A DNA stretch of 64,000 bases from positions 1,178,001 to 1,242,000 of the forward strand of contig NZ_CP150291.1 of the NCBI RefSeq assembly GCF_038051985.1, in the 5' to 3' direction. Shown piece after piece: positions 1 to 64,000 of this stretch (position 1 is the first letter of the stretch; each line of letters begins with the position of its first letter). The position numbers were made by a program, and so were the translations under genes. The notes below the pieces were generated by a model. It saw only the letters and a list, made by a program, of their open reading frames with translations, was not told where the DNA came from and did not search any database. This stretch comes from Solibacillus sp. FSL H8-0523 (GTDB lineage Bacteria; Bacillota; Bacilli; Bacillales_A; Planococcaceae).

Positions 1-1100
1 ATCAGTTGGCGGCGCAAGAAAATTTATCGCTTGATGTCGTATCAGGTGGCGAATTATTTACTGCTATTAAAGCAGGATTCCCGGCAGAACGCATTCATTT
101 CCACGGCAACAATAAATCTATTGCTGAACTAGAGTTAGCATTTGATACAAAAATCGGCTGTATCGTCGTAGATAACTTTTACGAAATTGCAGTAATTAAA
201 GAAATCGCACAAAACAAAAATCAAAAAATGAACATTCTTTTACGTGTTACACCAGGCGTGGAAGCACATACACATGACTTTATTACAACAGGTCAAGCGG
301 ATTCGAAATTTGGTTTTGACTTAAATAATGGTCAAGCCGACGAAGCGTTTAAGCAAGTTGTCAATGATGACTTCATTAACTTACTGGGCTTACATTGTCA
401 CATCGGTTCACAAATTTTCGAAACTGAAGGCTTTAGCTTAGCAGCGGGTAAAGTGATGCAAAAAATGGGTGTTTGGAAAGAACAGCACGGTTTTGAAGCA
501 ACGGTCTTAAACTTAGGTGGAGGGTTTGGCATTCGTTACACGGAAGAAGACAAGCCGCTTGAGCCACATGAATATGTAGCAGACATGATTAAAGCAGCAC
601 AAGCAGAAAGTGTAAAATTAGGCTTAACAATGCCTGAAATTTGGATTGAGCCAGGCCGCTCTTTAGTAGGGGATGCAGGAACATCTCTTTACACAATCGG
701 CTCTCAAAAAACAGTTCCAGGTGTACGCGAATACATCGCGGTTGATGGTGGCATGAGCGACAATATCCGTCCAGCACTATACGATGCAAAATACGAGGCT
801 GTCATTGCGAACAAAGCGAATGAAGAAAAAACAAATACATATACTGTAGCAGGAAAGCTTTGTGAATCAGGTGACAAATTAATCACTGATGCGAGCTTAC
901 AAAAGGCGGAAACGGGCGACATTTTAGCGATGTTCTGTACAGGTGCTTATGGGTATTCAATGGCATCTAACTACAACCGTGTGCCGCGTCCAGCTGTTGT
1001 ATTCGTAGAAAATGGTGAGCACCAATTAGCGATCCAACGCGAAAGTTATGAAGATTTAGTAGTAAATGACCTACCGTTAACATTAAAAAAGGGTGAATAA
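1..1100 (+). CDS. lysA: Diaminopimelate decarboxylase, C-terminal part (5' end outside window)
   Basis: This enzyme decarboxylates meso-diaminopimelate to L-lysine, the last step of lysine synthesis, using pyridoxal phosphate in the cytosol. About 366 residues are visible and the reading frame is open to the left edge, so the true start and the PLP-lysine motif lie upstream. Visible family motifs are HCHIGSQ, GGGFGI (phosphate-binding glycine loop), the EPGRS segment, CESGD with the active-site cysteine, and the C-terminal AYGYSM...NYN block. The length fits a family size of about 430-440 residues with roughly 70 missing. The fold-type III decarboxylase assignment is firm; the DAP rather than ornithine specificity follows from the motifs and from the lysA-ribT neighbourhood. 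Confidence 0.95.
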   Translation, partial: QLAAQENLSLDVVSGGELFTAIKAGFPAERIHFHGNNKSIAELELAFDTKIGCIVVDNFYEIAVIKEIAQNKNQKMNILLRVTPGVEAHTHDFITTGQADSKFGFDLNNGQADEAFKQVVNDDFINLLGLHCHIGSQIFETEGFSLAAGKVMQKMGVWKEQHGFEATVLNLGGGFGIRYTEEDKPLEPHEYVADMIKAAQAESVKLGLTMPEIWIEPGRSLVGDAGTSLYTIGSQKTVPGVREYIAVDGGMSDNIRPALYDAKYEAVIANKANEEKTNTYTVAGKLCESGDKLITDASLQKAETGDILAMFCTGAYGYSMASNYNRVPRPAVVFVENGEHQLAIQRESYEDLVVNDLPLTLKKGE

Positions 1101-1103
1101 ACG

Positions 1104-1217
1104 TTGAAACTTTCAAAGCAAGCGAAATGGGGATTAGGTTTACTGACAGCAATCATTGTGTGGAGTCTTCTTTTCATTTACGTTATCAGTCCATTAGTTT
1201 ATAAAATGTCGAACTAG
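1104..1217 (+). CDS. Small single-pass membrane protein (37 aa), unrecognised
   Basis: A short reading frame starts with TTG three bases after the lysA stop and encodes 37 residues. An AAGGGTGA ribosome binding site lies inside the lysA 3' end at suitable spacing, suggesting translational coupling. The product begins MKLSKQAKW, then has one hydrophobic stretch from about residue 10 to 33 and a short polar tail. I do not recognise a family. Expression with lysA is plausible, but the call rests only on the start signal, frame and membrane segment. Confidence 0.5.
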   Translation: MKLSKQAKWGLGLLTAIIVWSLLFIYVISPLVYKMSN

Positions 1218-1257
1218 TTTAGTACAAGCTACAGTGTAACGTTGGAAAATTGTGTTA

Positions 1258-1286
1258 TTGCATTTCTCGGCATCTTTTGATAGGAT
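1258..1286 (+). promoter_or_regulatory. Putative sigma-A promoter of ribT
   Basis: TTGCAT and TAGGAT are separated by 17 bases, about 30 bases before the ribT start. The -10 box is a moderate match only, so this is an inference from spacing and position. Confidence 0.4.
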
Positions 1287-1315
1287 TTGCAATGGTAGAA
1301 TTGAGGGAATGTTAA

Positions 1316-1681
1316 ATGTTAGTTCGATATAAAAAGACACTTGAAAAAATTGCGATGGGATTAATTTCATTAATGCCGCAAGAAAAAGAAATCAAACGCT
1401 TAATGGAAACTATTCAACAATATGAACAAAACGATAATTGGACATTATATTTGTGGAAAAAGAATGATGAATACGTTGGAACAGTTGGCATTATGGAAGA
1501 AGATAATGTTGCAACACTCCAGCATATTACAGTCATTCCATCTTATCGCGGTGAAGGGGTAGCCATGGAAATGCTACAGGAGCTAAAAGATATGGGCTAC
1601 GAGAAAATCGTTCCCAATGATGACACACATGCATTTGTTCAAAAGTGTATACCTATATTAAATAACGAAGCAGATGAGTAA
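1316..1681 (+). CDS. ribT: RibT-type GNAT acetyltransferase
   Basis: A 121-residue GNAT-fold protein that matches RibT of the Bacillus riboflavin operon in length and N-terminus (MLVRYKKTLEKIAMGL). The acetyl-CoA loop is visible as VIPSYRGEGVAMEML around residues 79-93. RibT is described as an acetyltransferase of unknown substrate. Here it stands alone: ribD, ribE, ribA and ribH are not next to it, although RibT heads for ypuF-scpAB as in B. subtilis. The start is an ATG with GAGGGA seven bases upstream, and a strong terminator follows. The family is certain; the biological role is not. Confidence 0.85.
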   Translation: MLVRYKKTLEKIAMGLISLMPQEKEIKRLMETIQQYEQNDNWTLYLWKKNDEYVGTVGIMEEDNVATLQHITVIPSYRGEGVAMEMLQELKDMGYEKIVPNDDTHAFVQKCIPILNNEADE

Positions 1682-1693
1682 TCTGGCTTCAAT

Positions 1694-1736
1694 AAAAAAG
1701 TGAAGTGGCCTCTGCAGCCATTTCACTTTTTTATTT
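1694..1736 (+). terminator. Rho-independent terminator after ribT
   Basis: A stem of AAAAAGTGAAgTGGC paired with GCCAtTTCACTTTTT around a short loop is followed by a T-rich tail. The A-rich left side could also let it act on the opposite strand. Confidence 0.8.
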
Positions 1737-1794
1737 GTTAAGGAAATTATAGATTATCGCATTGTGGATAACTTTGCATAAAGTTCCCTCTACG

Positions 1795-1969
1795 TCTAGG
1801 CTAAAGCGCCAGCCCCTCGAGCTTTTCGGTCCCGCCTTGAGATGCGTGGTAAAGCGTTTACTTTCTAGTCGGGCCCTCCAAAGCTTGAGGCTCACACGAC
1901 GTGAGTCATTTCGGGCATGCCACATGGATGTGGCGTTTTGACCGATCACGGCTTAGAGGGCGCTTTAGC
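1795..1969. repeat. MITE-like structured intergenic element with terminal inverted repeats
   Basis: The segment is bounded by TAAAGCGCC on the left and its exact complement GGCGCTTTA on the right. Inside are further inverted pairs: CCTCgAGCTTT with AAAGCTTGAGG, GTAAA-GCG-TTTAC, and GCCACA-TGGA-TGTGGC. Its base composition is more GC-rich than the flanks. The right end overlaps the 3' end of the DUF309 gene and supplies its TAA stop. The first 15 bases (TCTAGGCTAAAGCGC) recur at 48466-48480. No reading frame for a transposase is present. A non-autonomous mobile or REP-like repeat is the best explanation, not proven. Confidence 0.6.
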
Positions 1970-2489
1970 GCTTTGTTTCTTTGCGGTTGAAGGCACGGAT
2001 CTGTTTACTAAGTTCTCGCTCGGCAATGACTTCAGAGCGGTCGCGTAGCATATGCTTGTGTAAAATAAATTGTGGATCGAGTGGCGCGGTTGCCGCGATT
2101 TTTTCTTCGGTTGCTTTTTTTAGCGCGGCATTCGTTAGCGGAATATTAATACGAGAAAAGGATTCGTGTGACTTTATGCGTGCATACAAGGTAGACATGT
2201 CTCTTAGAAGCCGTGCGAAATCGATATACTCAAAAAATGGGGAACCGGCATTCGTTTCGAAATTATCAATGGCTTTTTTCAGGATACGCGCAGCCCCATC
2301 AAAATTTTCACGGCGCCAATGATACATACCCGTTGCCAGTTGAACATAGCCTACAAGTGGATGCAACTTTTCGCCAGGCGCAATGTCCTTCCAATACTCT
2401 TCAAGCACTTCATGGCATTCAAAATAGTCTTCATTGCCATTAAAATACGCCAGGTAATCGATAAACAGTGGGTGAAGTAAGGGATGCAT
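1965..2489 (-). CDS. ypuF: DUF309 family protein (YpuF-like)
   Basis: A 174-residue protein with the DUF309 signature NxxxYFECHEVLEEYW near residues 18-32 and a helical core through about residue 100. B. subtilis YpuF occupies the same place between ribT and scpA, but here the gene is on the opposite strand to its neighbours. The function of the family is unknown. The start is an ATG with GAAAGGAG upstream. The last residues and the stop codon are encoded inside the inverted-repeat element at 1795-1969, so the C-terminus may have been altered by that insertion. Confidence 0.75.
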   Translation of the reverse strand: MHPLLHPLFIDYLAYFNGNEDYFECHEVLEEYWKDIAPGEKLHPLVGYVQLATGMYHWRRENFDGAARILKKAIDNFETNAGSPFFEYIDFARLLRDMSTLYARIKSHESFSRINIPLTNAALKKATEEKIAATAPLDPQFILHKHMLRDRSEVIAERELSKQIRAFNRKETKR

Positions 2490-2918
2490 TGTAAACTCCT
2501 TTCGAATATACTAATTAAGTAATGGTATAATGATTTTTGCTGTTTAATAAAAATGTATTAATAAAACTACTTTTTTAAGGTGTGCTTTAACATAAAGTCC
2601 GTTGTACTGCGTTGCGGAGAACCTCCACTTCGTACAACTCTAGTTTGTTATTGTCATAAGTAACTTAGATATATTACAAGTGAAAAATAATGCTTTTTTG
2701 ATATATAAGTAGTTTTGGGATTTATTAAAGTAATCCTTATATTAACATACCCGCCGCCTCGCGATAGCGCAAGCGGCAGCATTGGACTCTTTAATTTTAT
2801 TTACGAGAGTAGAATGATTGAATCGGTGAGATCACGTGGCTTAGCACGGACATGCATAGGCCATCGATAAAGAAACATTATGCAAAAAATTTAAATCCAA
2901 AGATAGGTGACTAAAAAT
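2490..2918. other. Intergenic region between divergent ypuF and scpA, no gene seen
   Basis: About 430 bases without a convincing coding frame. It contains a hairpin of GTTGTAC (2601-2607) with GTACAAC (2632-2638) enclosing GGAG/CTCC, and a GC-rich patch near 2750-2780 where GCCGC and GCGGC can pair. The left end must carry the ypuF promoter on the minus strand and the right end the scpA promoter, but no clear boxes stand out. The scpA ribosome binding site AGGTGA is at 2903-2908. Confidence 0.5.
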
Positions 2919-3701
2919 ATGTCTTATGAAGTAAAGCTAGAAGCCTTTAGTGGGCCGCTGGATTTATTGTTGCACTTAATCAACCGCTTGGAAATCGATA
3001 TTTATGATATTCCGATGTCTGAACTGACTGAGCAATATATCGATCATATTCATGCGATGCAAACATTAGAATTAAATGAAGCAAGCGAGTATTTAGTGAT
3101 GGCGGCAACACTGCTAGCTATTAAAAGTCGTACGTTAATCCCGATTAACGAGGGCGAAATTGACATCGAGGAGTTCGATGTTGATGAAGTCGATCCGCGT
3201 GAAGAATTAGTTGCACGTTTAATCGAGTATAAAAAATATAAAGAAGCTGCAACGCAATTACAAGAGCTAGAAAGTGAACGTGGACAAGTATTTACAAAAG
3301 CACCAGCGGATTTATCGGAATTTATGTCAGATGAACAAATGACGATGTTTGATACAAACGTCAACGTCTATGACATGCTTAGTGCGTTCCAAAAGTTAAT
3401 GCGCCGAAAACAACTGAAAAAGCCGTTAGCAACACGTATTGCGCGCCAAGAAATTTCGGTGAAGGAGCAAATGCGCTCCGTGGTAAATGTATTAAAGCAA
3501 GCAGGCGGAAAAATGATGTTTTCGCAGCTATTTAAATATGAAGACAAATCAATGCTTGTCTTAACATTTTTAACATTACTTGAGCTGATGAAGCGTCAAG
3601 TCGTCTTTGTTGAACAAGAAAAAAACTTTGACGATTTATCCGTATTGCTAAAGAAAGAGGAGATTGGCGATGAACTCGAACAAATTGTTGAGCCGAATTG
3701 A
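2919..3701 (+). CDS. scpA: Segregation and condensation protein A (kleisin)
   Basis: ScpA is the kleisin subunit that bridges the SMC dimer heads and, with ScpB, forms the condensin complex that organises and segregates the chromosome. The N-terminal SMC-neck-binding motif FSGPLDLLLHLI is at residues 10-21, and the C-terminal winged helix occupies about the last 80 residues. The ATG at 2919 (260 residues) is chosen because AGGTGA lies 10 bases upstream; a GTG four codons earlier overlaps that site. The end overlaps scpB by 32 bases, indicating an scpAB transcription and translation unit. Confidence 0.93.
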   Translation: MSYEVKLEAFSGPLDLLLHLINRLEIDIYDIPMSELTEQYIDHIHAMQTLELNEASEYLVMAATLLAIKSRTLIPINEGEIDIEEFDVDEVDPREELVARLIEYKKYKEAATQLQELESERGQVFTKAPADLSEFMSDEQMTMFDTNVNVYDMLSAFQKLMRRKQLKKPLATRIARQEISVKEQMRSVVNVLKQAGGKMMFSQLFKYEDKSMLVLTFLTLLELMKRQVVFVEQEKNFDDLSVLLKKEEIGDELEQIVEPN

Positions 3702-4257
3702 GGCATTATTATTCGTAGCAGGCGATGAAGGTATGACAGCAAAGCAGCTTGCACAATATATAGAAGTAGACCTAATGGATATTGAGGCAGGCTTAAGTGA
3801 CCTACTCTCACAATATAATGAAGAAGAAGCGCGAGGCATTACATTAAAAGAGCTTGCTGGTACATACCAATTAACAACAAAACCAGACGTTGCGGATACA
3901 TTGAAAAAATTAATCGAAAACCCAACGAATCAGGTATTAACAGCAGCTTCATTAGAAGTGCTTGCCATTATTGCCTACAAGCAACCGATCACACGTGCTG
4001 AGGTGGAAGATTTACGCGGTGTGAAAAGTGAGCGCCCTATCGCAACGCTTGTGTCTCGTGCCCTTGTACAAGAAGTGGGCCGTGCAGAAGGGACAGGTCG
4101 TGCGATTTTATACGGGACGACAAAAGAGTTTTTAAACTACTTTGGCCTAAAAAATATTAAAGAGTTGCCACCACTTCCAGAAGACGTGGATACAGATGAT
4201 GAGCAACCAACCGATTTATTCTTAACGAAGTTCCAAGAAACATTTAACCAAAACTAA
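3670..4257 (+). CDS. scpB: Segregation and condensation protein B
   Basis: ScpB forms a dimer that binds the middle of ScpA in the SMC condensin complex. The 195-residue product has the two winged-helix domains of the family, with IEALLFVAGDEGMTAKQLA at the start and the conserved block LEVLAIIAYKQPITRAEVEDLRGV split across residues 95-120. ATG 3670 follows AGAGGAG at good spacing; a TTG two codons earlier is the alternative. The acidic C-terminal tail after about residue 170 is typical. It is cotranscribed with scpA, and the dacB-like gene starts 13 bases after it. Confidence 0.93.
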   Translation: MNSNKLLSRIEALLFVAGDEGMTAKQLAQYIEVDLMDIEAGLSDLLSQYNEEEARGITLKELAGTYQLTTKPDVADTLKKLIENPTNQVLTAASLEVLAIIAYKQPITRAEVEDLRGVKSERPIATLVSRALVQEVGRAEGTGRAILYGTTKEFLNYFGLKNIKELPPLPEDVDTDDEQPTDLFLTKFQETFNQN

Positions 4258-4270
4258 AAGGAGTGACCTG

Positions 4271-5251
4271 TTGAAGAAGTGGATTGTTTGTATGATTGTA
4301 TTGTTACTAGTGAGTACGAGTGCTATTCAAACAAATGCAGCTGGAGCAAGCTATGCCGTCATTGATGCGGAAAACGGTCGATTACTGTTAGGAGAAAACG
4401 AACACGCACAATTACCGATTGCGAGCTTAACGAAAATTTGGACAGCTTTAATTGTCCTAGAGCGGAGCGAATTATCGGATTTAGTGTATGTTTCGAGTCG
4501 TGCCGCTGCTGTGGAAGGCTCGTCGATTTACCTGGAGCAAGGGCAAACCTACACGATTGACTATTTAGTGCATGGGTTAATGATGCAATCGGGCAATGAT
4601 GCGGCGGTTGCACTAGCCGAGCATGTCGGCGGCTCGGTGGAGGGCTTTGTTCATTTAATGAACGAAAAGGCAAAGGCCTATCAATTAAAACAAACGACGT
4701 TCACCAATCCAACAGGCCTTCATCACGAAAAACATCTCTCTTCTGCCTACGATACAGCGAGAATGCTACAAATTGCGATGCAACATGAAGCATTTCAAAA
4801 AATTGCCTCTACAAAAGTTTTTTCGCAAGGAATGACGTGGAAAAACAAGCATCGTTTACTGCATGAAGAGGTCGGGGCAATTGCTGGGAAAACAGGATAC
4901 ACAAAAGTAGCAAGCCGCACACTTGCTACTTTTTTTAAACGGGAACAAAAATCTTTCGTTGTCGTCACGTTAAATGAAGGAAATGACTGGTTTATTCACA
5001 AGGAATTGGCAAATTATGTAGAAACACATTTTGAACATGAAATCATCGTCAAAAAAGGTACCTATAAAGTAAATGGAATTTCCGTGTTTGTCGATAGGCC
5101 GATGAAACTCCTGTTGAAAAAAGGGGATAGACCAGAGCTTCGGCACCTGCTTGTTGTATCGCGCCATCCCGATTCTGACCGTGCCGCTTGGCGGGTTTAT
5201 GAAGATAACGTTTTAGTTGCATCGAAATTGATGACCGTAACGGCACGCTAA
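4271..5251 (+). CDS. dacB: D-alanyl-D-alanine carboxypeptidase, DacB/DacF type (penicillin-binding protein)
   Basis: A serine DD-carboxypeptidase (peptidase S11) that removes the terminal D-alanine from peptidoglycan stem peptides outside the membrane. The three catalytic motifs are intact: S52-L-T-K55, S107-G-N109 and K207-T-G209. A signal peptide covers about residues 1-24 (cleavage near TNAAG). The 326-residue length and the position after scpB match DacB, the spore-cortex enzyme of B. subtilis, although DacF has the same architecture. The TTG start has AAAGGAGTG upstream. Unlike B. subtilis, no spmA or spmB follows. Confidence 0.85.
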   Translation: MKKWIVCMIVLLLVSTSAIQTNAAGASYAVIDAENGRLLLGENEHAQLPIASLTKIWTALIVLERSELSDLVYVSSRAAAVEGSSIYLEQGQTYTIDYLVHGLMMQSGNDAAVALAEHVGGSVEGFVHLMNEKAKAYQLKQTTFTNPTGLHHEKHLSSAYDTARMLQIAMQHEAFQKIASTKVFSQGMTWKNKHRLLHEEVGAIAGKTGYTKVASRTLATFFKREQKSFVVVTLNEGNDWFIHKELANYVETHFEHEIIVKKGTYKVNGISVFVDRPMKLLLKKGDRPELRHLLVVSRHPDSDRAAWRVYEDNVLVASKLMTVTAR

Positions 5252-5401
5252 ACCCTCATCAATTAGGTCGTAAAGTAATGGATAAAAGTTAATTCCCTTT
5301 TCTAATGGCAGGAAGTATGACATAATCAAAAACGTAAAACTGTGAATGCGTACGCTGAGAAGCACGCGTTATTTGCGCATATCAATCAATGAGGTGAACT
5401 T

Positions 5402-6145
5402 ATGGAACGATTACAGAAAGTGATTGCATACGCAGGCGTAGCATCACGACGTAAAGCGGAGCAATTAATTGTAGAAGGTAAAGTTAAAGTAAACGGAAAA
5501 GTGATCAAAGAATTAGGAACGAAGGTAGCTAATTCGGATGAGATCGAAGTAGAAGGCGTGAAATTAGAAAAAGAAGATAAAGTGTATTTCTTATTATATA
5601 AACCACGTGCCTATATTTCTGCTGTAACTGATGATAAAGGTCGTAATACAGTAACAGATATTTTCAAAAAGCACGTACATCAACGTATTTTCCCAGTAGG
5701 TCGTTTAGATTACGATACAACGGGCTTGTTATTATTAACGAATGACGGCGAGTTCTCAAACTTAATGACTCACCCGAAATTCAAAATCGATAAAACATAT
5801 ATCGCGCGTGTAAAAGGGATTCCAACAAAGCAGGGCTTAATGCAGCTACAAAACGGAATCAAGCTTGAAGATGGTAAAACAGCACCAGCGAAAGTAAGTA
5901 TGACAAGCTATGATGAAAATGCAGGCAAAGCTATTTGTGAAATTACCATTCATGAAGGTCGTAATCGTCAAGTACGTCGTATGTTCGAAGCAATCGGTAC
6001 ACCAGTCGTAAAATTAAAACGTGAGCGCTTTGCGTTCCTTGATTTAGTCGGTTTATCTCCAGGTGAATACCGCCAGTTAACGAAGCACGAAGTAAAATTA
6101 CTACGTGTATTAGCGGAAACAGGAAAAATAGATTTCAACAGATAG
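5402..6145 (+). CDS. rluB: 23S rRNA pseudouridine synthase RluB
   Basis: RluB converts a uridine in helix 89/90 of 23S rRNA (U2605 in E. coli numbering) to pseudouridine. The protein has an N-terminal S4 RNA-binding domain (residues 1-60, RLQKVIAYAGVASRRKAEQLI) and a RsuA-type catalytic domain with GRLDYDTTGLLLLTNDG, where D103 is the expected catalytic aspartate. The motif IHEGRNRQVRRMFEAIG lies further on. Its 247 residues are normal length. The ATG start follows GAGGTGA. It sits directly before resA, as in B. subtilis. Confidence 0.92.
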   Translation: MERLQKVIAYAGVASRRKAEQLIVEGKVKVNGKVIKELGTKVANSDEIEVEGVKLEKEDKVYFLLYKPRAYISAVTDDKGRNTVTDIFKKHVHQRIFPVGRLDYDTTGLLLLTNDGEFSNLMTHPKFKIDKTYIARVKGIPTKQGLMQLQNGIKLEDGKTAPAKVSMTSYDENAGKAICEITIHEGRNRQVRRMFEAIGTPVVKLKRERFAFLDLVGLSPGEYRQLTKHEVKLLRVLAETGKIDFNR

Positions 6146-6202
6146 ATAGTGGAAACGTTCATAAAGGATTCAAAACTAAGCAATTTCTAACTTGTAATTA
6201 TT

Positions 6203-6211
6203 TGCTATAAT
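6203..6211 (+). promoter_or_regulatory. Extended -10 promoter upstream of resA
   Basis: TGCTATAAT is a perfect extended -10 element 40 bases before the resA start. No good -35 box is found 17 bases upstream, which fits extended -10 promoters or activator-dependent ones such as a ResD-dependent promoter. The ResD link is inference. Confidence 0.5.
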
Positions 6212-6250
6212 GGCAAAAGCAGTTGCGGAAAAGGAAGGAGGTTTTCCTAT

Positions 6251-6784
6251 TTGGAACAAAAGAAAAAACGTTCGATTACGCGCGGTACGATTCTAGCAAT
6301 TTTAGCATTAGCCATTGGATATACTATATACGCCGCCGTAGCGAAGGATAAAATAGAGCTCATTGCAGTTGGTGCAGATGCGCCGGACTTTGAAGTTGTC
6401 GATTTAAACGGTGACAAGCATCGACTAAAGGATTACAAGGGTGAAGGTGTGCTCCTCAATTTTTGGGGTACCTGGTGTGAGCCTTGTGAACGAGAGTTCC
6501 CAGCAATGGAACGTCAATACGATGTGTTTAAAGAGCAAGGTGTCGAAATGATTGCGGTTAACTTTGCCCAGTCAGATTTTGAAGTAAATAAATACGTAGC
6601 GAATATGGGCATGACGTTCCCTGTTGCCATCGATAAAACGAAAAGTGTATTCACTGCCTATAACATCGGCCCACTTCCCACTTCGATCTTTATTAAGCCA
6701 GACGGTACAATAGATCGAATCGAAAAAGGTGAAATGAGCGAAGTAGAAATCATTCAATATTTAGAATCGATAAAGCCGGAATAG
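6251..6784 (+). CDS. resA: Thiol-disulfide oxidoreductase ResA (cytochrome c maturation)
   Basis: ResA is a membrane-anchored, extracytoplasmic thioredoxin-fold protein that reduces the haem-binding cysteines of apocytochrome c before haem ligation. A single N-terminal membrane anchor spans about residues 13-30. The active site is W75-C76-E77-P78-C79, identical to the CEPC of B. subtilis ResA, and a cis-proline loop LPTS occurs later. The length of 177 residues is typical. The TTG start is supported by AAGGAGG at 6234-6240. It leads the resABC operon. Confidence 0.94.
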   Translation: MEQKKKRSITRGTILAILALAIGYTIYAAVAKDKIELIAVGADAPDFEVVDLNGDKHRLKDYKGEGVLLNFWGTWCEPCEREFPAMERQYDVFKEQGVEMIAVNFAQSDFEVNKYVANMGMTFPVAIDKTKSVFTAYNIGPLPTSIFIKPDGTIDRIEKGEMSEVEIIQYLESIKPE

Positions 6785-6797
6785 GAGTTTTTACGCA

Positions 6798-8456
6798 ATG
6801 AATAAAATACTTTGTGAATGCGGGCATGAAAATCCTGAAGGCACAAATCTGTGTCAAAAATGCGGTTCCCCTCTAACGGAGGAGGAAAAAGGCAAAAAGA
6901 TTGCAGATATGCGTTATGAAGGAACAGCCATCCGTTCAAAAACTTATAACAAGTCAATTATTGATAAAATTTGGAATTTCTTTTCGAGTGTAAAGGTTGG
7001 GATTACACTCATCATTATTAATTTAATAGCAGCATCGCTTGGTACAATTTTACCGCAGGAGTTTTTCATTAGTGTCGCAACAGACGCGGAGAAAAAACAG
7101 TACTATTCAGATGTTTATGGTTGGTTCGGTGAAATCTATTATGCATTAGGTTTATCGGATCTTTATTCGTCCCTTTGGTTCCAAATACTTGTATTAATGT
7201 TAGGTGTGTCCATCATTATTGCCAGTATCGACCGCGGTATTCCATTACATAAATCATTAAAAAATCAGCGAGTTAAACGACATATTAATTTTATGAAGCG
7301 TCAGCGTGTTGTGGCAAATGGTGCCCCTCTAAAGGAAAGTACGCAGACAATGGAATTAGTCGAGCAAAAGCTAAAAGATTTAAAATACAACGTACGCCGT
7401 GAAGACAATGCGGTCATGGCAGAAAAGGGTCGTTTTTCGCGTTACGGTGCGTATGTCAACCATGTAGGCTTAATTGTATTTATCATCGGTGTCATGCTGC
7501 ATTTATTGCCAGGCGTTTATGTCGATGAATCGATGTGGCTCCGCGAAGGCGAAACACGTGCGATTCCAGGCGTGGATGGCTATTTCTTGAAAAATGATAA
7601 ATTCATTTTAGAGACCTATGACAACGATCCACAAGGCGAGCAGCTAAAGCAAGGCGTTAATACGATGGCAAAAAACTATCAAACTAATGTCACGCTTTAC
7701 AAACAAGCAGAAGATGCCGTACCTGGACAAGCAGATAATCTAGAAGAAGTAAAATCCTACGAAATCCGCGTAAACCACCCGTTAAAGCATGAAGGGTTTG
7801 CGATGTATCAAATGGATTATCGCTTAAACGAATTAAAAACAATGGTTTTCGATTTAACGAATAAATCAACAGAAGCATCACTTGGACAAGTAAGTATTGA
7901 TTTAACCAATCCTCAAGATGAGTATGATTTAGGGAATGGTACGAAAGTGCGCTTAATGGGTTATTATCCAGATTTTTCTGGCTTTAAAGAAGGTGTTCCA
8001 CAAACAGCAACACAAACACCAAATAACCCAGCGTTTATTTTCAAAATGTATACACCTGAAACACCAGACGGCGAAACAAGCTTTGTCGCAATTCAAAATA
8101 CACTTGAGCCGGATGGTGAAAATGTGTATAAAATGAAGTTCGCAAATGTGGAAACGCGCAATATGTCAGGTTTAATGGTTCGTTACGATAAAACGATACC
8201 GCTGTTAATTGTAGGTGGCATTATTTTCATGATTGGTGTGACAATCGGTTCGTACTGGAATCACCGCCGTATTTGGGTGGAGCAGCTAGCAGACGGTACG
8301 ATTCGGTTAGCCGCACATACAAATAAAAACTGGTTTGGTATAAAGAAAGATTTAAATGCGTTAACGGCGCATGCCCATTTACCACAGTATATAGATCAAC
8401 AAGATTTAGAGAATAACGACAATGTTGAAATAGAAAAGGATGGTAAAACTTCATGA
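6798..8456 (+). CDS. resB: Cytochrome c biogenesis protein ResB
   Basis: ResB (CcsB) forms, with ResC, the system II haem export and cytochrome c synthase complex in the membrane. The N-terminus carries a small zinc-ribbon-like motif C-x-C-G-H...C-x-x-C (residues 5-22), then membrane helices near residues 65-90, 125-145 and 215-235, a large extracytoplasmic loop, and a last helix near 458-478. Its 552 residues match the family. The gene starts 13 bases after resA and overlaps resC by ATGA. Confidence 0.93.
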
Positions 8457-9637
8457 GTTTAATCGATTTAAGCGGTAACTTGCTTTATGTGGCATTCCTT
8501 TGTTATTTATTTGGAACGTTTTTCTTTGGCGGTGCCATTAAAGAAAAAAATGATACTGCAGCAAGTCGCGCCGATAAGTACGGTAAAATAGCGATTATTA
8601 TTACAATCATCGGTTTTGTTGCACAACTAGGTTATTTCATTACCCGTTGGATTCACACAGGGCATGCGCCTGTAAGTAATATGTTTGAATTTACAACGGC
8701 ATTTGGTATGTTTATTATTCTGTCATTTATAGTAATTTATTATATGTACAAAGTGGCAGCACTTGGTGTAGTGGCATTACCAATCGCACTATTAATCATT
8801 GGTTATGCTGCGATGTTCCCAAGCGAAGTAAGCCCGCTTGTCCCATCATTACAAAGTAATTGGTTAACAATTCACGTGATTACCGCAGCACTTGGCCAAT
8901 CGATTTTTGCGATTAGTGCCGTTGCCGGTTTAGTATATTTACTAAAAAATGTGGATATGTCGAAAAAATCAAAAGAAAGCTTTTGGTTAGAAACCGTTAT
9001 GTTCTGCTGTGTACTTGTCGTTGGGTTTATGGTAGCGACAATTACATTTACAGCAATGGATTACAAAGCTGAATTTGAATATGTCGATACATTAGATGCA
9101 ACAAGTAAAACGACGTATACAATGCCTGCTATTTTCGGAATGAATGAATACGTGGAACTTACAGAAGATAAAATGACACCACTTGTTGAATTACCCGCAT
9201 TAATCGATGCGCGTAAATTAACGACAGTTGTATGGTCAATCCTTTTCGGTTCAGTATTATACGTAATCATTCGTTTAATCTTCCGCAGAAAAGTGGCAAC
9301 GATGCTACAGCCATTAGTAAAGCGTGTCAATTCGACATTACTAGATGAAATTGCCTATCGTGCCGTGTTAATCGCTTTCCCGGTATTTACACTAGGCGCA
9401 CTGATTTTTGCGATGATTTGGGCGCAAGAAGCATGGGGCCGTTTCTGGGGCTGGGACCCGAAAGAAGTATGGGCACTGATAACTTGGTTGTTCTATGCAG
9501 CCTTTTTACACCTTCGTTTATCGAAGGGATGGGAAGGGAAAAAGACAGCATGGTTAACGGTAATTGGCTTCTTAATCATTATTTTTAATTTAGTTGTTGT
9601 TAATCTAGTAATCGCAGGATTACATTCATACGCATAA
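8453..9637 (+). CDS. resC: Cytochrome c biogenesis protein ResC (CcsA/CcmC-type haem handling protein)
   Basis: ResC is the haem-handling subunit of the system II cytochrome c synthase. The WWD-type signature is visible as [18 protein letters not shown] near residues 329-346. The protein is almost entirely hydrophobic with about eight membrane helices, and conserved histidines flank the motif. The length of 394 residues is normal. It is translationally coupled to resB (four-base overlap). A hairpin of moderate quality separates it from resD. Confidence 0.93.
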
Positions 9638-9660
9638 AATTAACAAAATATCATAATTTT

Positions 9661-9694
9661 AGAAAAGTTCTTCCTTGTTTGGTCGAGCTTTTCT
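9661..9694 (+). terminator. Possible attenuator/terminator between resC and resD
   Basis: AGAAAAGttC pairs with GagCTTTTCT, followed by a short T-rich run. The tail is weak, so partial read-through from resABC into resDE is likely. A candidate resD promoter (TTTTCA, 17-base spacer, TACAAT at 9717-9722) lies just after it. Confidence 0.4.
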
Positions 9695-9758
9695 TTTCAA
9701 TTGCCTTTTGAACAGGTACAATAGAATGAGAAACAGAGTTTTGAAAGGGGTAACACCA

Positions 9759-10475
9759 GTGTCTGAAAATATTTCTGTATTAATCGTTGATGACGAGGAT
9801 CGTATTCGTCGCTTATTAAAAATGTACTTAGAACGCGAAGGTTATTTTGTAGAAGAAGCTGAAAACGGCGAACAAGCACTAGAAATGGCATTAGAAAAAG
9901 ATTACCACTGTATTTTACTAGATATTATGATGCCTGAAAAAGACGGGCTTGAAGTGTGTGCAGAGCTACGTGAAAAGAAAACAACACCAATTATTTTATT
10001 AACGGCAAAAGGTGAAGAAGCGAACCGTGTACAAGGTTTCGAGCTTGGCGCGGATGACTATATCGTAAAACCATTTAGTCCTCGTGAAGTCGTATTACGT
10101 GTAAAAGCAATTTTACGTCGTTCTGCGGTATTCTCGCCAGTAAACAGTGCATCGTCTTCAAAAGACTTAGTGGTATTCCCACACTTAACAATCGATCATG
10201 ATGCTCATCGTATAACAGCAGATGGCACAGAAGTAAACTTAACACCAAAAGAGTATGAGTTACTTTACTTCCTAGCAAAAGCACCAGATAAAGTATTCGA
10301 CCGTGAACAATTATTAAAAGAAGTATGGCACTATGATTTCTTTGGGGACTTGCGTACAGTTGATACACATGTTAAGCGCTTACGTGAGAAACTAAACCGC
10401 GTTTCTGAAAATGCGGCGAAAATGATCGTTACGGTTTGGGGCGTTGGCTACAAATTCGAGGTCGTAAATGATTAG
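9759..10475 (+). CDS. resD: Response regulator ResD (OmpR/PhoB family)
   Basis: ResD is the DNA-binding regulator of the ResDE system that controls aerobic and anaerobic respiration genes, including resABC and nitrate respiration in B. subtilis. The receiver domain (residues 7-120) has acidic residues VDDED and the phosphorylation site D55 in LLDIMMPEKDG. The C-terminal winged helix contains LTPKEYELL and VDTHVKRLREKL. The GTG at 9759 (238 residues) is chosen because AAAGGGG lies upstream; an in-frame ATG 11 codons earlier lacks a good site. It overlaps resE by eight bases. Confidence 0.94.
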   Translation: MSENISVLIVDDEDRIRRLLKMYLEREGYFVEEAENGEQALEMALEKDYHCILLDIMMPEKDGLEVCAELREKKTTPIILLTAKGEEANRVQGFELGADDYIVKPFSPREVVLRVKAILRRSAVFSPVNSASSSKDLVVFPHLTIDHDAHRITADGTEVNLTPKEYELLYFLAKAPDKVFDREQLLKEVWHYDFFGDLRTVDTHVKRLREKLNRVSENAAKMIVTVWGVGYKFEVVND

Positions 10476-12243
10476 AATAGCAACAAGTATTGTCGGGAAG
10501 CTATGGGGAACCATATTGCTTCTCGTTTCGTTTGTCCTGTTTATTTTCACGGTGTTTATGCTAGAGTTTTTAGAAAAGTACCATAACGAGCAATCTGAAA
10601 TTTCGCTGCGTCAAACGGCAGCGGCGATTGTGAGTATTGTTGATCATGAAGAGCTAGACGAAAAGCAATTTGCCATTATTTCTGAGCTACTAACAGAAAC
10701 AACAAATGTACTGATTGCAAAAGATTCAAATGAAGTACTTTACTCCGTACAAGAGGGGGTCAACAAAGAAGCCATCCAGCAGAGAATCATAGCGAATCAA
10801 GCATTTGAAAAGCTATACGCCACGAATGAGCCGATTGTAAAGGAACTCCTGTTACCATCGAATACGGATGAAGATAAAAATAGCTCGTACATTGTACTAG
10901 GCTTCCCGTTAAAGAGCGAAGCGGAAACACATGGTGCAGTCTTTATATATAAAAATCCGGATGCACTTCATCAAACAAGTAAGCAAACGACAAAAATTGT
11001 TTTTATCGCAGCAACGATTGCCCTGATCTTGACAACCATTTTTGCTTTTTTCTTATCTTCTAAAATTACCTTACCATTACGTAAAATGCGTGAGCACGCG
11101 TTTGAATTGGCAAAGGGGCGCTTTGACTCAAAATTGGATACAAAACAAAATGATGAAATTGGCCAATTAGCGGTCGCCTTTAACCAAATGGGACGCCAAT
11201 TAAAAAACCATTTAGAAGTCATTAACCAAGAAAAAGAGCAGCTTTCGAGCGTTTTAACGTCGATGTCTGATGCGGTCATTACCTTTAATCGGGATAAAAC
11301 TATTTTAGTAAGTAACCCGCAAGCGGAGCGTATGCTGCAAAAATGGTTTGTATCAAAAGGTCTAGATAGCTCAAAGCCGATTCCGGTAGAGGTGTATCAT
11401 ATGCTGGATCATGTACTAAGCTTTGAGGATCAGCTAGAAGAAGAGCTCGAAATCGGAAAGTCGTATTATAGCATTTCGATTAGCCCACTATATAGCGGCG
11501 AGGCAATTCGTGGTGCGGTTGCGGTTATCCGTGATAAAACCGAAGAAACAAAGCTCGAAAAATTAAAGTCTGACTTTATTGCCAATGTTTCGCATGAATT
11601 GCGTACACCAATTGCGATGCTACAAGGCTACTCAGAAGCGATTTTAGACGGTGTTGTCGAGTCAGAGGAAGAGCGTAATGATATGATCCGTGTCATTCAT
11701 GATGAATCACAGCGTATGAGCCGGTTAGTGACGGATTTACTTGATCTAGCACGTATGGAAGCAGGACATATGACGCTGTATAAAGATGATGTCCCACTCG
11801 TTTCAGTAATTGACCGGATGACGCATAAATTCGATCAACGTGCGAAGGAAAATCATGTACAGTTAAAGTTTGAAACACTGATGCCTAAACAGACGATCAT
11901 TCCGATTGATGAGGACCGTATTGAGCAAGTGTTAACGAACTTAATCGATAACGCCATTCGCCATACACCAGAAGAAGGTGCGGTGACAGTATCTATTACG
12001 GAAGATCAGGGCTATGCGAAAATTCAAGTAAGTGACACAGGACAAGGCATCCCGCAAGATGACCTACCCTATGTATTCGAACGTTTCTATAAAGCAGATA
12101 AAGCCCGTACCCGCTCAAAGGGTGGTACAGGACTCGGCCTTGCGATTACCAAAAATATCGTAGAAGCGCATAAAGGGAAAATTACGGTGGAAAGTGTTGA
12201 GCAGCAAGGCACAACCTTTACGTTCCACATACCATTAGCTTAA
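10468..12243 (+). CDS. resE: Sensor histidine kinase ResE
   Basis: ResE is the membrane sensor kinase that phosphorylates ResD in response to oxygen limitation and nitric oxide. Visible order: membrane helix about residues 10-32, extracytoplasmic sensor loop, second helix about 177-198, HAMP linker to about 250, PAS-like domain about 255-360, the H-box NVSHELRTP with His376, and an ATPase domain with N (NLIDNAIRH), G1 (DTGQGI) and G2 (GGTGLGLAI) boxes. The length of 591 residues is normal. It overlaps resD and ends before a strong terminator. Confidence 0.94.
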   Translation: MIRIATSIVGKLWGTILLLVSFVLFIFTVFMLEFLEKYHNEQSEISLRQTAAAIVSIVDHEELDEKQFAIISELLTETTNVLIAKDSNEVLYSVQEGVNKEAIQQRIIANQAFEKLYATNEPIVKELLLPSNTDEDKNSSYIVLGFPLKSEAETHGAVFIYKNPDALHQTSKQTTKIVFIAATIALILTTIFAFFLSSKITLPLRKMREHAFELAKGRFDSKLDTKQNDEIGQLAVAFNQMGRQLKNHLEVINQEKEQLSSVLTSMSDAVITFNRDKTILVSNPQAERMLQKWFVSKGLDSSKPIPVEVYHMLDHVLSFEDQLEEELEIGKSYYSISISPLYSGEAIRGAVAVIRDKTEETKLEKLKSDFIANVSHELRTPIAMLQGYSEAILDGVVESEEERNDMIRVIHDESQRMSRLVTDLLDLARMEAGHMTLYKDDVPLVSVIDRMTHKFDQRAKENHVQLKFETLMPKQTIIPIDEDRIEQVLTNLIDNAIRHTPEEGAVTVSITEDQGYAKIQVSDTGQGIPQDDLPYVFERFYKADKARTRSKGGTGLGLAITKNIVEAHKGKITVESVEQQGTTFTFHIPLA

Positions 12244-12256
12244 ATAGACAAGACGA

Positions 12257-12299
12257 TTAAATTCACCATTTTTATGTAAATGGTGAATTTAATTTTTTT
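12257..12299 (+). terminator. Rho-independent terminator after resE
   Basis: TTAAATTCACCATTT pairs with AAATGGTGAATTTAA around a four-to-six base loop, followed by a run of seven T. This is the end of the res operon. Confidence 0.9.
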
Positions 12300-12340
12300 A
12301 GTGGATAGGAAACTATAACTTTTTCAAGGAAATCCACATA

Positions 12341-12386
12341 AGAAAAGACATCATTTCGCGCTATTTGGCGCAAAATGTGTCTTTCT
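12341..12386. other. Long hairpin upstream of sigX
   Basis: AGAAaAGACA, ATTT and GCGC pair in order with GCGC, AAAT and TGTCT-TTCT around a TATTTG loop, giving a stem of roughly 17 pairs with small bulges. A second pair, GTGGAT (12301-12306) with ATCCAC (12332-12337), lies immediately before it. No T-run follows, so it is not a simple terminator. It sits upstream of the SigX promoter and could be a leader, an RNA or an operator region. Confidence 0.45.
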
Positions 12387-12439
12387 AATAGAGAACTCTC
12401 TATAATACTTACTAGAATTACGGTAAAATTGATACACAT

Positions 12440-12465
12440 TGTAACTTTTTTTGTTTTGACACGAC
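12440..12465 (+). promoter_or_regulatory. SigX-dependent autoregulatory promoter of sigX
   Basis: TGTAAC and CGAC are separated by 16 bases, just upstream of the sigX start. This is the ECF-type consensus recognised by SigX, and the B. subtilis sigX gene has an autoregulated promoter of the same sequence type. Positive autoregulation of sigX-rsiX is therefore the expected behaviour. Confidence 0.8.
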
Positions 12466-12492
12466 AAATTAATGAAACGGAGGTGGGATGGG

Positions 12493-13026
12493 GTGCAACA
12501 ATCCATTTTCCATCGATTATATGACACGTATCATCAGGATGTTTTTAATTTTTTGTTTTATTTAGTCAAAAATCGAACGGCTGCTGAGGACCTTTCGCAT
12601 GAGGTGTATGTGCGCGTTTTGAAATCCTATGAACGCTTTGAAGGCAAAAGCAGCGAAAAAACATGGCTTTTCTCAATCGCAAAAAACGTAGCGATTGATT
12701 ACTTCAGGAAAAAACAAGTGCGCGATAAGCACGCGTTTACTGCTTTTGATTGGGAAACAGAGCAGCTCGTGTCACAAAGTCCATCACCAGAACAGTTTGT
12801 CGAGCTAAATGAGCAGCTTCGTCACATGCTGGATGCGTTAGAGCAGTGTTCCGGTGACCAAAAGATGGTCGTAATTATGCGTTTTATACAGGACTTATCA
12901 ATTCAGGAAACGGCTGAAGTTTTAGGATGGACACAGGGAAAGGTGAAAACCACACAGCACCGCGCATTAAAGCAATTGCGCCAATTATTAGAGCAGCAAG
13001 ATGGAAAGGAGGCGAATTCATTATGA
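12493..13026 (+). CDS. sigX: ECF sigma factor SigX
   Basis: An extracytoplasmic-function sigma factor of about 177 residues. Region 2 contains LYDTYHQDVFNFLFYLVKN, EDLSHEVYVRV and the -10 recognition helix FEGKSSEKTWLFSIAKNVA; region 4 contains SIQETAEVLGWTQGKVKTTQHRA. These blocks match B. subtilis SigX closely, a factor that controls cell-surface charge and cationic-peptide resistance genes. GTG 12493 is preferred because GGAGGTGG lies seven bases upstream; an ATG seven codons earlier would overlap that site. Its end overlaps the anti-sigma gene by ATGA. Confidence 0.9.
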   Translation: MQQSIFHRLYDTYHQDVFNFLFYLVKNRTAAEDLSHEVYVRVLKSYERFEGKSSEKTWLFSIAKNVAIDYFRKKQVRDKHAFTAFDWETEQLVSQSPSPEQFVELNEQLRHMLDALEQCSGDQKMVVIMRFIQDLSIQETAEVLGWTQGKVKTTQHRALKQLRQLLEQQDGKEANSL

Positions 13027-14228
13027 ACAAGGAGCAGTGGGATGAGGAAGCCTTAGAAACCCTTTTCAAACAAGCACCTAAAGTAACCGATCATCGAACA
13101 AAAGATGAAGTCTTACAGCGTTTAATCGATGAAGGGTCATTTAATGAACAGCCACCTCAACAGCAAAAAGTAGTAAAGAAGGGCATTCGCTGGACACCAC
13201 TAATTGCCTCGATTGCTTCATTATTTATTTTAGTCGTAGTTGGTTCGCAGTTTTTAAATAATAACTCCATCTCGATGCAAAATAGCGCACGTGATGATGC
13301 AAAAGTAGAGACGACGAGTGGCGCGTTGGAAAAAGAATCAATGGACGCTGCAACAGAAAGAGCTATGCCTTCCAATTTTTCGATGACTGCTGCACAACAA
13401 ACGCTCGTTTACGCCTCACAAATAGAAGGGGTCACACTTTTTAAAATGGGGTTAGCGGATGGTGCGCAAATTGTACCAGTGAGCTTTTTAATTCCCAATG
13501 ATATTGTCGCTGAAAAAGTAGGGACAGAGAAGCCGACAAAATTACAGCTTTACGAAACATTTGCAAGTGCGATTGATGAAACGGTGCTCGGTTTCAGTGA
13601 ATTTCACCCGTTTAAAGGGGCTTTGCGTGAAGCAGGAGATACGCTCATCCATACCTTACCTAAAGGGCACCAGTACGATGTAGGTTCTGCTGCAATCGCG
13701 AATTATATGGCTGCATTAGCTGATACATTTGGAGATGCCTATAAAGAAGTAAGACTTGAAGATGCAAACGGAGAAACAATCTTCTTTGACCATATTGGCG
13801 ATATGCTTGAACCTGTAACGCTACAAGGGACAGCTCGACAATATAATTACTTTACCTATCAAAGACAGGACGGCTCGTTTTATTTAAGTCCAAATTTTCA
13901 CATGGGCTATAGCGATGTAACAGAGGCGTTTCAAACTATGACAACAGAGGTAAATGATATCTATCAATCGGCCATTTTACCAAACGTCACATTTAGCGTA
14001 GAAGATGGAAATGATTTTGTAACGATTACGTTCGATAGTCCACTAGATTTAGAACAATATGATTCAGCACAAGCGATGCGTATGATTGAAGCGATGTTAT
14101 TAACAGCCGCAAGTTTTGATAAACAAATAAAATTCGAACAAATTGTGCAGGAGACATGGAATGGCTTTGACTTTTCAAATCCTTTAGAGAAGCCACTTGC
14201 TGCAAATATTGTATTCTATAATTTTTAA
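13023..14228 (+). CDS. rsiX: Anti-sigma-X factor RsiX
   Basis: RsiX is a membrane-bound anti-sigma factor that holds SigX inactive. The cytoplasmic N-terminal part (about 55 residues, beginning MNKEQWDEEALETLFKQ) contains the sigma-binding region, one membrane helix spans about residues 57-78 (WTPLIASIASLFILVVVG), and a long extracytoplasmic domain of about 320 residues follows. At 401 residues it is somewhat longer than I recall for B. subtilis RsiX. Start and identity follow from the ATGA overlap with sigX and the RsiX-like topology; the extracytoplasmic signal is unknown. Confidence 0.85.
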   Translation: MNKEQWDEEALETLFKQAPKVTDHRTKDEVLQRLIDEGSFNEQPPQQQKVVKKGIRWTPLIASIASLFILVVVGSQFLNNNSISMQNSARDDAKVETTSGALEKESMDAATERAMPSNFSMTAAQQTLVYASQIEGVTLFKMGLADGAQIVPVSFLIPNDIVAEKVGTEKPTKLQLYETFASAIDETVLGFSEFHPFKGALREAGDTLIHTLPKGHQYDVGSAAIANYMAALADTFGDAYKEVRLEDANGETIFFDHIGDMLEPVTLQGTARQYNYFTYQRQDGSFYLSPNFHMGYSDVTEAFQTMTTEVNDIYQSAILPNVTFSVEDGNDFVTITFDSPLDLEQYDSAQAMRMIEAMLLTAASFDKQIKFEQIVQETWNGFDFSNPLEKPLAANIVFYNF

Positions 14229-14230
14229 AC

Positions 14231-14262
14231 AAACCTCTTTTAGCTAGTGCTAAAAGAGGTTT
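14231..14262. terminator. Perfect hairpin after rsiX
   Basis: AAACCTCTTTTAGC and GCTAAAAGAGGTTT form a perfect 14-bp stem with a TAGT loop three bases after the rsiX stop. It lacks a T-run on the plus strand, so termination is likely but not certain. Confidence 0.6.
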
Positions 14263-14350
14263 AGTCCTCCGGAGGATGTCAAGGTTTGTAAGGCGTTTTT
14301 TGTGCCAACACAAAACCAAATCCAGACGCAATTACACCGAGGTGTAATTA
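14263..14350. other. Palindrome-rich spacer between rsiX and ribU
   Basis: The stretch holds the palindrome TCCTCCGGAGGA (14264-14275) and a perfect inverted repeat AATTACACC-GA-GGTGTAATT (14330-14349). No coding frame is evident. The second palindrome has the size of a dimeric repressor site, but it lies before a terminator rather than at a visible promoter, so its role is open. Confidence 0.4.
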
Positions 14351-14377
14351 TATTTTAATAATTCAAATAATTTTACT

Positions 14378-14416
14378 CGGAATTGTAAGCAAAGGGCTTT
14401 ACAATTCCGTTTTTTG
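14378..14416 (+). terminator. Rho-independent terminator before the ribU leader
   Basis: CGGAATTGTAA (14378-14388) pairs with TTACAATTCCG (14399-14409), followed by TTTTTTG. A possible ribU promoter (TTTACA, 16-base spacer, TATAAT at 14420-14425) overlaps its right arm, so transcription of the riboswitch leader would start near 14432. Confidence 0.75.
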
Positions 14417-14476
14417 TTTTATAATAGGTATTGTAGTAAAGTTTTCGAACTTTATTAACTAATTTCATATTGATTC

Positions 14477-14648
14477 ATCTTCGGGGCAGGGTGTAATTCC
14501 CGACCGGCGGTAATAAAAGTGTCAACCTCTGACCATTCACTTGGAGGACGTTGCATCAAAGCTTTTTCAGCCCGCGAGCCACTTTTTGTGTGCAGGATTT
14601 GGTGAAATTCCAAAGCCGACAGTATAGTCTGGATGGGAGAAGATGAAG
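14477..14648 (+). ncRNA. FMN riboswitch (RFN element) of ribU
   Basis: All hallmark blocks of the FMN aptamer occur in order: ATCTTCGGGGCAGGGTG and AATTCCCGACCGGCGGT at the 5' side, AGCCCGCGAGC in the middle, and TTGGTGAAATTCC, AAGCCGACAGT and GGATGGGAGAAGAT at the 3' side. The ends ATCTTC and GAAGAT form helix P1. It precedes a riboflavin transporter gene and is followed by an alternative hairpin and an intrinsic terminator. FMN binding is expected to stop transcription before ribU. Confidence 0.96.
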
Positions 14649-14680
14649 GTACGGTCGTCATTTTATGAAAATGTCGTTGT

Positions 14681-14760
14681 ATTTGTAGTACCAATTTATT
14701 TCCTTGTGCAAATAAGCGAAATGCCTTTTGTGCATAGAAAATTGGTGTATAACTACAAAT
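14681..14760 (+). promoter_or_regulatory. Long-range hairpin in the ribU expression platform
   Basis: ATTTGTAGT-ACCAATTT (14681-14697) is complementary to AAATTGGT-(GTATA)-ACTACAAAT ending at 14760, enclosing about 40 bases. It lies between the FMN aptamer and the terminator at 14798-14830. It could be the antiterminator-side structure or a separate scaffold. Confidence 0.55.
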
Positions 14761-14797
14761 CCTACGAATAGACCCTTATTAAAGTGTGCCTATTTCT

Positions 14798-14830
14798 CCC
14801 TTATGCTAATTTTTGCATAGGGGTTTTTTC
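14798..14830 (+). terminator. Riboswitch-controlled terminator before ribU
   Basis: CCC-TTATGC pairs with GCATA-GGG around a T-rich loop and is followed by TTTTTTC, about 60 bases before the ribU start. It is the natural OFF-state terminator of the FMN riboswitch. Confidence 0.8.
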
Positions 14831-14892
14831 GTGAAATGAATGGTGTCCGTCCTTTCTTCTTGCGAGTGAATCAGCAAAGAGGAGAGATTTTT

Positions 14893-15468
14893 ATGCAAAA
14901 AAGAAGTCTAAAGTTACGTTCGTTCGTAACGATCGCCATGCTCAGTGGGGTATCATTTGTATTAATGTTACTTAATTTCCCGCTACCTTGGTTCCCAGTG
15001 TTTTTACAAATCGATTTCAGTGATGTGCCAGCACTAATTGCGGCGATTACGATGGGACCGGTTGCAGGTATTTTAGTAGAGCTTGTTAAAAATGTGCTAG
15101 ATTGGATTTACACAGGCGCACCAGAGGGTATTCCAGTAGGCCATATGGCAAACTTTGCAACGGGCGTATTATTTATCTTACCAGCGTATTTCATTTATAA
15201 AAAATTCCCTTCAGTAAAAGGTTTAATGACAGGCTTGGTTGTTTCAACGATTGTGATGTCAATTGGTATGGCTGCACTAAACTACGTGGCATTCTTACCA
15301 CTTTACACATATTTACTAGGCTTTGAATATGATATGTACGAAACAATTGTGCTAGGTATTTTACCGTTTAACATTGTCAAAGGTGTGATGATGTTCGTGG
15401 TGATGACAATGCTGTACCGCACAATGCATGTATGGATTGAAAATCAACGTAAACAATATTCACTTTAA
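14893..15468 (+). CDS. ribU: Riboflavin transporter RibU (ECF S component)
   Basis: RibU (YpaA) is the riboflavin-binding membrane subunit of an energy-coupling-factor transporter; the EcfA/EcfT module is encoded elsewhere. The 191-residue product has about five to six membrane helices and family blocks FPLPWFPVFLQIDFSDVPAL and LVKNVLDWIYTGAPEGIPVG. ATG 14893 follows GAGGAGAG at 14879-14885. Control by the upstream FMN riboswitch confirms the substrate class. A terminator follows at 15483. Confidence 0.94.
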   Translation: MQKRSLKLRSFVTIAMLSGVSFVLMLLNFPLPWFPVFLQIDFSDVPALIAAITMGPVAGILVELVKNVLDWIYTGAPEGIPVGHMANFATGVLFILPAYFIYKKFPSVKGLMTGLVVSTIVMSIGMAALNYVAFLPLYTYLLGFEYDMYETIVLGILPFNIVKGVMMFVVMTMLYRTMHVWIENQRKQYSL

Positions 15469-15482
15469 ATAGTAGGATGATC

Positions 15483-15529
15483 GGTGATAGACAGAGCGAA
15501 CTTTGCTTTATGTCTATCGCCTTTTTATT
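15483..15529 (+). terminator. Terminator after ribU
   Basis: GGTGATAGACA pairs with TGTCTATCGCC (one G-T pair), followed by TTTTTATTTT. Confidence 0.85.
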
Positions 15530-15693
15530 TTGCATTTTAATTGTTGGAATCATGATATAGTAATAAAAGTGTTTAATAACTATTTGCTATTGTCTTTGAT
15601 GGCGTAGCCTGTTATCATTATGACTATTGTTGTAAAAATCGATATATTTAGTTTATTCGACAACTTAGAAAAACATCATAGGAGCGAGTTTTA

Positions 15694-17031
15694 ATGGAGA
15701 AAAAAATACCATTTTCAACATACGCGGTCATTGGTACGATGCTGTTTGGTATGTTTTTTGGTGCAGGGAACTTAATTTTCCCGATTCAAATGGGTCAGTT
15801 AGCTGGAACGAATTATTGGCTAGCGCTCATCGGCTTTTTAGTGACGGCGATTGGCTTGCCGTTTTTAGGGATTTTAGCCATTGGTCTTTCGGGTAGTAAT
15901 GGACTACGTGATTTAGCGAGTAAGGTACACCCGGTATTTGGCGTGGTGTTTGCGTTAGCGCTGTATTTAACGATTGGGCCATTCTTTGCGATCCCGCGTA
16001 CAGCAACAGTACCGTTTGTTGTTGGGTTTGAACCGTTTATCGACCCATCACAAGTGAAAATGTGGCTAGCGGTATTTAGTTTTGTGTTCTTTGCGATTGT
16101 GTTTTATTTCTCACTTAATCCAGCGAAAATTATGGACATTATCGGCAAATATTTAACACCGGCCTTTTTAATTTTCTTATTTCTATTAATCGGGATTAGT
16201 TTATTTTCGCCGATGGGTAGCTTTATTGAGCCGGCGGGAAATTATGTGAACGAGGCGTTTATGACCGGTTTTAAAGAGGGGTATAACACAATGGATGCCC
16301 TGGCGTCACTGGCATTCGGGATTATCGTCATTAATGCGATTAAACGTACCGGTATTACAGATAAAAAGGAAATTGCTAAAGCGACGTGGAAATCAGGGAT
16401 TTTTGCGATGGCGTTAATGATGCTTATTTACGGTTTAATTGCGTATATGGGGGCATCAAGTGTAACAACGATTGGAACGTTTGATAATGGTGGTCAAATT
16501 TTCGCAGCAGTAGCAGATCATTATTTTGGTTCGTACGGGGCCATTTTATTGGCGATTATTATTATCTTAGCTTGTTTAAAAACAAGTATCGGGCTGATTA
16601 CGGCATGTAGTGAATTTTTCCATGAAGTATTCCCAAAAATTAGCTATACGGCATTTGTTGTTGTACTATGTGTCGTATCGTTTACTATTGCGAACGTTGG
16701 GTTAACGAATATTATTACGTATGCAGTTCCAGTATTAATGTTCTTATATCCATTAGCGATTGTGTTAATTATCTTGGCATTAGCAGGGCCGCTGTTTGAC
16801 TATAAACAGCCGGTATTTGCTGGGGCGATTTTATTTACGTTCTTTATTAGTGTGATTGATGGCTATAATGCACTTGTGGCAAGTGTACCAGCATTTGAAG
16901 TAGGCTTTTTAACGAAGCTTGCACAGGTGTATGCGGATTACTTACCGCTGTATGCAATTGGCTTAGGGTGGATTGTGCCTGCAATTGTAGGTGCGGTTAT
17001 TGGTTATATTATAGGACAAATAAAAAAATAA
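15694..17031 (+). CDS. brnQ: Branched-chain amino acid transporter BrnQ (LIVCS family)
   Basis: A 445-residue sodium-dependent symporter for leucine, isoleucine and valine. The family N-terminus FGMFFGAGNLIFPIQMGQ is present near residues 18-35, with about 12 membrane helices over the whole length. The ATG start follows TAGGAGCGAG. The upstream 160 bases are AT-rich without a clear T-box or CodY box, so regulation is not visible. It ends at a bidirectional terminator shared with the convergent YitT-family gene. Confidence 0.93.
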   Translation: MEKKIPFSTYAVIGTMLFGMFFGAGNLIFPIQMGQLAGTNYWLALIGFLVTAIGLPFLGILAIGLSGSNGLRDLASKVHPVFGVVFALALYLTIGPFFAIPRTATVPFVVGFEPFIDPSQVKMWLAVFSFVFFAIVFYFSLNPAKIMDIIGKYLTPAFLIFLFLLIGISLFSPMGSFIEPAGNYVNEAFMTGFKEGYNTMDALASLAFGIIVINAIKRTGITDKKEIAKATWKSGIFAMALMMLIYGLIAYMGASSVTTIGTFDNGGQIFAAVADHYFGSYGAILLAIIIILACLKTSIGLITACSEFFHEVFPKISYTAFVVVLCVVSFTIANVGLTNIITYAVPVLMFLYPLAIVLIILALAGPLFDYKQPVFAGAILFTFFISVIDGYNALVASVPAFEVGFLTKLAQVYADYLPLYAIGLGWIVPAIVGAVIGYIIGQIKK

Positions 17032-17034
17032 ACG

Positions 17035-17072
17035 AAAACGCGAACTTCGATAAGACGAGGTTCGCGTTTTTG
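17035..17072. terminator. Bidirectional terminator between brnQ and the YitT-family gene
   Basis: AAAACGCGAACtTCG pairs with CGAgGTTCGCGTTTT. The A-run and T-run on the two sides allow it to serve both convergent genes. Confidence 0.88.
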
Positions 17073-17075
17073 TTC

Positions 17076-17933
17076 TTAATGGACGTCGCGTTTTTGGAAG
17101 TTACCGCCTTTTACTTCGATTACTTCATAAATTGTCACGAATGCTTTCGGATCAATTTCGCGGATAATCACTTTCATTTTGCTCTCTTCCATACGGTTAA
17201 TGACGCATGTAATTTCTTTGAATTCTTGATTTGAATACGCACCTTGCACGGTATTGAACGTTGCGCTTCGGCCTAGGCGGTCGCGAATTGTTTCAACCAT
17301 TACAATTGGCTCGCTTGTAATGATTTTGAATGTTTTTGAGCCACTTAAACCTTCTTCAACGATGTGGATTACTTTTGAAGCGATATAGTAGGCAATCGCA
17401 GAAAGTAGCGCTCCTTTAAAGCCGAATACGGTAGAAACTACGATGAATACGAAGAAATTTAAAAATAGGATTAAATCGCTCGTTCCAAATGGTAATTTAC
17501 GAGATAGTAAGACGGCAAGCATATCGATTCCATCTAACGCACCACCGTTACGCAGTGCCAGACCCATACCTAAACCGATAATAATCCCTCCGGCTACTGT
17601 TACAAGTAAAGCATCTCCGGTAATGATTGTTGGGACGTGGTGCATTAATGAAGTGCCGACTGCTAATGAGACAATCCCAATTACTGAGTTAATCGCGAAG
17701 CTCTTACCGATTTGTTTATAACCTAAATAAATAAATGGAATGTTAAGTACAGCAATTAGTAGCCCGAGTGAAATCGGCGAGATCTTTGATAGTACGATAC
17801 TAATTCCTGTAACCCCTCCATCAGATACGTTGTTTGGAATTAAAACGGCTTCTAAACCGTAAGCGGCGATTAAACCACCGATAATAATGATTAATTTTTG
17901 ACCAATTGACTTGGCAATACTTTGTTTAGCCAT
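17076..17933 (-). CDS. YitT family membrane protein (DUF161 plus DUF2179)
   Basis: A 285-residue protein with five to six membrane helices in residues 10-190, including the conserved segment GGVTGISIVL near residue 40 and RNGGALDGIDMLAVLLSRK near 128-146. A soluble C-terminal DUF2179 domain ends with KVIIREIDPKAFVTIYEV. This architecture defines the YitT/YpjC/YqfU family of unknown function. The ATG has AGGAGGAG upstream on the minus strand. Several paralogues per genome are usual, so I give no symbol. Confidence 0.88.
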   Translation of the reverse strand: MAKQSIAKSIGQKLIIIIGGLIAAYGLEAVLIPNNVSDGGVTGISIVLSKISPISLGLLIAVLNIPFIYLGYKQIGKSFAINSVIGIVSLAVGTSLMHHVPTIITGDALLVTVAGGIIIGLGMGLALRNGGALDGIDMLAVLLSRKLPFGTSDLILFLNFFVFIVVSTVFGFKGALLSAIAYYIASKVIHIVEEGLSGSKTFKIITSEPIVMVETIRDRLGRSATFNTVQGAYSNQEFKEITCVINRMEESKMKVIIREIDPKAFVTIYEVIEVKGGNFQKRDVH

Positions 17934-18382
17934 AAATCTCCTCCTAGCTTTCTAATACTAATAATTATACATGAATAATGCATTGATTTCTTTGTCATGC
18001 TCTTAACGGGTTAAAATTTGTGATAAATAATAGGATATCTGTTTAAATATTTCTAATTGCTATTTTGTTCCCTTTTCTCGTTAGGAATATCTAGGAGTTC
18101 ATATAAAATTTTAACGGACAATGGGGAAGTAATTCAAGATGTTTTATTGATTTAATTGTTGATGTAACAATTTGGATAAAAAATAAAGTGTTCTTTTTGT
18201 AGGGGAGGATAACATCGTTAGAGAAATGGTCGTTTTTTAGAAGTCATTTATTGTACAGTGTTGTGCAGTAAATGGCTTATTTGTATGGAAATCTAACATC
18301 TGTAATTGATTTAACGTCTGGTACGGTGGTTATTTGGTAAAAAATGTTCGAATTGTGAGATGAAATCGTTCTAAAAAACGTA
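17934..18382. other. Divergent intergenic region between the YitT-family gene and glnR
   Basis: About 450 AT-rich bases with no convincing coding frame. It holds one imperfect hairpin near 18240-18278 in which AAG-CATTTA pairs with TAAATG-CTT around a TGTACA-rich centre. The promoter of the minus-strand gene must lie at the left end, but no strong boxes are visible. The right end leads into the GlnR-controlled promoter. Confidence 0.45.
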
Positions 18383-18432
18383 TGTTAGTTTTTCTAACAT
18401 TGAATTGACAAAGTAACTGACATTGCTTTAAA
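18383..18432 (+). promoter_or_regulatory. glnRA promoter with two GlnR operators
   Basis: The first site, TGTTAGTTTTTCTAACA (18383-18399), is a perfect TGTNA-N7-TNACA GlnR/TnrA box. The second, TGACA-N7-TGACA (18406-18422), overlaps the -35 box TTGACA (18405-18410); the -10 is TTTAAA (18427-18432). The arrangement copies B. subtilis glnRA, where GlnR represses its own operon when nitrogen is in excess. Confidence 0.88.
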
Positions 18433-18460
18433 GTAAGAATCAAGAAAGGGAGGCGAGCTG

Positions 18461-18859
18461 ATGAGTCGAGAGTTTCGAAGAGCAATGCCGTTATTGCCAA
18501 TAAGCATGGTCATGCAATTAACAGAATTAACGGCTAGACAAATTCGCTACTACGAAGAGCACAAATTAATCGTCCCTGCCAGGTCTGAAGGAAACAGACG
18601 AATGTTTTCTTTAGACGATATCGATGCATTACTAGAAATTAGAGAATTACTAGATCAAGGCATCAATATGGCGGGCATTAAAAAGGTGTTTGCGATGCGA
18701 AATGATACTTATGTTAGAAGTACTGACATGGTACAAATGTCAGATGCAGAATTACGATCTATATTACGTGAAGAAATGCAACAGGCGCAGGCGTCAAAAA
18801 AAACTTCGCTACGTCAAGGCGACTTATCGCGTTTCTTTCAATATAAAAATGAGCAGTAA
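18461..18859 (+). CDS. glnR: Nitrogen repressor GlnR (MerR family)
   Basis: GlnR represses glnRA and other nitrogen genes when feedback-inhibited glutamine synthetase activates it. The 132-residue protein has the MerR winged helix with LTARQIRYYEEHKLIVPARSEG (residues 24-45) and NRRMFSLDDI, then a short dimer helix and the flexible C-terminal tail that senses glutamine synthetase. The start ATG follows AAGGGAGGCG. It is 25 bases from glnA, and two GlnR boxes upstream support autoregulation. Confidence 0.95.
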   Translation: MSREFRRAMPLLPISMVMQLTELTARQIRYYEEHKLIVPARSEGNRRMFSLDDIDALLEIRELLDQGINMAGIKKVFAMRNDTYVRSTDMVQMSDAELRSILREEMQQAQASKKTSLRQGDLSRFFQYKNEQ

Positions 18860-18884
18860 CCATTAAAAAGGAGAGTGTTGAGGT

Positions 18885-20243
18885 ATGACGAATACAGTGG
18901 TAAAAGGTGCAAGCAAGCTAACTAAAGAGGACATCCAAAAAATCGTTGCAGACAAAAACGTAAAATTCATCCGTCTACAATTTACAGATATTTTAGGTAC
19001 AATCAAAAACGTTGAAATTCCAGTAAGCCAATTAGAAAAAGCGTTAGATAACAAAATGATGTTTGACGGTTCTTCAATCGAAGGCTTCGTGCGTATCGAA
19101 GAATCTGACATGTACTTACGCCCAGACTTAGATACTTTCATGATCTTCCCGTGGACAGCGGAAAAAGGCAAAGTGGCACGCTTAATTTGTGATATCGCTC
19201 GCCCAGATGGTACGCCATTTGAAGGGGACCCTCGTTCGAACTTAAAACGTGTACTAAAAGAAATGGAAGAGCTAGGCTTCACAGGCTTCAACTTAGGGCC
19301 AGAGCCAGAATTCTTCTTATTCAAATTAGATGAAAAAGGCAATCCAACATTAGAATTAAACGATGATGGTGGCTACTTCGACTTAGCACCAACAGACTTA
19401 GGTGAAAACTGCCGCCGTGATATCGTGTTAGAGCTTGAGGAAATGGGCTTTGAAGTCGAAGCATCTCACCATGAGGTAGCGCCTGGCCAACACGAAATCG
19501 ACTTCAAATACGCAAACGCGATTGAAGCATGTGATAACATCCAAACATTCAAATTAGTTGTGAAAACAATTGCGCGTAAACATGGCTTACACGCAACATT
19601 CATGCCGAAGCCATTATTCGGTGTAAACGGTTCAGGGATGCACTTCAACCTATCATTATTCCAAGGCGACAAAAACTCATTCTGGGATGAAGGTTCAGAG
19701 CTACAATTATCTCAAACTGCGAAGCATTTCATGGCTGGTGTATTGAAGCACGTACAAGGTTTCACTGCGGTAACAAACCCAACAGTAAACTCTTACAAAC
19801 GTTTAGTACCAGGCTATGAGGCACCTTGCTACGTGGCATGGTCAGCACAAAACCGTTCACCATTAATTCGTATTCCGGCGTCACGTGGCTTATCAACACG
19901 TATCGAATTACGTTCAGTTGACCCATCTGCAAACCCATACTTAGCGATGGCTGTAATTTTAGCTGCTGGTTTAGATGGCGTGAAAAATGCAATCGAGCCA
20001 CCAGCACCAGTGGATCGCAACATCTACGTGATGAACGCAGAAGAGCGCGCAGCTAGCGGCATTGATAGCTTACCGGGTTCTTTGGACGCTGCTCTTGAAA
20101 CATTAGCAAAAGACCAAACAATCATCGATGCGTTAGGTGAGCACATCTACGCAAACTTTAAAGAAGCAAAAGAAGTAGAGTTTGATATGTTCCGCACATC
20201 TGTGCATCAGTGGGAACGCGATCAATACTTGAAGATGTATTAA
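18885..20243 (+). CDS. glnA: Glutamine synthetase type I-alpha
   Basis: Makes glutamine from glutamate, ammonia and ATP as a dodecamer in the cytosol, and in Bacillales also moonlights as the co-regulator of GlnR and TnrA. Signature blocks are [14 protein letters not shown] near 66-79 (its arginine aligns with the feedback-sensing Arg62 of B. subtilis), [21 protein letters not shown], the glutamate flap [10 protein letters not shown], and [15 protein letters not shown]. The enzyme is 452 residues, slightly longer at the N-terminus than B. subtilis GlnA. It lacks the adenylylation-type insert of GSI-beta as far as I can see. Confidence 0.97.
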
Positions 20244-20274
20244 TAGGTAAACACATTTCGAATGTGAAATGGGA

Positions 20275-20310
20275 AACCCCCGAAGCGGAGTGCTTCGGGG
20301 GGTTATTTTT
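20275..20310. terminator. Strong terminator after glnA
   Basis: AACCCCCGAAGC pairs with GCTTCGGGGGGTT, followed by ATTTTTTA. It separates glnA from the convergent DUF3231 gene, whose stop codon lies in the T-run. Confidence 0.92.
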
Positions 20311-20807
20311 TAAAACACATGTAGCGGCGGTGGTACAAGCCAGCCTTTTTCCTTATTTAGTTTCAGTACCTTCGCCCCAAGTTGCGCGGCGTTCATATGG
20401 AATTGCCCAAACATCATGGCAATATCTTCGCGCAGTGACATGCCCATCGCCCCACTACAAGCAACTAAATGGGCAGCGATATCAATAGATAGTTTCGCTG
20501 CAATTTCTGGGTCCTGAAATCTTGCACCAACTGGGATTTCCTCCAATTTTGCATAAGGACGTTCAGGTGGAGCAGGTGGTAGTAAAATGCCGTTATATTT
20601 TAATATTTTTTCGAGTGGCTTTTTTTCTTCTTCTAAGCCTTGGATCGCATCCTCTAAAAGTTTTTTCAAATCCTTATCACCCACGTGATTTAACAGTGTT
20701 TGGTAGCTAGCAATCATACCGTTGTTGCTAAGTGCATTAGACCAAATTGTAAAAACCTCGCCGTAATGCAATGGCTCTTCTTTAAAATTTCCACTTAAAA
20801 TACCCAT
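20310..20807 (-). CDS. DUF3231 family protein
   Basis: A 165-residue, mostly helical protein related to one half of the longer DUF3231 proteins common in spore formers. Visible traits are an N-terminal EEPLHYGEVFTIWS helix, a four-helix ferritin-like pattern, and a conserved central PPAPPERP segment before the second helix pair. The function is unknown; some relatives resemble the spore coat protein CotF, which is weak evidence for a spore role. The ATG follows AAAGGAAG on the minus strand. Confidence 0.7.
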   Translation of the reverse strand: MGILSGNFKEEPLHYGEVFTIWSNALSNNGMIASYQTLLNHVGDKDLKKLLEDAIQGLEEEKKPLEKILKYNGILLPPAPPERPYAKLEEIPVGARFQDPEIAAKLSIDIAAHLVACSGAMGMSLREDIAMMFGQFHMNAAQLGAKVLKLNKEKGWLVPPPLHVF

Positions 20808-20926
20808 TTAGATCTTCCTTTCAATTGTAGTTCAAATACTAGCATTCGAAAATCTGGTCCATTTTATACCTATATAATCAGAAATAACGCGTAGACAACT
20901 GGAGGATATGATAATAATTTGTAAAA

Positions 20927-20976
20927 TTGGAATAATTAGATTATTCTAATATAAAGTACTCAATTTTCCGAAAACT
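20927..20976 (+). promoter_or_regulatory. Promoter with internal palindrome and CodY-like box before the ABC exporter
   Basis: TTGGAA (20927-20932) and TATAAA (20950-20955) are separated by 17 bases. The spacer contains the perfect palindrome GAATAAT-TAG-ATTATTC (20930-20946), suited to a repressor. Downstream, AATTTTCCGAAAACT (20962-20976) matches the CodY consensus AATTTTCWGAAAATT at 13 of 15 positions. No regulator gene is adjacent. Confidence 0.55.
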
Positions 20977-20997
20977 GAAAAAGAAAGGGTGGTGCAT

Positions 20998-22113
20998 ATG
21001 CTACGAGCGTTAAAAGTAGGACTGTTGATTGAACGTACGAATCTTAAGAACTTAGTTGCGCTATTAGCTGTTGTGGTTATCGTATTTGGAATGATGTTTT
21101 TCGTTAAGGCACAGGAGGTTGGACAGCAGCTAGATGAAAAGAAGAGTGATTTTTATAATAGTCGTGCAGGGCTGTCAAAGTTTCAGGTAAAGGATGCTTC
21201 TGAAGATGGGGATGGTAGCGATCTTTATAAAAACTTAACGAAGCAACACACGTCAATTGCCTTGCAAATTGCGGCATTAACAATGGAAAATTACCCATTG
21301 TATTATCAGTCATCCGTCGAAATCGCGGAGCTTCGAAAAGAAGCATTTGATCTAGAGGATTATGAAAAAGTGGGAGATTTATTGCCAACAAAGCTAGAAA
21401 ATACGCTGAACTATCTATATTTTAAACAGCTAGTAGATGCTGAAAGACAAGGAGTTAGTGATTTATCACATTACATACCGTTTTTACTTTACTTCTTTAG
21501 CATCGCAGGCTTTGGGTGGTATATTTTTATTAGCTTTTACACGAGCGCCATCTTGCTCGATGACTTTGAACATACGAGCATAGTAAAAGGCTATCCGGTA
21601 CGCTTTGATCAATACATTATCTCGAAATGTATGCTTGCATTTGGCTATGTGCTCGCGTTTATTGCACTCATCTTTATATGTGCGTTGCCACGTTTAAATA
21701 GTGGCATTGGTGATATGACTGAACCTGTGCGTGTATTTTTAGGTGAGCCGGCAATTATTTCAAGTATTTCGTACATTGGACGTGCGGTTCTTTACATGAT
21801 CGTTATTTCTGTCTTTGTCATGCTACTGTCAATTATTTTGAACGTCTTAGTAAAAAATATGTATTTAACGCTGTTTATCCACTTTATTTTATTCTTTTTA
21901 CCAATAGTATTCCCAAGATTAATTAGTATATTCCCGTACAATCCTTTTAATTTTATGAGCTTTAATGATATTTTATCTGGGCTTCCGGTTGATTTAGAAA
22001 AGTCGACATCAATTACGATGAATCAAGGACTTATAGTGATTGTCATTTGTATTGTGTTGATGCTGATAATTATTCAGCGTTTCTTCTCAACAGGAAAAAT
22101 CAAACGGGCGTAA
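20998..22113 (+). CDS. ABC-2 type transporter permease (first subunit)
   Basis: A 371-residue membrane protein with one N-terminal helix near residues 18-36, an extracytoplasmic segment of about 120 residues, and five further helices from about residue 155 to the C-terminus. This is the layout of ABC-2 export permeases. ATG 20998 is preferred to the GTG three codons earlier because AAAGGGTGG then sits at good spacing. It is the first of three cotranscribed genes (12- and 10-base gaps). The substrate cannot be told; antimicrobial-peptide or lipid export modules look similar. Confidence 0.75.
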   Translation: MLRALKVGLLIERTNLKNLVALLAVVVIVFGMMFFVKAQEVGQQLDEKKSDFYNSRAGLSKFQVKDASEDGDGSDLYKNLTKQHTSIALQIAALTMENYPLYYQSSVEIAELRKEAFDLEDYEKVGDLLPTKLENTLNYLYFKQLVDAERQGVSDLSHYIPFLLYFFSIAGFGWYIFISFYTSAILLDDFEHTSIVKGYPVRFDQYIISKCMLAFGYVLAFIALIFICALPRLNSGIGDMTEPVRVFLGEPAIISSISYIGRAVLYMIVISVFVMLLSIILNVLVKNMYLTLFIHFILFFLPIVFPRLISIFPYNPFNFMSFNDILSGLPVDLEKSTSITMNQGLIVIVICIVLMLIIIQRFFSTGKIKRA

Positions 22114-22125
22114 GGGGGAACAGTT

Positions 22126-23337
22126 ATGTGGGGATATTTTGTTTTTGAATTTAAGCAATTTTTTACGAACAAGAAAAATATTGCAGTATTCGCTTTACTG
22201 ACATTTGCGGCCATCTTTTATGCGTTTAAACTAGCGCCGGCTTATGACCCGATAGAAAAGGTAGACTATGATGAAATTGAGGCGAGGTTTTTAACTCGTG
22301 AGGAATTTTTAGACTCGATGTTTGGTGAAAATTTAAATGATTATCATCATACTGTTCGGTACGCTGTCAATATGTTTGATTTCTTGAACCCATATGATGA
22401 GCGACGTCTACAAGCCCTTGATGAAGGTGATTTACGTAAATATGCAGTAGCAACAAGGGATTGGTACTTTTATACAAATATCCATACTTATCGTAACGAT
22501 TTGTTAGCTTACAATCCACGTTATTATATGGAAGACAGACGATTTGCTGAAGAAGAAGCTAATTATGCTTATTTTGAACAATTTCAGCGCTATGATGCGT
22601 ATAAACGTGTATGGTACAATTTAACGATTGAAATTTTGGAACAACGAACGGCACTTCAAACATTAGAACGCTTACTGAAAGGACCTTTACCATACATTAT
22701 TTTAATTGCAACGCTACTACTGACAATTGATATCGTGACGAAAGATCGACGTCACCCATCAATTTTAAAAGGTTTCCCAATTGCAGATTGGAAGCGGTTA
22801 TTTGTAAAGGTATTTGTGGGGTTAGTTGGTAGTGTGCTTCTGTGGATCCCGGTTATTGTTGGGCTGATAATTATTGGCTTTCAATTTGGCTTTGGAAATT
22901 TCGACTTACCAGTTCCTGTATATGGCTATGAAATGGTTGCACAAGAAGAAGGTAAATTTGTTTATATGTCAATGGGAATGTTTTTATTCCGGTGCTTCTT
23001 ATTATTAGCGGTTTGGATGGTAGTCCTCATTTCAGCAGTCTTATTAAGTAGTATTTTATTCCGCCAAGAGATGCTGAACATGGTGGTAGGTGCATTACTT
23101 ATTTTTGGAGAACGCTTTTATACAAGTCGTGGTGTCGGTTATTTCTGGGATGTCGAACAATACCCAACCTCGTATGTGCAGGTCGGAAAGATTGTATCGA
23201 AATACCAAAATTACTATTTCACAACTGGAGGATTACACGATATGCTCGGTTTGAAATTATTGTTAGCAAGTGCAACCATCCTACTTGTTTTAACACTAGT
23301 CATTTCATTATCTAAGCGTTTTAGACTGATTAAATAG
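22126..23337 (+). CDS. ABC-2 type transporter permease (second subunit)
   Basis: A 403-residue membrane protein paired with the preceding permease. It has an N-terminal helix near residues 19-38, a large charged loop of about 145 residues rich in tyrosine and acidic residues (for example DYDEIEARFLTREEFLD), then five helices from about residue 188 on. The two permeases share the same topology but little visible sequence, so they probably form a heterodimer with the downstream ATPase. No family-specific motif lets me name the substrate. Confidence 0.72.
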   Translation: MWGYFVFEFKQFFTNKKNIAVFALLTFAAIFYAFKLAPAYDPIEKVDYDEIEARFLTREEFLDSMFGENLNDYHHTVRYAVNMFDFLNPYDERRLQALDEGDLRKYAVATRDWYFYTNIHTYRNDLLAYNPRYYMEDRRFAEEEANYAYFEQFQRYDAYKRVWYNLTIEILEQRTALQTLERLLKGPLPYIILIATLLLTIDIVTKDRRHPSILKGFPIADWKRLFVKVFVGLVGSVLLWIPVIVGLIIIGFQFGFGNFDLPVPVYGYEMVAQEEGKFVYMSMGMFLFRCFLLLAVWMVVLISAVLLSSILFRQEMLNMVVGALLIFGERFYTSRGVGYFWDVEQYPTSYVQVGKIVSKYQNYYFTTGGLHDMLGLKLLLASATILLVLTLVISLSKRFRLIK

Positions 23338-23347
23338 GAGGGCTAAT

Positions 23348-24259
23348 ATGATTGATATACAAAACATAACGGTGCAATTTGGCGAACGCAAAGTGTTACA
23401 TGACATTGCAATTCAGTTCAATCAAGGAGAAATGATTGGTCTTGTTGCGCCAAACGGAACCGGTAAATCAACGCTAATGAACGTCATTATGAACTATTTA
23501 GTACCAACAAGCGGGAAAGTTGCATTCCATGATGGACTTGCATATTCTAGTAAAAAAAATGAAGTGAAAATCCATCAGTTCGTATCCATGATGCCGGATC
23601 AAAGTGACTTATACAACCATTTATCAGGTCGAGATCACTTAAAAATGTTCGCGTTAATGTGGGGCTCAGACAAAAAGCTCATTGATGAAACAATCGGCTT
23701 GTTAAATATGGGGCATTATGTCAACAAAAAGACCGGGACATACTCACTTGGGATGCGTCAGCGTTTATGCTTCGCGATGCAAATCGTCGCCAATACGGAA
23801 ATTATGATGATGGACGAGGTGATGAATGGACTGGACCCGAATAATGTTGAAATTATTTCGCGATTATTAATGCAGAAAAAAGCAGAGGGCAAGCTCATTA
23901 TTATTGCCTCGCATTTACTTGATAACCTTGAAAAGTACGCGGACCGAATTTTCTTATTTAATGAAGGCAAGCTTATTGATGCCAATGAAATTATTGAGGG
24001 CTTTAGTCATGCTAAAATTAAAACGATTCGTGTGAAAAACTTAGACGAATCAATTAAAGAGGATTTACAGCAAAGCTATCCGTTAATTAATCAGCAAACG
24101 TTGATGAACGATATGACGCTACTACATTTGCCACATTCAGAAGCAAGTTTATTAAGTGAGTTAACAACATTTTTAGTTGACAAGGATGTTACGGACTTTA
24201 ACTTTGGGAAAGTGACGTTGAATGATTTGTATGCGCTATATTATCACGAGGTTGTGTAA
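23348..24259 (+). CDS. ABC transporter ATP-binding protein
   Basis: A 303-residue ATPase subunit with Walker A GLVAPNGTGKST (residues 33-44), Q-loop near MMPDQSD, signature YSLGMRQRL, Walker B MMMDEVMNGLDP and H-loop IIIASHLLDNL. Residues 220-303 form a C-terminal extension seen in exporters of the bacitracin/lantibiotic resistance kind. It completes the three-gene exporter and is followed by a strong terminator. Walker B has EV in place of the usual EP, a tolerated variation. Confidence 0.85.
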   Translation: MIDIQNITVQFGERKVLHDIAIQFNQGEMIGLVAPNGTGKSTLMNVIMNYLVPTSGKVAFHDGLAYSSKKNEVKIHQFVSMMPDQSDLYNHLSGRDHLKMFALMWGSDKKLIDETIGLLNMGHYVNKKTGTYSLGMRQRLCFAMQIVANTEIMMMDEVMNGLDPNNVEIISRLLMQKKAEGKLIIIASHLLDNLEKYADRIFLFNEGKLIDANEIIEGFSHAKIKTIRVKNLDESIKEDLQQSYPLINQQTLMNDMTLLHLPHSEASLLSELTTFLVDKDVTDFNFGKVTLNDLYALYYHEVV

Positions 24260-24270
24260 CTAGAATAGAA

Positions 24271-24304
24271 GAAGCCCGTGTCGTTTTATGACACGGGCTT
24301 TTCT
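24271..24304 (+). terminator. Terminator after the ABC exporter operon
   Basis: AAGCCCGTGTC and GACACGGGCTT form an 11-bp stem followed by TTTTCTCTT. Confidence 0.92.
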
Positions 24305-24364
24305 CTTATCGGACAATGATTTGAAAGGGGGATGAAATACACTTGTTACCTGAGTATCATACGG

Positions 24365-24393
24365 TTGACAATATACCGTACGGGGTATATTAT
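24365..24393 (+). promoter_or_regulatory. CstR-type operator inside the coaD-rhodanese promoter
   Basis: TTGACA and TATTAT are separated by exactly 17 bases, and the spacer is the near-palindrome ATATACCGTACGGGGTATAT (24371-24390). ATACC...GGTAT is the core of operators of persulfide-sensing CsoR-family repressors (CstR). A repressor bound here would block RNA polymerase. Confidence 0.8.
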
Positions 24394-24447
24394 AAGGGGC
24401 GTAGAATTAGAACAGGTCAGCATGGAAACTTGAGAGGGGTATTGAAA

Positions 24448-26139
24448 ATGAAGAAAATTGTAATCGTAGGTGGCGTAGCAGGTGGTGCATCTGCAGCAGC
24501 ACGTATTCGTCGTTTAGATGAACAAGCACAAATTGTAATGTTTGAAAAAGGGCCGCATGTGTCGTTTTCAAACTGTTCATTGCCGTTTTATTTAAGTGGC
24601 GTTGTCGCAGATAGTAAGCGTTTAGTCATGATGAATCCAAACTCATTTGAAGCAAAATATAATATTGATGCGCGTGTCAATAGTGAAGTTATTGCCATCA
24701 ATCGTTCGGAAAAAACGGTGACGGTTAAAGATGTACATACAGGGGAACAGTTTACAGAAAGCTACGATCAGTTAGTGCTATCACCTGGGGCTAGCCCAAT
24801 TGTTCCGAATATTGAGGGCGCGGATTTAGCGCATGTTTTCACGGTACGTAATGTTGTGGATATCGAGCGTTTACATAATGCCATTGTCGAGCAGGACGCG
24901 CAAAGTATCGCGGTTATTGGTGGTGGCTTCATCGGAGTAGAAGTCGCAGAAAATTTACGATTAGCTGGCCGAAATGTGACACTAGTACAATCAGCCGCGC
25001 AAATTTTAACACCGTTTGATGAAGATATGGTGCAAATTTTGCATAAGGAAATGGTAGATCATGGTGTTGAATTAATTACAGGAGATGGCTTAGCTGAAAT
25101 TACTACGGAATCAATTACGTTAAAATCAGGTAAACAAGTAGCAGCTGATCTTGTTGTTTTAGCTGTTGGTGTACGTCCTGAAACAAAGTTAGCCGTTGAA
25201 GCAGGCTTAGAAATTGGTGAAACGGGTGCGATTGCTGTAAACCAAAACTATCAAACAAGTGACCACAATATTTATGCGGTTGGTGACGCGATTGAAGTGT
25301 ACCACCGTTTAATGAACAAAAAAACGCGCCTTGCACTTGCAGGCCCAGCGCAAAAGCAAGCCCGAGCGATTGCTGACCATATTTACGGCATTCCGAACCA
25401 AAACCGTGGTGTCATTGGTTCATCAAGTATTCAAGTGTTTGATTTAGCCGCTGCATCAACTGGCTTAAATGAACGATCGGCTAAGCAACTAGGGATTCCG
25501 ACAGAGGCTGTCTATGTCATTGCACCGGATAAAGTGGGGTTAATGCCATCAAGTAATCCACTGCACTTTAAATTGATTTACGAAGTGCCAACAGGGCGCA
25601 TTTTAGGTGCGCAAGCGATTGGTAAAGGCAATGCCGATAAGCGTGTTGATGTCATTGCGACACTGATTTCGATGAATGGAACGGTAGAAGACTTAAAAGA
25701 TTTAGAATTAACGTATTCACCAATGTTCTCGACGGCAAAAGACGTTGCGAATATGGCAGCGCTTGTTGCATCAAACTTAATGGCAGGGCGTTTTAAACAA
25801 GTGCGTGTGAATGAAGTGCGCGGTCTAGTGGAAGCAGGTGCCTATATTTTAGATGTGCGTGAAGTCAATGAATTTGCGAATGGCGCATTAAAAGGTGCCA
25901 TCAACATTCCGCTTGGTGAAGTTCGTACACGTATGAGCGAAATTCCAAAAGATAAACCCGTATACGTACATTGCCGTTCTGCACAGCGTAGCTATAATGC
26001 GGTAATGGCGTTAGAAAACAGTGGGTATGATAAGGTGTATAATATTTCAGGTTCGTTTTTAGGCATTAGTTTATATGAATATTTCACGGATCAACAACAA
26101 GGCCGTGAGCCAATCGTTACAGCCTATAATTTTAAATAA
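24448..26139 (+). CDS. CoA-disulfide reductase fused to a C-terminal rhodanese
   Basis: A FAD- and NAD(P)H-dependent pyridine-nucleotide disulfide reductase that reduces CoA disulfide, CoA persulfide or polysulfide, joined to a sulfurtransferase domain. The FAD loop is GGVAGGASAAARIRR near the start, and the redox-active cysteine is C43 in SFSNCSLPFY. A second dinucleotide fold has VIGGGFIGVEVAE. The rhodanese domain covers about residues 455-550 with active-site C509 in HCRSAQRS. ATG 24448 (563 residues) follows GAGAGGGG. It lies alone behind a CstR-type operator, next to the repressor gene. Confidence 0.93.
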   Translation: MKKIVIVGGVAGGASAAARIRRLDEQAQIVMFEKGPHVSFSNCSLPFYLSGVVADSKRLVMMNPNSFEAKYNIDARVNSEVIAINRSEKTVTVKDVHTGEQFTESYDQLVLSPGASPIVPNIEGADLAHVFTVRNVVDIERLHNAIVEQDAQSIAVIGGGFIGVEVAENLRLAGRNVTLVQSAAQILTPFDEDMVQILHKEMVDHGVELITGDGLAEITTESITLKSGKQVAADLVVLAVGVRPETKLAVEAGLEIGETGAIAVNQNYQTSDHNIYAVGDAIEVYHRLMNKKTRLALAGPAQKQARAIADHIYGIPNQNRGVIGSSSIQVFDLAAASTGLNERSAKQLGIPTEAVYVIAPDKVGLMPSSNPLHFKLIYEVPTGRILGAQAIGKGNADKRVDVIATLISMNGTVEDLKDLELTYSPMFSTAKDVANMAALVASNLMAGRFKQVRVNEVRGLVEAGAYILDVREVNEFANGALKGAINIPLGEVRTRMSEIPKDKPVYVHCRSAQRSYNAVMALENSGYDKVYNISGSFLGISLYEYFTDQQQGREPIVTAYNFK

Positions 26140-26184
26140 AAAGTTGTGGGGGAACGTCAAATTTCCCCACTTAAAAATTTTTGT

Positions 26185-26213
26185 TTGACATATACCTCTA
26201 GGGGTATTATGAT
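26185..26213 (+). promoter_or_regulatory. CstR-type operator and promoter of cstR
   Basis: TTGACA (26185-26190) and TATGAT (26208-26213) are 17 bases apart, with the palindrome TATACCTCTAGGGGTATT (26191-26208) filling the spacer. This predicts autoregulation of the repressor and possibly of the genes after it. Confidence 0.8.
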
Positions 26214-26246
26214 GAGAGTATCAAATCAGAAAAACGAGGTGAGCTT

Positions 26247-26507
26247 ATGCAATACGATGCAAAAGTAACAGCACGTATGAAACGAATGGAAGGGCAACTT
26301 CGCGGAATTCTTCGCATGATGGAAGAAGAAAAAGACTGTAAAGATGTCATCACACAGCTTAGTGCCGTTCGTTCCGCAGTGGATCGTACAATCGGTGTCA
26401 TCGTCTCAGATAACCTGGTTGACTGTTTATCAAAAGAAGATGCCGATGATTTAGATAAAAGTGCATTAGTTAAACAAGCAGTAGATTTATTAGTAAAAAG
26501 TCGATAA
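26247..26507 (+). CDS. cstR: Persulfide-sensing repressor CstR (CsoR family)
   Basis: An 86-residue all-helical repressor. The two cysteines that define CstR-type sensors, C31 and C60, are at exactly the positions described for Staphylococcus aureus CstR, and the histidine that follows the second cysteine in copper sensors (CsoR) is replaced by leucine (C60-L61). Persulfides form cross-links between the cysteines and release DNA. B. subtilis YrkD is the likely counterpart, since the genes that follow match yrkE, yrkF, yrkH, yrkI and yrkJ. The ATG follows GAGGTGAG. Confidence 0.92.
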   Translation: MQYDAKVTARMKRMEGQLRGILRMMEEEKDCKDVITQLSAVRSAVDRTIGVIVSDNLVDCLSKEDADDLDKSALVKQAVDLLVKSR

Positions 26508-26531
26508 GGCTTTTTATTTTTTAACATAAAA

Positions 26532-26546
26532 ATACCTATACGGGTA
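26532..26546 (+). promoter_or_regulatory. CstR-type operator overlapping the RBS region of the first DsrE gene
   Basis: ATACCTATACGGGTA precedes AAGGAG by no bases, 10 bases from the start codon. A TTAACA lies six bases upstream of the palindrome, but no good -10 follows, so the site may act on an operon leader or on a poorly matching promoter. Confidence 0.6.
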
Positions 26547-26556
26547 AGGAGATATT

Positions 26557-27033
26557 ATGGAAAAGAAAAGAACAACTATCGTTTTATTTAGTGGAGATTA
26601 CGACAAGGCAATGGCCGCTTATATTATTGCAAACGGCGCGGCAGCATATGATCATGAGGTAACCATCTTCCATACGTTCTGGGGTATCAATGCCCTACGT
26701 AAGCAAGAGGCGATTGAAGTGAAAAAAGGCTTTTTAGAAAAAATGTTTGCGAAAATGATGCCACGCGGTGCAGAAAAATTAGGCTTATCAAACATGCAAA
26801 TGATGGGTATGGGTCCAAAGATGATTAAGCATGTTATGCAAAAGCATAACGCCTTAACGTTAACGCAGTTAATTGACATGGCACAGGAGCAAGATATTAA
26901 ACTTGTGACTTGTACGATGACAATGGATTTACTTGGTCTGGAGAAAGAAGAGTTACTAGACGGAATCGAATATGCCGGCGTAGCTGCTTACTTAGCAGAT
27001 GCAGAACAAGGAAACGTAAACTTATTTATTTAG
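26557..27033 (+). CDS. DsrE/DsrF-like sulfur relay protein (YrkE-like)
   Basis: A 158-residue DsrE-family protein of the kind that carries persulfide sulfur on a conserved cysteine. That cysteine is C119 in VTCTMTMDLLGL, a motif repeated with C92 in the second DsrE protein at 28327-28722. A nucleotide-like N-terminal loop FSGDYDKAMAAYIIANGAA is typical, and a methionine-rich middle segment (about residues 80-94) is unusual and may add thiol or metal affinity. The order cstR-dsrE-...-tusA-rhd matches B. subtilis yrkD-yrkE-yrkF. It is probably cytosolic. Confidence 0.85.
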   Translation: MEKKRTTIVLFSGDYDKAMAAYIIANGAAAYDHEVTIFHTFWGINALRKQEAIEVKKGFLEKMFAKMMPRGAEKLGLSNMQMMGMGPKMIKHVMQKHNALTLTQLIDMAQEQDIKLVTCTMTMDLLGLEKEELLDGIEYAGVAAYLADAEQGNVNLFI

Positions 27034-27043
27034 GGGGCGCACG

Positions 27044-27385
27044 ATGGAAACAATCATTATAATCGCTGTCATTGCGGCATTTATTATTTGGCGCATGAAG
27101 CCAGTAAAGGGCATAAAGTCGATTTCAACAGCACAAGCTAAAGAAATCCTTAACGATAAAGATAAAGTATTGATCGATGTACGCACACCAGCTGAATATA
27201 AAGCAAGAAGCGTTAAGCAATTTAAAAATATGCCCCTTGGCACAGATTATTCGAAGCTACCGAAGGACAAAGAAATTATTGTGATTTGTCAAAGCGGGAT
27301 GCGTTCGATGCAGGCGTGTAAGCAATTAAAAAAATTAGGCTATGAAAACGTAACGAATGTCCGTGGTGGCATGAGTGCATACTAG
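27044..27385 (+). CDS. Membrane-anchored rhodanese-like protein
   Basis: A 113-residue protein with one N-terminal membrane helix (about residues 3-17, IIIIAVIAAFIIW) and a single rhodanese domain. The active-site loop is C82-QSGMRS, a complete six-residue cradle. The charged residues after the helix suggest that the domain faces the cytoplasm, though the topology is an inference. It begins 10 bases after the DsrE gene and ends 13 bases before a second rhodanese gene, so the three are one operon. Confidence 0.87.
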   Translation: METIIIIAVIAAFIIWRMKPVKGIKSISTAQAKEILNDKDKVLIDVRTPAEYKARSVKQFKNMPLGTDYSKLPKDKEIIVICQSGMRSMQACKQLKKLGYENVTNVRGGMSAY

Positions 27386-27398
27386 GAGGAAATGAATC

Positions 27399-27695
27399 AT
27401 GAAATCTATTACAACTTCTGAATTACAAGCAAAACTAGAAGCGGGCGAAGCAGTAAATTTAATTGATGTACGTGAAGTCGCTGAAGTAGAAGAAGGACAC
27501 ATTCCAGGTATCAATCACATTCCATTAGGTCTACTTGAATTTCGTATGCATGAGTTAGATAAAAATGAGCACTACTATATGGTCTGTCGTTCGGGTGGTC
27601 GCAGTGGCCAAGCAACAGCATTCCTTGAATCACAAGGCTACAATGTAACGAATATGACAGGCGGTATGTTAGAGTGGGCGGGCGAAGTTAAATAA
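27399..27695 (+). CDS. Single-domain rhodanese
   Basis: A 98-residue sulfurtransferase of GlpE type. The active-site loop is C63-RSGGRS. It has no signal peptide or membrane segment, so it is a cytosolic carrier of sulfane sulfur. The ATG follows AGGAGGAAATG at 27384-27394. After it the operon is interrupted by 66 bases that contain another CstR-type operator. Confidence 0.9.
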   Translation: MKSITTSELQAKLEAGEAVNLIDVREVAEVEEGHIPGINHIPLGLLEFRMHELDKNEHYYMVCRSGGRSGQATAFLESQGYNVTNMTGGMLEWAGEVK

Positions 27696-27734
27696 CGACC
27701 TGCTCGACAATTCAAAAATTTTTTAACTAAAATT

Positions 27735-27750
27735 ATACCCGTGGTGGTAT
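27735..27750 (+). promoter_or_regulatory. CstR-type operator before the TusA-rhodanese gene
   Basis: ATACCCGTGGTGGTAT lies directly before GGAGG of the next gene. A TTAACT is found nine bases upstream, which would place the operator in a promoter spacer as at the two better sites. Confidence 0.65.
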
Positions 27751-27761
27751 GGAGGTAAATG

Positions 27762-28325
27762 ATGTCAATTAAAGCAGATGTACAATTAGACGCAAAAGGT
27801 TTAGCGTGTCCAATGCCAATCGTTAAAACAAAAAAGGCAATGCAAGGCTTAGAGGACGGTCAAGTATTAGAAGTAATCGCAACAGATAAAGGCTCGAAAG
27901 CAGATTTAGCCGCATGGTCGAAAACAGTGGGGCACCAATATATTGGCACAACAGAAGAAGGCGATGTGTTATATCACTACATTCGCAAATGTAATCCTGA
28001 AGCAAGTGAAGCTGTGGAAAAAACATTCGAACAAACGGTAACAAATGAAGAAGCCATAGCAGCAAATGGTGTCATTTTAGATGTACGTGAAGCAGCAGAA
28101 TATGCATTTGGTCATATCCCTGGCGCGAAATCAATGCCGATCGGTGAGCTGTATTCACGTATGTACGAGCTAGACAAAGCGCAAACTATTTACGTGATTT
28201 GCCGTACAGGTACACGTTCAGATATGGCCGCGCAGCAATTAGCGGAAGCTGGATTTACAAACATTTATAACGTCCTACCTGGTATGTCAGGTTATGCGGG
28301 CGAATTAGAGAAAGAGGTTAACTAA
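27762..28325 (+). CDS. TusA-rhodanese fusion protein (YrkF-like)
   Basis: Two sulfur-transfer domains on one chain. The N-terminal TusA domain (about residues 5-75) has the catalytic C16 in GLACPMPIVKTKKAM; the C-terminal rhodanese (about residues 92-187) has VICRTGTRSD as its active loop. B. subtilis YrkF has the same domain order and size. Two ATG codons occur in tandem; the second (27762) is better spaced from GGAGG. The DsrE gene begins one base after the stop, implying coupling. Confidence 0.92.
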   Translation: MSIKADVQLDAKGLACPMPIVKTKKAMQGLEDGQVLEVIATDKGSKADLAAWSKTVGHQYIGTTEEGDVLYHYIRKCNPEASEAVEKTFEQTVTNEEAIAANGVILDVREAAEYAFGHIPGAKSMPIGELYSRMYELDKAQTIYVICRTGTRSDMAAQQLAEAGFTNIYNVLPGMSGYAGELEKEVN

Positions 28326-28326
28326 T

Positions 28327-28722
28327 ATGTCAAACAAAGTAGCAATCATCGCAGCAAACGGCGGCCTTTTCGACGCCTATAAAGTATTCAATATTGCAAC
28401 GGCAGCAGCCGCTTCAGAAAAGGAAGTAGAAATTTTCTTCACATTTGAAGGATTAAACTTAATTCACAAACAAGGTATGCATGCGCTAGAGATGCCAGCA
28501 GGAAAAGAGCATTTCGCAGAAGGTTTTGCGAAAGCAAACGTACCAGCGATTCCACAATTAGTGGAAATGGCACAGGAGCTTGGTGTGAAATTCGTTGCTT
28601 GTCAAATGACAATGGACGTAATGGGCTTAACGAAGGAAGATTTTGTTGAGGGCATCGAAGTAGGTGGCGCTGTGACATTCCTAGAGTATGCAAAAGACGC
28701 AGCACCAACTTTAACGTTTTAA
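28327..28722 (+). CDS. DsrE family protein (second copy)
   Basis: A 131-residue DsrE-type sulfur carrier. The conserved cysteine C92 lies in VACQMTMDVMGL, matching C119 of the DsrE protein at 26557, so the two are paralogues, although this one lacks the methionine-rich insert. It starts immediately after the TusA-rhodanese stop. Role by family: accept sulfur from rhodanese or TusA partners. A hairpin follows at 28778-28806 (GGTTcGGGtAGC with GCTgCCCtAACC) before the next operator. Confidence 0.85.
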   Translation: MSNKVAIIAANGGLFDAYKVFNIATAAAASEKEVEIFFTFEGLNLIHKQGMHALEMPAGKEHFAEGFAKANVPAIPQLVEMAQELGVKFVACQMTMDVMGLTKEDFVEGIEVGGAVTFLEYAKDAAPTLTF

Positions 28723-28826
28723 AATGCGGTATATAACCGGCCTGGTTGTTTATACTAGATAGAAATTCTTATCCACTGGTTCGGGTAGCTTCGCGCTGCC
28801 CTAACCAAAAAAATTTACAAAAAATT

Positions 28827-28841
28827 ATACCTATGGGGGTA
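28827..28841 (+). promoter_or_regulatory. CstR-type operator before the persulfide dioxygenase gene
   Basis: ATACCTATGGGGGTA lies eight bases before the ATG and includes the G-run that must serve as ribosome binding site. A TTTACA occurs at 28814-28819. Overlap of operator and ribosome binding site is the same as at 26532. Confidence 0.6.
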
Positions 28842-28848
28842 CATTGAT

Positions 28849-29976
28849 ATGACAGTAACAGCATGGACAGCGGCTCAAGTAGCACGCAAAGTAATCGACA
28901 ACAAAGATTTATTCATTTTAGACGTACGTAATGCCGATGCATTTGAAGACTGGAAAATCGATGGTCATAAGTTTGAGTACTTAAACATTCCATACTTCGA
29001 GCTTTTAGACGGCGTAGAAGAAATTTTATCGAAAATCCCTAGTGACAAAGAAGTCCTTGTAGTATGTGCAAAAGAAGGTTCTTCTATTATGGTAGCAGAC
29101 ATGTTATCAGAAGCCGGTTTAACGGTAGGCTACTTAGAAGGCGGTATGAAATCGTGGTCAATGTACTTAGAGCCAATTAAAGTGGGCGATCTTCGTGACG
29201 GCGGTGAGTTATACCAATTCGTACGTTTAGGTAAAGGTTGTCTTTCTTACATGGCAATTAACGGAGGCGAAGCAGCCATTATTGACGCAGTTCGCTTCAC
29301 AGACGTCTTCACAAAATTCGCTGAAGATAAAGGTGTTCAAATTAAGCACGTATTTGACACACACTTACATGCGGATCATATTTCAGGTGGACGTCATATT
29401 GCAGAAAAAACGGGAGCAACATATTATTTACCACCAAAAGATGCAGAAGAAGTGGTATTTGACTACTCACCACTTGAAGACGGCTTAACAGTAAACTTAG
29501 GCGCTTCAGAAATCGAAGTAGGTGCAATGTATTCACCAGGGCACACAATCGGTTCAACGTCTTTTGTTATTGACGGACAATACTTATTAACAGGGGATAT
29601 TTTATTCATCGATTCAATCGGACGTCCTGATTTAGCTGGATTGGCTGAGGACTGGGTTGGCGATTTACGCGAAACTTTATATTCGCGCTACCGCACTTTA
29701 GCAGAAGACTTAATCGTTTTACCAGCACATTTCATGATTATTGAAGAGTTAAACGAAGATGGAACGGTTTCAAAACGCCTTGGTGATTTATTCGCTGAAA
29801 ACCACGGTTTAAATGTAGAGGACGAGGAAGTATTCCGTTCAATGGTAACAGACAATTTACCACCACAACCAAACGCCTACCAAGAAATTCGTCACGTTAA
29901 CATGGGGAAAATTACACCAGATAATGACGAGCAAACGGAGATGGAGATTGGACCAAATCGTTGCGCAGTGCGCTAG
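28849..29976 (+). CDS. Rhodanese-persulfide dioxygenase fusion (metallo-beta-lactamase fold)
   Basis: A 375-residue protein that should oxidise low-molecular-weight persulfides to sulfite and/or transfer sulfane sulfur. The N-terminal rhodanese (about residues 5-112) has C73 in VVCAKEGSS. The metallo-beta-lactamase domain (about 118-350) has [11 protein letters not shown], the iron-binding HxHxDH signature, then SPGHTIGS and LTGDILFID. The rhodanese precedes the dioxygenase, the reverse of the usual ETHE1-rhodanese fusion. It corresponds to yrkH by context. The final residues NRCAVR are encoded in a segment that is repeated 100 bases downstream. Confidence 0.88.
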
Positions 29977-30226
29977 GTTCGATTAAAGGAACAAAAGCTA
30001 AGAACGCCATGTCGTGTGGAATGCTTTTGTGACAGGCGTCGTGCCGGCCTCAAACCGTTGCGCAGTGCGTAATTTTAGAAGGAAATCTTTCCAATAAAAT
30101 TTCACTTGCTTGATTTGCGGGCTACGGCAAGACCGCGATAAAATTACCGTTAATTATAATTCAGATTGTTTTAAAAAAGGAATCTGCTTTATTTCATCAT
30201 TTTTTAAAAAGGTTTACCTTTATGCC
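29977..30226. other. Intergenic insertion with direct repeat of the preceding gene's 3' end
   Basis: The end of the dioxygenase gene (CGTTGCGCAGTGCG, within 29953-29976) recurs at about 30052-30070 with the same CAAA before it. Between the copies are ACAAAAGC and GCTTTTGT as an inverted pair and the segment GACAGGCGTCGTGCCGGCCTC, which resembles GACCAGCATCGTGCTGGCCTC at 49408-49428. No coding frame is seen. It looks like a small insertion with a target duplication, or a decayed dispersed repeat. Confidence 0.5.
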
Positions 30227-30372
30227 AAGTAGAGTGGCGCGGAGTGAAGGCGGCAGACTCCTGCGGGAACAGCACGCGCGGAAAATCCATTTTTTTTGCC
30301 GCCGTCAGAGGCACAAAAAATTAGTTGGAGCCGTGCCCGCGGAAAGCGTCCGCCGTAACGGAGCAGAACGGA
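30227..30372. repeat. Dispersed 146-bp repeat, copy 1
   Basis: This segment, starting AAGTAGAGTGGCGCGG, matches 57433-57578 in the same orientation with equal length and about six substitutions by eye. It is GC-rich against an AT-rich genome and has inverted parts (GGCGG...CTCCTGCGGG near the left, CCCGCGGAAAGCGTCCGCC near the right), so it can fold into one long hairpin. Similar non-coding GCGGAAAGCGTCCGCC repeats are common between genes of Bacillaceae. It carries no gene. Confidence 0.85.
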
Positions 30373-30470
30373 TTTAATTAGAAAAACTTATTTATTTTTA
30401 ACCTTATCATCCCCAACTTATGGTGATGAATCACTTACAACAATAAAACTTAAGAATAGAGGAATTTTAA

Positions 30471-30698
30471 ATGAACATTACACAAACTTTAGACGCAAAA
30501 GGCTTAGCATGCCCAATGCCAATCGTACGCACAAAAAAGGCAATCGATGCCATTAACTCAGGTGAAGTACTTGAAGTATTAGTAACAGACAAAGGCGCAT
30601 TAAATGACTTTAAAGCATGGTCAGCTGCTGGCGGCCACACAATTTTAGAGCAAAAAGAAGAAGCAGGCGTACTTTACTTCTACATCCAAAAAGCATAA
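30471..30698 (+). CDS. TusA-like sulfur carrier protein (YrkI-like)
   Basis: A 75-residue TusA-family protein with the catalytic C14 in GLACPMPIVRTKKAI and the TDKGA segment of the second half. It is a stand-alone version of the N-terminal domain of the TusA-rhodanese fusion upstream and has the same length as B. subtilis YrkI. It should carry sulfane sulfur between the rhodaneses and acceptors. The ATG follows AATAGAGGAA. A hairpin separates it from the permease gene. Confidence 0.9.
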   Translation: MNITQTLDAKGLACPMPIVRTKKAIDAINSGEVLEVLVTDKGALNDFKAWSAAGGHTILEQKEEAGVLYFYIQKA

Positions 30699-30706
30699 TT
30701 ACTTGT

Positions 30707-30743
30707 AGAAGCTGTCGACGCAAATTTGTGAAGACAGCTTTCT
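30707..30743 (+). terminator. Hairpin (partial terminator) between tusA and the TSUP permease
   Basis: AGAAGCTGTC pairs with GACAGCTTTCT around a 16-base loop. The following TCTTC run is weak, so it may attenuate rather than end transcription into the permease gene. Confidence 0.45.
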
Positions 30744-30768
30744 TCATGTTAGAAAGAAGGATAAGAGA

Positions 30769-31554
30769 ATGGAAATGGATTTATCGATCACATATTTAGC
30801 CGTAATTTTCGGGCTGGGCTTTATTGGCTCATTTATTTCAGGGATGCTTGGTGTTGGGGGTTCAATTATTAAATATCCGATGCTACTGTACATTCCACCA
30901 CTATTTGGTTTAGCAGTGTTTACTGCGCACGAAGTATCCGGCATTAGTGCGGTGCAAGTGCTCTTTGCATCGATTGCCGGCGTGTGGGCATACCGTAAGA
31001 GTGGTCTTTTAAACAAAGACTTAATCATTTACATGGGTGCTTCTATTTTAGTAGGTAGCTTTATCGGCAGTTATGGTTCGGGCTTCTTATCAGAAGATGC
31101 GGTGAATATCGTATACGGCGTACTGGCAGTGATTGCCGCAGTGATGATGTTTATTCCACGTAAACAAGTTGATGAAAAAGCAGCGATTACTTTTAACAAG
31201 CCCTTAGCAGCAATTTTAGCGTTAGTTGTCGGTGTCGCTTCTGGGATTGTCGGAGCAGCAGGTGGTTTCTTACTTGTACCGATTTTACTAACGGTATTAA
31301 AAATTCCAACACGTGTCACAATAGCTACGAGCTTAGCGATTACGTTTATTTCGTCAATTGGTGGATCTGTCGGGAAAATCATCACAGGTCAAGTTGAGTA
31401 CTGGCCAGCATTTATTATGATTATTGCGAGCATTTTAGCGGCGCCACTAGGGGCAAAAGTGGGGCAAAAAATGAATGTCAAATTACTACAATGGCTACTT
31501 GCCATCATGATCGGGGCTACCGCGATTAAGATCTGGTTTGATATTTTACTATAA
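30769..31554 (+). CDS. TSUP family (TauE/SafE) sulfite or thiosulfate exporter, YrkJ-like
   Basis: A 261-residue membrane protein with eight predicted helices in two related halves. The repeated motif [15 protein letters not shown] (residues 24-38) and [14 protein letters not shown] (about 164-177) is the TSUP signature. In this setting it probably exports sulfite or another product of persulfide oxidation, or imports a sulfur compound. Length and place match B. subtilis YrkJ after YrkI. An in-frame ATG two codons later is an alternative start. Confidence 0.88.
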
Positions 31555-31557
31555 TAA

Positions 31558-31640
31558 ATTGTGAACACCAAATTCACGGGATTGCTACGAATTTGCCATC
31601 TGTATTTCAATTAGATTTCACAATTACTTGTTATTGTGAA
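31558..31640 (+). promoter_or_regulatory. ATTGTGAA half-sites and palindrome upstream of the nos-like operon
   Basis: TTCACAAT (31617-31624) and ATTGTGAA (31633-31640) form a perfect inverted repeat with an 8-base spacer; a third ATTGTGAA is at 31558-31565. The half-site resembles those of Fnr/Crp and Rex regulators, but the spacing and outward orientation fit neither consensus. The role as an operator for a redox regulator is a hypothesis. Confidence 0.4.
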
Positions 31641-31670
31641 CATGTAGAAAAAATACTGGAGGAACGACCA

Positions 31671-32303
31671 ATGAAAAAACTATTAGCGCTGACGCCGTTA
31701 CTTTTTGGACTGTATGCATGTGGGGATGCAGCAGAAGAAAGTGCGCCAAAAGAAACAGTGGAACAACCAGCAGAAAATGAAGTGACGCAACAAACAGACT
31801 GGGACATCGATGAGCGTTTACAAGAGCCTACAGAAGAGACGGTATGTTTTATGTGCAACATGAAAGTGTATACGCGCGATCATGAGCAGGGTGTGTTCTC
31901 GGCACAGGCCATTCGTGAAGACGGCAAATTAGTCTTTTATGATGACATCGGCTGCCTGTTAAACGACGAATATGTAAATAACGTATCGAACGAAAAATTT
32001 GTACGTGATTACACAACGTTAAATTGGTTCAATGTTGATGAGGCGTACGTGGTTAAAACGGACTTAAAATCACCGATGAACTGGGGCTATATTTTCTTTA
32101 AATCAGAAGCGGAAGCAAACGACTATATCGCACAAAATCCAAAGGCTGGATTAGCGACGCTTCAACAAGTACGTGATGAGGCAATTGAACGCCACAAGAA
32201 AAAGCAGCAAGCAAAAAAAGATGGTGCACAAGATAGCCATAATCATGACCATGACCACAATCACGGTGAAGAAGATCACACGACAGAAGATTCGAAAGAG
32301 TAG
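31671..32303 (+). CDS. NosL-like copper-chaperone lipoprotein with His-rich tail
   Basis: A lipoprotein of 210 residues with lipobox LYAC (C17). The NosL domain has the metal-binding VCFMCNMKVYTRD motif near residues 62-74 and the FYDDIGCLLND segment. NosL delivers Cu(I) for nitrous oxide reductase maturation. An acidic linker precedes the domain, and the C-terminus is an unusual histidine/aspartate-rich tail (SHNHDHDHNHGEEDH) able to bind metals. ATG 31671 follows GGAGGAA. It is the first of two NosL genes in the cluster. Confidence 0.85.
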   Translation: MKKLLALTPLLFGLYACGDAAEESAPKETVEQPAENEVTQQTDWDIDERLQEPTEETVCFMCNMKVYTRDHEQGVFSAQAIREDGKLVFYDDIGCLLNDEYVNNVSNEKFVRDYTTLNWFNVDEAYVVKTDLKSPMNWGYIFFKSEAEANDYIAQNPKAGLATLQQVRDEAIERHKKKQQAKKDGAQDSHNHDHDHNHGEEDHTTEDSKE

Positions 32304-32306
32304 CCT

Positions 32307-33632
32307 ATGTTTAAAAATTTGTTACTTACCGCAATACTTTTACTAAGTGTTATCACGATGCCACAGCTTAGCTTTGCAGCGCATAATCATGAAGCACCGA
32401 TTGAATTTAAAAAACCGATCATTAAAACAGGTGAAAAAAGTACATTGCAAAAATTGATAGATGCAACAAAACCTGGTGACACGCTTCTTTTAGAGGGGCG
32501 TGTTTACCGCGGTTCGGTCACAATTAATAAGCCCATCACGATCCAAGGTGTCAAGGGAACAGAAATTCATTCGCTGTCAAACGCTTTGACGATTGCTGAC
32601 AGTGAACAGGTTCGTTTAGAAAATCTAGTGTTTAATGCGGAAGAAACTGCTATTGTTGCGACTAATATGAGTGATTTGACGTTTAATGATGTACGTATTG
32701 TGAATGCACATGCAGGAATCTTCATTACGGAAAGTGAAAAAATCCAGTTGCAAAACGTTACGATTGAAGGGCGCGAGGGGCATTTCAAAACGAAAAATCA
32801 TGCAGTCGCGATGTATAATTCAAAAAATGTAACGGTTACGAATAGCGCGATTTCGGATGTATTAGACGGCCTTTATTTGGAAAGTGTTGACGGGATTGAA
32901 CTTCACGAAAATACCGTTAAAAATAGCCGCTATGCGATGCATTTTATGTATAGTGACAATATCAATTTAACGAATAATACGCTTGTTCATAATATGACGG
33001 GCTTTATGATTATGATTGGGAAAAACTTAACCTTAACAGACAATATCGTGACGAAAAACAACACGTTAAATAGCTTAGGTGTCTATTTCTATGACGTAGA
33101 GCAGGTAGTTTTCAAACGCAATATGTTAAGTGAAAATACAGTTGCGATGGATGTGCAAAACACAAAGAAAATGGTTGCCAAGTCAAATGCATTTCAAACG
33201 AACGGCACGGTCCTTCAAGTAAAACGTTCCCCGGATTTAATCGTTTCGGACAATCAGTTTTACGGCAATATTTTAACGATACGTTCTGATCAAGATCGGT
33301 TACAGCTTGCTAATAATTTTTATGATGATTATAGTGGACATGATTATGACGGGGACGGTATTGGTGACACGGCTTATATTGCAACGAATTCATTTGGACA
33401 ATGGCTGGTGAAAAAGCCGGTGTATCAGTATTTTATGGAATCACCGAGTGTCATTGTACTGAACATGATGGACACAGAGGTAACAGGAAATCATGCACTT
33501 ATTGTGACGGATGACCGTCCGAACATGATGAAAAATTCGTTTGAATGGTCATGGAATATCAATGGTGTACAACTTTTATTCAGTAGCATCGTATTAGTAG
33601 CAATGCTTGTAGTGAGGAGAAAATTAATATGA
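32307..33632 (+). CDS. nosD: NosD-like right-handed beta-helix protein
   Basis: An exported protein of 441 residues with a signal peptide (about 1-24), many short parallel beta-helix repeats of the NosD/carbohydrate-binding (CASH) type between residues 60 and 330 (for example NNINLTNNTLVHN), and one C-terminal membrane helix (about 418-436). NosD works with the NosFY ABC transporter in assembly of the copper centre of nitrous oxide reductase. The ATG starts three bases after nosL, and the end overlaps the second nosL by ATGA. Confidence 0.88.
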   Translation: MFKNLLLTAILLLSVITMPQLSFAAHNHEAPIEFKKPIIKTGEKSTLQKLIDATKPGDTLLLEGRVYRGSVTINKPITIQGVKGTEIHSLSNALTIADSEQVRLENLVFNAEETAIVATNMSDLTFNDVRIVNAHAGIFITESEKIQLQNVTIEGREGHFKTKNHAVAMYNSKNVTVTNSAISDVLDGLYLESVDGIELHENTVKNSRYAMHFMYSDNINLTNNTLVHNMTGFMIMIGKNLTLTDNIVTKNNTLNSLGVYFYDVEQVVFKRNMLSENTVAMDVQNTKKMVAKSNAFQTNGTVLQVKRSPDLIVSDNQFYGNILTIRSDQDRLQLANNFYDDYSGHDYDGDGIGDTAYIATNSFGQWLVKKPVYQYFMESPSVIVLNMMDTEVTGNHALIVTDDRPNMMKNSFEWSWNINGVQLLFSSIVLVAMLVVRRKLI

Positions 33633-34087
33633 AACTTAGCCGAATTTTACTGGTAGCGATGAGCATTCTTTTTTTAGCTGCCTGTAGCGAAAAAACGTAT
33701 GAGCCGCGCGCGGTCAACCCTGAAACCGATGTGTGCCAAATTTGTAATATGAGCATTACCCATGTGGATTATGCCGCGCAGACTGTTCTTAAAAATGGGG
33801 ATCCGATTGTCTTTGATGATTTAGGTTGTTTAATGGATTACATTTTACAAAATGGTGAAGGGGACATTGGTGCGAGCTATATTCGTGCAACGAATTCTTC
33901 GGATTGGCTGAATATTAAAGAGGCGGTCTATGTGTACTCGAAGGATTACTGGACACCGATGAATTACGGTGTGCTGGCGTTTTCTTCGCAAGACGAAGCC
34001 GAAAAATATATGAATGAGGAGCCAGGTGAGCTACTTCAATATGATGATTTACTCACGCTGAACTGGGGCGTACATGAGCACGAATGA
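33629..34087 (+). CDS. nosL: NosL lipoprotein, second copy
   Basis: A lipoprotein of 152 residues with lipobox LAAC (C19) and the NosL motif VCQICNMSI near residues 35-43, followed by FDDLGCLMDY. It has no histidine tail, unlike the NosL protein at 31671. The lipid anchor places it outside the cell membrane, where it would pass copper to NosD/NosZ or another cuproenzyme. It overlaps nosD and the ABC permease gene by four bases each. Confidence 0.88.
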   Translation: MKLSRILLVAMSILFLAACSEKTYEPRAVNPETDVCQICNMSITHVDYAAQTVLKNGDPIVFDDLGCLMDYILQNGEGDIGASYIRATNSSDWLNIKEAVYVYSKDYWTPMNYGVLAFSSQDEAEKYMNEEPGELLQYDDLLTLNWGVHEHE

Positions 34088-34896
34088 ACGGACAAATGAT
34101 TTTACTCGAATGTAAACAGTTATTACGTAGCCGCTGGATTCAAATCGTCACATTGCTCTTTGCGATTGTGTTTAGTGCGATTTTAATGATTCAGCATTTA
34201 GCCCTGCCAAGTACGGGTGGTTTCACGCGTCAAACCGCATCACTGTTAAATATTTTATTGTTTTTACTGCCATTATTTATGTTGACAATCGGGAGCATGA
34301 ATCTTGCCAGTGACAAGGAAGCAGGCTGGCTCGGACTTTTATCGACGTATCCATTAACAATGGGGCGTTATGTTGTGACGAAATATATTGCACTGTGTCT
34401 TGTATTTTCAGCTATTAGTATCGTGGTGTTCGCGGTGGCGCTTTTTGTGGGCAGCTTTTTTGGTGGTCTGAAATTACCTGCCTTCGCGGTCTATATTACG
34501 GTGCTGATTATTGTAATCTTTAATGCCGTGAGTGTACTGCTCGGAACGTTAGCGAAATCGCGTTTACACGCACTAGCGATTGGGCTTGGTACATGGTCGG
34601 TTGTCAGCTTATTATTTTCCTATATTATGATGGCGATTGGTACCGTCTCCTCAGAAGCGTTATTAAAAAAACTTGTAATCATTATGATTCATGTCAATCC
34701 GCTTGAATGGATTCGTTACGGTTACTTTGTTTTTTCTGAGCAAACTGCTGTGTTAGGGCCAGCATTTTATGGCATGTCGAAATTTTATTCTTCACCACCA
34801 GGCTTCGTTATTTTCGGCGTTATTTCATTATTTTGGGTGGTGCTGTCGCTAATGCTATCGACAATTTTACTGAAGGTGAGAGGAAAACGCGTATGA
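34084..34896 (+). CDS. nosY: NosY-like ABC transporter permease
   Basis: A 270-residue ABC-2 permease with six membrane helices: about residues 18-38, 58-80, 103-128, 138-160, 170-195 and 240-262. By position between nosL and the ATPase gene it corresponds to NosY, the membrane part of the NosFY exporter thought to supply sulfur for CuZ assembly. It overlaps both neighbours by ATGA. The link to nitrous oxide is inferred from context, since no nosZ is present. Confidence 0.85.
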   Translation: MNGQMILLECKQLLRSRWIQIVTLLFAIVFSAILMIQHLALPSTGGFTRQTASLLNILLFLLPLFMLTIGSMNLASDKEAGWLGLLSTYPLTMGRYVVTKYIALCLVFSAISIVVFAVALFVGSFFGGLKLPAFAVYITVLIIVIFNAVSVLLGTLAKSRLHALAIGLGTWSVVSLLFSYIMMAIGTVSSEALLKKLVIIMIHVNPLEWIRYGYFVFSEQTAVLGPAFYGMSKFYSSPPGFVIFGVISLFWVVLSLMLSTILLKVRGKRV

Positions 34897-35579
34897 CGAT
34901 TGAATTGCACAACGTAACGAAGGCGTTTAAAGGCGGGCGCGGGATATTTGATGTCAGCTTTTCTTTAAGGCCTGGGCATATTACGGCTCTTGTTGGTTCA
35001 AATGGTGCAGGGAAAAGTACGATTATTAATATGCTTACGAATTTATTAAAGCCTGATCAAGGGACGATTGAACGGAGCTGTAACGATGTACGTTATATGC
35101 CGGATGATATTAGCTTTCCGGATACATTGACAGCAGAAGAAATTATTAAATTTTTAGGCGGCTTAAAGCAAGTTTCACCTAAAAAACAAGAGGCAATCTT
35201 AAAACAAGTTGGATTAGCAGATGCGAAAAATATGAAGGTGGGCCAATTTTCTAAAGGGATGCGCCAGCGTTTAAATTTAGCGCAAAGTTTAATGGGGGAT
35301 AGTTCACTCTATATTTTAGATGAGCCGACAAATGGCCTCAATCCGTACTGGATTGCACAGGTAAAGGTGATGCTCGAGCAGCAGCGCGATAATAATCAAA
35401 TGGTGCTATTTTCAACGCATTTACTGAGCTTAGCGGAGGAAATTGCAGATGAGGTTGTCTTGATTCATCATGGAAAAATTTTGGCAACTGGTTCAATAGA
35501 AGACTTGCTAAGTGAATATCGTTGTCAAACACTAGAGCAGCTTTGGTTGCAGCTAACGAATCAAGGTGTTGTGCAATGA
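34893..35579 (+). CDS. nosF: NosF-like ABC transporter ATP-binding protein
   Basis: A 228-residue ATPase with Walker A GSNGAGKST (about residues 37-45), signature FSKGMRQRL, Walker B LYILDEPTNGLNP and the H-loop FSTHLLSLAEE. It pairs with the NosY-like permease. ATG 34893 overlaps the permease stop (ATGA); earlier in-frame starts lie inside the permease gene and have no ribosome binding site. Sulfur export for copper-centre assembly is the role suggested for NosDFY. Confidence 0.88.
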   Translation: MTIELHNVTKAFKGGRGIFDVSFSLRPGHITALVGSNGAGKSTIINMLTNLLKPDQGTIERSCNDVRYMPDDISFPDTLTAEEIIKFLGGLKQVSPKKQEAILKQVGLADAKNMKVGQFSKGMRQRLNLAQSLMGDSSLYILDEPTNGLNPYWIAQVKVMLEQQRDNNQMVLFSTHLLSLAEEIADEVVLIHHGKILATGSIEDLLSEYRCQTLEQLWLQLTNQGVVQ

Positions 35580-36121
35580 GGAAATGGTTAATCGGCATTG
35601 CTGTTGCCGTTGTCATCGGATTTGTCGCTGTGGAATTGGGTTCTACATTTCAGGATTCACAGCAGCGTGAAATCGTTCGTTCTGTTCAAGCGACGGACTT
35701 TACACTGCCAACACTTGATAATAAGGAACAATCGCTTTCTGAGGCACGTGGAAAGGTCGTCATCTTAAACTTTTGGGCATCATGGTGTGAGCCATGTAAA
35801 TCCGAAATGCCACACTTCCAAACCTATTATGAACAGCATCAAAAAGATGTTGAGATTCTCGCAGTGAACTTCACAAAAAAAGATCAAATCACCCAGGTAA
35901 AAAAATTCATAGAACAGCATGAGTTAACGTTTCCAATTTTACTAGATGAAATAGGAGAAACAAGCGTAATGTATGGTGCCTTTGCATTGCCGACAACCAT
36001 TATCATCGACCGAGAAGGTAAGATTGTTCATGAAATTTTAGGGTCGTTGGATGAAGCGTTATTAGACGAATATATCGAACCCTTACTAAAAAAAAAGGCG
36101 CTACTTCAACATGTGAAGTAG
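35576..36121 (+). CDS. TlpA/ResA-like membrane-anchored thioredoxin
   Basis: A 181-residue thiol-disulfide oxidoreductase with an N-terminal anchor (about residues 4-21) and active site W70-C71-E72-P73-C74, the same CEPC as ResA in this window. The cis-proline loop ALPTT appears near residue 143. Its fusion into the operon by a four-base overlap suggests that it keeps cysteines of NosL or a copper-binding protein reduced, as TlpA/Sco proteins do for copper-A sites. The terminator overlaps the last codons. Confidence 0.87.
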   Translation: MRKWLIGIAVAVVIGFVAVELGSTFQDSQQREIVRSVQATDFTLPTLDNKEQSLSEARGKVVILNFWASWCEPCKSEMPHFQTYYEQHQKDVEILAVNFTKKDQITQVKKFIEQHELTFPILLDEIGETSVMYGAFALPTTIIIDREGKIVHEILGSLDEALLDEYIEPLLKKKALLQHVK

Positions 36122-36133
36122 CGCCTTTTTTTA
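36091..36133. terminator. Strong bidirectional terminator after the nos-like operon
   Basis: AAAAAAGGCGCTACTTCA pairs with TGAAGTAGCGCCTTTTTTT. It ends the nos-like operon and, on the minus strand, the carD-like gene. Confidence 0.93.
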
Positions 36134-36137
36134 ATAA

Positions 36138-36656
36138 TTATGCATGTGTAGCAACATTAAATGTGCTATTGATTTTTTGCATAATTTGCTTTTGAACTTG
36201 TGTTTTTGATTGCTTTAATGCAAGCTCTAACACATCATAAATAAGCATTGAGATTTGGTGCAGCATTTGTGTGTCTTGAGAAGCAAGTTTTTTATCTTGC
36301 TGCTGTAAGGCAAGCTCTTTACGTAACAGTGTATTCATAAGCTGTGCGATTTCAAGGTGATTGTTGCGGTTTAAGATTTCATTGTGGAAACGTTGGCGAT
36401 TTGTATTACGATCGTCCCATTCGTTAGCATCATTAGCGAATGTGTCCATAATTTTACCAGCTTCTTCAGACGTAATTAGTCTTTCAAGTTGAGAATTATC
36501 ACTTTCAACTGGGTGATAAAGGGTAACGCCTGGTCGTAATTTAGATTGTAGGACATAGTACTGCATCGGCGTTCCAGTAAAGTTTTGTTCTACAATGCTA
36601 TCAATTTGACAAATACCGTGAGATTTATAAAAAGTAAGGTCACCAATTTTGTACAT
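36138..36656 (-). CDS. CarD/CdnL-family transcription factor
   Basis: A 172-residue protein with an N-terminal CarD-type RNA polymerase interaction domain (residues 1-58, GDLTFYKSHGICQIDSI) and a helical C-terminal part. CarD-like proteins bind the beta subunit and stabilise open promoter complexes; B. subtilis YdeB is a similar protein. The C-terminal half is rich in glutamine, lysine and asparagine. It is monocistronic with its own promoter side toward the marR-like gene. Confidence 0.82.
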   Translation of the reverse strand: MYKIGDLTFYKSHGICQIDSIVEQNFTGTPMQYYVLQSKLRPGVTLYHPVESDNSQLERLITSEEAGKIMDTFANDANEWDDRNTNRQRFHNEILNRNNHLEIAQLMNTLLRKELALQQQDKKLASQDTQMLHQISMLIYDVLELALKQSKTQVQKQIMQKINSTFNVATHA

Positions 36657-36713
36657 TTTTTATCTGCCTCCAAAATGTTGTTATCTACTATTTTAATTGA
36701 AAAATGATTTTGC

Positions 36714-36752
36714 GTCAACTAAGTTGACTTTGTAGTAGAATACATTTGTAAT
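36714..36752 (+). promoter_or_regulatory. marR-like gene promoter with palindromic operator
   Basis: TTGACT (36724-36729) and TGTAAT (36747-36752) are separated by 17 bases. The perfect palindrome GTCAAC-TAA-GTTGAC (36714-36728) covers the -35 box, a normal site for an autoregulating MarR-type repressor. Confidence 0.65.
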
Positions 36753-36813
36753 CACCTAGTTGGTTTAGTATGATTCTTGAGAATGAATTGATTGGACGTT
36801 AGGAGTGTTATCG

Positions 36814-37227
36814 ATGATTGATTTAATAGAACTACTCTATCGACAACATAAACAGTTGCGCTATGCGGCAGAGATGATGTGGAATGACAAATTTGAGCTA
36901 CATTTAACAAGCTCAGAGTGGTATGTTTTAAAAAGTATTGCTGAAGGAAAAGTGACGGTTCCTGAGTTAGTGGAGCAATTAGATATTACAAAGCAAGGGG
37001 TACACAAGTTTTTACAGGCCCTTCAAGATAAAGGGCTGATTTCAACTGAGCTTATCCAAGGGGCAAAACGTCAGAAAATCGCCCATTTAACGGATCGAGG
37101 AAAAACAGTCATGTGTAAAAGTTTAGCACTGGACAATGAAATTTCAGAAAAAGTACGTTCTTCTATTGGCAATGAACAATATGAACAGCTTATTTCGATT
37201 TTAGGAAAACCGTTAATTCTTAAATAA
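36814..37227 (+). CDS. MarR-like winged-helix transcriptional regulator
   Basis: A 137-residue protein with the MarR layout: dimerisation helix at the N-terminus, the helix-turn-helix VPELVEQLDITKQGVHKFLQALQDKGLIS (about residues 48-76, given here in part by its ends), a wing with RQKIAHLTDRGK, and a C-terminal helix. The ligand is unknown. ATG 36814 follows AGGAGTG at six bases; a GTG three codons earlier overlaps that site. The palindrome upstream supports autorepression. Confidence 0.8.
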   Translation: MIDLIELLYRQHKQLRYAAEMMWNDKFELHLTSSEWYVLKSIAEGKVTVPELVEQLDITKQGVHKFLQALQDKGLISTELIQGAKRQKIAHLTDRGKTVMCKSLALDNEISEKVRSSIGNEQYEQLISILGKPLILK

Positions 37228-37280
37228 ATTGACACCTTTTGTTGGAACGGATCGTATTACTACAAAAGGAGTGGTGTGCT

Positions 37281-37727
37281 GTGAACGAAAAAGAGAAAGA
37301 ATTTGTGACAGAAGAGCATATTGCAACGCGTAATAAGTTTCGGACGATCGGTCCACTTATTTTAGGAGCTGGCGTCATCTGCATGTTGATTAGCTTAATC
37401 GATTTTTTTACATTTGACCCGTTTTATGAAGAACCGAAATACTTTTTCTTAGGCTTTGTCGGACTACCACTTATGGCAATCGGATTTTCATTAACGAGCC
37501 TTGGGTACGGGGCGAAAGTAGCAGCCTATCAAAGTCGTGAGATGGCACCGGTCGCAAAGGACACGTTCAGTTATTTAGCAAATGAAACGACCGACAGTGT
37601 TGAAAAAATTGCACAAGCCGCTGCGAGAGGGAAAAGTAAAGTCGTCGAGGCGAAGCAATGTAGTAGTTGCCACGAATTAAATAAAATCGACGCGAAGTTT
37701 TGTAATGAATGTGGAAAAGCGATGTAA
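37281..37727 (+). CDS. Membrane protein with C-terminal zinc ribbon
   Basis: A 148-residue protein with two membrane helices (about residues 22-43 and 56-80) and a cytoplasmic C-terminus that ends in a zinc ribbon C-x2-C...C-x2-C (CSSCHELNKIDAKFCNECG). The GTG start follows AAAAGGAGTGG. I do not recognise a named family. It may share a transcript with the marR-like gene 53 bases upstream, and a bidirectional terminator follows. Confidence 0.75.
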   Translation: MNEKEKEFVTEEHIATRNKFRTIGPLILGAGVICMLISLIDFFTFDPFYEEPKYFFLGFVGLPLMAIGFSLTSLGYGAKVAAYQSREMAPVAKDTFSYLANETTDSVEKIAQAAARGKSKVVEAKQCSSCHELNKIDAKFCNECGKAM

Positions 37728-37730
37728 ATG

Positions 37731-37767
37731 AAAGAAGTGCCTGAGTTTGATTTCAGGCACTTCTTTT
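37731..37767. terminator. Bidirectional terminator
   Basis: AAAGAAGTGCCTGA pairs with TCAGGCACTTCTTTTT around a short loop, between the convergent zinc-ribbon and glycerophosphodiesterase genes. Confidence 0.92.
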
Positions 37768-37783
37768 TGATTGGATAGGGTTT

Positions 37784-38482
37784 TTAAAGAATCCCTTTAT
37801 CTGAAAAAACAGCATCAACACCGAGCTGCTGCATTTGCTGCGTGATCTTCTCGTCATTGACCGTATAAGCACGAACCGTCATACCTTGTTTAATCACACG
37901 CTGGATAATCGAGCGCATGCCGTAATAATACGGAATATGAATGGCGTTACAATTAAATTGGCGCACATAATCTTCAAGATTAATAATGAGTGAAGCAAAT
38001 AATAGAGCACAGTCGACGCTTGGCATCATTTGCTGGAAACGCATGATTGTTTCATGGTTAAACGATGAAACAATAACACGGTCTTTTAGTTGAAAGGCCT
38101 CGATTTGATTGGCAACGAGCATTTCAATGCCCGGGTATTCAAAGACATCGGATTTGATTTCGATATTGATTTGATGATGGGTGTTTTTAAAAATTTCAAG
38201 GACTTCTGCAAGCGTCGGGATTTGTTGCCCCGCGAATTCGGGTGAAAACCATGAACCATAGTCAAAAGTGCGCAGCTCCTCAAGTGTCATATCCTTCACA
38301 AAACCTTTGCCATTTGACGTGCGGTTAATCGATTCATCATGAATAACAACTAACTGGTTATCCTTCGTTAAATGGACATCAAATTCCACACCCCAACAAT
38401 CGAGCTTGGCTGCTTGTTGAAAGGCAATCAATGTGTTTTCAGGATAACTGGCACTTAGTCCACGGTGAGCAAGAGTTTTCAT
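37784..38482 (-). CDS. Glycerophosphodiester phosphodiesterase
   Basis: Hydrolyses glycerophosphodiesters to glycerol-3-phosphate and an alcohol. The 232-residue TIM-barrel protein has the GDPD signature at the start: AHRGLSASYPENTLIAF (HR catalytic pair and metal glutamate), EFDVHLTKD and VIHDESINRTSNG. It has no signal peptide, so it is cytosolic, like UgpQ. It starts 12 bases after the excalibur-protein gene on the minus strand, and the two may be cotranscribed. Confidence 0.93.
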   Translation of the reverse strand: MKTLAHRGLSASYPENTLIAFQQAAKLDCWGVEFDVHLTKDNQLVVIHDESINRTSNGKGFVKDMTLEELRTFDYGSWFSPEFAGQQIPTLAEVLEIFKNTHHQINIEIKSDVFEYPGIEMLVANQIEAFQLKDRVIVSSFNHETIMRFQQMMPSVDCALLFASLIINLEDYVRQFNCNAIHIPYYYGMRSIIQRVIKQGMTVRAYTVNDEKITQQMQQLGVDAVFSDKGIL

Positions 38483-38494
38483 AGGGCGGTCTCC

Positions 38495-38770
38495 TTAGCG
38501 TTCGCAAGCGATGCCATCATTGTCACGATCGCTCTTTTTGTTTAGTTTGTAAACTTCAGCTGAAACGAATGGAGCATGGTTTGTTTTGCCGCCAACATTT
38601 TTTACCTTTGCATCTTTTGCCACGCCGCCTTTATAAACAGCATTTAATGCTGTACAGTTTTTATAGGCTATAGCCTTCACTTTTGTATTTGCCTCTGCTT
38701 CAATTGTTGGAATCGACAAGCCTCCGATTAACGCAACACTGAGTAAGATTGGGGAAATATACTTTTTCAT
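38495..38770 (-). CDS. Secreted excalibur calcium-binding domain protein
   Basis: A 91-residue exported protein with a signal peptide (cleavage near EAEA, residues 24-27) and one excalibur domain: YKNCTALNAVYKGGVAK in the middle and the calcium loop DRDNDGIACE at the end. Such domains occur in surface proteins of Bacillales and may bind calcium at the cell wall. No other domain is present, so the role is open. The ATG follows AGGAGG on the minus strand. Confidence 0.88.
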   Translation of the reverse strand: MKKYISPILLSVALIGGLSIPTIEAEANTKVKAIAYKNCTALNAVYKGGVAKDAKVKNVGGKTNHAPFVSAEVYKLNKKSDRDNDGIACER

Positions 38771-38816
38771 GTCAAAAACCTCCTGAATTGTTCAATTTCC
38801 AATAGTTTATCATAAA

Positions 38817-38853
38817 AAGAGTGAATTCACAGAAATTTGCGAATTCACTCTTA
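38817..38853 (-). terminator. Terminator after the DUF2339 gene
   Basis: AAGAGTGAATTC pairs with GAATTCACTCTT. On the minus strand it is followed by TTTTATG. Confidence 0.8.
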
Positions 38854-38861
38854 CTTGAATG

Positions 38862-40955
38862 TTATAACTCCGTATCTTTCCCTTTTCCTAAAAGCTTATT
38901 CGACACAACGAGCCCAATTGCACCAATGACGATAAACGAAATTGAGCGAATGAGGATGTCGAGTGCAGATAAGTCAAAGAAAATCATTTTGACGATGCCG
39001 AAAAATAGCAGCCCAATCCCAGTAAGCTTTAAGTCTCGGTAGCTACGTTTGGCCGCTAAAAACAGTGCGAGGCAGGACGCAATGAAAATGGAAACGGTAT
39101 TTAAGATAACAGCGGTACTCCAGTTAATTAACTCATGGAAATTCATAAAGTTCGTTAAACTAAAGAGCGCAAAAATTGAAATAAGGGTACTGGCAATCAG
39201 TAGTTTTTCGGTATTTTGTTCTAAAATGTGCGCGTAATTTTTATAAATGGCCCCGTGTTTCCAGACATCTACTACAATAGCCCAAGCGAGACCGATATAA
39301 AGAAGGCGCATCATGAAGGCGATACTGACTGCTTGTTCGTCTACCCACACACTCGATAACATTGTAAGTGCAGCCACCGCGTAAACCGTAGCTGCGATAA
39401 GTGGCAATAGACTACCGACTACATCACGCTTGATAAGTAGTAGCGCGACAAAGGAAATCGCAATCCCCGCGTACACTAAATACGTCATCAAATGATTCGG
39501 CATATACGCTGCATCAATTTTCCAAATATAAATCAGTGCTGCCACATAAATGAGTACGGGCCAAACATCTTGTTGGATCACCAGTAGCTTCGATTGGTTA
39601 ATAGTCGCATTTTTCGTTCGAAGAAATGCGCGGTACAGCAGCACTAGCATGATAATAACCAAAAGATTCGTCACATGTGAGATGGACATAAATGGAGAAA
39701 CCTCACAGAAGGCAAGCACGAATAGTACAAGCATCGTAAAGACAAAGCTATATACAAATTTCATAAAAGTAATCGCATGCTTTATCGCGAGCATTAACCC
39801 CGCAAACGCCACAGTGACAAGTAATAATAAAATCACATCACGAGACAAATCGAGCTGTGCAATTAAATTGAGCAAAGTAAGCACTGTTAATGTGGCTACA
39901 ACATCAAATAGCATCGTAGTTTTTCGTTGCCATAGCACGTTCGTCACGAAACATAAAATACCAAGCATAAGAAGTAGCGCAACTGAACGCATCGCTTCTT
40001 GATTGACTAGCATACTATTGATTGCAACGAGCACCGCTATCGTAAAGCTAAAAAGTAGGCTTGCGTGCCATTTACTTTTGGTGTTAGAAATGCGCAAGAA
40101 GCTTGCTAAAAATACGCTATATAAAAGCACAATAGCGAATACAAAAAATTCTACCTGTTCCACATGGAAAGTGGAAACAATGATAAGTGCTAACAACGAA
40201 AACACCAGACCAATAGAAAGTGCGTTCTGTTGTTTGTATTTTACAATAACAATTTGCACGACAATAAATAGCAAGACAACAAAAATGCCAATAATGACCG
40301 CACTAAATGCCATATATTCCAGTAAATACGGTAGCAGTAGGGAAGTAAACACAACAAGCACGGTTAATGCCTCGTTTTCTTTTACATAGCTGATCCATAC
40401 ACCGTACACGATATAAAGTAGCGCAATGATAAGCGCTGCATAAAGACCGAGCACATCATACAAAATGGCACCGGCAGCAGTTGTTAAAATCCCGACGATA
40501 AATGCGCCACCATAAAGCGAAAGGGCGACAACCCGCGATTTTTGCTTTTTCTCCATGAGCAATGCACAAGCAGCTAAACCGAATGATAACGCAAATCCAG
40601 CAATGATTTTGATACTATCCGATAAAATGCCATAATCACTGACAAGTTTTAAGCCCCATAATACGCCGAGTACTAAAATGACCATAAAAATTCTAGGGAG
40701 TGCACGTGTCAGTGTTTCTTCAAGTGAACGTTTTTCCTGTACTGGCTTTGGTTCAACCGGCTGCACAGGTGCTACTTTTACACGAACATCCTCCTGTTTT
40801 GGCGAAATTGGTGTCACTACTGGTAGTTCTTGTTCTTCTTTGACAGCAGGTTCTAAGTACACGTGTTGCTTTAAATGCTGCACTTCACTACGTAAATTCC
40901 GAACTTCCTTTTCAAGCGCACCAATTCGCCTTAACAGATTCTCTTCTTCTTTCAT
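38862..40955 (-). CDS. DUF2339 polytopic membrane protein
   Basis: A 697-residue protein with an N-terminal coiled coil (residues 1-35, LLRRIGALEKEVRNLRSEV), a proline/valine-rich linker and some 18-20 membrane helices filling the rest. This matches the DUF2339 family of large membrane proteins of unknown function. ATG 40955 is chosen over a TTG three codons earlier, because GAGAGG touches the TTG but is nine bases from the ATG. It lies alone between fabI and the excalibur gene. Confidence 0.8.
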   Translation of the reverse strand: MKEEENLLRRIGALEKEVRNLRSEVQHLKQHVYLEPAVKEEQELPVVTPISPKQEDVRVKVAPVQPVEPKPVQEKRSLEETLTRALPRIFMVILVLGVLWGLKLVSDYGILSDSIKIIAGFALSFGLAACALLMEKKQKSRVVALSLYGGAFIVGILTTAAGAILYDVLGLYAALIIALLYIVYGVWISYVKENEALTVLVVFTSLLLPYLLEYMAFSAVIIGIFVVLLFIVVQIVIVKYKQQNALSIGLVFSLLALIIVSTFHVEQVEFFVFAIVLLYSVFLASFLRISNTKSKWHASLLFSFTIAVLVAINSMLVNQEAMRSVALLLMLGILCFVTNVLWQRKTTMLFDVVATLTVLTLLNLIAQLDLSRDVILLLLVTVAFAGLMLAIKHAITFMKFVYSFVFTMLVLFVLAFCEVSPFMSISHVTNLLVIIMLVLLYRAFLRTKNATINQSKLLVIQQDVWPVLIYVAALIYIWKIDAAYMPNHLMTYLVYAGIAISFVALLLIKRDVVGSLLPLIAATVYAVAALTMLSSVWVDEQAVSIAFMMRLLYIGLAWAIVVDVWKHGAIYKNYAHILEQNTEKLLIASTLISIFALFSLTNFMNFHELINWSTAVILNTVSIFIASCLALFLAAKRSYRDLKLTGIGLLFFGIVKMIFFDLSALDILIRSISFIVIGAIGLVVSNKLLGKGKDTEL

Positions 40956-41017
40956 GGCATTCAACCTCTCTTAAATGTTGTTCTTTGTTATACGTAAACC
41001 CGTTTAGAATACAAAAG

Positions 41018-41047
41018 CGAATTCACAAGGGAGGATGTGAATTCGCT
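41018..41047 (-). terminator. Hairpin after fabI
   Basis: AGCGAATTCACA pairs perfectly with TGTGAATTCGCT around AGGGAGGA. On the minus strand it is followed by TTTGT, a weak tail. Confidence 0.6.
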
Positions 41048-41052
41048 ATGTA

Positions 41053-41832
41053 TTATCCCATTATATTGTAACCGCTATCGATATAAATCGTTTCGCCTGT
41101 TACACCACGAGATAAGTGACTTAGCATCACAATCGTCATGTCGGCCACTTCCTCTTGATTGGTGTTGCGTTTAAGCGGTGCGGTTTCCTCGATTTTGTGC
41201 AAAATTTGGTTGAAACTTGGTACACCTTTTGCGGCTAATGTACGAATCGCCCCAGCAGAAATCGCATTGACACGAATATTATCTGCACCAATATCTGCTG
41301 CTAAATAGCGCATTGACGCTTCTAATGCTGCTTTTGCGACACCCATCACGTTGTAGCCATCAAGCACGCGTTCAGCACCTAAATAAGACATCGTGACGAT
41401 TGAGCCACCTTCCGTCATATAAGGTTTTGCCGCTTTTGCGACTGCGATTAATGAATACGCGCTCGTATCTTGCGCAAACGCATAGCCTTCGCGTGATGTT
41501 TCTACAAAGCGATTACGTAAATCCTCAGCATGCGCAAACGCAACCGAGTGCACGATGCCGTGAATGACGTTAAACTCGTTGCCAATTGTTTCGAATGCCT
41601 GTGCGATACTGTCGTCACTATTGACATCACATTCAACGATTGCTGTTTTATGTTCTGTGTAATTCGCGATTTGTTTTTCGATTTTTCCTTTTGAACGTTC
41701 TTTACGATAGGTGAAAATCACATTTGCACCTACATCGAATAGTCGCTTTGCAATGCCCCAAGCAATACTGCGCTCATTGGCAACTCCCATCACGACAATA
41801 TTTTTTCCCTTTAATTGTAACAAATCCATCAT
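41053..41832 (-). CDS. fabI: Enoyl-[acyl-carrier-protein] reductase FabI
   Basis: Reduces the enoyl-ACP double bond in the last step of each fatty acid elongation cycle with NAD(P)H. The 259-residue short-chain dehydrogenase has GVANERSIAWGIA (nucleotide loop), SVAFAHAEDL, and the catalytic Y-x6-K as YNVMGVAK. A second ATG directly follows the first and is equally possible. A FapR box in the promoter shows that it belongs to the malonyl-CoA-controlled fatty acid regulon. Confidence 0.94.
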   Translation of the reverse strand: MMDLLQLKGKNIVVMGVANERSIAWGIAKRLFDVGANVIFTYRKERSKGKIEKQIANYTEHKTAIVECDVNSDDSIAQAFETIGNEFNVIHGIVHSVAFAHAEDLRNRFVETSREGYAFAQDTSAYSLIAVAKAAKPYMTEGGSIVTMSYLGAERVLDGYNVMGVAKAALEASMRYLAADIGADNIRVNAISAGAIRTLAAKGVPSFNQILHKIEETAPLKRNTNQEEVADMTIVMLSHLSRGVTGETIYIDSGYNIMG

Positions 41833-41856
41833 GACACCCCTGTATAATAGTTATTG

Positions 41857-41873
41857 TTAGTACCTACTACTAA
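41857..41873 (-). promoter_or_regulatory. FapR operator in the fabI promoter
   Basis: TTAGTACCTACTACTAA matches the FapR consensus TTAGTACCTRGTACTAA except near the centre. It overlaps the likely -35 region on the minus strand, about 18 bases upstream of TATTAT. FapR would repress fabI until malonyl-CoA accumulates. Confidence 0.85.
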
Positions 41874-41929
41874 TAATAACTATAACATTGAGTAATCGAA
41901 GTGTAAATCATTTTCTTAGACAAATTAAA

Positions 41930-41963
41930 AAACGATTTCTTGAAAAATCTCAAGAAATCGTTT
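41930..41963 (-). terminator. Terminator after fer
   Basis: AAACGATTTCTTGA pairs perfectly with TCAAGAAATCGTTT around AAAATC, nine bases after the fer stop. The minus-strand tail is T-rich. Confidence 0.85.
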
Positions 41964-41971
41964 GTGTACAG

Positions 41972-42262
<291 letters not shown>

Positions 42263-42322
42263 TTATTCTAATTGTGTTCTTCACACATTTCAACCTAATA
42301 CTACGAAAATGAGGGATTTGAT

Positions 42323-43363
42323 TTGCTAATTCAACAAATTCTTTTAAAAGTCTTACATATTTTTCAGCAGGAGCGCACCGTATCTGCAGCCTTTCATCTA
42401 TTAAAAGGGAAACGCTCTGGTCAAACAATTCAAGATGTGGGGCTTTATAAATTGTACCCGTTTTTTGGTCTTTTACCAAAATTAACACGTCAAAATTTTG
42501 AGCAGCACATCGATTTACTGTTTGCAAAAAATTATATTGATATTGATGAAAATGGCTATTACAAGATGAGTGAACAAGGACAAGCGCTCGCCAAACAGCC
42601 GCTAGATGTAACCTTTGATAGCTGGCATTATCGGGGCAATGAGCACGTATTTTTCGGACGATTATCACTTGTCGTACAAAGTTTGTCACATCAAATCAAT
42701 AACCAACAAGCATTTATTCCGATTGAACGTAATGAGCAAATTCAACATTGGGTGCGTCAATTTTTAATCGCCAATCACTTTCAACACCGAACGTTACAGC
42801 CGTTATTATATGATGAAATGTCTTTGAGTTTAGAAAAGCTTTCGATAGAGGAAAACGTGAAAGAGCTTTTAATGTACCGTTTAACTGGCTATAACGAGCC
42901 CGGCTTTACATGGCAGCAGCTGGCGTTTGGCTATCAGCTGCAGGAAATGGATGTACAGCTCATGTATATTAGTGGCTTACACGCATGGTTAATTGAAATT
43001 GAACAACAGAAACCGACCTATCCGCTTCTTGCAAAAATGGCTGAAAACATTCGTGTGGAAGCGTTACTAACCAATTCTGCTCTTGAAACGGCCCAACTGT
43101 ATAAAAAGGGACGTTCACTTGAAGAAATTAGCCATATCCGTCGTTTAAAAATGAGTACGATTGAAGATCATGTTGTGGAAATGGCCATGAATGAGCCGAA
43201 CTTTTCCATTGATGATTTCGTCCCACTAGAAGCGCAACAGCAAATTCTACAAGCGATGGAAGACTATGAAACAAAGCGTTTAAAAACATTGAAAGAAATT
43301 TTACCGCATGTCAGTTATTTTCAACTGCGTATCACGTTGGCGAAGGGAGCGACAACCGCATGA
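42323..43363 (+). CDS. ypbB: YpbB-like helix-turn-helix protein adjacent to RecQ helicase
   Basis: A 346-residue protein with a C-terminal helix-turn-helix/RQC-like segment (GRSLEEISHIRRLKMSTIEDHVVEMAMNEP, residues about 262-291, cited here in parts) of the kind found at the end of RecQ helicases. In B. subtilis YpbB precedes RecS (YpbC), and the two probably act together in DNA repair. The TTG start follows GAGGG at seven bases. It overlaps recQ by four bases, which supports a joint function. Confidence 0.82.
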   Translation: MLIQQILLKVLHIFQQERTVSAAFHLLKGKRSGQTIQDVGLYKLYPFFGLLPKLTRQNFEQHIDLLFAKNYIDIDENGYYKMSEQGQALAKQPLDVTFDSWHYRGNEHVFFGRLSLVVQSLSHQINNQQAFIPIERNEQIQHWVRQFLIANHFQHRTLQPLLYDEMSLSLEKLSIEENVKELLMYRLTGYNEPGFTWQQLAFGYQLQEMDVQLMYISGLHAWLIEIEQQKPTYPLLAKMAENIRVEALLTNSALETAQLYKKGRSLEEISHIRRLKMSTIEDHVVEMAMNEPNFSIDDFVPLEAQQQILQAMEDYETKRLKTLKEILPHVSYFQLRITLAKGATTA

Positions 43364-44799
43364 ATGTAGAAGCCACACTAAGGCAACAATTTGGTTATGA
43401 AACATTTCGACCGGGACAGCGTGAAATCATTGAAGCACTAGTTGCTGGACAAGACGTTGTTGCGATTTTACCGACGGGTATGGGGAAATCGCTCTGTTAT
43501 CAGCTACCAGGCTATATATTTACAAAGCCGGTACTCATCGTATCGCCACTATTATCTCTCATGCAAGACCAAGTCGACCAGCTAAAACAGCGCGGTGAAA
43601 AGCGTGTTGTCGCGCTCAATTCATTTTTAACCCCAGACCAGAAGCGGTATGCCCTGCACTTTTTGCATGAGTACCGGTTTATATTTGTGTCGCCTGAAAT
43701 GCTGTTGCAGCCGCAAGTGAAAGCCCGGATTGAACAAATGGAGCTGTCACTCATTGTGGCAGACGAGGCACACTGTATTTCGCAGTGGGGCTTTGATTTT
43801 CGTCCGGATTATTTGCGCATTGGTGAAGTGTTGCCACAACAAAAGCGTCCACCAATTTTAGCGTTATCGGCAACAGCAACGGAATCGGTATTGCAGGACA
43901 TTCAGCATTATCTACAGATGCAAAAGCCGTTTCATTATATGCATTCGGTCAACCGTGAATCTATTTATTTAGTGAAAAAGACATTTTCAATGAAAGAAGA
44001 GAAGATTGATTGGATTGTCGATCATGTTTCAAAAACTGCGGGACCGGGCATTATTTATACGCAATCGCGTGCGAAAACAGAAGCAATTAGCTTGCTACTA
44101 TTAGAAAAAAATATTGCCGCCGCTGCCTACCATGCAGGGAAAGACGCGCAGGATCGGCAATTTATTCAGCAACAGTTTTTAACGGATAAGCTAGAATGGA
44201 TAGTTGCGACAAATGCATTTGGAATGGGTGTACATAAAGAGAATGTTCGCCAAATTATTCATGAAACAATGCCGGCAACCTTATCGAATTACATGCAAGA
44301 AATTGGTCGTGCTGGACGTGACGGCAAAGACGCCGTTGCTTTCTTACTGTATGCAGATGGAGACGAGCAGTATGCGAAGTTTATTGCAACCGAGGACTTA
44401 CCGAAGGATGCACATATTGACCGCTTCATGCAGGTAGTAGCAAGTGGCGAGCAGCCGAATGTGTTACTGACGCGCGGCGAACTGTCAGAAGTTGCATTTC
44501 GCGTATTAAATTACTGGCTTCAGCAAGAATCACCGGAACTTGTGAAAAAACGCATGCAAGAGTTACAGTTTAAGAAATTTGCAGAAGTGAAGCACGTATT
44601 AAAATTAATCGAAAGTACAGATTGTATGCGCGAGCAGGTGGTTCAATACTTTGGACAAGTACTTGAAGAAAAACAAGAGAACTGTTGCACCAATTGTGGG
44701 ATTCAGGAGGGTGCGTTTTTAGCAGAGCGTAAGACGCAAGAGCAAACACAAATGACTACTTGGCAACAACGATTACAGCAAATATTGCTACGAAACTAG
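43360..44799 (+). CDS. recQ: RecQ-family ATP-dependent DNA helicase (RecS-like)
   Basis: A 3'-5' DNA helicase of 479 residues. Motif I is LPTGMGKSLCYQLPG (about residues 38-52), motif II is VADEAHCISQWGFDFRPDY, motif III is LSATAT, and motif VI is QEIGRAGRDGK. The zinc-binding cysteines follow at C...CCTNC near residues 429-448. The HRDC domain of full-length RecQ is missing, as in B. subtilis RecS. The ATG overlaps the ypbB stop. Confidence 0.93.
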   Translation: MNVEATLRQQFGYETFRPGQREIIEALVAGQDVVAILPTGMGKSLCYQLPGYIFTKPVLIVSPLLSLMQDQVDQLKQRGEKRVVALNSFLTPDQKRYALHFLHEYRFIFVSPEMLLQPQVKARIEQMELSLIVADEAHCISQWGFDFRPDYLRIGEVLPQQKRPPILALSATATESVLQDIQHYLQMQKPFHYMHSVNRESIYLVKKTFSMKEEKIDWIVDHVSKTAGPGIIYTQSRAKTEAISLLLLEKNIAAAAYHAGKDAQDRQFIQQQFLTDKLEWIVATNAFGMGVHKENVRQIIHETMPATLSNYMQEIGRAGRDGKDAVAFLLYADGDEQYAKFIATEDLPKDAHIDRFMQVVASGEQPNVLLTRGELSEVAFRVLNYWLQQESPELVKKRMQELQFKKFAEVKHVLKLIESTDCMREQVVQYFGQVLEEKQENCCTNCGIQEGAFLAERKTQEQTQMTTWQQRLQQILLRN

Positions 44800-44828
44800 T
44801 AAACTTAAGGTGAACCGTTTACTTTTTT
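44798..44828 (+). terminator. Terminator after recQ
   Basis: AGTAAAC pairs with GTTTACT (with inner GGT/AACC), followed by TTTTTTG. It overlaps the recQ stop codon. Confidence 0.75.
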
Positions 44829-44885
44829 GTAGAAATTCGTCATAATATGTGTAAATGTTTTAGTAGTTGGAGGGTTGAATAGGCC

Positions 44886-45581
44886 ATGACAAAAGAAGAT
44901 TACCGTGAAAAGGTAGAAGAACATCGTCAAGAGATTGACTTACATAATGAGTCAGGTTCGAAATTGTCGCGTGCGAGCCGACATCAGAAAAAAGGTAAGA
45001 AAAAACAATCGAATCCAGTTATGAAGCTACTAGTCTTTATCTTAATTTTCATTCCATTAAGTATTTTAGGCTATGTGTGGCTCTTTTATGAACCAAGCGC
45101 ATCAGAGGCTGGAAAAGTAGCTGTGGAAGATAAGAAAGATGATGTCGTTGTAGAAATTGTAAAGCAAGATTCGGATTCAGCAAAAGCTGCGGCTGAAGAT
45201 AATGAAGATAAAGATGAAAAACCAGATGCAGAGGCTGTGAATAAATCCGAGGCAGAAAAGCAACGTTTAGCTGCTGAAGAAGCAAAGATTGCTGAACAAA
45301 AATTAGCAAAAGATAAAGATGTAGCAGAGGCCAAAAAAGCAGAAGAGGCTCAAAAAGTAGCCGCGAAAAAAGCAAAAGAGCTAGAAGAAAAGAAAAAAGC
45401 GGAAGCAGCGGCAAGTGCAGAGCAAAAAACACATACCGTACAATCGACGGATAATTTATACCGTATTGCCATAAAATATTATGGAGATGGTAGCCCTGCT
45501 AGTATCGCAAAAATTAAAGCGGCAAATAATCTAGGCTCAGATAGTATTTCCACTGGGCAAGTGTTAATTATTACGCCTTAA
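44886..45581 (+). CDS. ypbE: LysM-domain membrane protein (YpbE-like)
   Basis: A 231-residue protein with a basic cytoplasmic N-terminus, one membrane helix (about residues 46-66, MKLLVFILIFIPLSILGYVW), an extracytoplasmic alanine/glutamate/lysine-rich coiled coil (about 80-180) and a C-terminal LysM peptidoglycan-binding domain (about 183-231, HTVQSTDNLYRIAIKYYG). It is anchored in the membrane and reaches into the wall. The position after recQ corresponds to ypbE. The repetitive coil is prone to compositional drift. Confidence 0.85.
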   Translation: MTKEDYREKVEEHRQEIDLHNESGSKLSRASRHQKKGKKKQSNPVMKLLVFILIFIPLSILGYVWLFYEPSASEAGKVAVEDKKDDVVVEIVKQDSDSAKAAAEDNEDKDEKPDAEAVNKSEAEKQRLAAEEAKIAEQKLAKDKDVAEAKKAEEAQKVAAKKAKELEEKKKAEAAASAEQKTHTVQSTDNLYRIAIKYYGDGSPASIAKIKAANNLGSDSISTGQVLIITP

Positions 45582-45613
45582 AGGTTTATTTCTTTTAGCT
45601 GTATAGTGAATTA

Positions 45614-45650
45614 GGAAAAGACGAATCGTGAATGCGCTCGTCTTTTTCTT
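45614..45650 (+). terminator. Terminator after ypbE
   Basis: AAAAGACGA pairs with TCGTCTTTTT around a 13-base loop; the tail is T-rich. Confidence 0.7.
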
Positions 45651-45671
45651 ATTTGAATTGGAGGTAGGCAT

Positions 45672-46415
45672 ATGGTTGTTATCACATTATTGGCGCTCGC
45701 TTGCCTAAGTGTTTTACTGTATATGTGGAAGCAGGCGTGTGAAAATAACGTTCGTATGCATGAAGTTACGGCAACTGGTCATGGTGAACCAGTGCAATTA
45801 TTTTTTATTTCAGATACACATGCTCGAAAAATCAATAAAAAGATGATTGAATCCATACCAGGTAAGGTGGACGCAGTAATTATTGGCGGCGATTTTGTCG
45901 ATCGTCGTACGTCGCAACAAACATTGCTTGAGAATATTCGACTGTTAAAAACGCTCGGTCCGGTTTATTTTGTGTGGGGCAACAATGACATGGAAATTGA
46001 TGAACAACTCTTACGTAAATTATTTTCGCAGCATAACGTCACTTTGCTAGAAAATGAAGTGGTGCAAATAGGAAAGCAGCAAGATTTTTATTTAAGCGCG
46101 GTTACTTTTAGCCCAGACAAAGAAAATATTAAGCGTGCCCTAGCAACATGTAATTTAGAGAAAACGGCGTTTATCGCCCATAACCCAGATTTGTTTAAAA
46201 AAGTGCATAGTCAGTTCAAGCCGTTAGTAAGTATTGGTGGACATTTACACGGAGGACAAATTCGCCTCGGGAAATGGGGCATTCAACCCCATGGCTATTT
46301 TAAGAAGGTTGGCAATCGCTACGAGCTTGTCAGTAATGGCTACGGTACAACGTTGCTACCACTTCGACTAGGTGCAAAACCGGAATGCCATATCATTCAA
46401 ATAAACTTTGAATAA
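45672..46415 (+). CDS. Metallophosphoesterase (YpbG-like)
   Basis: A 247-residue calcineurin-type phosphoesterase anchored by an N-terminal helix (about residues 2-17). Metal-binding motifs are FISDTHAR, IIGGDFVDRR, WGNNDME and, near the end, IGGHLHGGQIRLG. These match the membrane-bound YkuE/YpbG group, which may act on membrane-linked substrates such as UDP-diacylglucosamine-like lipids; the substrate here is unknown. The D in SDTH replaces the usual SDLH leucine context without loss of ligands. Confidence 0.87.
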   Translation: MVVITLLALACLSVLLYMWKQACENNVRMHEVTATGHGEPVQLFFISDTHARKINKKMIESIPGKVDAVIIGGDFVDRRTSQQTLLENIRLLKTLGPVYFVWGNNDMEIDEQLLRKLFSQHNVTLLENEVVQIGKQQDFYLSAVTFSPDKENIKRALATCNLEKTAFIAHNPDLFKKVHSQFKPLVSIGGHLHGGQIRLGKWGIQPHGYFKKVGNRYELVSNGYGTTLLPLRLGAKPECHIIQINFE

Positions 46416-46480
46416 ACTAAACGCAAGTAGAAAAATAGCAGTATAATAAATGCATTGAACCAATTTAAGGAGATGTTACT

Positions 46481-47446
46481 ATGCAAAAAGTAGAAGCCAT
46501 CATAGTTGGGGGAGGCCCCTGTGGTTTATCTGCTGCGATTGAGTTGCAAAATATCGGTTTAACACCGATTGTTATTGAAAAAGGGAATATCGTAAATGCA
46601 ATCTATAATTACCCAACACATCAAACGTTTTTTAGTACGAGTGAAAAGCTAGCGATTGGCGATGTGCCGTTTATTATTGAAGAGCGTAAACCAAAACGTA
46701 ACCAAGCCCTTGTTTACTATCGTGAAGTGGTAAAGGCGAAAAAGATTCAAGTTAATCGTTTTGAAGCCGTACAACGTGTTGAAAAACACGGGGACCTATT
46801 TACGGTTACAACGGATAAAGAAACGTATGAAACACCGTATGTTGTCATTGCAACAGGCTATTATGACAATCCGAACTATTTAAATCTTCCAGGCGAAAAC
46901 TTACCTAAAGTACATCATTATTTCAAAGAAGCGCACGAATTTTTTGATTTACATGTTTTAGTGATTGGTGGAAAAAACTCTGCCATTGATGCTGCACTCG
47001 AATTAAATAAAGCAGGCGCACATGTAACGGTTGTCTACCGCGGTGAAGACTATTCACCAAGCATTAAGCCTTGGGTGTTACCAGAATTTTTAGGCTTAGT
47101 ACGTGAAGGTGAAATCGCGATGCATTTTAATACAAATGTCAAAGAAATCCGCGAGCAGGAAGTTGTACTTGATGTCGATGGGATTGAACAAACTATAGCA
47201 AACGATATTGTCTTCGCGATGACGGGCTATCACCCAGATCATAGCTTTATTCGTGCAATGGGCGTAGAGATGGACGAGGAAACAGGTCGCCCAACATTTG
47301 ATGCTGAAACAATGGAAACGAATGTCGACAATTTATACATTGCCGGAGTATTAGCGGCTGGTAATAATGCCAATGAGATTTTCATTGAAAATGGTCGCTT
47401 CCATGGGGGCATGATTGCCAATAAAATTGCACAGCAAATGAAATAA
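46481..47446 (+). CDS. ypdA: YpdA family bacillithiol disulfide reductase
   Basis: A 321-residue FAD/NAD(P) oxidoreductase that reduces bacillithiol disulfide (BSSB) in low-GC Gram-positives. It has the FAD loop VGGGPCGLSAAIELQ (residues 9-23; the C of GGGPCG is the conserved YpdA cysteine), the NADPH loop VIGGKNSAIDAALE and the closing AGVLAAGNNANEI block. It lacks the CxxC of thioredoxin reductases. It links to the persulfide cluster in the same window through low-molecular-weight thiol redox balance. Confidence 0.93.
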   Translation: MQKVEAIIVGGGPCGLSAAIELQNIGLTPIVIEKGNIVNAIYNYPTHQTFFSTSEKLAIGDVPFIIEERKPKRNQALVYYREVVKAKKIQVNRFEAVQRVEKHGDLFTVTTDKETYETPYVVIATGYYDNPNYLNLPGENLPKVHHYFKEAHEFFDLHVLVIGGKNSAIDAALELNKAGAHVTVVYRGEDYSPSIKPWVLPEFLGLVREGEIAMHFNTNVKEIREQEVVLDVDGIEQTIANDIVFAMTGYHPDHSFIRAMGVEMDEETGRPTFDAETMETNVDNLYIAGVLAAGNNANEIFIENGRFHGGMIANKIAQQMK

Positions 47447-47458
47447 GAGGTGAATGTA

Positions 47459-48424
47459 TTGAAAAAAAAAGTGGCGTTAATTACAACAGGTGGAACGATT
47501 GCCAGTACACGTAATGAGAAAAATAAATTAGAATCAGGCAAGCTTGATGGCAAGGCAATTTTAGCGATGTGTCAGCTTGAAAACGAGATGGATATTGAAC
47601 TAATTGACTTATATCAAGTGCCATCGATGCATATGACCTTTGATAATTTAAATCAATTAAATAAAACGATCCAACAAGTATTTCAAGATGAATCGGTGAG
47701 TGGCATTGTTGTTACACATGGGACGGACAGCTTGGAAGAGACGGCGTACTTTTTAGAGTTAACGATACATGATACGCGTCCGGTTATTGTAACCGGTTCA
47801 CAAAAATCACCGGGCGATATCGGCACAGATGTCTATTCGAATTTACGTAATTCTTTACTTGTTGCCTCAAGTGATGAAGCGAAAAATATCGGGACATGTG
47901 TTGTGTTTAATGAAAAAATTATTCACTCAAAATATGTGAAAAAGGTCCATTCTTCAAGCATTAACGGCTTTGGTGCAATTGGCTATGGCATGCTTGGTTT
48001 TATCGATAATGATGAGGTCGTTATCTATCAAAAGCCGACGCATAAAGAAGTTTATGCCATTCAAGAAAGTTATCCGGTAGTAGAGATTGTCTTAGCCTAT
48101 TTAGGAGCAAGCTCGATCATGTTAGATGCTTTAGTTGAAGCGGAAGTAGATGGTGTGATTCTTGTTGGTGCAGGACGCGGACAAGTGACACCCAAGATGA
48201 CAAGTGTGATTGAAAAGCTCTGTCAAAAGGGCGCAAAGGTCGTGCTAACTACGTCTACAGAAGAAGGACGCGTTTTCCCAACCTACGATTACTATAGCAG
48301 TGCCAATAATTTAAAAGATAGCGGTGTATTAATGGGTGGCGATTTTGACCCGAAAAAAGCACGTTTGAAACTCTTATTAATGCTGGCAAATGGAAATACA
48401 GACTTTGATACGTTTATGCATTAA
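47459..48424 (+). CDS. ansA: Type I L-asparaginase
   Basis: Hydrolyses L-asparagine to aspartate and ammonia in the cytosol. The two catalytic threonine motifs are present: TTGGTIAST near residue 9-17 and THGTDSLEETA near 88-98. There is no signal peptide, which fits a type I cytosolic enzyme, and the length is 321 residues. TTG 47459 is chosen because AGAGGTG lies six bases upstream; a GTG three codons earlier overlaps it. It follows ypdA closely and ends at a strong terminator. Confidence 0.92.
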   Translation: MKKKVALITTGGTIASTRNEKNKLESGKLDGKAILAMCQLENEMDIELIDLYQVPSMHMTFDNLNQLNKTIQQVFQDESVSGIVVTHGTDSLEETAYFLELTIHDTRPVIVTGSQKSPGDIGTDVYSNLRNSLLVASSDEAKNIGTCVVFNEKIIHSKYVKKVHSSSINGFGAIGYGMLGFIDNDEVVIYQKPTHKEVYAIQESYPVVEIVLAYLGASSIMLDALVEAEVDGVILVGAGRGQVTPKMTSVIEKLCQKGAKVVLTTSTEEGRVFPTYDYYSSANNLKDSGVLMGGDFDPKKARLKLLLMLANGNTDFDTFMH

Positions 48425-48430
48425 CTCATG

Positions 48431-48460
48431 AAAACTCAGCTATTGTGGCTGAGTTTTTTG
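48431..48460 (+). terminator. Terminator after ansA
   Basis: AAAACTCAGC pairs with GCTGAGTTTT, followed by TTG. Confidence 0.85.
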
Positions 48461-48465
48461 CTTTA

Positions 48466-48480
48466 TCTAGGCTAAAGCGC
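48466..48480. repeat. Fragment of the 1795-1969 element
   Basis: TCTAGGCTAAAGCGC is identical to the left end of the structured element at 1795. The match then stops. It may be a deletion remnant. A short hairpin GTATC...GATAC follows at 48509-48528. Confidence 0.4.
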
Positions 48481-48586
48481 TTTTGTTCTGGGATTTAAGT
48501 ATCAAAATCTTGTGATACTTCACCTCACTGAACTAATAGTGCTATAATAATTGTAGTTTATTTTTAGGAGAAGGGGGCCTGGTGAC

Positions 48587-49264
48587 ATGTTCATACTTGT
48601 ATCTGCAGCAATTGCACCGGGTTTGGCCCTACTCAGTTATTTTTATTTACGCAATCAAATGGACACCGAGCCAAGACGTGCACTTTTACATGCTTTTATT
48701 TATGGGGCGATTATTACATTCCCAGTCATGTTCATTCAATTTGTGTTACAAGAAGAACAAACATTTACCGATCCATTTTTTATTAATGTCATATTTACGA
48801 GTACATTTGAAGAAGTGATAAAGTGGCTGATTATTTTTGCCGTGATTTTGCGTCATGTGGAATTTGATGACCCGTATGATGGCATATTATTTGGCGCTGC
48901 GGTATCACTCGGATTCGCAACGGTAGAAAATGTCATCTATTTATTGTCATACGGTATTGATCAGGCGTTTATGCGTGCGCTCTTACCGGTTTCAAGCCAT
49001 GCGTTGTTTGGCGTTGTAATGGGCTATTATTACGGGAAAGGGAAGTTCTCGAGTGATGAAATTCAGAAGAAGTATATATTCTTGGCTTTAGTAGCGCCGA
49101 TGGGATTACATATTATGTATAATTCGATTTTAATGCTTGAAGACAACTTTATTTATGTCATGCTGCCGTTTATGTTGTTTTTATGGTGGTTTGCCTTACG
49201 TAAAGTAAAGCAGGCGCATGAGCATTTAATTGAGCATTTATCAAAATATCATGAACGGTTCTGA
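48587..49264 (+). CDS. prsW: PrsW-type intramembrane protease
   Basis: PrsW makes the first cut in the anti-sigma factor RsiW in B. subtilis, which leads to SigW release under envelope stress. The 225-residue protein has about seven membrane helices. The glutamate motif TFEEVIKWL (EE-x2-K, near residues 74-82), the ATVEN segment and later histidines SSHALFGVVMGYY define the family. It sits before sleB as in B. subtilis. The ATG is preceded by a G-rich ribosome binding site. Confidence 0.92.
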   Translation: MFILVSAAIAPGLALLSYFYLRNQMDTEPRRALLHAFIYGAIITFPVMFIQFVLQEEQTFTDPFFINVIFTSTFEEVIKWLIIFAVILRHVEFDDPYDGILFGAAVSLGFATVENVIYLLSYGIDQAFMRALLPVSSHALFGVVMGYYYGKGKFSSDEIQKKYIFLALVAPMGLHIMYNSILMLEDNFIYVMLPFMLFLWWFALRKVKQAHEHLIEHLSKYHERF

Positions 49265-49534
49265 TATACCTGGGCGGAAAGTATTTACTTTTCGCCCAGT
49301 ACTTCGTTCATATGTTATTTAACCGCTTTAGGGCGGTGTTTTTGCGGTGGTCAGAAGTAAGAACGAATGCTAAGTTTGTCACATCCTGTGACAAACTTAG
49401 CATTCATGACCAGCATCGTGCTGGCCTCCATCCTCGGCGCAAAAGGTATTGTCCAGAAAACATTCTGGACAATACCTTTCTCTATGTATAAGATTTATTT
49501 TTTTCACCATCCTACGTATAAAGGAGTGTTTGAT
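49265..49534. other. Hairpin-rich intergenic region between prsW and sleB
   Basis: Five inverted repeats follow each other. CTGGGCGgAAAGTA with TACTTTtCGCCCAG is at 49270-49299; ACCGC with GGCGGT near 49322-49338. A perfect 19-bp pair GAATGCTAAGTTTGTCACA is at 49365-49383 with its complement at 49387-49405. CCAGCA-TCG-TGCTGG is at 49410-49424. A perfect 17-bp pair AAAGGTATTGTCCAGAA is at 49442-49458 with its complement at 49463-49479. None has a strong T-run except the second, so they are not ordinary terminators. No gene is seen. Confidence 0.7.
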
Positions 49535-50305
49535 GTGAAAAAAATTGTTTTGTTAGGCATGTTGTTCGCGCTATCACTTGCACCAACGAGTTCAGCCTTT
49601 ACGAATCAAGAAATCCAGCGCGGTGCATTTGGAGATGATGTCATTGAACTACAGGCCAGATTGCAGTATATCGGTTTTTATAATGGCGATATTGACGGCA
49701 AATTTGGCTACGGGACGTATTGGGCTCTTCGAAATTTCCAAGAGCAGTACGGGTTGCCGGTTGACGGAATTGCAGGGCAAACAACAAAGGAAAAATTACT
49801 GAATAACTCAGATTACGACGAAGCCTATGTGCAAAAGCAAATTCGTGCAGGCAATCGTTTTACGCATTACGGCAATTCCCCGCTCGATCAGCAAGTAAAG
49901 GAAGGGGGCGGTTCGAATTCAACTACTTCGATGCAGCTACCACCAGGTTATAGCGAGCAGGATTTGCAAATTTTAGCGAACGCGGTGTACGGAGAATCGC
50001 GCGGTGAACCATACGAAGGGCAAGTGGCGGTTGCTGCAGTCATTTTAAATCGTTTAGAGTCTCCAGAATTTCCAGATACGATTTCTGAAATTATTTTTCA
50101 ACCATTAGCGTTTACTGCGGTTGCGGATGGACAAATTTGGCTGACACCAAATGAACGTGCAAAACAAGCGGTACTCGATGCGATTAACGGATGGGATCCT
50201 TCCGAAAATGCACTGTATTATTTCAATCCAAAAACGGCAACGAGTAAATGGATTTGGACAAGGCAGCAAATCAAACAGATTGGCGAACACATTTTTTGTG
50301 TATAG
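49535..50305 (+). CDS. sleB: Spore cortex-lytic enzyme SleB
   Basis: SleB is a lytic transglycosylase that degrades the spore cortex (muramic-delta-lactam sites) during germination. The 256-residue product has a signal peptide (about 1-21), a peptidoglycan-binding domain with GDDVIELQARLQYIGFYNG and FQEQYGLPVDGIAG, a linker, and a Hydrolase_2 domain with the likely catalytic glutamate in YGESRGEPYEGQVAVAAV. It ends IGEHIFCV, as SleB proteins do. GTG 49535 follows AAAGGAGTG. ypeB follows nine bases later. Confidence 0.94.
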   Translation: MKKIVLLGMLFALSLAPTSSAFTNQEIQRGAFGDDVIELQARLQYIGFYNGDIDGKFGYGTYWALRNFQEQYGLPVDGIAGQTTKEKLLNNSDYDEAYVQKQIRAGNRFTHYGNSPLDQQVKEGGGSNSTTSMQLPPGYSEQDLQILANAVYGESRGEPYEGQVAVAAVILNRLESPEFPDTISEIIFQPLAFTAVADGQIWLTPNERAKQAVLDAINGWDPSENALYYFNPKTATSKWIWTRQQIKQIGEHIFCV

Positions 50306-50314
50306 GCAGGTGAC

Positions 50315-51598
50315 ATGATGAGAAGTTTAACCTATTTATTGGGATTATTTGTTGTTATTTTAGCCTTTGTGTCCATTGATTATTACAATCAAAACAAGCA
50401 GCTTGAGCGTGCTGTATACGCTACGCAGACGCGTGATTTCTCAGCCGCTACAGAAAAATTATCCTTGCTGCATACAACGGTTGAGCAATCATTACTTTTT
50501 AAAGATGAAAAAACGTTGTCAAATGAACTAGATTCGATTTGGCGGATGAGCAGTGAACTTCGAAAATCTGTTGCCAATTTACCATTGCAGCAGGATGTAC
50601 AAAATGATTGGATGCGTTACTTAGGTAAAGTTGGTGACAATGCCAAGCAAGCCGCTAATAGTGGGGATTACACCGAGTGGCAAAACAAAATGGGGACAGT
50701 CGCAACGAATTTGCAAGCCTTTGCTGAAGAATGGAATGTCGCAACAGTCGCCTTTTATAATAATGATACAGATTTAAAGAAATGGACGAATAATCAAAAG
50801 CTAGAGCTCGGCGATTCACCATTTGTTAATGTCTCGAAGCAACTGAAGTCCTATAATGAAACGGATTTCCCGCTAACGGCGAGTGAATCAGATTATGAAA
50901 AAAAGCGAGACTTACAGCATTTAAAAGAGCAAAAGATTACGAAAAGCGAGGCCATCCAAACGTTTAAAATGTATTTCCCTCATATTGATGATGCCATCGT
51001 AACGGTTTCAAAAAGTAAGGATGATGCACCATACCCGTTTTACCATATTCAATATGTGCGCGGTGCCAGAATTGGCTATGCGGATATTACAGAGAATGGC
51101 GGGCACTTGCTGTCATTTTTAATGGAGCGTCCGGTGACAAAAAATCCGAGGTCGCATGAGGAAATCACAACAGCTGCACAAAACTTTATGAAACAGGTAG
51201 GCTATGAAGACGTGACGTTAAGTGAATCGCGTGAAAATCACGAAGCGTGGCACTTTGTCTTTACGCGCACGTTAGACGACGGCGCACTTGTTTACCCAGA
51301 TAGTATTCAAGTGAAAGTAGCGAAGGATAACGGTGAAATCATGGGAGTCAATGCGATGGAATATATTCAAGAAGAAACGATTCCAACGCAAGCTGAGCTA
51401 CCGATTCAGTGGGAAACCTTTTTTGCAGATCATGTGACAGTAGAGGAAGTGAAGAAAATTTATACGGCCAATGCTGCACTGGAACTACGCAAATGCTATG
51501 AAGTAATTGCCCGTGTAAATAATGCGAAACAAGACACATTTCGAATTGTCATTGATAGCGAAAAACAAGAGGTACTAAAAATTGAAAAATTATACTAA
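50315..51598 (+). CDS. ypeB: Germination protein YpeB
   Basis: YpeB is required for SleB stability and placement in the spore, and the two genes form an operon. The 427-residue protein has one N-terminal membrane helix (about residues 4-20), an extracytoplasmic helical region, and PepSY-like repeats in the C-terminal half (around 205-425, for example ITKSEAIQTFKMYFP). Two ATG codons are in tandem; the second (50318) has slightly better spacing from AGGTGA. Confidence 0.93.
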   Translation: MMRSLTYLLGLFVVILAFVSIDYYNQNKQLERAVYATQTRDFSAATEKLSLLHTTVEQSLLFKDEKTLSNELDSIWRMSSELRKSVANLPLQQDVQNDWMRYLGKVGDNAKQAANSGDYTEWQNKMGTVATNLQAFAEEWNVATVAFYNNDTDLKKWTNNQKLELGDSPFVNVSKQLKSYNETDFPLTASESDYEKKRDLQHLKEQKITKSEAIQTFKMYFPHIDDAIVTVSKSKDDAPYPFYHIQYVRGARIGYADITENGGHLLSFLMERPVTKNPRSHEEITTAAQNFMKQVGYEDVTLSESRENHEAWHFVFTRTLDDGALVYPDSIQVKVAKDNGEIMGVNAMEYIQEETIPTQAELPIQWETFFADHVTVEEVKKIYTANAALELRKCYEVIARVNNAKQDTFRIVIDSEKQEVLKIEKLY

Positions 51599-51687
51599 GG
51601 AATTTGAAAATTTCCTTTACAGTCTCTAGTATAAATATCCATCCCGTGAGATAATAGTGGTAATTATCGGATTGGCGGGAGAGGCAA

Positions 51688-52341
51688 ATGGAACTAAAAC
51701 TTGGTACTCAATTGATATTAGAACCTACTTACACAGAACGCAACGAAAAATTCCGTTGCCGTGTAGTAGAAAAAATCGGAAACATTATTTATATTGATTA
51801 TCCGATTAATTTACAAACAAATAAGACTGCATTTTTAATTGATGGCGCGCAATTTCGTGGTTATTTTAATACAGAAACAAAGGAAAGTTATTGCTTCAAT
51901 ACGGAAGTTTTAGGCCGTAAAGGGGGCAATATCCAAACGATCATGCTAGCGTGTCCGCCAAAAGATGAGTTTATCAAAATTCAGCGTCGTGAATATGTAC
52001 GCGTCGAGACGCCAGTAGATATTGCGATTGAATTTGAAGGACGCAACTATCAGTTTGTTGCTGAAGATATTAGTGCGGGTGGTACAGCGATTCACATTAA
52101 AACACCAGTTGGCTTTACAGAGGGCGACGAAGTGCAGCTAGTGGCGGTCTTGCCGTTTTCAAATGGAGACATACGCTATATAGAAACGAAAGCAATTGTC
52201 GTTCGGATTTTTGAGCGAGATCAAATGCAAGTGGCATCGATTCGCTTTACTGATACAGATGATATAGATCAGCAGCACATTGTTCGCTTCTGTTTCGAGC
52301 GCCAAGTGTTAATTCGTAAAAAAGAATTAAATGAATTATAA
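51688..52341 (+). CDS. ypfA: PilZ-domain cyclic-di-GMP receptor (YpfA/MotI-like)
   Basis: A 217-residue protein with an N-terminal YcgR_2 domain and a C-terminal PilZ domain. The c-di-GMP-binding motifs RREYVRVE (RxxxR, about residues 108-115) and DISAGGTAI (D/NxSxxG) are intact. In B. subtilis, YpfA (MotI, DgrA) binds c-di-GMP and brakes the flagellar motor through MotA. The presence of the gene suggests a motile, c-di-GMP-using cell. It lies between ypeB and cmk as in B. subtilis. Confidence 0.93.
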   Translation: MELKLGTQLILEPTYTERNEKFRCRVVEKIGNIIYIDYPINLQTNKTAFLIDGAQFRGYFNTETKESYCFNTEVLGRKGGNIQTIMLACPPKDEFIKIQRREYVRVETPVDIAIEFEGRNYQFVAEDISAGGTAIHIKTPVGFTEGDEVQLVAVLPFSNGDIRYIETKAIVVRIFERDQMQVASIRFTDTDDIDQQHIVRFCFERQVLIRKKELNEL

Positions 52342-52351
52342 AAAATAAGGA

Positions 52352-52390
52352 AAGCGTACTTTGAAAAGTTTTTTCAAGGTGCGTTTTTTC
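52352..52390 (+). terminator. Terminator after ypfA
   Basis: AAgCGtACtTTGAAAA pairs with TTTTCAAGGTGCGTT with two imperfect pairs, followed by TTTTTC. Confidence 0.75.
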
Positions 52391-52466
52391 ATTGTAAAAT
52401 AAGGTATATGAATTAATTAATTTTATGCAATATGATACAATATCAACGGAAAGTAGGGATTATTTT

Positions 52467-53141
52467 ATGGTGAAAAAAATTCAAATTGCAATTGACGGTC
52501 CGGCAGGGGCAGGTAAAAGTACAATCGCAAAAATCGTAGCGGAAGCACTTGGTTTTACATACATTGATACCGGTGCAATGTATCGCGCGGTAACGTATAA
52601 AGCGTTAAACGAAAACATACAATTACATGACGCTGGAGCAATCGAAGCCATGCTACAGGAGACAACAATCGCATTAAAGCCTTCAGAGCAAGGGCAATTA
52701 GTATTTGTTGACGGAATCGATGTGTCACAGGCGATTCGTTCAAACGAAGTGACATCGAATGTATCGGAAGTGGCAGCACATGCAAATATTCGCGAGATCT
52801 TAGTAGCGATGCAGCAAAAGTTAGCAGCTGATGGTGGGGTTGTCATGGACGGCCGTGATATCGCAACACATGTGTTGAAGACAGCAGAGCTAAAAATCTT
52901 CATGTCTGCAACAGTAGAAGAGCGTGCACGTCGTCGTTTCTTAGATAACGAACGTCGCGGGATTGAGTCAACAATCGAATCTCTACAACAAGAAATCGCA
53001 TTACGCGACAAGTTGGATAGTGAGCGTGAAGCGTCGCCGTTAATTCAAGCTGAAGATGCATTATTTTTAGATACAACAGAGCTATCGATTGACGAAGCAG
53101 CACAAGAAATTTTAAAGCTTGCACAGCAAAAAATGCATTAA
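52467..53141 (+). CDS. cmk: Cytidylate kinase
   Basis: Phosphorylates CMP and dCMP with ATP. The 224-residue protein has the P-loop GPAGAGKST (about residues 10-18), YIDTGAMYRAVTYKA, and the DGRDIATHV segment that binds CMP. ATG 52467 follows AGTAGGGAT; the GTG codon next to it is an alternative. cmk precedes the S1-protein gene in most Bacillales. Confidence 0.95.
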   Translation: MVKKIQIAIDGPAGAGKSTIAKIVAEALGFTYIDTGAMYRAVTYKALNENIQLHDAGAIEAMLQETTIALKPSEQGQLVFVDGIDVSQAIRSNEVTSNVSEVAAHANIREILVAMQQKLAADGGVVMDGRDIATHVLKTAELKIFMSATVEERARRRFLDNERRGIESTIESLQQEIALRDKLDSEREASPLIQAEDALFLDTTELSIDEAAQEILKLAQQKMH

Positions 53142-53256
53142 TCTGGCGCTCATTTAATGCGCAAGTGAGAAATTTCTGAAAACAAAGGGATATATTTTGT
53201 TTTTGTGGAACTTTTCGAATAAAATAAAAAGTGGAATATGCGAAGGAGGGTTACAT

Positions 53257-54396
53257 ATGTCTGAGGAAATGAATTTAGGGTCAAACCAGCAATTTCAAGA
53301 AGGAGATATTGTAAAAGGTGTTGCTGAAAAGGTAGATGAAAAGTCAGTAACGGTTTCGATTGAGGGTGCACCTTTCGACGGAATTATACCGATTAGCGAA
53401 CTTTCAAGCTTACACATTGAAAAAGCTTCTGATTTAGTTTCAGTTGGCGATCATTTAGATTTAATGATTACAAAGGTAGAGGAGGAGAATTACGTACTTT
53501 CTAAGCGTAAGGTCGATGCGATTTCTGCATGGGATCAGCTTGAAGTGAAATTCAAATCCGGTGAAGTGTTTGAAGCAGAAGTAAAAGATGTTGTAAAAGG
53601 CGGGCTTGTCGTCGATTTGGGCGTGCGGGGCTTCGTTCCAGCTTCACTTGTTGAAGATTATTTTGTAGAAAACTTTGATGATTACAAAGGCAAAACATTG
53701 AGCTTTAAAATTACAGAATTAGATAAAGAAAAAGGCCGTTTAATTTTATCGCACCGCGCCGTTTTAGAAGCGCAAAAAGCTTCGAAAAAGCAGCAAGTCA
53801 TTGATACGATTCGACAAGGCGACATTTTAGAAGGTACTGTCCAGCGTCTAGCGAACTTTGGTGCTTTCATCGATTTAGGTGGCGTCGACGGGCTTGTGCA
53901 CATTTCACAAGTGGCACATGAGCACGTAGATGATGTATCAAAAGTGCTTTCAGAAGGCCAAGCTGTGAAAGTGAAGGTGCTTTCGATTGATCCAGCAAAT
54001 GAACGTATTTCGTTATCCATTAAAGATACGTTACCTGGACCATGGACGGACATTGAACACAAAGCAGCAAAAGGGTCTATTCTTACGGGTACGGTAAAGC
54101 GCTTAGTAACATTCGGCGCGTTTGTGGAATTATTCCCAGGCGTTGAAGGACTTGTGCACATTTCACAAATTTCACATAAGCACATCAATACACCTCATGA
54201 AGCGTTAAAAGAAGGTCAAGAGGTGGAAGTGAAGGTGCTTGAAGTGAGTGAAGGTGAAAAACGCCTAGCGCTAAGCATCAAAGCGTTACAAGAAGCAGAA
54301 CAGGCAGACGAAAACTTCGATTATGAGCTACCAGAAGAAAATACTGGCTTCTCATTTAGCGACGTTATTGGCGACCAGTTAAAAGGCTTTAAATAA
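53257..54396 (+). CDS. ypfD: S1-domain RNA-binding protein (RpsA homologue, YpfD)
   Basis: A 379-residue protein with four S1 domains at about residues 16-85, 103-170, 190-258 and 275-343. The last two are most canonical, with GTVQRLANFGAFIDLGGVDGLVHISQ and a near copy in the fourth repeat (quoted in part). Bacillus-type S1 homologues have four repeats rather than the six of E. coli S1 and are not essential ribosomal proteins. ATG 53257 follows AAGGAGGG. A terminator follows directly. Confidence 0.93.
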   Translation: MSEEMNLGSNQQFQEGDIVKGVAEKVDEKSVTVSIEGAPFDGIIPISELSSLHIEKASDLVSVGDHLDLMITKVEEENYVLSKRKVDAISAWDQLEVKFKSGEVFEAEVKDVVKGGLVVDLGVRGFVPASLVEDYFVENFDDYKGKTLSFKITELDKEKGRLILSHRAVLEAQKASKKQQVIDTIRQGDILEGTVQRLANFGAFIDLGGVDGLVHISQVAHEHVDDVSKVLSEGQAVKVKVLSIDPANERISLSIKDTLPGPWTDIEHKAAKGSILTGTVKRLVTFGAFVELFPGVEGLVHISQISHKHINTPHEALKEGQEVEVKVLEVSEGEKRLALSIKALQEAEQADENFDYELPEENTGFSFSDVIGDQLKGFK

Positions 54397-54405
54397 TACA
54401 CGTAA

Positions 54406-54445
54406 AATACAATCTTTCTCTAATAAGAGAGAGGTTGTATTTTTT
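54406..54445 (+). terminator. Terminator after ypfD
   Basis: AATACAATCTTTCTC pairs with GAGAGAGGTTGTATT (two G-U pairs), followed by TTTTATT. Confidence 0.9.
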
Positions 54446-54510
54446 ATTCCGTATAAAGTTGTTGTTAGAGGGAATATATACACCCCGCATAAATTTATTA
54501 AATTGCTGAA

Positions 54511-54595
54511 TTGGTGGGCCTCGCAAACGGCATTAAAGACAGTAGTATGGACATGTACCAAGTGGCCATAATGCTGTCATGCCGTAGCCCATCAA
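54511..54595 (+). ncRNA. Candidate structured RNA or leader element upstream of der
   Basis: Four nested helices close on each other: TTGGTGGGC (54511-54519) with GCCCATCAA (54587-54595), ACGGCAT (54527-54533) with ATGCCGT (54579-54585), GACAG (54538-54542) with CTGTC (54574-54578), and TATGG (54546-54550) with CCATA (54566-54570). That gives 26 pairs in 85 nt with one G-U and bulges mainly on the 5' side. No T-run, ribosome binding site or coding frame is attached. The 336-base gap between ypfD and der contains nothing else except the ypfD terminator and candidate -10 boxes (TATAAT at 54674-54679 and 54693-54698). Orientation is arbitrary; a MITE-like DNA hairpin is the alternative. Confidence 0.5.
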
Positions 54596-54732
54596 TAAAA
54601 AAGTAAGACTTTATTCAAACATCACTCATATTGATAAAAAGCCAAATACATTTCGAATAGTGTGAAAAAATGATATAATGGACGAATTCGTGTATAATAC
54701 AAGAAGATAGAGTTTGGAAGGATGAAGTACAG

Positions 54733-56043
54733 ATGACAAAACCAGTAATCGCCATCGTAGGACGTCCGAACGTAGGTAAGTCGACAATCTTTAACAGAAT
54801 CGTCGGCGAACGTGTATCAATCGTGGAAGATATTCCAGGTGTAACACGTGACCGTATTTATAGTTCGGCTGATTGGCTAGCACATGAATTCAATATTATC
54901 GATACAGGCGGTATTGATATTGGAGACGAACCATTTTTAGAGCAAATTCGTCAGCAAGCAGAGATTGCTATTGATGAAGCAGATGTAATTATTTTCATGA
55001 CAAATGGTCGTGAAGGTGTAACAGCAGCGGATGAGCAAGTAGCAAGAATCTTATATAAAACAAAAAAACCAGTTGTCTTAGCTATCAACAAAGTCGACAA
55101 CCCTGATATGCGTCATATGATTTATGATTTCTATTCATTAGGTTTCGGTGAGCCTTGGCCAATTTCAGGTTCACACGGTTTAGGTTTAGGGGATTTATTA
55201 GACGAATGTGCGAAACATTTCCCAGACCAAGATGAAGAAAACTATGACGAAGACACGATTAAATTTTCATTAATCGGTCGTCCAAACGTAGGTAAATCAT
55301 CATTAGTAAACGCATTCCTTGGTGAAGATCGCGTAATCGTAAGTGAAATCCAAGGAACAACGCGTGACGCAATTGACTCACCGTATTCATTTGATGGACA
55401 AGAATATGTCATCATCGATACAGCGGGTATGCGTAAAAAAGGTAAAGTATATGAAACGACTGAAAAATATTCAGTATTACGTGCATTACGTGCCATCGAA
55501 CGCTCTGACGTTGTTTTAGTTGTTCTGAATGCGGATGAAGGTATTCAAGAACAAGACAAAAAAATCGCGGGTTATGCGCATGAAGCGGGTAAAGCGATTG
55601 TGATTGTTGTAAACAAATGGGATGCGATTGAAAAAGATGAAAAAACAATGAACCTGTTCACTGAACAAATTCGTGAGCATTTCTTATTCTTAGATTACGC
55701 ACCAATCGTCTTCGTATCAGCGAAAACGAAACAGCGTGTACGTAACATCTTACCGATCATTAGACGTGTAAGTGAAAATCACGCAATGCGTATTCAATCA
55801 TCAATCTTAAATGAAGTAATCGAAGACTCTGTAGCACGTAACCCGGCGCCAACAGATAAAGGCAAGCGTTTACGTATTTACTACGCAACGCAAGTGGCAA
55901 TTAAACCACCGACATTCGTTGTGTTCGTAAATGAACCAGAAATGATGCACTTCTCATATGAGCGCTTCTTAGAAAATCGTATTCGTGAAACTTTCGATTT
56001 CGAAGGTACACCAATTCGTTTAATTACACGTGCTCGTGACTAA
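54733..56043 (+). CDS. der: Ribosome assembly GTPase Der (EngA)
   Basis: An essential GTPase of 50S subunit assembly. The 436-residue protein has two GTPase domains in tandem: the first with GRPNVGKST (about residues 10-18), DTGGID and NKVDN, the second with GRPNVGKSS (about 183-191), [10 protein letters not shown] and NKWD, followed by the C-terminal KH-like domain (about 352-436). The ATG follows GGAAGGATG. Two TATAAT boxes upstream may be promoters. A terminator follows at 56052. Confidence 0.97.
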
Positions 56044-56051
56044 TAATAAAA

Positions 56052-56090
56052 ATGGCGCTAGTTTATGAAAATGAACTAGCGCTTTTATTT
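56052..56090 (+). terminator. Terminator after der
   Basis: GCGCTAGTT pairs with AACTAGCGC, followed by TTTTATTT. Confidence 0.88.
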
Positions 56091-56144
56091 CATATGGATT
56101 TGACTTAAAGCGGAATCATTTTAAGTGAAATTGGGGGTTATTTA

Positions 56145-57158
56145 ATGGAAAATGTAGTAGTTTTAGGGGCCGGTTCTTGGGGGACGGCACTCGCAATCGT
56201 ATTAGCTGAAAATGGACATAACACATTAATTTGGTCGCATCGTGAGGACCAAGCAACAGAAATTAATGAGCACCACACAAATAAAAAGTATTTACCAAAT
56301 ACCACGTTACCGCAAAACTTAAAGGCAACAAGTAACCTAGAAGCAGCAGCGAAACACGGTTCAACAATTGTCATGGCGGTGCCGACAAAAGGCATTCGCG
56401 GGGTATGTACGGAAATTTCACAATACATCGAACAGCCCGCATTATTCGTGCATGTATCAAAAGGCATTGAGCCAGATTCGTTAATGCGTATTTCAGAGTT
56501 TATGGAACAAAGCTTAGCAGAACATGTGGTCAGTGATCTTGTCGTATTATCAGGCCCTTCTCACGCAGAAGAGGTTGTCTTACAGCATCCAACAACGGTT
56601 ACGGCAGCTTGTAAAAACTTAGCAGCAGCTGAAAAAGTACAAGACTTATTCATGAACCATTATTTCCGCGTCTACACAAATGACGATGTTGTGGGTGTAG
56701 AAATCGGTGGCGCACTAAAAAACGTCATTGCACTAGCTGCAGGGATGATCGACGGCTTAAATTACGGCGACAACGCCAAAGCAGCACTCATTACACGTGG
56801 CTTAGCGGAAATTACGCGCCTTGGTGTCAAAATGGGCGGTAATCCATTTACGTTTGCTGGATTAACGGGTATGGGTGATTTAATCGTTACTTGTACAAGT
56901 GTGCACTCACGTAACTGGCGTGCAGGCAATATGCTTGGTAAAGGCATGAAGCTTGATCAGGTGCTTGAAGAGATGGGCATGGTCGTAGAAGGTGTACGTA
57001 CAACGAAAGCGGCACATCAATTAGCCCAGAAATATGATGTAACAATGCCGATTACGTCAGCGCTTTATGAGGTGTTGTTTAACGACATCGAGCCAAAAGT
57101 GTTAGTGGAATCATTAATGCACCGTACGAAGAAAAGTGAAATTGATGAAATGAGTTAA
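56145..57158 (+). CDS. gpsA: NAD(P)-dependent glycerol-3-phosphate dehydrogenase
   Basis: Reduces dihydroxyacetone phosphate to sn-glycerol-3-phosphate for phospholipid synthesis. The 337-residue protein has the N-terminal nucleotide loop GAGSWGTALA (residues 7-16), GPSHAEEV, and the catalytic-domain blocks EIGGALKNVIALAAGMIDG and LTGMGDLIVTCTS. The lysine in GALKNV is the expected catalytic residue. It follows der as in B. subtilis. Confidence 0.96.
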   Translation: MENVVVLGAGSWGTALAIVLAENGHNTLIWSHREDQATEINEHHTNKKYLPNTTLPQNLKATSNLEAAAKHGSTIVMAVPTKGIRGVCTEISQYIEQPALFVHVSKGIEPDSLMRISEFMEQSLAEHVVSDLVVLSGPSHAEEVVLQHPTTVTAACKNLAAAEKVQDLFMNHYFRVYTNDDVVGVEIGGALKNVIALAAGMIDGLNYGDNAKAALITRGLAEITRLGVKMGGNPFTFAGLTGMGDLIVTCTSVHSRNWRAGNMLGKGMKLDQVLEEMGMVVEGVRTTKAAHQLAQKYDVTMPITSALYEVLFNDIEPKVLVESLMHRTKKSEIDEMS

Positions 57159-57176
57159 TGGAATAGATTTAGGAGG

Positions 57177-57212
57177 AACACGTTGCCAAGTTTTTGGCAG
57201 CGTGTTTTTTTG
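57177..57212 (+). terminator. Terminator after gpsA
   Basis: AACACGTTGCCAA pairs with TTGGCAGCGTGTT, followed by TTTTTTG. Confidence 0.88.
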
Positions 57213-57432
57213 TTGGAGTTCTGAAAATTAGAAATAATGATTTTAACGACTACTAGGAAACTCAATTAGTCGTTTGTTTATTATTATACATGTTCAAAAT
57301 TCATAAATTAAAAGTAGAAAGAGGTAAAGAGGTATTCAAGTTTTGATGCCTTCATTAGATATATGAATTTGAACATACCTCCATATTTTTATACTATTAA
57401 AGCACTCTATTAAAGAATCTAACCCCATCCCT
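57213..57432. other. AT-rich spacer after gpsA
   Basis: No gene is seen. AACGACTA (57245-57252) pairs with TAGTCGTT (57267-57274), a terminator-like stem followed by TGTTTATT. The rest is AT-rich and without clear promoter boxes. It leads into the second copy of the dispersed repeat. Confidence 0.45.
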
Positions 57433-57578
57433 AAGCAGAGTGGCGCGGAGTGAAGGCGGCAGACTCCTGCGGGAACAGCACGCGCGTAAAATCCATTTTT
57501 TGTGCCACCGTCAGAGGCACAAAAAATTAGTTGAAGCCGTGCCCGCGGAAAGCGTCCGCCGTAACGCAGCAGAACGGA
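57433..57578. repeat. Dispersed 146-bp repeat, copy 2
   Basis: It matches 30227-30372 over 146 positions with about six substitutions and no indel, in the same orientation. The insertion lies in a gap between gpsA and yphE that is otherwise AT-rich. An apparent reading frame of about 100 codons through it is an accident of the GC-rich repeat. The flanks of the two copies do not match, so the element boundaries are close to these coordinates. Confidence 0.85.
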
Positions 57579-57656
57579 CTTGTTTACAAGAGCTCACTCG
57601 TTCATACCAACTTTATAGCAAACACCGCCATAAAATTTCACAATTTGTCACAAATC

Positions 57657-57690
57657 AGGAGGTGTATCACGACACCTTCTGTATTTTTTT
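57657..57690 (+). terminator. Terminator-like hairpin before yphE
   Basis: AGgAGGTGT pairs with ACACCTtCT around ATCACG, then GTA and seven T. A TATAAT box at 57703-57708 just after it may be the yphE promoter -10. Confidence 0.6.
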
Positions 57691-57753
57691 GACTAAAAAG
57701 GCTATAATTATTACCGGAATGAACGTGAAAATAATAGAAAGGCGGTTTTAACG

Positions 57754-58017
57754 TTGCAACACCTTATGCAATTGAATCCATCAGCATTTATTTTAGCATC
57801 GGCGCGCGGACCACTTGCGACCATGCATGCACTTGATGTCATGTGGGTGTCGTTTTATTCAATCGGCTTACTGCTTGTGTCATTGTTAATTATTTCGGCA
57901 GTTCGCAAATGGGTACATAATGTTTTATTATCCTTCCTTTTAAAATTAGTCGCGTATGTCATGTTTTTTATCGGAACGCTATTAATGGTACTCGTTATTT
58001 TAACGTGGCCTAACTAA
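57754..58017 (+). CDS. yphE: DUF2768 family small membrane protein (YphE-like)
   Basis: An 87-residue protein with two membrane helices (about residues 28-50 and 57-84). The block ALDVMWVSFYSIGLLLVS matches the DUF2768 family, of which B. subtilis YphE is a member. The TTG at 57754 follows AAAGGCGG at seven bases; the family is usually about 65 residues, so an internal ATG near residue 24 is possible. It is paired with the YphF-like lipoprotein gene 16 bases downstream. Confidence 0.72.
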   Translation: MQHLMQLNPSAFILASARGPLATMHALDVMWVSFYSIGLLLVSLLIISAVRKWVHNVLLSFLLKLVAYVMFFIGTLLMVLVILTWPN

Positions 58018-58033
58018 TGAAAGAGGGATACAT

Positions 58034-58753
58034 ATGAAAAAGTTCACGAAATGGCTTGTCGCCCTTTCCTGCGTCATCGTGTTGTTAGCAGGCTGTGGCT
58101 CACCAACAAACTTTGATCAGTCAAGTATGCGTCCAGATATCGACATGCTTGCGGGCGTGCAGCGTGCGGTACTTGAATACCAGCAAGACACCGGGGTATT
58201 ACCAATCAAAACACGTGATGAAGATACCGATATTTTTATTAAATATTTAATTGATTTTGAAAAGCTTGTACCAAAATATATTGGCTCACCGCCAGCGAAT
58301 GCGTATGAAAAGGGTGGGATTTTCCAATACATGATTTGGGATGCAGAACAAAATCCAACGGTGAAATTAGTCGATTTACGTACACCAGAGCGTATGCGTG
58401 AAATCAAAATTCGCTTTAGTGCAACGAAATATCCACAGTTTAAAGATAAAGTGCAAGAACATGTGTATACAATCAACTTTGAAAATATCGGCTATAAAGA
58501 AGCAGTAACCGTAAATAGTCCGTATTCTAATAACCAGCTGCCATTTATCGTGACGGCTGAAGGTGAAATTTATATTGATTATTCAATGGATTTATATACG
58601 TATATGAAGGAAAACAACATTACTGCGCAACCGGGTGAGGATATTCGCGAAATTTTAGTCGACAACTTCCCTGTTGTTCCGGCGTATTCACTACCTTATA
58701 CCGTAGATGAAAATAATGAACCTGTAATCGACTATGACCCAATTAATAAATAA
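58034..58753 (+). CDS. yphF: YphF-like lipoprotein
   Basis: A 239-residue lipoprotein with the signal sequence and lipobox LLAGC at residues 18-22. The mature part is soluble, with no repeat or enzyme motif that I recognise. In B. subtilis yphF sits between yphE and spoIVA, and the length agrees. The function is unknown; the location near spoIVA suggests but does not show a sporulation role. A terminator follows. Confidence 0.78.
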   Translation: MKKFTKWLVALSCVIVLLAGCGSPTNFDQSSMRPDIDMLAGVQRAVLEYQQDTGVLPIKTRDEDTDIFIKYLIDFEKLVPKYIGSPPANAYEKGGIFQYMIWDAEQNPTVKLVDLRTPERMREIKIRFSATKYPQFKDKVQEHVYTINFENIGYKEAVTVNSPYSNNQLPFIVTAEGEIYIDYSMDLYTYMKENNITAQPGEDIREILVDNFPVVPAYSLPYTVDENNEPVIDYDPINK

Positions 58754-58757
58754 CGTT

Positions 58758-58789
58758 AAAATCTCGCATGCTTGTGCGAGATTTTTTTT
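58758..58789 (+). terminator. Terminator after yphF
   Basis: AAATCTCGCA pairs perfectly with TGCGAGATTT, followed by TTTTTTC. Confidence 0.93.
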
Positions 58790-58867
58790 CATAGAATAGA
58801 GATTTTCCTCATATCGTGGTAGTGAGCAATTTTGTTGTTTACTAGCGTTAAAAAAGGGGGCAATGCG

Positions 58868-60346
58868 ATGAGCGAGCAAATTTTTCAACAGTTAGCACTA
58901 CGCACGAATGGTGATTTGTATATTGGAGTAGTAGGTCCAGTGCGTGTGGGGAAATCGACGTTTGTGAAAAAGGTGATGGAAGGGGTTATTTTACCGAACA
59001 TTGATAACGCAGAAGATCGTATGCGTGCAATGGATGAATTGCCGCAAAGCTCGCCGGGTCCGGTGATTATGACGTCGGAGCCGAAATTTGTACCGGCACA
59101 AGGTACGACGATTACATTCGGCCAAAGTGGAATTCCGATGCGTGTACGACTAGTTGATTGTGTAGGTTATGTGATTGACGGGGCAAAAGGGTATGAGGAT
59201 GAATCGGGTCCGAAATTTGTGCAAACACCGTGGCACAATGAGGCGATTGCTTTTCAGGAAGCGGCCAAAATCGGCACAGATAAAGTCATTCGTGATCATG
59301 CGAATATCGGTATTGTCGTTACAACAGATGGTACGGTAAATGGGATGAGCCGAGCAGCTGCTGCAAAAGCGGAGGCTGAAATTATAGATCAGCTTACAGA
59401 TATCGGTAAACCTTTTGTTATTGTATTAAATAGTACAACGCCAAATAGTGCCGAAACACAGTTGTTGCGTAATCAGTTAATCGAAGCATATGAAGTACCG
59501 GTGATTGCAACATCGATTACTAATATGCAGCTAAGCGATATTATGCATGTGCTTGAAGAGGCCTTATTTGAGTTTCCGGTGGCAGAAATTCGTGTGGAAA
59601 AACCAGATTGGTTGGATGTGCTAGACCCAGATCATGTATTAAATGAAACGTTAAGCTTTGCGAGTACACAATTGCAAAATGATTTCATGAAGATTCGTGA
59701 TGTCGAAGAAGCGAGTTCATTTTTACAACAAATCGATTTTGTCGAAAGCTGTTCGGTAGAATCTATTGATGCAGGATTAGGTGTCGCAACTTTACGTGTG
59801 ACGATTCATAATGATGTGTATAAAGATGTTTGTAAAAATTGGCTTGAAACGCCTGTGGATTCGAAAAAAGATTGGCTGCTCTTTATTAAAGAGGCGGCAG
59901 AGGCAAAGCGTGCACAGCAGCGTTTCCGTGAAGCGATTGAAGAAGCAAAGGTTGATGGCTACGGTGTTACACTGCCAATGATGGATGAATTTGATCCGAG
60001 TGAGCCTGAGTTAATTTCACAAAATAACTTTTACGGGGTACGTATGAAGGCGGTAGCACCGAGTTACCATATTATTCGTATCGACATGGAAGCTGAATTT
60101 TCACCATTAATTGGCTCTGAGTTTCATAGTCAACATTTACTAAAGGATTTAAAGCATGCCTATGATTTCGATCGTAACGCTCTATGGCAAACGCAATTGT
60201 TTGGGACGCCATTACATGAAGTGCTGACAGAAAGCATTCGCTATAAAATGACAAGCGTGCCGACTCATGCAAAAAATCGGATGCGTTTAATGCTAGAGCG
60301 AATGATTAATGAGGGAGAAAGAGGCTTAATCACGTTTATACTTTAA
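58868..60346 (+). CDS. spoIVA: Stage IV sporulation protein A (spore coat scaffold ATPase)
   Basis: SpoIVA coats the forespore surface and polymerises with ATP hydrolysis to form the basement layer of the spore coat. The 492-residue length equals that of the B. subtilis protein. The Walker A motif GPVRVGKST (residues 23-31) is at the N-terminus, with the TRAFAC-like region to about residue 240 and the C-terminal domain that recruits SpoVM. ATG 58868 follows AAAAGGGGG. It is proof of a sporulation programme in this organism. I could not find a clear sigma-E promoter. Confidence 0.97.
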   Translation: MSEQIFQQLALRTNGDLYIGVVGPVRVGKSTFVKKVMEGVILPNIDNAEDRMRAMDELPQSSPGPVIMTSEPKFVPAQGTTITFGQSGIPMRVRLVDCVGYVIDGAKGYEDESGPKFVQTPWHNEAIAFQEAAKIGTDKVIRDHANIGIVVTTDGTVNGMSRAAAAKAEAEIIDQLTDIGKPFVIVLNSTTPNSAETQLLRNQLIEAYEVPVIATSITNMQLSDIMHVLEEALFEFPVAEIRVEKPDWLDVLDPDHVLNETLSFASTQLQNDFMKIRDVEEASSFLQQIDFVESCSVESIDAGLGVATLRVTIHNDVYKDVCKNWLETPVDSKKDWLLFIKEAAEAKRAQQRFREAIEEAKVDGYGVTLPMMDEFDPSEPELISQNNFYGVRMKAVAPSYHIIRIDMEAEFSPLIGSEFHSQHLLKDLKHAYDFDRNALWQTQLFGTPLHEVLTESIRYKMTSVPTHAKNRMRLMLERMINEGERGLITFIL

Positions 60347-60381
60347 AAAAATAGGCTATAAAGATAGCAAGAATACTTATG

Positions 60382-60428
60382 CAGGATAGCTCACTTTCTA
60401 GGTGATTTGTCCTGTAATTTATGTTTTT
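60382..60428 (+). terminator. Possible terminator after spoIVA
   Basis: CAGGA and TCAC pair with GGTGA and TCCTG; a run of seven T comes about ten bases after the stem. This is a weak call. Confidence 0.4.
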
Positions 60429-60545
60429 TTGTAAAAAAAGTTAAAATCTCATCAAAACATGAAGGAATTCAGTTGCGTAGCGGTTTTCTGTGTGTTAGTC
60501 TTGTTACAGGATTGATTCAAGACCCTTTGAGAGGAGGTGGATGGT

Positions 60546-60818
60546 GTGAATAAAACAGAATTAGTAAACTCAGTTGCTGAAGCGGCAGGTCTTTCTAAGA
60601 AAGATGCTTCAAAAGCAGTTGAATCTGTATTTGAAACGATTCAAGAAGCTCTTGCAAAGGGTGACAAAGTACAATTGATCGGTTTTGGTAACTTCGAAGT
60701 ACGTGAACGTGCGGCTCGTAAAGGTCGTAACCCACAAACAGGTAAAGAAATCGAAATCGCTGCTTCAAAAGTACCTGCTTTCAAACCAGGTAAAGCACTT
60801 AAAGACGCTGTAAAATAA
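60546..60818 (+). CDS. hbs: HU-type nucleoid protein HBsu
   Basis: A 90-residue histone-like protein that binds and bends DNA without sequence specificity. The conserved core [21 protein letters not shown] and the C-terminal [15 protein letters not shown] are nearly identical to B. subtilis HBsu. GTG 60546 is chosen because GAGGAGGTG lies six bases upstream and the product then begins [15 protein letters not shown], as in the family. It is strongly terminated at 60839. Confidence 0.96.
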
Positions 60819-60838
60819 TACAGCCTCAAGAGTTACAT

Positions 60839-60878
60839 AGAGTAGCTTCCAGAGAGATTCTGGAAGCTGCTCTTTTTT
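60839..60878 (+). terminator. Terminator after hbs
   Basis: AGAGTAGCTTCCAGA pairs with TCTGGAAGCtGCTCT, followed by TTTTTTG. Confidence 0.93.
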
Positions 60879-60977
60879 GTTTCCATTAAATATTCGACAG
60901 AAATGTAGAATTGTCGCATTATTTTGCGGATAATGCATTTTTCTGCAAGAACTCTGCTAAAAATAGTAGAACTGTTT

Positions 60978-61006
60978 TGAACTTACGCGCCATATGTGCT
61001 ACGATT
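60978..61006 (+). promoter_or_regulatory. Putative sigma-A promoter of folE
   Basis: TTGAAC and TACGAT are separated by 17 bases, about 95 bases before the folE start. Confidence 0.55.
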
Positions 61007-61101
61007 CAAGGGTATGTATTCTTGTAAGAAATCTAAAATAAACGAAGATAACAACTAACTTTACATAAAAAACGTTTTGGTTTGTAGGAGGAAGTTTTTT
61101 C

Positions 61102-61671
61102 ATGGCAAATGTCGATTTAAAGAAGATTGAAGAAGCAGTTAAAATGATTTTAGAAGCAGTTGGTGAAGATGTTGAGCGTGAAGGTTTACTAGATACGCCA
61201 AAACGTGTTTCGAAAATGTATGCAGAAATGTTCAGCGGCTTAAACGAAGATCCACGTGAATTTTTCAGTACGGTATTCCATGAAGATCACGAAGAATTTG
61301 TATTAGTAAAAGATATCGCCTTCCATTCGATGTGCGAGCATCACTTAGTACCGTTTTACGGGAAAGCGCATGTTGCGTATATTCCAAAGGACGGAAAAGT
61401 AGCAGGCTTAAGTAAATTAGGTCGTTGCGTGGAATCTGTTGCACGCCGTCCACAATTACAGGAGCGTATTACATCAACGGTAGCGGATACAATTATGGAA
61501 ATGCTTGATCCAAAGGGTGTTTATGTAGTCGTAGAGGCCGAGCATATGTGTATGACGATGCGCGGACTTAAAAAACCAGGTGCAAAAACGGTAACAGCTG
61601 TAGCGCGCGGTCTATATGAAACAGATGATGTAAAACGTAACGAAGTCATTACGTTCATTCAAATGAATTAA
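61102..61671 (+). CDS. folE: GTP cyclohydrolase I (MtrA)
   Basis: Converts GTP to dihydroneopterin triphosphate, the first step of folate synthesis. The 189-residue protein has the zinc ligands in [13 protein letters not shown] (C78 and the histidines), the [10 protein letters not shown] signature, and the second cysteine in [11 protein letters not shown]. It precedes mtrB as in B. subtilis, where the pair is called mtrAB. The ATG follows TAGGAGGAAG. Confidence 0.97.
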
Positions 61672-61725
61672 TTCAATATATGGTATGATAGAAAAAGAAT
61701 TCAAGACGTGGGGAGAACGAAAAAA

Positions 61726-61941
61726 ATGGCACAACCAGATTATATTATTATCGAAGCTGAAGAAGATGGCGTACATGTAATTGGGTTAACTCGCGGCACA
61801 GATACTAAGTTTCACCATTCAGAAAAATTAGATGCTGGCGAAGTGATGATCGCGCAATTTACCGAACATACTTCAGCGATGAAAATTCGTGGGAAAGCGA
61901 AAATTCATTCGATACACGGCGTTGTACAAAGTAAAAAATAA
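61726..61941 (+). CDS. mtrB: Tryptophan RNA-binding attenuation protein (TRAP)
   Basis: TRAP forms an 11-subunit ring that, when loaded with tryptophan, binds (G/U)AG repeats in trp leaders and represses. The 71-residue protein keeps the key block [20 protein letters not shown] (residues 13-32, the tryptophan and RNA contacts) and [19 protein letters not shown] 61726 follows GGGAGA at eight to ten bases. No trp operon is in the window. A GTG six codons upstream is a less likely start. Confidence 0.95.
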
Positions 61942-61992
61942 CCAAATACATGGCGTATTTGAAGCTTGAAAACAGTGAAATGGAGTAATTCT

Positions 61993-62736
61993 ATGAGTGC
62001 AACATCTATTACACAATCTGTTCGAACGTTACAATCAAATATTTATCAGCATGTTCATCATAGAGCATTACGACAAAATGTTGGACAACCTACATTGCAA
62101 GAGGAGCAATTATTTTTTATTCAGCTACCATTTCTAAGTGAAACACCGATGAACGCTGAACAAATGACAAGTGCGGTTGCGGTAGGGATTGTACATGCAT
62201 CGCTACAAGAGCATGAGAAAGTAAAAGAGACCGAAGCAACGTCAAAAGAGCAGCAATTAACGGTGCTTTCAGGCGATTATTATAGCGGTCGTTATTATCA
62301 AATTTTAGCTGGAGCAGGTAATGTTGCTTTAATTCAAAAGCTTTCGCAGGGGATTATTGAACGTTGTGAGCACCAAGTACGCGTTTACGAAAAGCCTTGT
62401 ACATTAGCGGATTGGATTGACAGCTTAACGGTCATTGAAAGTAAATTGATTGAGCAATTTTATGCGGTTTACGGCTTTACACATTACGTAGAGCTTATGA
62501 AACAAACGCTCACAGTAATTCGCATACAACAAGAGTTAAACGCCTTACAACAAGGCGCATCTTGCTTTTTACACAAGGCATATACATTAAATGAGCAAGC
62601 ATTTTCAGTAGAGGCTCTTTGTGAAGCGCTACAGCAGCAAGTACAAATGCGTCAACAGCAAGTACATGCGTTGTTACAGGCTTCTACACTACAAGAAGAG
62701 CTGAAGCAGAAAATCGTGCAATATATCACGGCTTAG
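61993..62736 (+). CDS. hepS: Heptaprenyl diphosphate synthase component I
   Basis: The small, non-catalytic subunit of the two-part heptaprenyl diphosphate synthase, which makes the C35 side chain of menaquinone-7. It is a 247-residue, all-helical protein with the family block TVLSGDYYSGRYYQILA (about residues 89-105). Component II (hepT) lies two genes on. ATG 61993 follows TGGAGTAA. Sequence conservation in this family is low, so the call leans on gene order as well. Confidence 0.87.
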   Translation: MSATSITQSVRTLQSNIYQHVHHRALRQNVGQPTLQEEQLFFIQLPFLSETPMNAEQMTSAVAVGIVHASLQEHEKVKETEATSKEQQLTVLSGDYYSGRYYQILAGAGNVALIQKLSQGIIERCEHQVRVYEKPCTLADWIDSLTVIESKLIEQFYAVYGFTHYVELMKQTLTVIRIQQELNALQQGASCFLHKAYTLNEQAFSVEALCEALQQQVQMRQQQVHALLQASTLQEELKQKIVQYITA

Positions 62737-62760
62737 TGAAACAAGAGAGGTTTTGAAAAC

Positions 62761-63462
62761 ATGGCAAAATCGAAAGAAGAGCGCGTTCATGAAGTGTTTG
62801 AGAACATTTCTGACAGCTACGACAAAATGAACTCCGTCATCAGCTTCCAAATGCACATCGGCTGGCGTGAAGATACGATGAAGCGTATGGACGTAAAAAA
62901 AGGTTCAAAATGCTTAGATGTATGCTGCGGTACAGCAGACTGGACAATCGCTTTAGCGAAAGCAGTAGGCGAAGAGGGCATGGTAAAAGGGTTAGACTTC
63001 AGTGAAAACATGTTAAAGGTCGGGAAAGAAAAAACGGCTGACATGAAAAACATCGAACTAATCCATGGCAATGCGATGGAATTACCGTTCGAGGACAATA
63101 CATTTGATTACGTAACGATTGGCTTTGGCTTACGTAACGTACCAGATTACTTGCAGGTATTACGTGAAATGAACCGTGTCGTAAAGCCTGGTGGAATTGT
63201 GGTATGTCTTGAAACGTCACAATCTGAAATTCCGGGGTACCGTCAGTTATTCCGTTTTTACTTTAAATACGTGATGCCAGTGTTTGGCAAGCTATTTGCG
63301 AAAAGTTATAAGGAATATTCATGGCTACAAGAATCAGCAAATGAATTCCCAGGCATGAAAAAATTAGCGCAAATGTTTAAAGAAGCGGGCTTACAAAATG
63401 TCACATACAAGCCATATAGCGGTGGGGCAGCTGCTATGCATATGGGCTTTAAAAAGAAATAA
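62761..63462 (+). CDS. menG: Demethylmenaquinone methyltransferase (UbiE/MenG)
   Basis: Methylates demethylmenaquinone to menaquinone with S-adenosylmethionine. The 233-residue class I methyltransferase has motif [18 protein letters not shown] (about residues 53-69), and the UbiE signatures [13 protein letters not shown] and [16 protein letters not shown]. The C-terminus ends [13 protein letters not shown], as in MenG proteins. It lies between the two heptaprenyl synthase subunits, an arrangement conserved in Bacillales (gerC locus). Confidence 0.95.
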
Positions 63463-63484
63463 TAGTGGGAGTAGGTTTTGACGC

Positions 63485-64000
63485 GTGGAAAAGATGAAAC
63501 TAAAAATGCTATATGCGGATATTAAATCAGATATAGAAATCATCGAAAACGAATTAGAACAAGCGTTGAATTCATCTTCACACATATTGAATGATGCCTC
63601 TATTTATTTACTACAAGCCGGCGGGAAACGTATTCGCCCGGTATTTGTGCTACTTAGCGCCAAGTTCGGTGACTATGATATCGAGCGCATGAAGAATATC
63701 GCGGTACCATTAGAGTTAATTCATATGGGATCATTAGTCCATGATGATGTCATTGATGATTCAGACATGCGTCGTGGTCGCGAAACGGTAAAAGCACAGT
63801 ACAACAACCGTGTGGCGATGTATACGGGGAACTTTATTTTCGGTAAAGCACTACAATACGTAACGGATATTGAAAACCCACGTGTGCATCAAATTTTAGC
63901 GAAAACGATGGTGGAGTTAGTAAATGGAGAGGTCATTCAAATCGAGGATAAGTTTCGTTTAGATCAACATTTGAAAGATTATTTCCGTCGCATTAAGCGT
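63485..64000 (+). CDS. hepT: Heptaprenyl diphosphate synthase component II (3' end outside window)
   Basis: The catalytic subunit of heptaprenyl diphosphate synthase. About 172 residues are visible and include LLQAGGKRIRPVFVLLSAKFG (in part) and the first aspartate-rich motif, seen as LVHDDVIDDSD, which binds magnesium-diphosphate. The second DDxxD motif lies beyond the right edge. GTG 63485, giving MEKMKLKM, is preferred because GGGAGTAGG is nine bases upstream and B. subtilis HepT has a similar lead-in; ATG 63494 is the alternative. Confidence 0.92.
   Translation, partial: MEKMKLKMLYADIKSDIEIIENELEQALNSSSHILNDASIYLLQAGGKRIRPVFVLLSAKFGDYDIERMKNIAVPLELIHMGSLVHDDVIDDSDMRRGRETVKAQYNNRVAMYTGNFIFGKALQYVTDIENPRVHQILAKTMVELVNGEVIQIEDKFRLDQHLKDYFRRIKR

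Follow-up and report, generated by a model that had tools for sequence, protein, structure and literature searches.

CstR-type operators in promoter spacers and at putative repressor-gated termination elements inside a persulfide operon

In Staphylococcus aureus, CstR is taken as the direct regulator of a single operon, cst, and Enterococcus faecalis carries a cst-like operon/CoAPR. Both resemble the locus studied here in having a CsoR-family di-thiol repressor with sulfurtransferase and CoA-persulfide reductase targets, but the available text of these reports describes no operators inside the operon, where we found three (PMC5480029, PMC9405070). In Bacillus licheniformis MW3, which has a yrkE-F-H-I-J cluster co-transcribed as a whole, the CstR-like repressor YrkD bound both 5' and 3' of its own gene and was released from its operator by elemental sulfur (PMC9918477). 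The two sites were interpreted as two promoters, while we read the class II sites described below otherwise; neither a T-run, nor a hairpin register, nor sites before yrkF/yrkH-type genes are described in the portion of that report available to us (PMC9918477).

The cluster analysed here lies in a 64-kb stretch of DNA (the window), and all the features given below are on the + strand. Pfam annotation placed first a CoA-disulfide reductase-type flavoprotein gene with a C-terminal rhodanese (24448..26139), which matched the NCBIfam model TIGR03385 with 471 bits, below the 579-bit cut-off. Then come cstR (26247..26507), the DsrE/F/H-like, YrkE-type dsrE1 (26557..27033), rhodanese 1 (27044..27385), rhodanese 2 (27399..27695), a TusA-rhodanese fusion (tusA-rhd, 27759..28325), dsrE2 (28327..28722), a rhodanese-metallo-beta-lactamase-fold gene resembling YrkH and persulfide dioxygenase (mbl-rhd, 28849..29976), TusA (30471..30698) and a TauE/SafE sulfite exporter (30769..31554). 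Both rhodanese genes, dsrE2 and the exporter gene are without an operator, and the last served as the negative control. The cstR product belongs to the DUF156/CsoR family (PF02583, 82.9 bits, cut-off 22.8); its best PDB match, 7mq1 (E 3e-18), is deposited as csoR, and in NCBIfam it found only the RicR, FrmR and RcnR models, every one below cut-off. Translation bore out the C31 and C60 attributed to it. It lacks the copper-ligand histidine, since N56 aligns with a histidine of the genome's own CsoR that we take to be part of the copper-ligand set. From these sequence features, and from its being encoded together with sulfurtransferase/persulfide genes, the repressor is identified as CstR, the persulfide-sensing CsoR-family type, predicted to bind the operators and to be released by persulfide.

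A pattern scan of the window confirmed the five CstR-type palindromes at the places given in the earlier note, and the claim of five such operators in one persulfide cluster is supported. The palindromic core proposed for them, ATACC-N4-6-GGTA, held as a palindrome, but its spacer range was too loose: all five are 16-mers of the form ATACC-N6-GGTAN, starting at 24373, 26192, 26532, 27735 and 28827. An even looser pattern (N3-7, both strands) returned nine rows in the 64-kb window against 0.82 expected and a maximum of 4 in 100 shuffles; the nine are the five sites, three of the same sites on the opposite strand and a stray N4 match at 43469. Across the whole genome this loose pattern was not enriched (85 matches vs 108 for a backwards control), so the significance of the sites comes from their clustering, position and conservation.

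Two of the operators lie in promoters (class I) and, read in the sequence, fill the 17-bp sigma-A spacer as proposed. Site A (24365..24393), in the promoter of the CoA-disulfide reductase-rhodanese gene, consists of TTGACA (24365-24370), the operator ATACCGTACGGGGTAT (24373-24388) and TATTAT (24388-24393), and the TTGACA-operator arrangement also precedes the CoADR match in loci L043, L049 and L050. Site B (26185..26213), within the promoter of cstR and conserved in relatives, consists of TTGACA (26185-26190), the operator ATACCTCTAGGGGTAT (26192-26207) and TATGAT (26208-26213). Just 5' of promoter B, and 3' of the reductase gene, stands a terminator-like hairpin (26146-26170; fold z -2.94) with a T-run (together 26146..26182).

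The other three operators (class II) lie inside the operon, 6-9 nt 5' of dsrE1, tusA-rhd and mbl-rhd, in slots that we call C, D and E. Operator C (ATACCTATACGGGTAA, 26532..26547) stands 9 nt 5' of dsrE1 and follows an 11-bp hairpin (26492-26518, -9.6 kcal/mol) that overlaps the end of cstR and leads into a T-run ending at 26522, that is, at -10 from the operator (hairpin and T-run, 26492..26522); with its hairpin z of -5.17 and close U-run this slot fits an intrinsic terminator. Operator D (ATACCCGTGGTGGTAT, 27735..27750), 8 nt 5' of tusA-rhd, is preceded by a T-run (27719..27724) that ends at -11, and folding found no hairpin at this slot in the window. Operator E (ATACCTATGGGGGTAC, 28827..28842), 6 nt 5' of mbl-rhd, is preceded by a hairpin (28777-28807, -19.1 kcal/mol, z -5.43), an A-run and only a TTT ending at -11 (28777..28816 in all). 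The three sites do touch or overlap ribosome binding sites, as had been claimed: C and D adjoin the Shine-Dalgarno sequence, and the right half of E is also the Shine-Dalgarno sequence.

Sequence counts in relatives indicate that the same three internal positions are used repeatedly. Among 115 loci, in which N6 sites and other spacers were counted 5' of each gene, an N6 operator precedes dsrE1 in 88/97 rows, mbl-rhd in 66/106 and tusA-rhd in 55/132 (paralogous hits counted in), against 1/104 for the tauE control, and spacers other than N6 gave 0-1 matches at these gene slots. The operator arms belonged to the search pattern. The B. velezensis locus (L143) has sites before dsrE1 and cstR but lacks them before tusA-rhd and mbl-rhd. 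At slot E, stems unrelated in sequence were found in 21/28 rows of the Solibacillus-like group, and 19 of the 21 end at -16 to -22; outside this group the stem was missing in 29/41 rows. At slot C the stem ended at -14 in 17/26 rows, not at -19, and at slot D stems of at least 6 bp were scattered (17/52 rows).

The T-run was in register with the operator. A run of four or more Ts ended exactly at -11 in 84/121 of the D and E rows (shuffle mean 1.5, maximum 7) and, at slot C of the Solibacillus-like group, in 27/29 rows. This register is tied more closely to the operator than to the start codon, with T fractions of 0.87 vs 0.62 at dsrE1 and 0.86 vs 0.49 at tusA-rhd; at mbl-rhd the two hardly differ (0.76 vs 0.67) because the operator-gene gap is nearly constant. 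The TTNACA/T that the earlier note had placed upstream of the last three sites is present in the window, but it is the edge of the conserved T-run and is not kept in relatives. The same layout recurs in a paralogous copper operon, which has CsoR and an N7 spacer: its internal N7 rows (n = 20, from 30 loci) carry the T-run, which ends at -11 in 12/19, and a hairpin with z < -2 in 17/20.

On balance, we lean towards the view that CstR works at two levels, blocking initiation at A and B and elongation at C, D and E. At the class I sites, CstR bound between the -35 and -10 boxes would prevent initiation. The class II sites would be repressor-gated roadblock or termination elements: all three lie between co-directional genes, D and E without a conserved promoter, in a cluster that is probably co-transcribed, by analogy with a relative. 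Polymerase elongating from upstream would run into operator-bound CstR and stop while the 3' end of its transcript lies in the T-run, which finishes ~11 bp short of the operator and would give a weak, U/A-rich hybrid. As in roadblock repression, this stop would be expected to depend on Mfd. The slot-E hairpin, ending near -19, would then lie ~8 nt behind the RNA 3' end, as in bacterial terminators, the slot-C hairpin would run straight into the T-run, and both hairpins could promote release of the halted complex. Slot D has few hairpins; there the block may amount to a pause or depend on a different release factor. Once persulfide modifies C31/C60, CstR would come off, opening initiation and read-through together. 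Against a roadblock we count the few hairpins at slot D, the many slot-E rows elsewhere without a stem, the slot-C stem end at -14, the A-run and short TTT behind the window's slot-E hairpin, the promoter pairs found at half of the slot-C rows elsewhere (below), the YrkD Kd of ~2.3 uM (PMC9918477) together with the greater read-through at lower affinity described for the LacI roadblock (PMC10310618, PMC4132739), and the LexA case, in which termination by a distant hairpin requiring backtracking was not supported (PMC12366685), as far as the available text of these sources goes.

We regard it as unlikely that CstR instead blocks initiation at weak internal promoters, one for each internal operator, with the operator lying across the promoter's start and the AT-rich flank being a degenerate promoter. 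When we looked near the operator for a sigma-A -35/-10 pair 16-18 bp apart, slot C had none in the Solibacillus-like group (0/29 rows, 1.6 expected), and slots D and E were at or near chance, with 1/18 (0.9 expected) and 1/28 (1.1) in this group and 4/34 (1.3) and 3/41 (2.8) in other loci. At slot C of other Bacillales loci, however, a pair abuts the operator in 49/97 rows (5.5 expected), and a T-run ends at -13..-9 in 33/49 of these rows and in 39/48 of the rest. The proposed multi-promoter regulon is supported for A and B and, in part, for relatives outside the Solibacillus-like group, but not for the last three sites here. In a free scan for the best sigma-A score, the mean fraction of shuffles at or above the observed value was 0.58, 0.42 and 0.51 for the internal sites, compared with 0.53 for tauE and 0.04 for promoter-type sites; rows within the top 5% of shuffles numbered 9/58 for tusA-rhd, 5/67 for mbl-rhd, 2/47 for dsrE1 and 1/88 for tauE. 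The tusA-rhd scores and the D pairs in other loci raise the possibility that a small number of D sites are promoters, and the window's own slot D carries a TCGACA/TAAAAT pair. In close relatives, the column profiles of D and E show no conserved -35 box: upstream of -20, every column at E stays within 0.4 bits, and at D the A/T columns -26 and -25 alone rise above 0.5 bits. Likewise, 0/20 copper internal N7 rows (30 loci) have a TTGACA-like box at -33..-18. We know of no promoter feature that would produce a single-base T-run register. B. licheniformis IR2 did drive a reporter in E. coli, where its start was mapped, although a start in the native strain was not found confidently, in the text available to us (PMC9918477).

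Improbable, in our judgement, is a role of the internal sites as auxiliary operators that raise local CstR or aid a second tetramer, the T-run being an extended recognition site with no effect on elongation. A fixed register with the operator is what an extended binding site would show, internal sites of CstR and of CsoR alike have the T-run, and at promoter-type CsoR sites, too, T makes up half (fraction 0.5) of -15..-11. Promoter-type CstR rows, however, have the T-run at -11 in just 8/103, and the mirrored A-run is missing in all 29 distal rows that lack a promoter pair and all 23 slot-D rows with a gap of 14-40, 18 of which, in either set, have the upstream T-run. The position-conserved slot-E hairpins would also be left unexplained.

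It is very doubtful that the palindromes form hairpins in the mRNA that hide the ribosome binding site, even though they touch or contain the Shine-Dalgarno sequence and folding predicts stems of 5-6 bp. Shuffles folded as well as the operator RNAs of the window (z -0.86, -0.03 and +0.46), which also speaks against the suggested action on leaders through RNA folding; at C and E, position 16 varies but its partner does not, the operator centres vary, and the T-run register tracks the operator. The similarly remote idea that the internal copies stem from duplication of promoter-operator fragments and now have no function, prompted by the resemblance among the modules, is already disfavoured by a block kept across many genus labels, the lack of conservation in further-upstream DNA at D and E, and the reuse of the same gene slots.

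To our knowledge, CsoR-family repressors have been studied as promoter blockers. Returning to the two-level reading, we tentatively suggest, with somewhat less than even confidence, that the family has a second conserved mode inside Bacillales operons, repressor-gated terminators in which the repressor strengthens weak termination and persulfide or copper switches it off. The element would comprise an operator of 16 bp (CstR) or 17 bp (CsoR), a T-run that stops 11 bp short of it and, optionally, a hairpin, a proposal that we hold just as tentatively. With a second internal site class common to the persulfide and copper systems, one small repressor would govern both initiation and elongation, and termination dependent on a repressor would have a compact example in nature. 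It would also explain a YrkD binding region in B. licheniformis without a confident native start site.

The chlamydial YtgR, presumably a DtxR-type repressor and as such unlike the CsoR-family CstR, offers one comparison. It is an iron-responsive repressor with its operator between genes, in the trpRBA intergenic region, and one 3'-RACE product of trpR ends over its operator; there is one site there, an alternative promoter is present, and the available text describes no T-run register (PMC6504234). CcpA and CodY of B. subtilis, and LacI, are DNA-bound regulators that halt elongating RNA polymerase, as proposed here for CstR, but no conserved T-run/hairpin module that keeps a single-base register with its operator and recurs within one operon is described in the parts of the reports available to us (PMC10310618, PMC4132739). 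The same anatomy of hairpin, T-rich stretch and protein roadblock is found at the yeast Pol I terminator with Reb1/Nsi1, where Pol I, still 15 bp short of the Reb1 site, is halted by the Reb1 roadblock within the T-rich stretch and is then released by the hairpin (PMC12366685). That system is eukaryotic and constitutive, with the hairpin ~20 nt from the stop (PMC12366685), whereas here a ligand-responsive repressor would act within an operon; if our reading is right, the class II sites would be to bacterial RNA polymerase, under ligand control, what the Reb1 terminators are to RNA polymerase I.

The five CstR-type operators that an earlier note had reported in the persulfide cluster are all present, at 24373 (A, before the CoA-disulfide reductase-rhodanese gene), 26192 (B, before cstR), 26532 (C, before dsrE1), 27735 (D, before tusA-rhd) and 28827 (E, before mbl-rhd), and the claim proved understated. 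The palindromes stood as described but the proposed spacer range of 4 to 6 nt did not: each of the five is an ATACC-N6-GGTAN 16-mer. The cluster products are a CoA-disulfide reductase-rhodanese, CstR, DsrE1, two rhodaneses, a TusA-rhodanese fusion, DsrE2, a rhodanese-MBL protein, TusA and TauE. The CstR encoded inside the cluster carries both cysteines ascribed to it, C31 and C60, and in an alignment its N56 takes the position of the histidine in CsoR, the genome's own paralogue, which is encoded elsewhere and whose two sites carry 7-nt instead of 6-nt spacers. A loose operator pattern gave 9 matches in the 64-kb window, both strands counted, against 0.82 expected. Genome-wide the same pattern was not enriched (85 matches versus 108 in the backwards control), and this count was therefore dropped as proof; a count alone proves nothing, and position and conservation carry the case. 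An AT-module pattern with one mismatch allowed was rejected as too restrictive, as it recovered two of the three internal window sites plus chance matches elsewhere. The window also holds, at 30200-30370 and about 57462, a G+C-rich intergenic repeat with the core GACTCCTGCGGGAACAGCACG (30256-30276 and 57462-57482), of which the genome has 15 copies with up to one mismatch and the backwards control none.

The comparison drew on 39 stretches from relatives that surround CstR matches, on the genome's own copper locus (L076), which was excluded from the CstR locus comparisons, and on a set of named loci, the best 80 of at least 421 confirmed stretches. The main set of 115 loci comprises the window, 37 of the 39 relative stretches and 77 of the 80 named loci; five loci were dropped, L060 and L062 because they nearly duplicate L059 and L061, and L094, L095 and L102 because they lie on the same contigs as L047, L048 and L049. 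This set underlies the N6 counts, the sigma-A score, the −35/−10 pair search, the T-run register, the one-sidedness and the cst stem counts, with row totals that vary between analyses because distance and identity filters differ. Our Solibacillus-like group consists of the window's genus and L093, L097-L101, L103-L106 and L122. Rows from related loci are not independent observations, and genus-label counts are given for the named loci. Two relatives (G004 and G006) each carry three CstR-like genes of at least 71% identity with cst-type clusters, and a record titled Arthrobacter beigongshangensis (L107) contains a Bacillales-type cluster whose DsrE1 is 89% identical, pointing to a mislabelled genome or a transfer.

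Across the 115 loci, an operator with a 6-nt spacer (N6) lies upstream of dsrE1 in 88/97 cases, of cstR in 73/102, of mbl-rhd in 66/106 and of tusA-rhd in 55/132, the last with paralogous hits counted in. It is rare before rhd1 (5/81), rhd2 (1/92) and dsrE2 (2/55), occurs before tusA in 17/89, and was found in only 1/104 cases before tauE, our negative control; the median upstream stretches of tauE, tusA-rhd and mbl-rhd are 60, 55 and 76 nt. Spacers of 2-5 and 7-10 gave 0 or 1 match at every gene tested in these loci.

The earlier reading of the cluster as a multi-promoter regulon holds for A and B; a directed −35/−10 search did not bear it out for the internal sites (C-E) of this genus. The promoter-type pattern TTGAC-N1-4-ATACC-N6-GGTA is present in 25/41 genomes and matched once in the backwards control (reductase genes at such sites were assigned by open reading frame and N-terminal resemblance); the internal sites have no TTGAC box linked to the operator. 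Three TTGAC-operator matches occur in the own genome, two of them in the window. The third, outside it at 2414914 (minus strand; G000:C1, L087/L173), reads TTGACA-operator-TAAAAT and precedes a gene whose 346-aa product is apparently membrane-bound and has a thioredoxin domain of the StoA/ResA-like type. Three relatives (L174, L175 and L180) have a thioredoxin-like gene with a WCGPC motif that is preceded, at 95-249 nt, by a promoter-type CstR site, which suggests that CstR may control thioredoxin there. A hairpin with a T-run (26146-26182, z −2.94) separates the window's reductase gene from the cstR promoter. In several relatives this place gave no reductase match, and cstR follows two TTGACA-type CstR sites in tandem; the reductase query behind this comparison and the operator counts per gene began one base late (24449, not 24448) and was out of frame, so its reductase counts are disregarded.

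By the sigma-A score, promoter-type rows were matched or exceeded by a mean fraction of 0.04 of shuffles (83/90 rows at or below 0.05), whereas internal rows were on average shuffle-like and tauE-like (0.42-0.58 versus 0.53), with high scores in 9/58 tusA-rhd rows versus 1/88 tauE rows. A −35/−10 pair abutting the operator was found at slot D in 1/18 rows of the Solibacillus-like group (0.9 expected) and 4/34 of the other loci (1.3 expected), and at slot E in 1/28 and 3/41 (1.1 and 2.8 expected). A sigma-A promoter at every internal site thus finds no support as a rule at D and E. At slot C the pair was present in 0/29 Solibacillus-like rows versus 49/97 rows elsewhere (5.5 expected), so that in many other Bacillales loci this slot serves as a promoter-operator, and the Solibacillus-like group shows no promoter of this kind there.

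Close relatives share, at D and E, a strongly conserved block from −20 to +15 of the operator (negative positions being nucleotides upstream of it); farther upstream, no column is above 0.5 bits apart from two A/T columns at D. A run of at least four T ends exactly at −11 in 84/121 D and E rows (mean 1.5 and at most 7 in composition shuffles), in 27/29 Solibacillus-like and 48/97 other rows of slot C, and in just 8/103 promoter-type rows. Among the named loci (the best 80 of at least 421), genus labels with at least one such run number 17/17 at D, 18/25 at E and 24/32 at C. In the window the end lies at −10 for C and at −11 for D and E, the run at E being only three T long. The register follows the operator more closely than the start codon at dsrE1 and tusA-rhd; the gap at mbl-rhd is too constant to separate the two. 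The count of runs ending at −11 and the one-sidedness test superseded the mere presence of TTTT in the intergenic region, a weak test of operator dependence because intergenic lengths differ and TTTT is common before tauE (73/102 without an operator). The runs are also one-sided: 29 distal rows without a promoter pair gave 18 upstream T-runs versus 0 mirrored A-runs, as did 23 slot-D rows with downstream room (18 versus 0). The rerun without promoter-pair rows agrees with an earlier measure (0.81 versus 0.47, 74 of 85 distal rows) that came mainly from slot C, where many rows have promoters. T-run plus N6 operator together occur at 72 places in 41 genomes, versus 17 in the control.

Hairpins precede the T-run in the window at C (z −5.17) and E (z −5.43), and none was found at D in folds against shuffles. 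Stems of at least 6 bp occur at slot E in 21/28 Solibacillus-like rows, with unrelated sequences; 19 of the 21 end at −16 to −22, most often at −19, 8 nt from the T-run end at −11, which equals the hairpin-to-end spacing of 8 quoted for bacterial termination in the available text of PMC12366685. Slot C of this group has a stem in 26/29 rows, reaching −14, into the T-run, in 17. Stems are scattered at slot D (17/52) and few at slot E outside the group (12/41).

On balance we lean, with modest confidence, towards a roadblock at C, D and E: bound CstR would stop elongating polymerase with the RNA end within the T-run, the stopped complex would be released wherever a hairpin is present, and persulfide would remove the block. 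This reading is based on layout, register, conservation and the lack of a conserved promoter at D and E; every kinetic step, like co-transcription of this cluster, we infer. Against it count the few hairpins at D, the A-run after the slot-E hairpin, the modest in vitro affinity of YrkD (2.3 uM in the accessible text of PMC9918477), and slot C outside the Solibacillus-like group, which often has a promoter and where T-runs are about equally common with and without the pair. Some D rows, the window's included, also score as promoters. The main rival, weak internal promoters at C, D and E, keeps a place, chiefly at slot C in loci beyond the Solibacillus-like group, although we consider it unlikely as a general account. 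An action on RNA leaders, as the earlier note had also entertained, is unsupported, since shuffles fold as well as the operator RNAs of C, D and E.

The layout recurs in the genome's own copper operon, where a CsoR operator with a 7-nt spacer (N7) and a T-run lie between copZ-like and copA-like genes, both named in this genome from their GMTCxxC motifs. Thirty csoR loci from this genome and relatives (L187-L216) yielded 20 internal N7 rows. All lie some 490-580 nt past the csoR motif except L201, which belongs to a second csoR copy and was left out of the 19-row T-run-end and stem counts. In the 20 rows the T fraction at −15 to −11 is 0.85, the hairpin z is below −2 in 17, and no TTGACA-like box was found. 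The T-run ends at −11 in 12/19 rows (shuffle mean 0.34, maximum 3) and a stem is present in 18/19, 8 of them ending at −19; the order is hairpin and T-run, then the operator about 10 nt on. T-run plus N7 occurs at 23 places versus 18 in the control, 14 of the 23 having a csoR match no more than about 350 bp away. Recurrence with another repressor, spacer length and operon speaks against an accident of the cst cluster. In this genus, sites C to E appear to form a second class of CsoR-family operator whose action is on elongation.

Roadblocks as such are already known. Among the titles and abstracts listed, with subscription literature mostly outside their scope, we found no CsoR-family operator described as a roadblock terminator, nor, in the literature so covered, an in-register T-run/hairpin module common to persulfide and copper operons. 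The internal CstR sites have a parallel in YrkD of B. licheniformis: it binds downstream of its own gene, in a region where, according to the available text, no native start could be confidently identified (PMC9918477). The proposed block by CstR is paralleled, as far as the accessible parts of these papers describe them, by the roadblocks of CcpA, CodY and LacI (PMC10310618, PMC4132739), by chlamydial YtgR (PMC6504234) and by Reb1 at Pol I terminators (PMC12366685).
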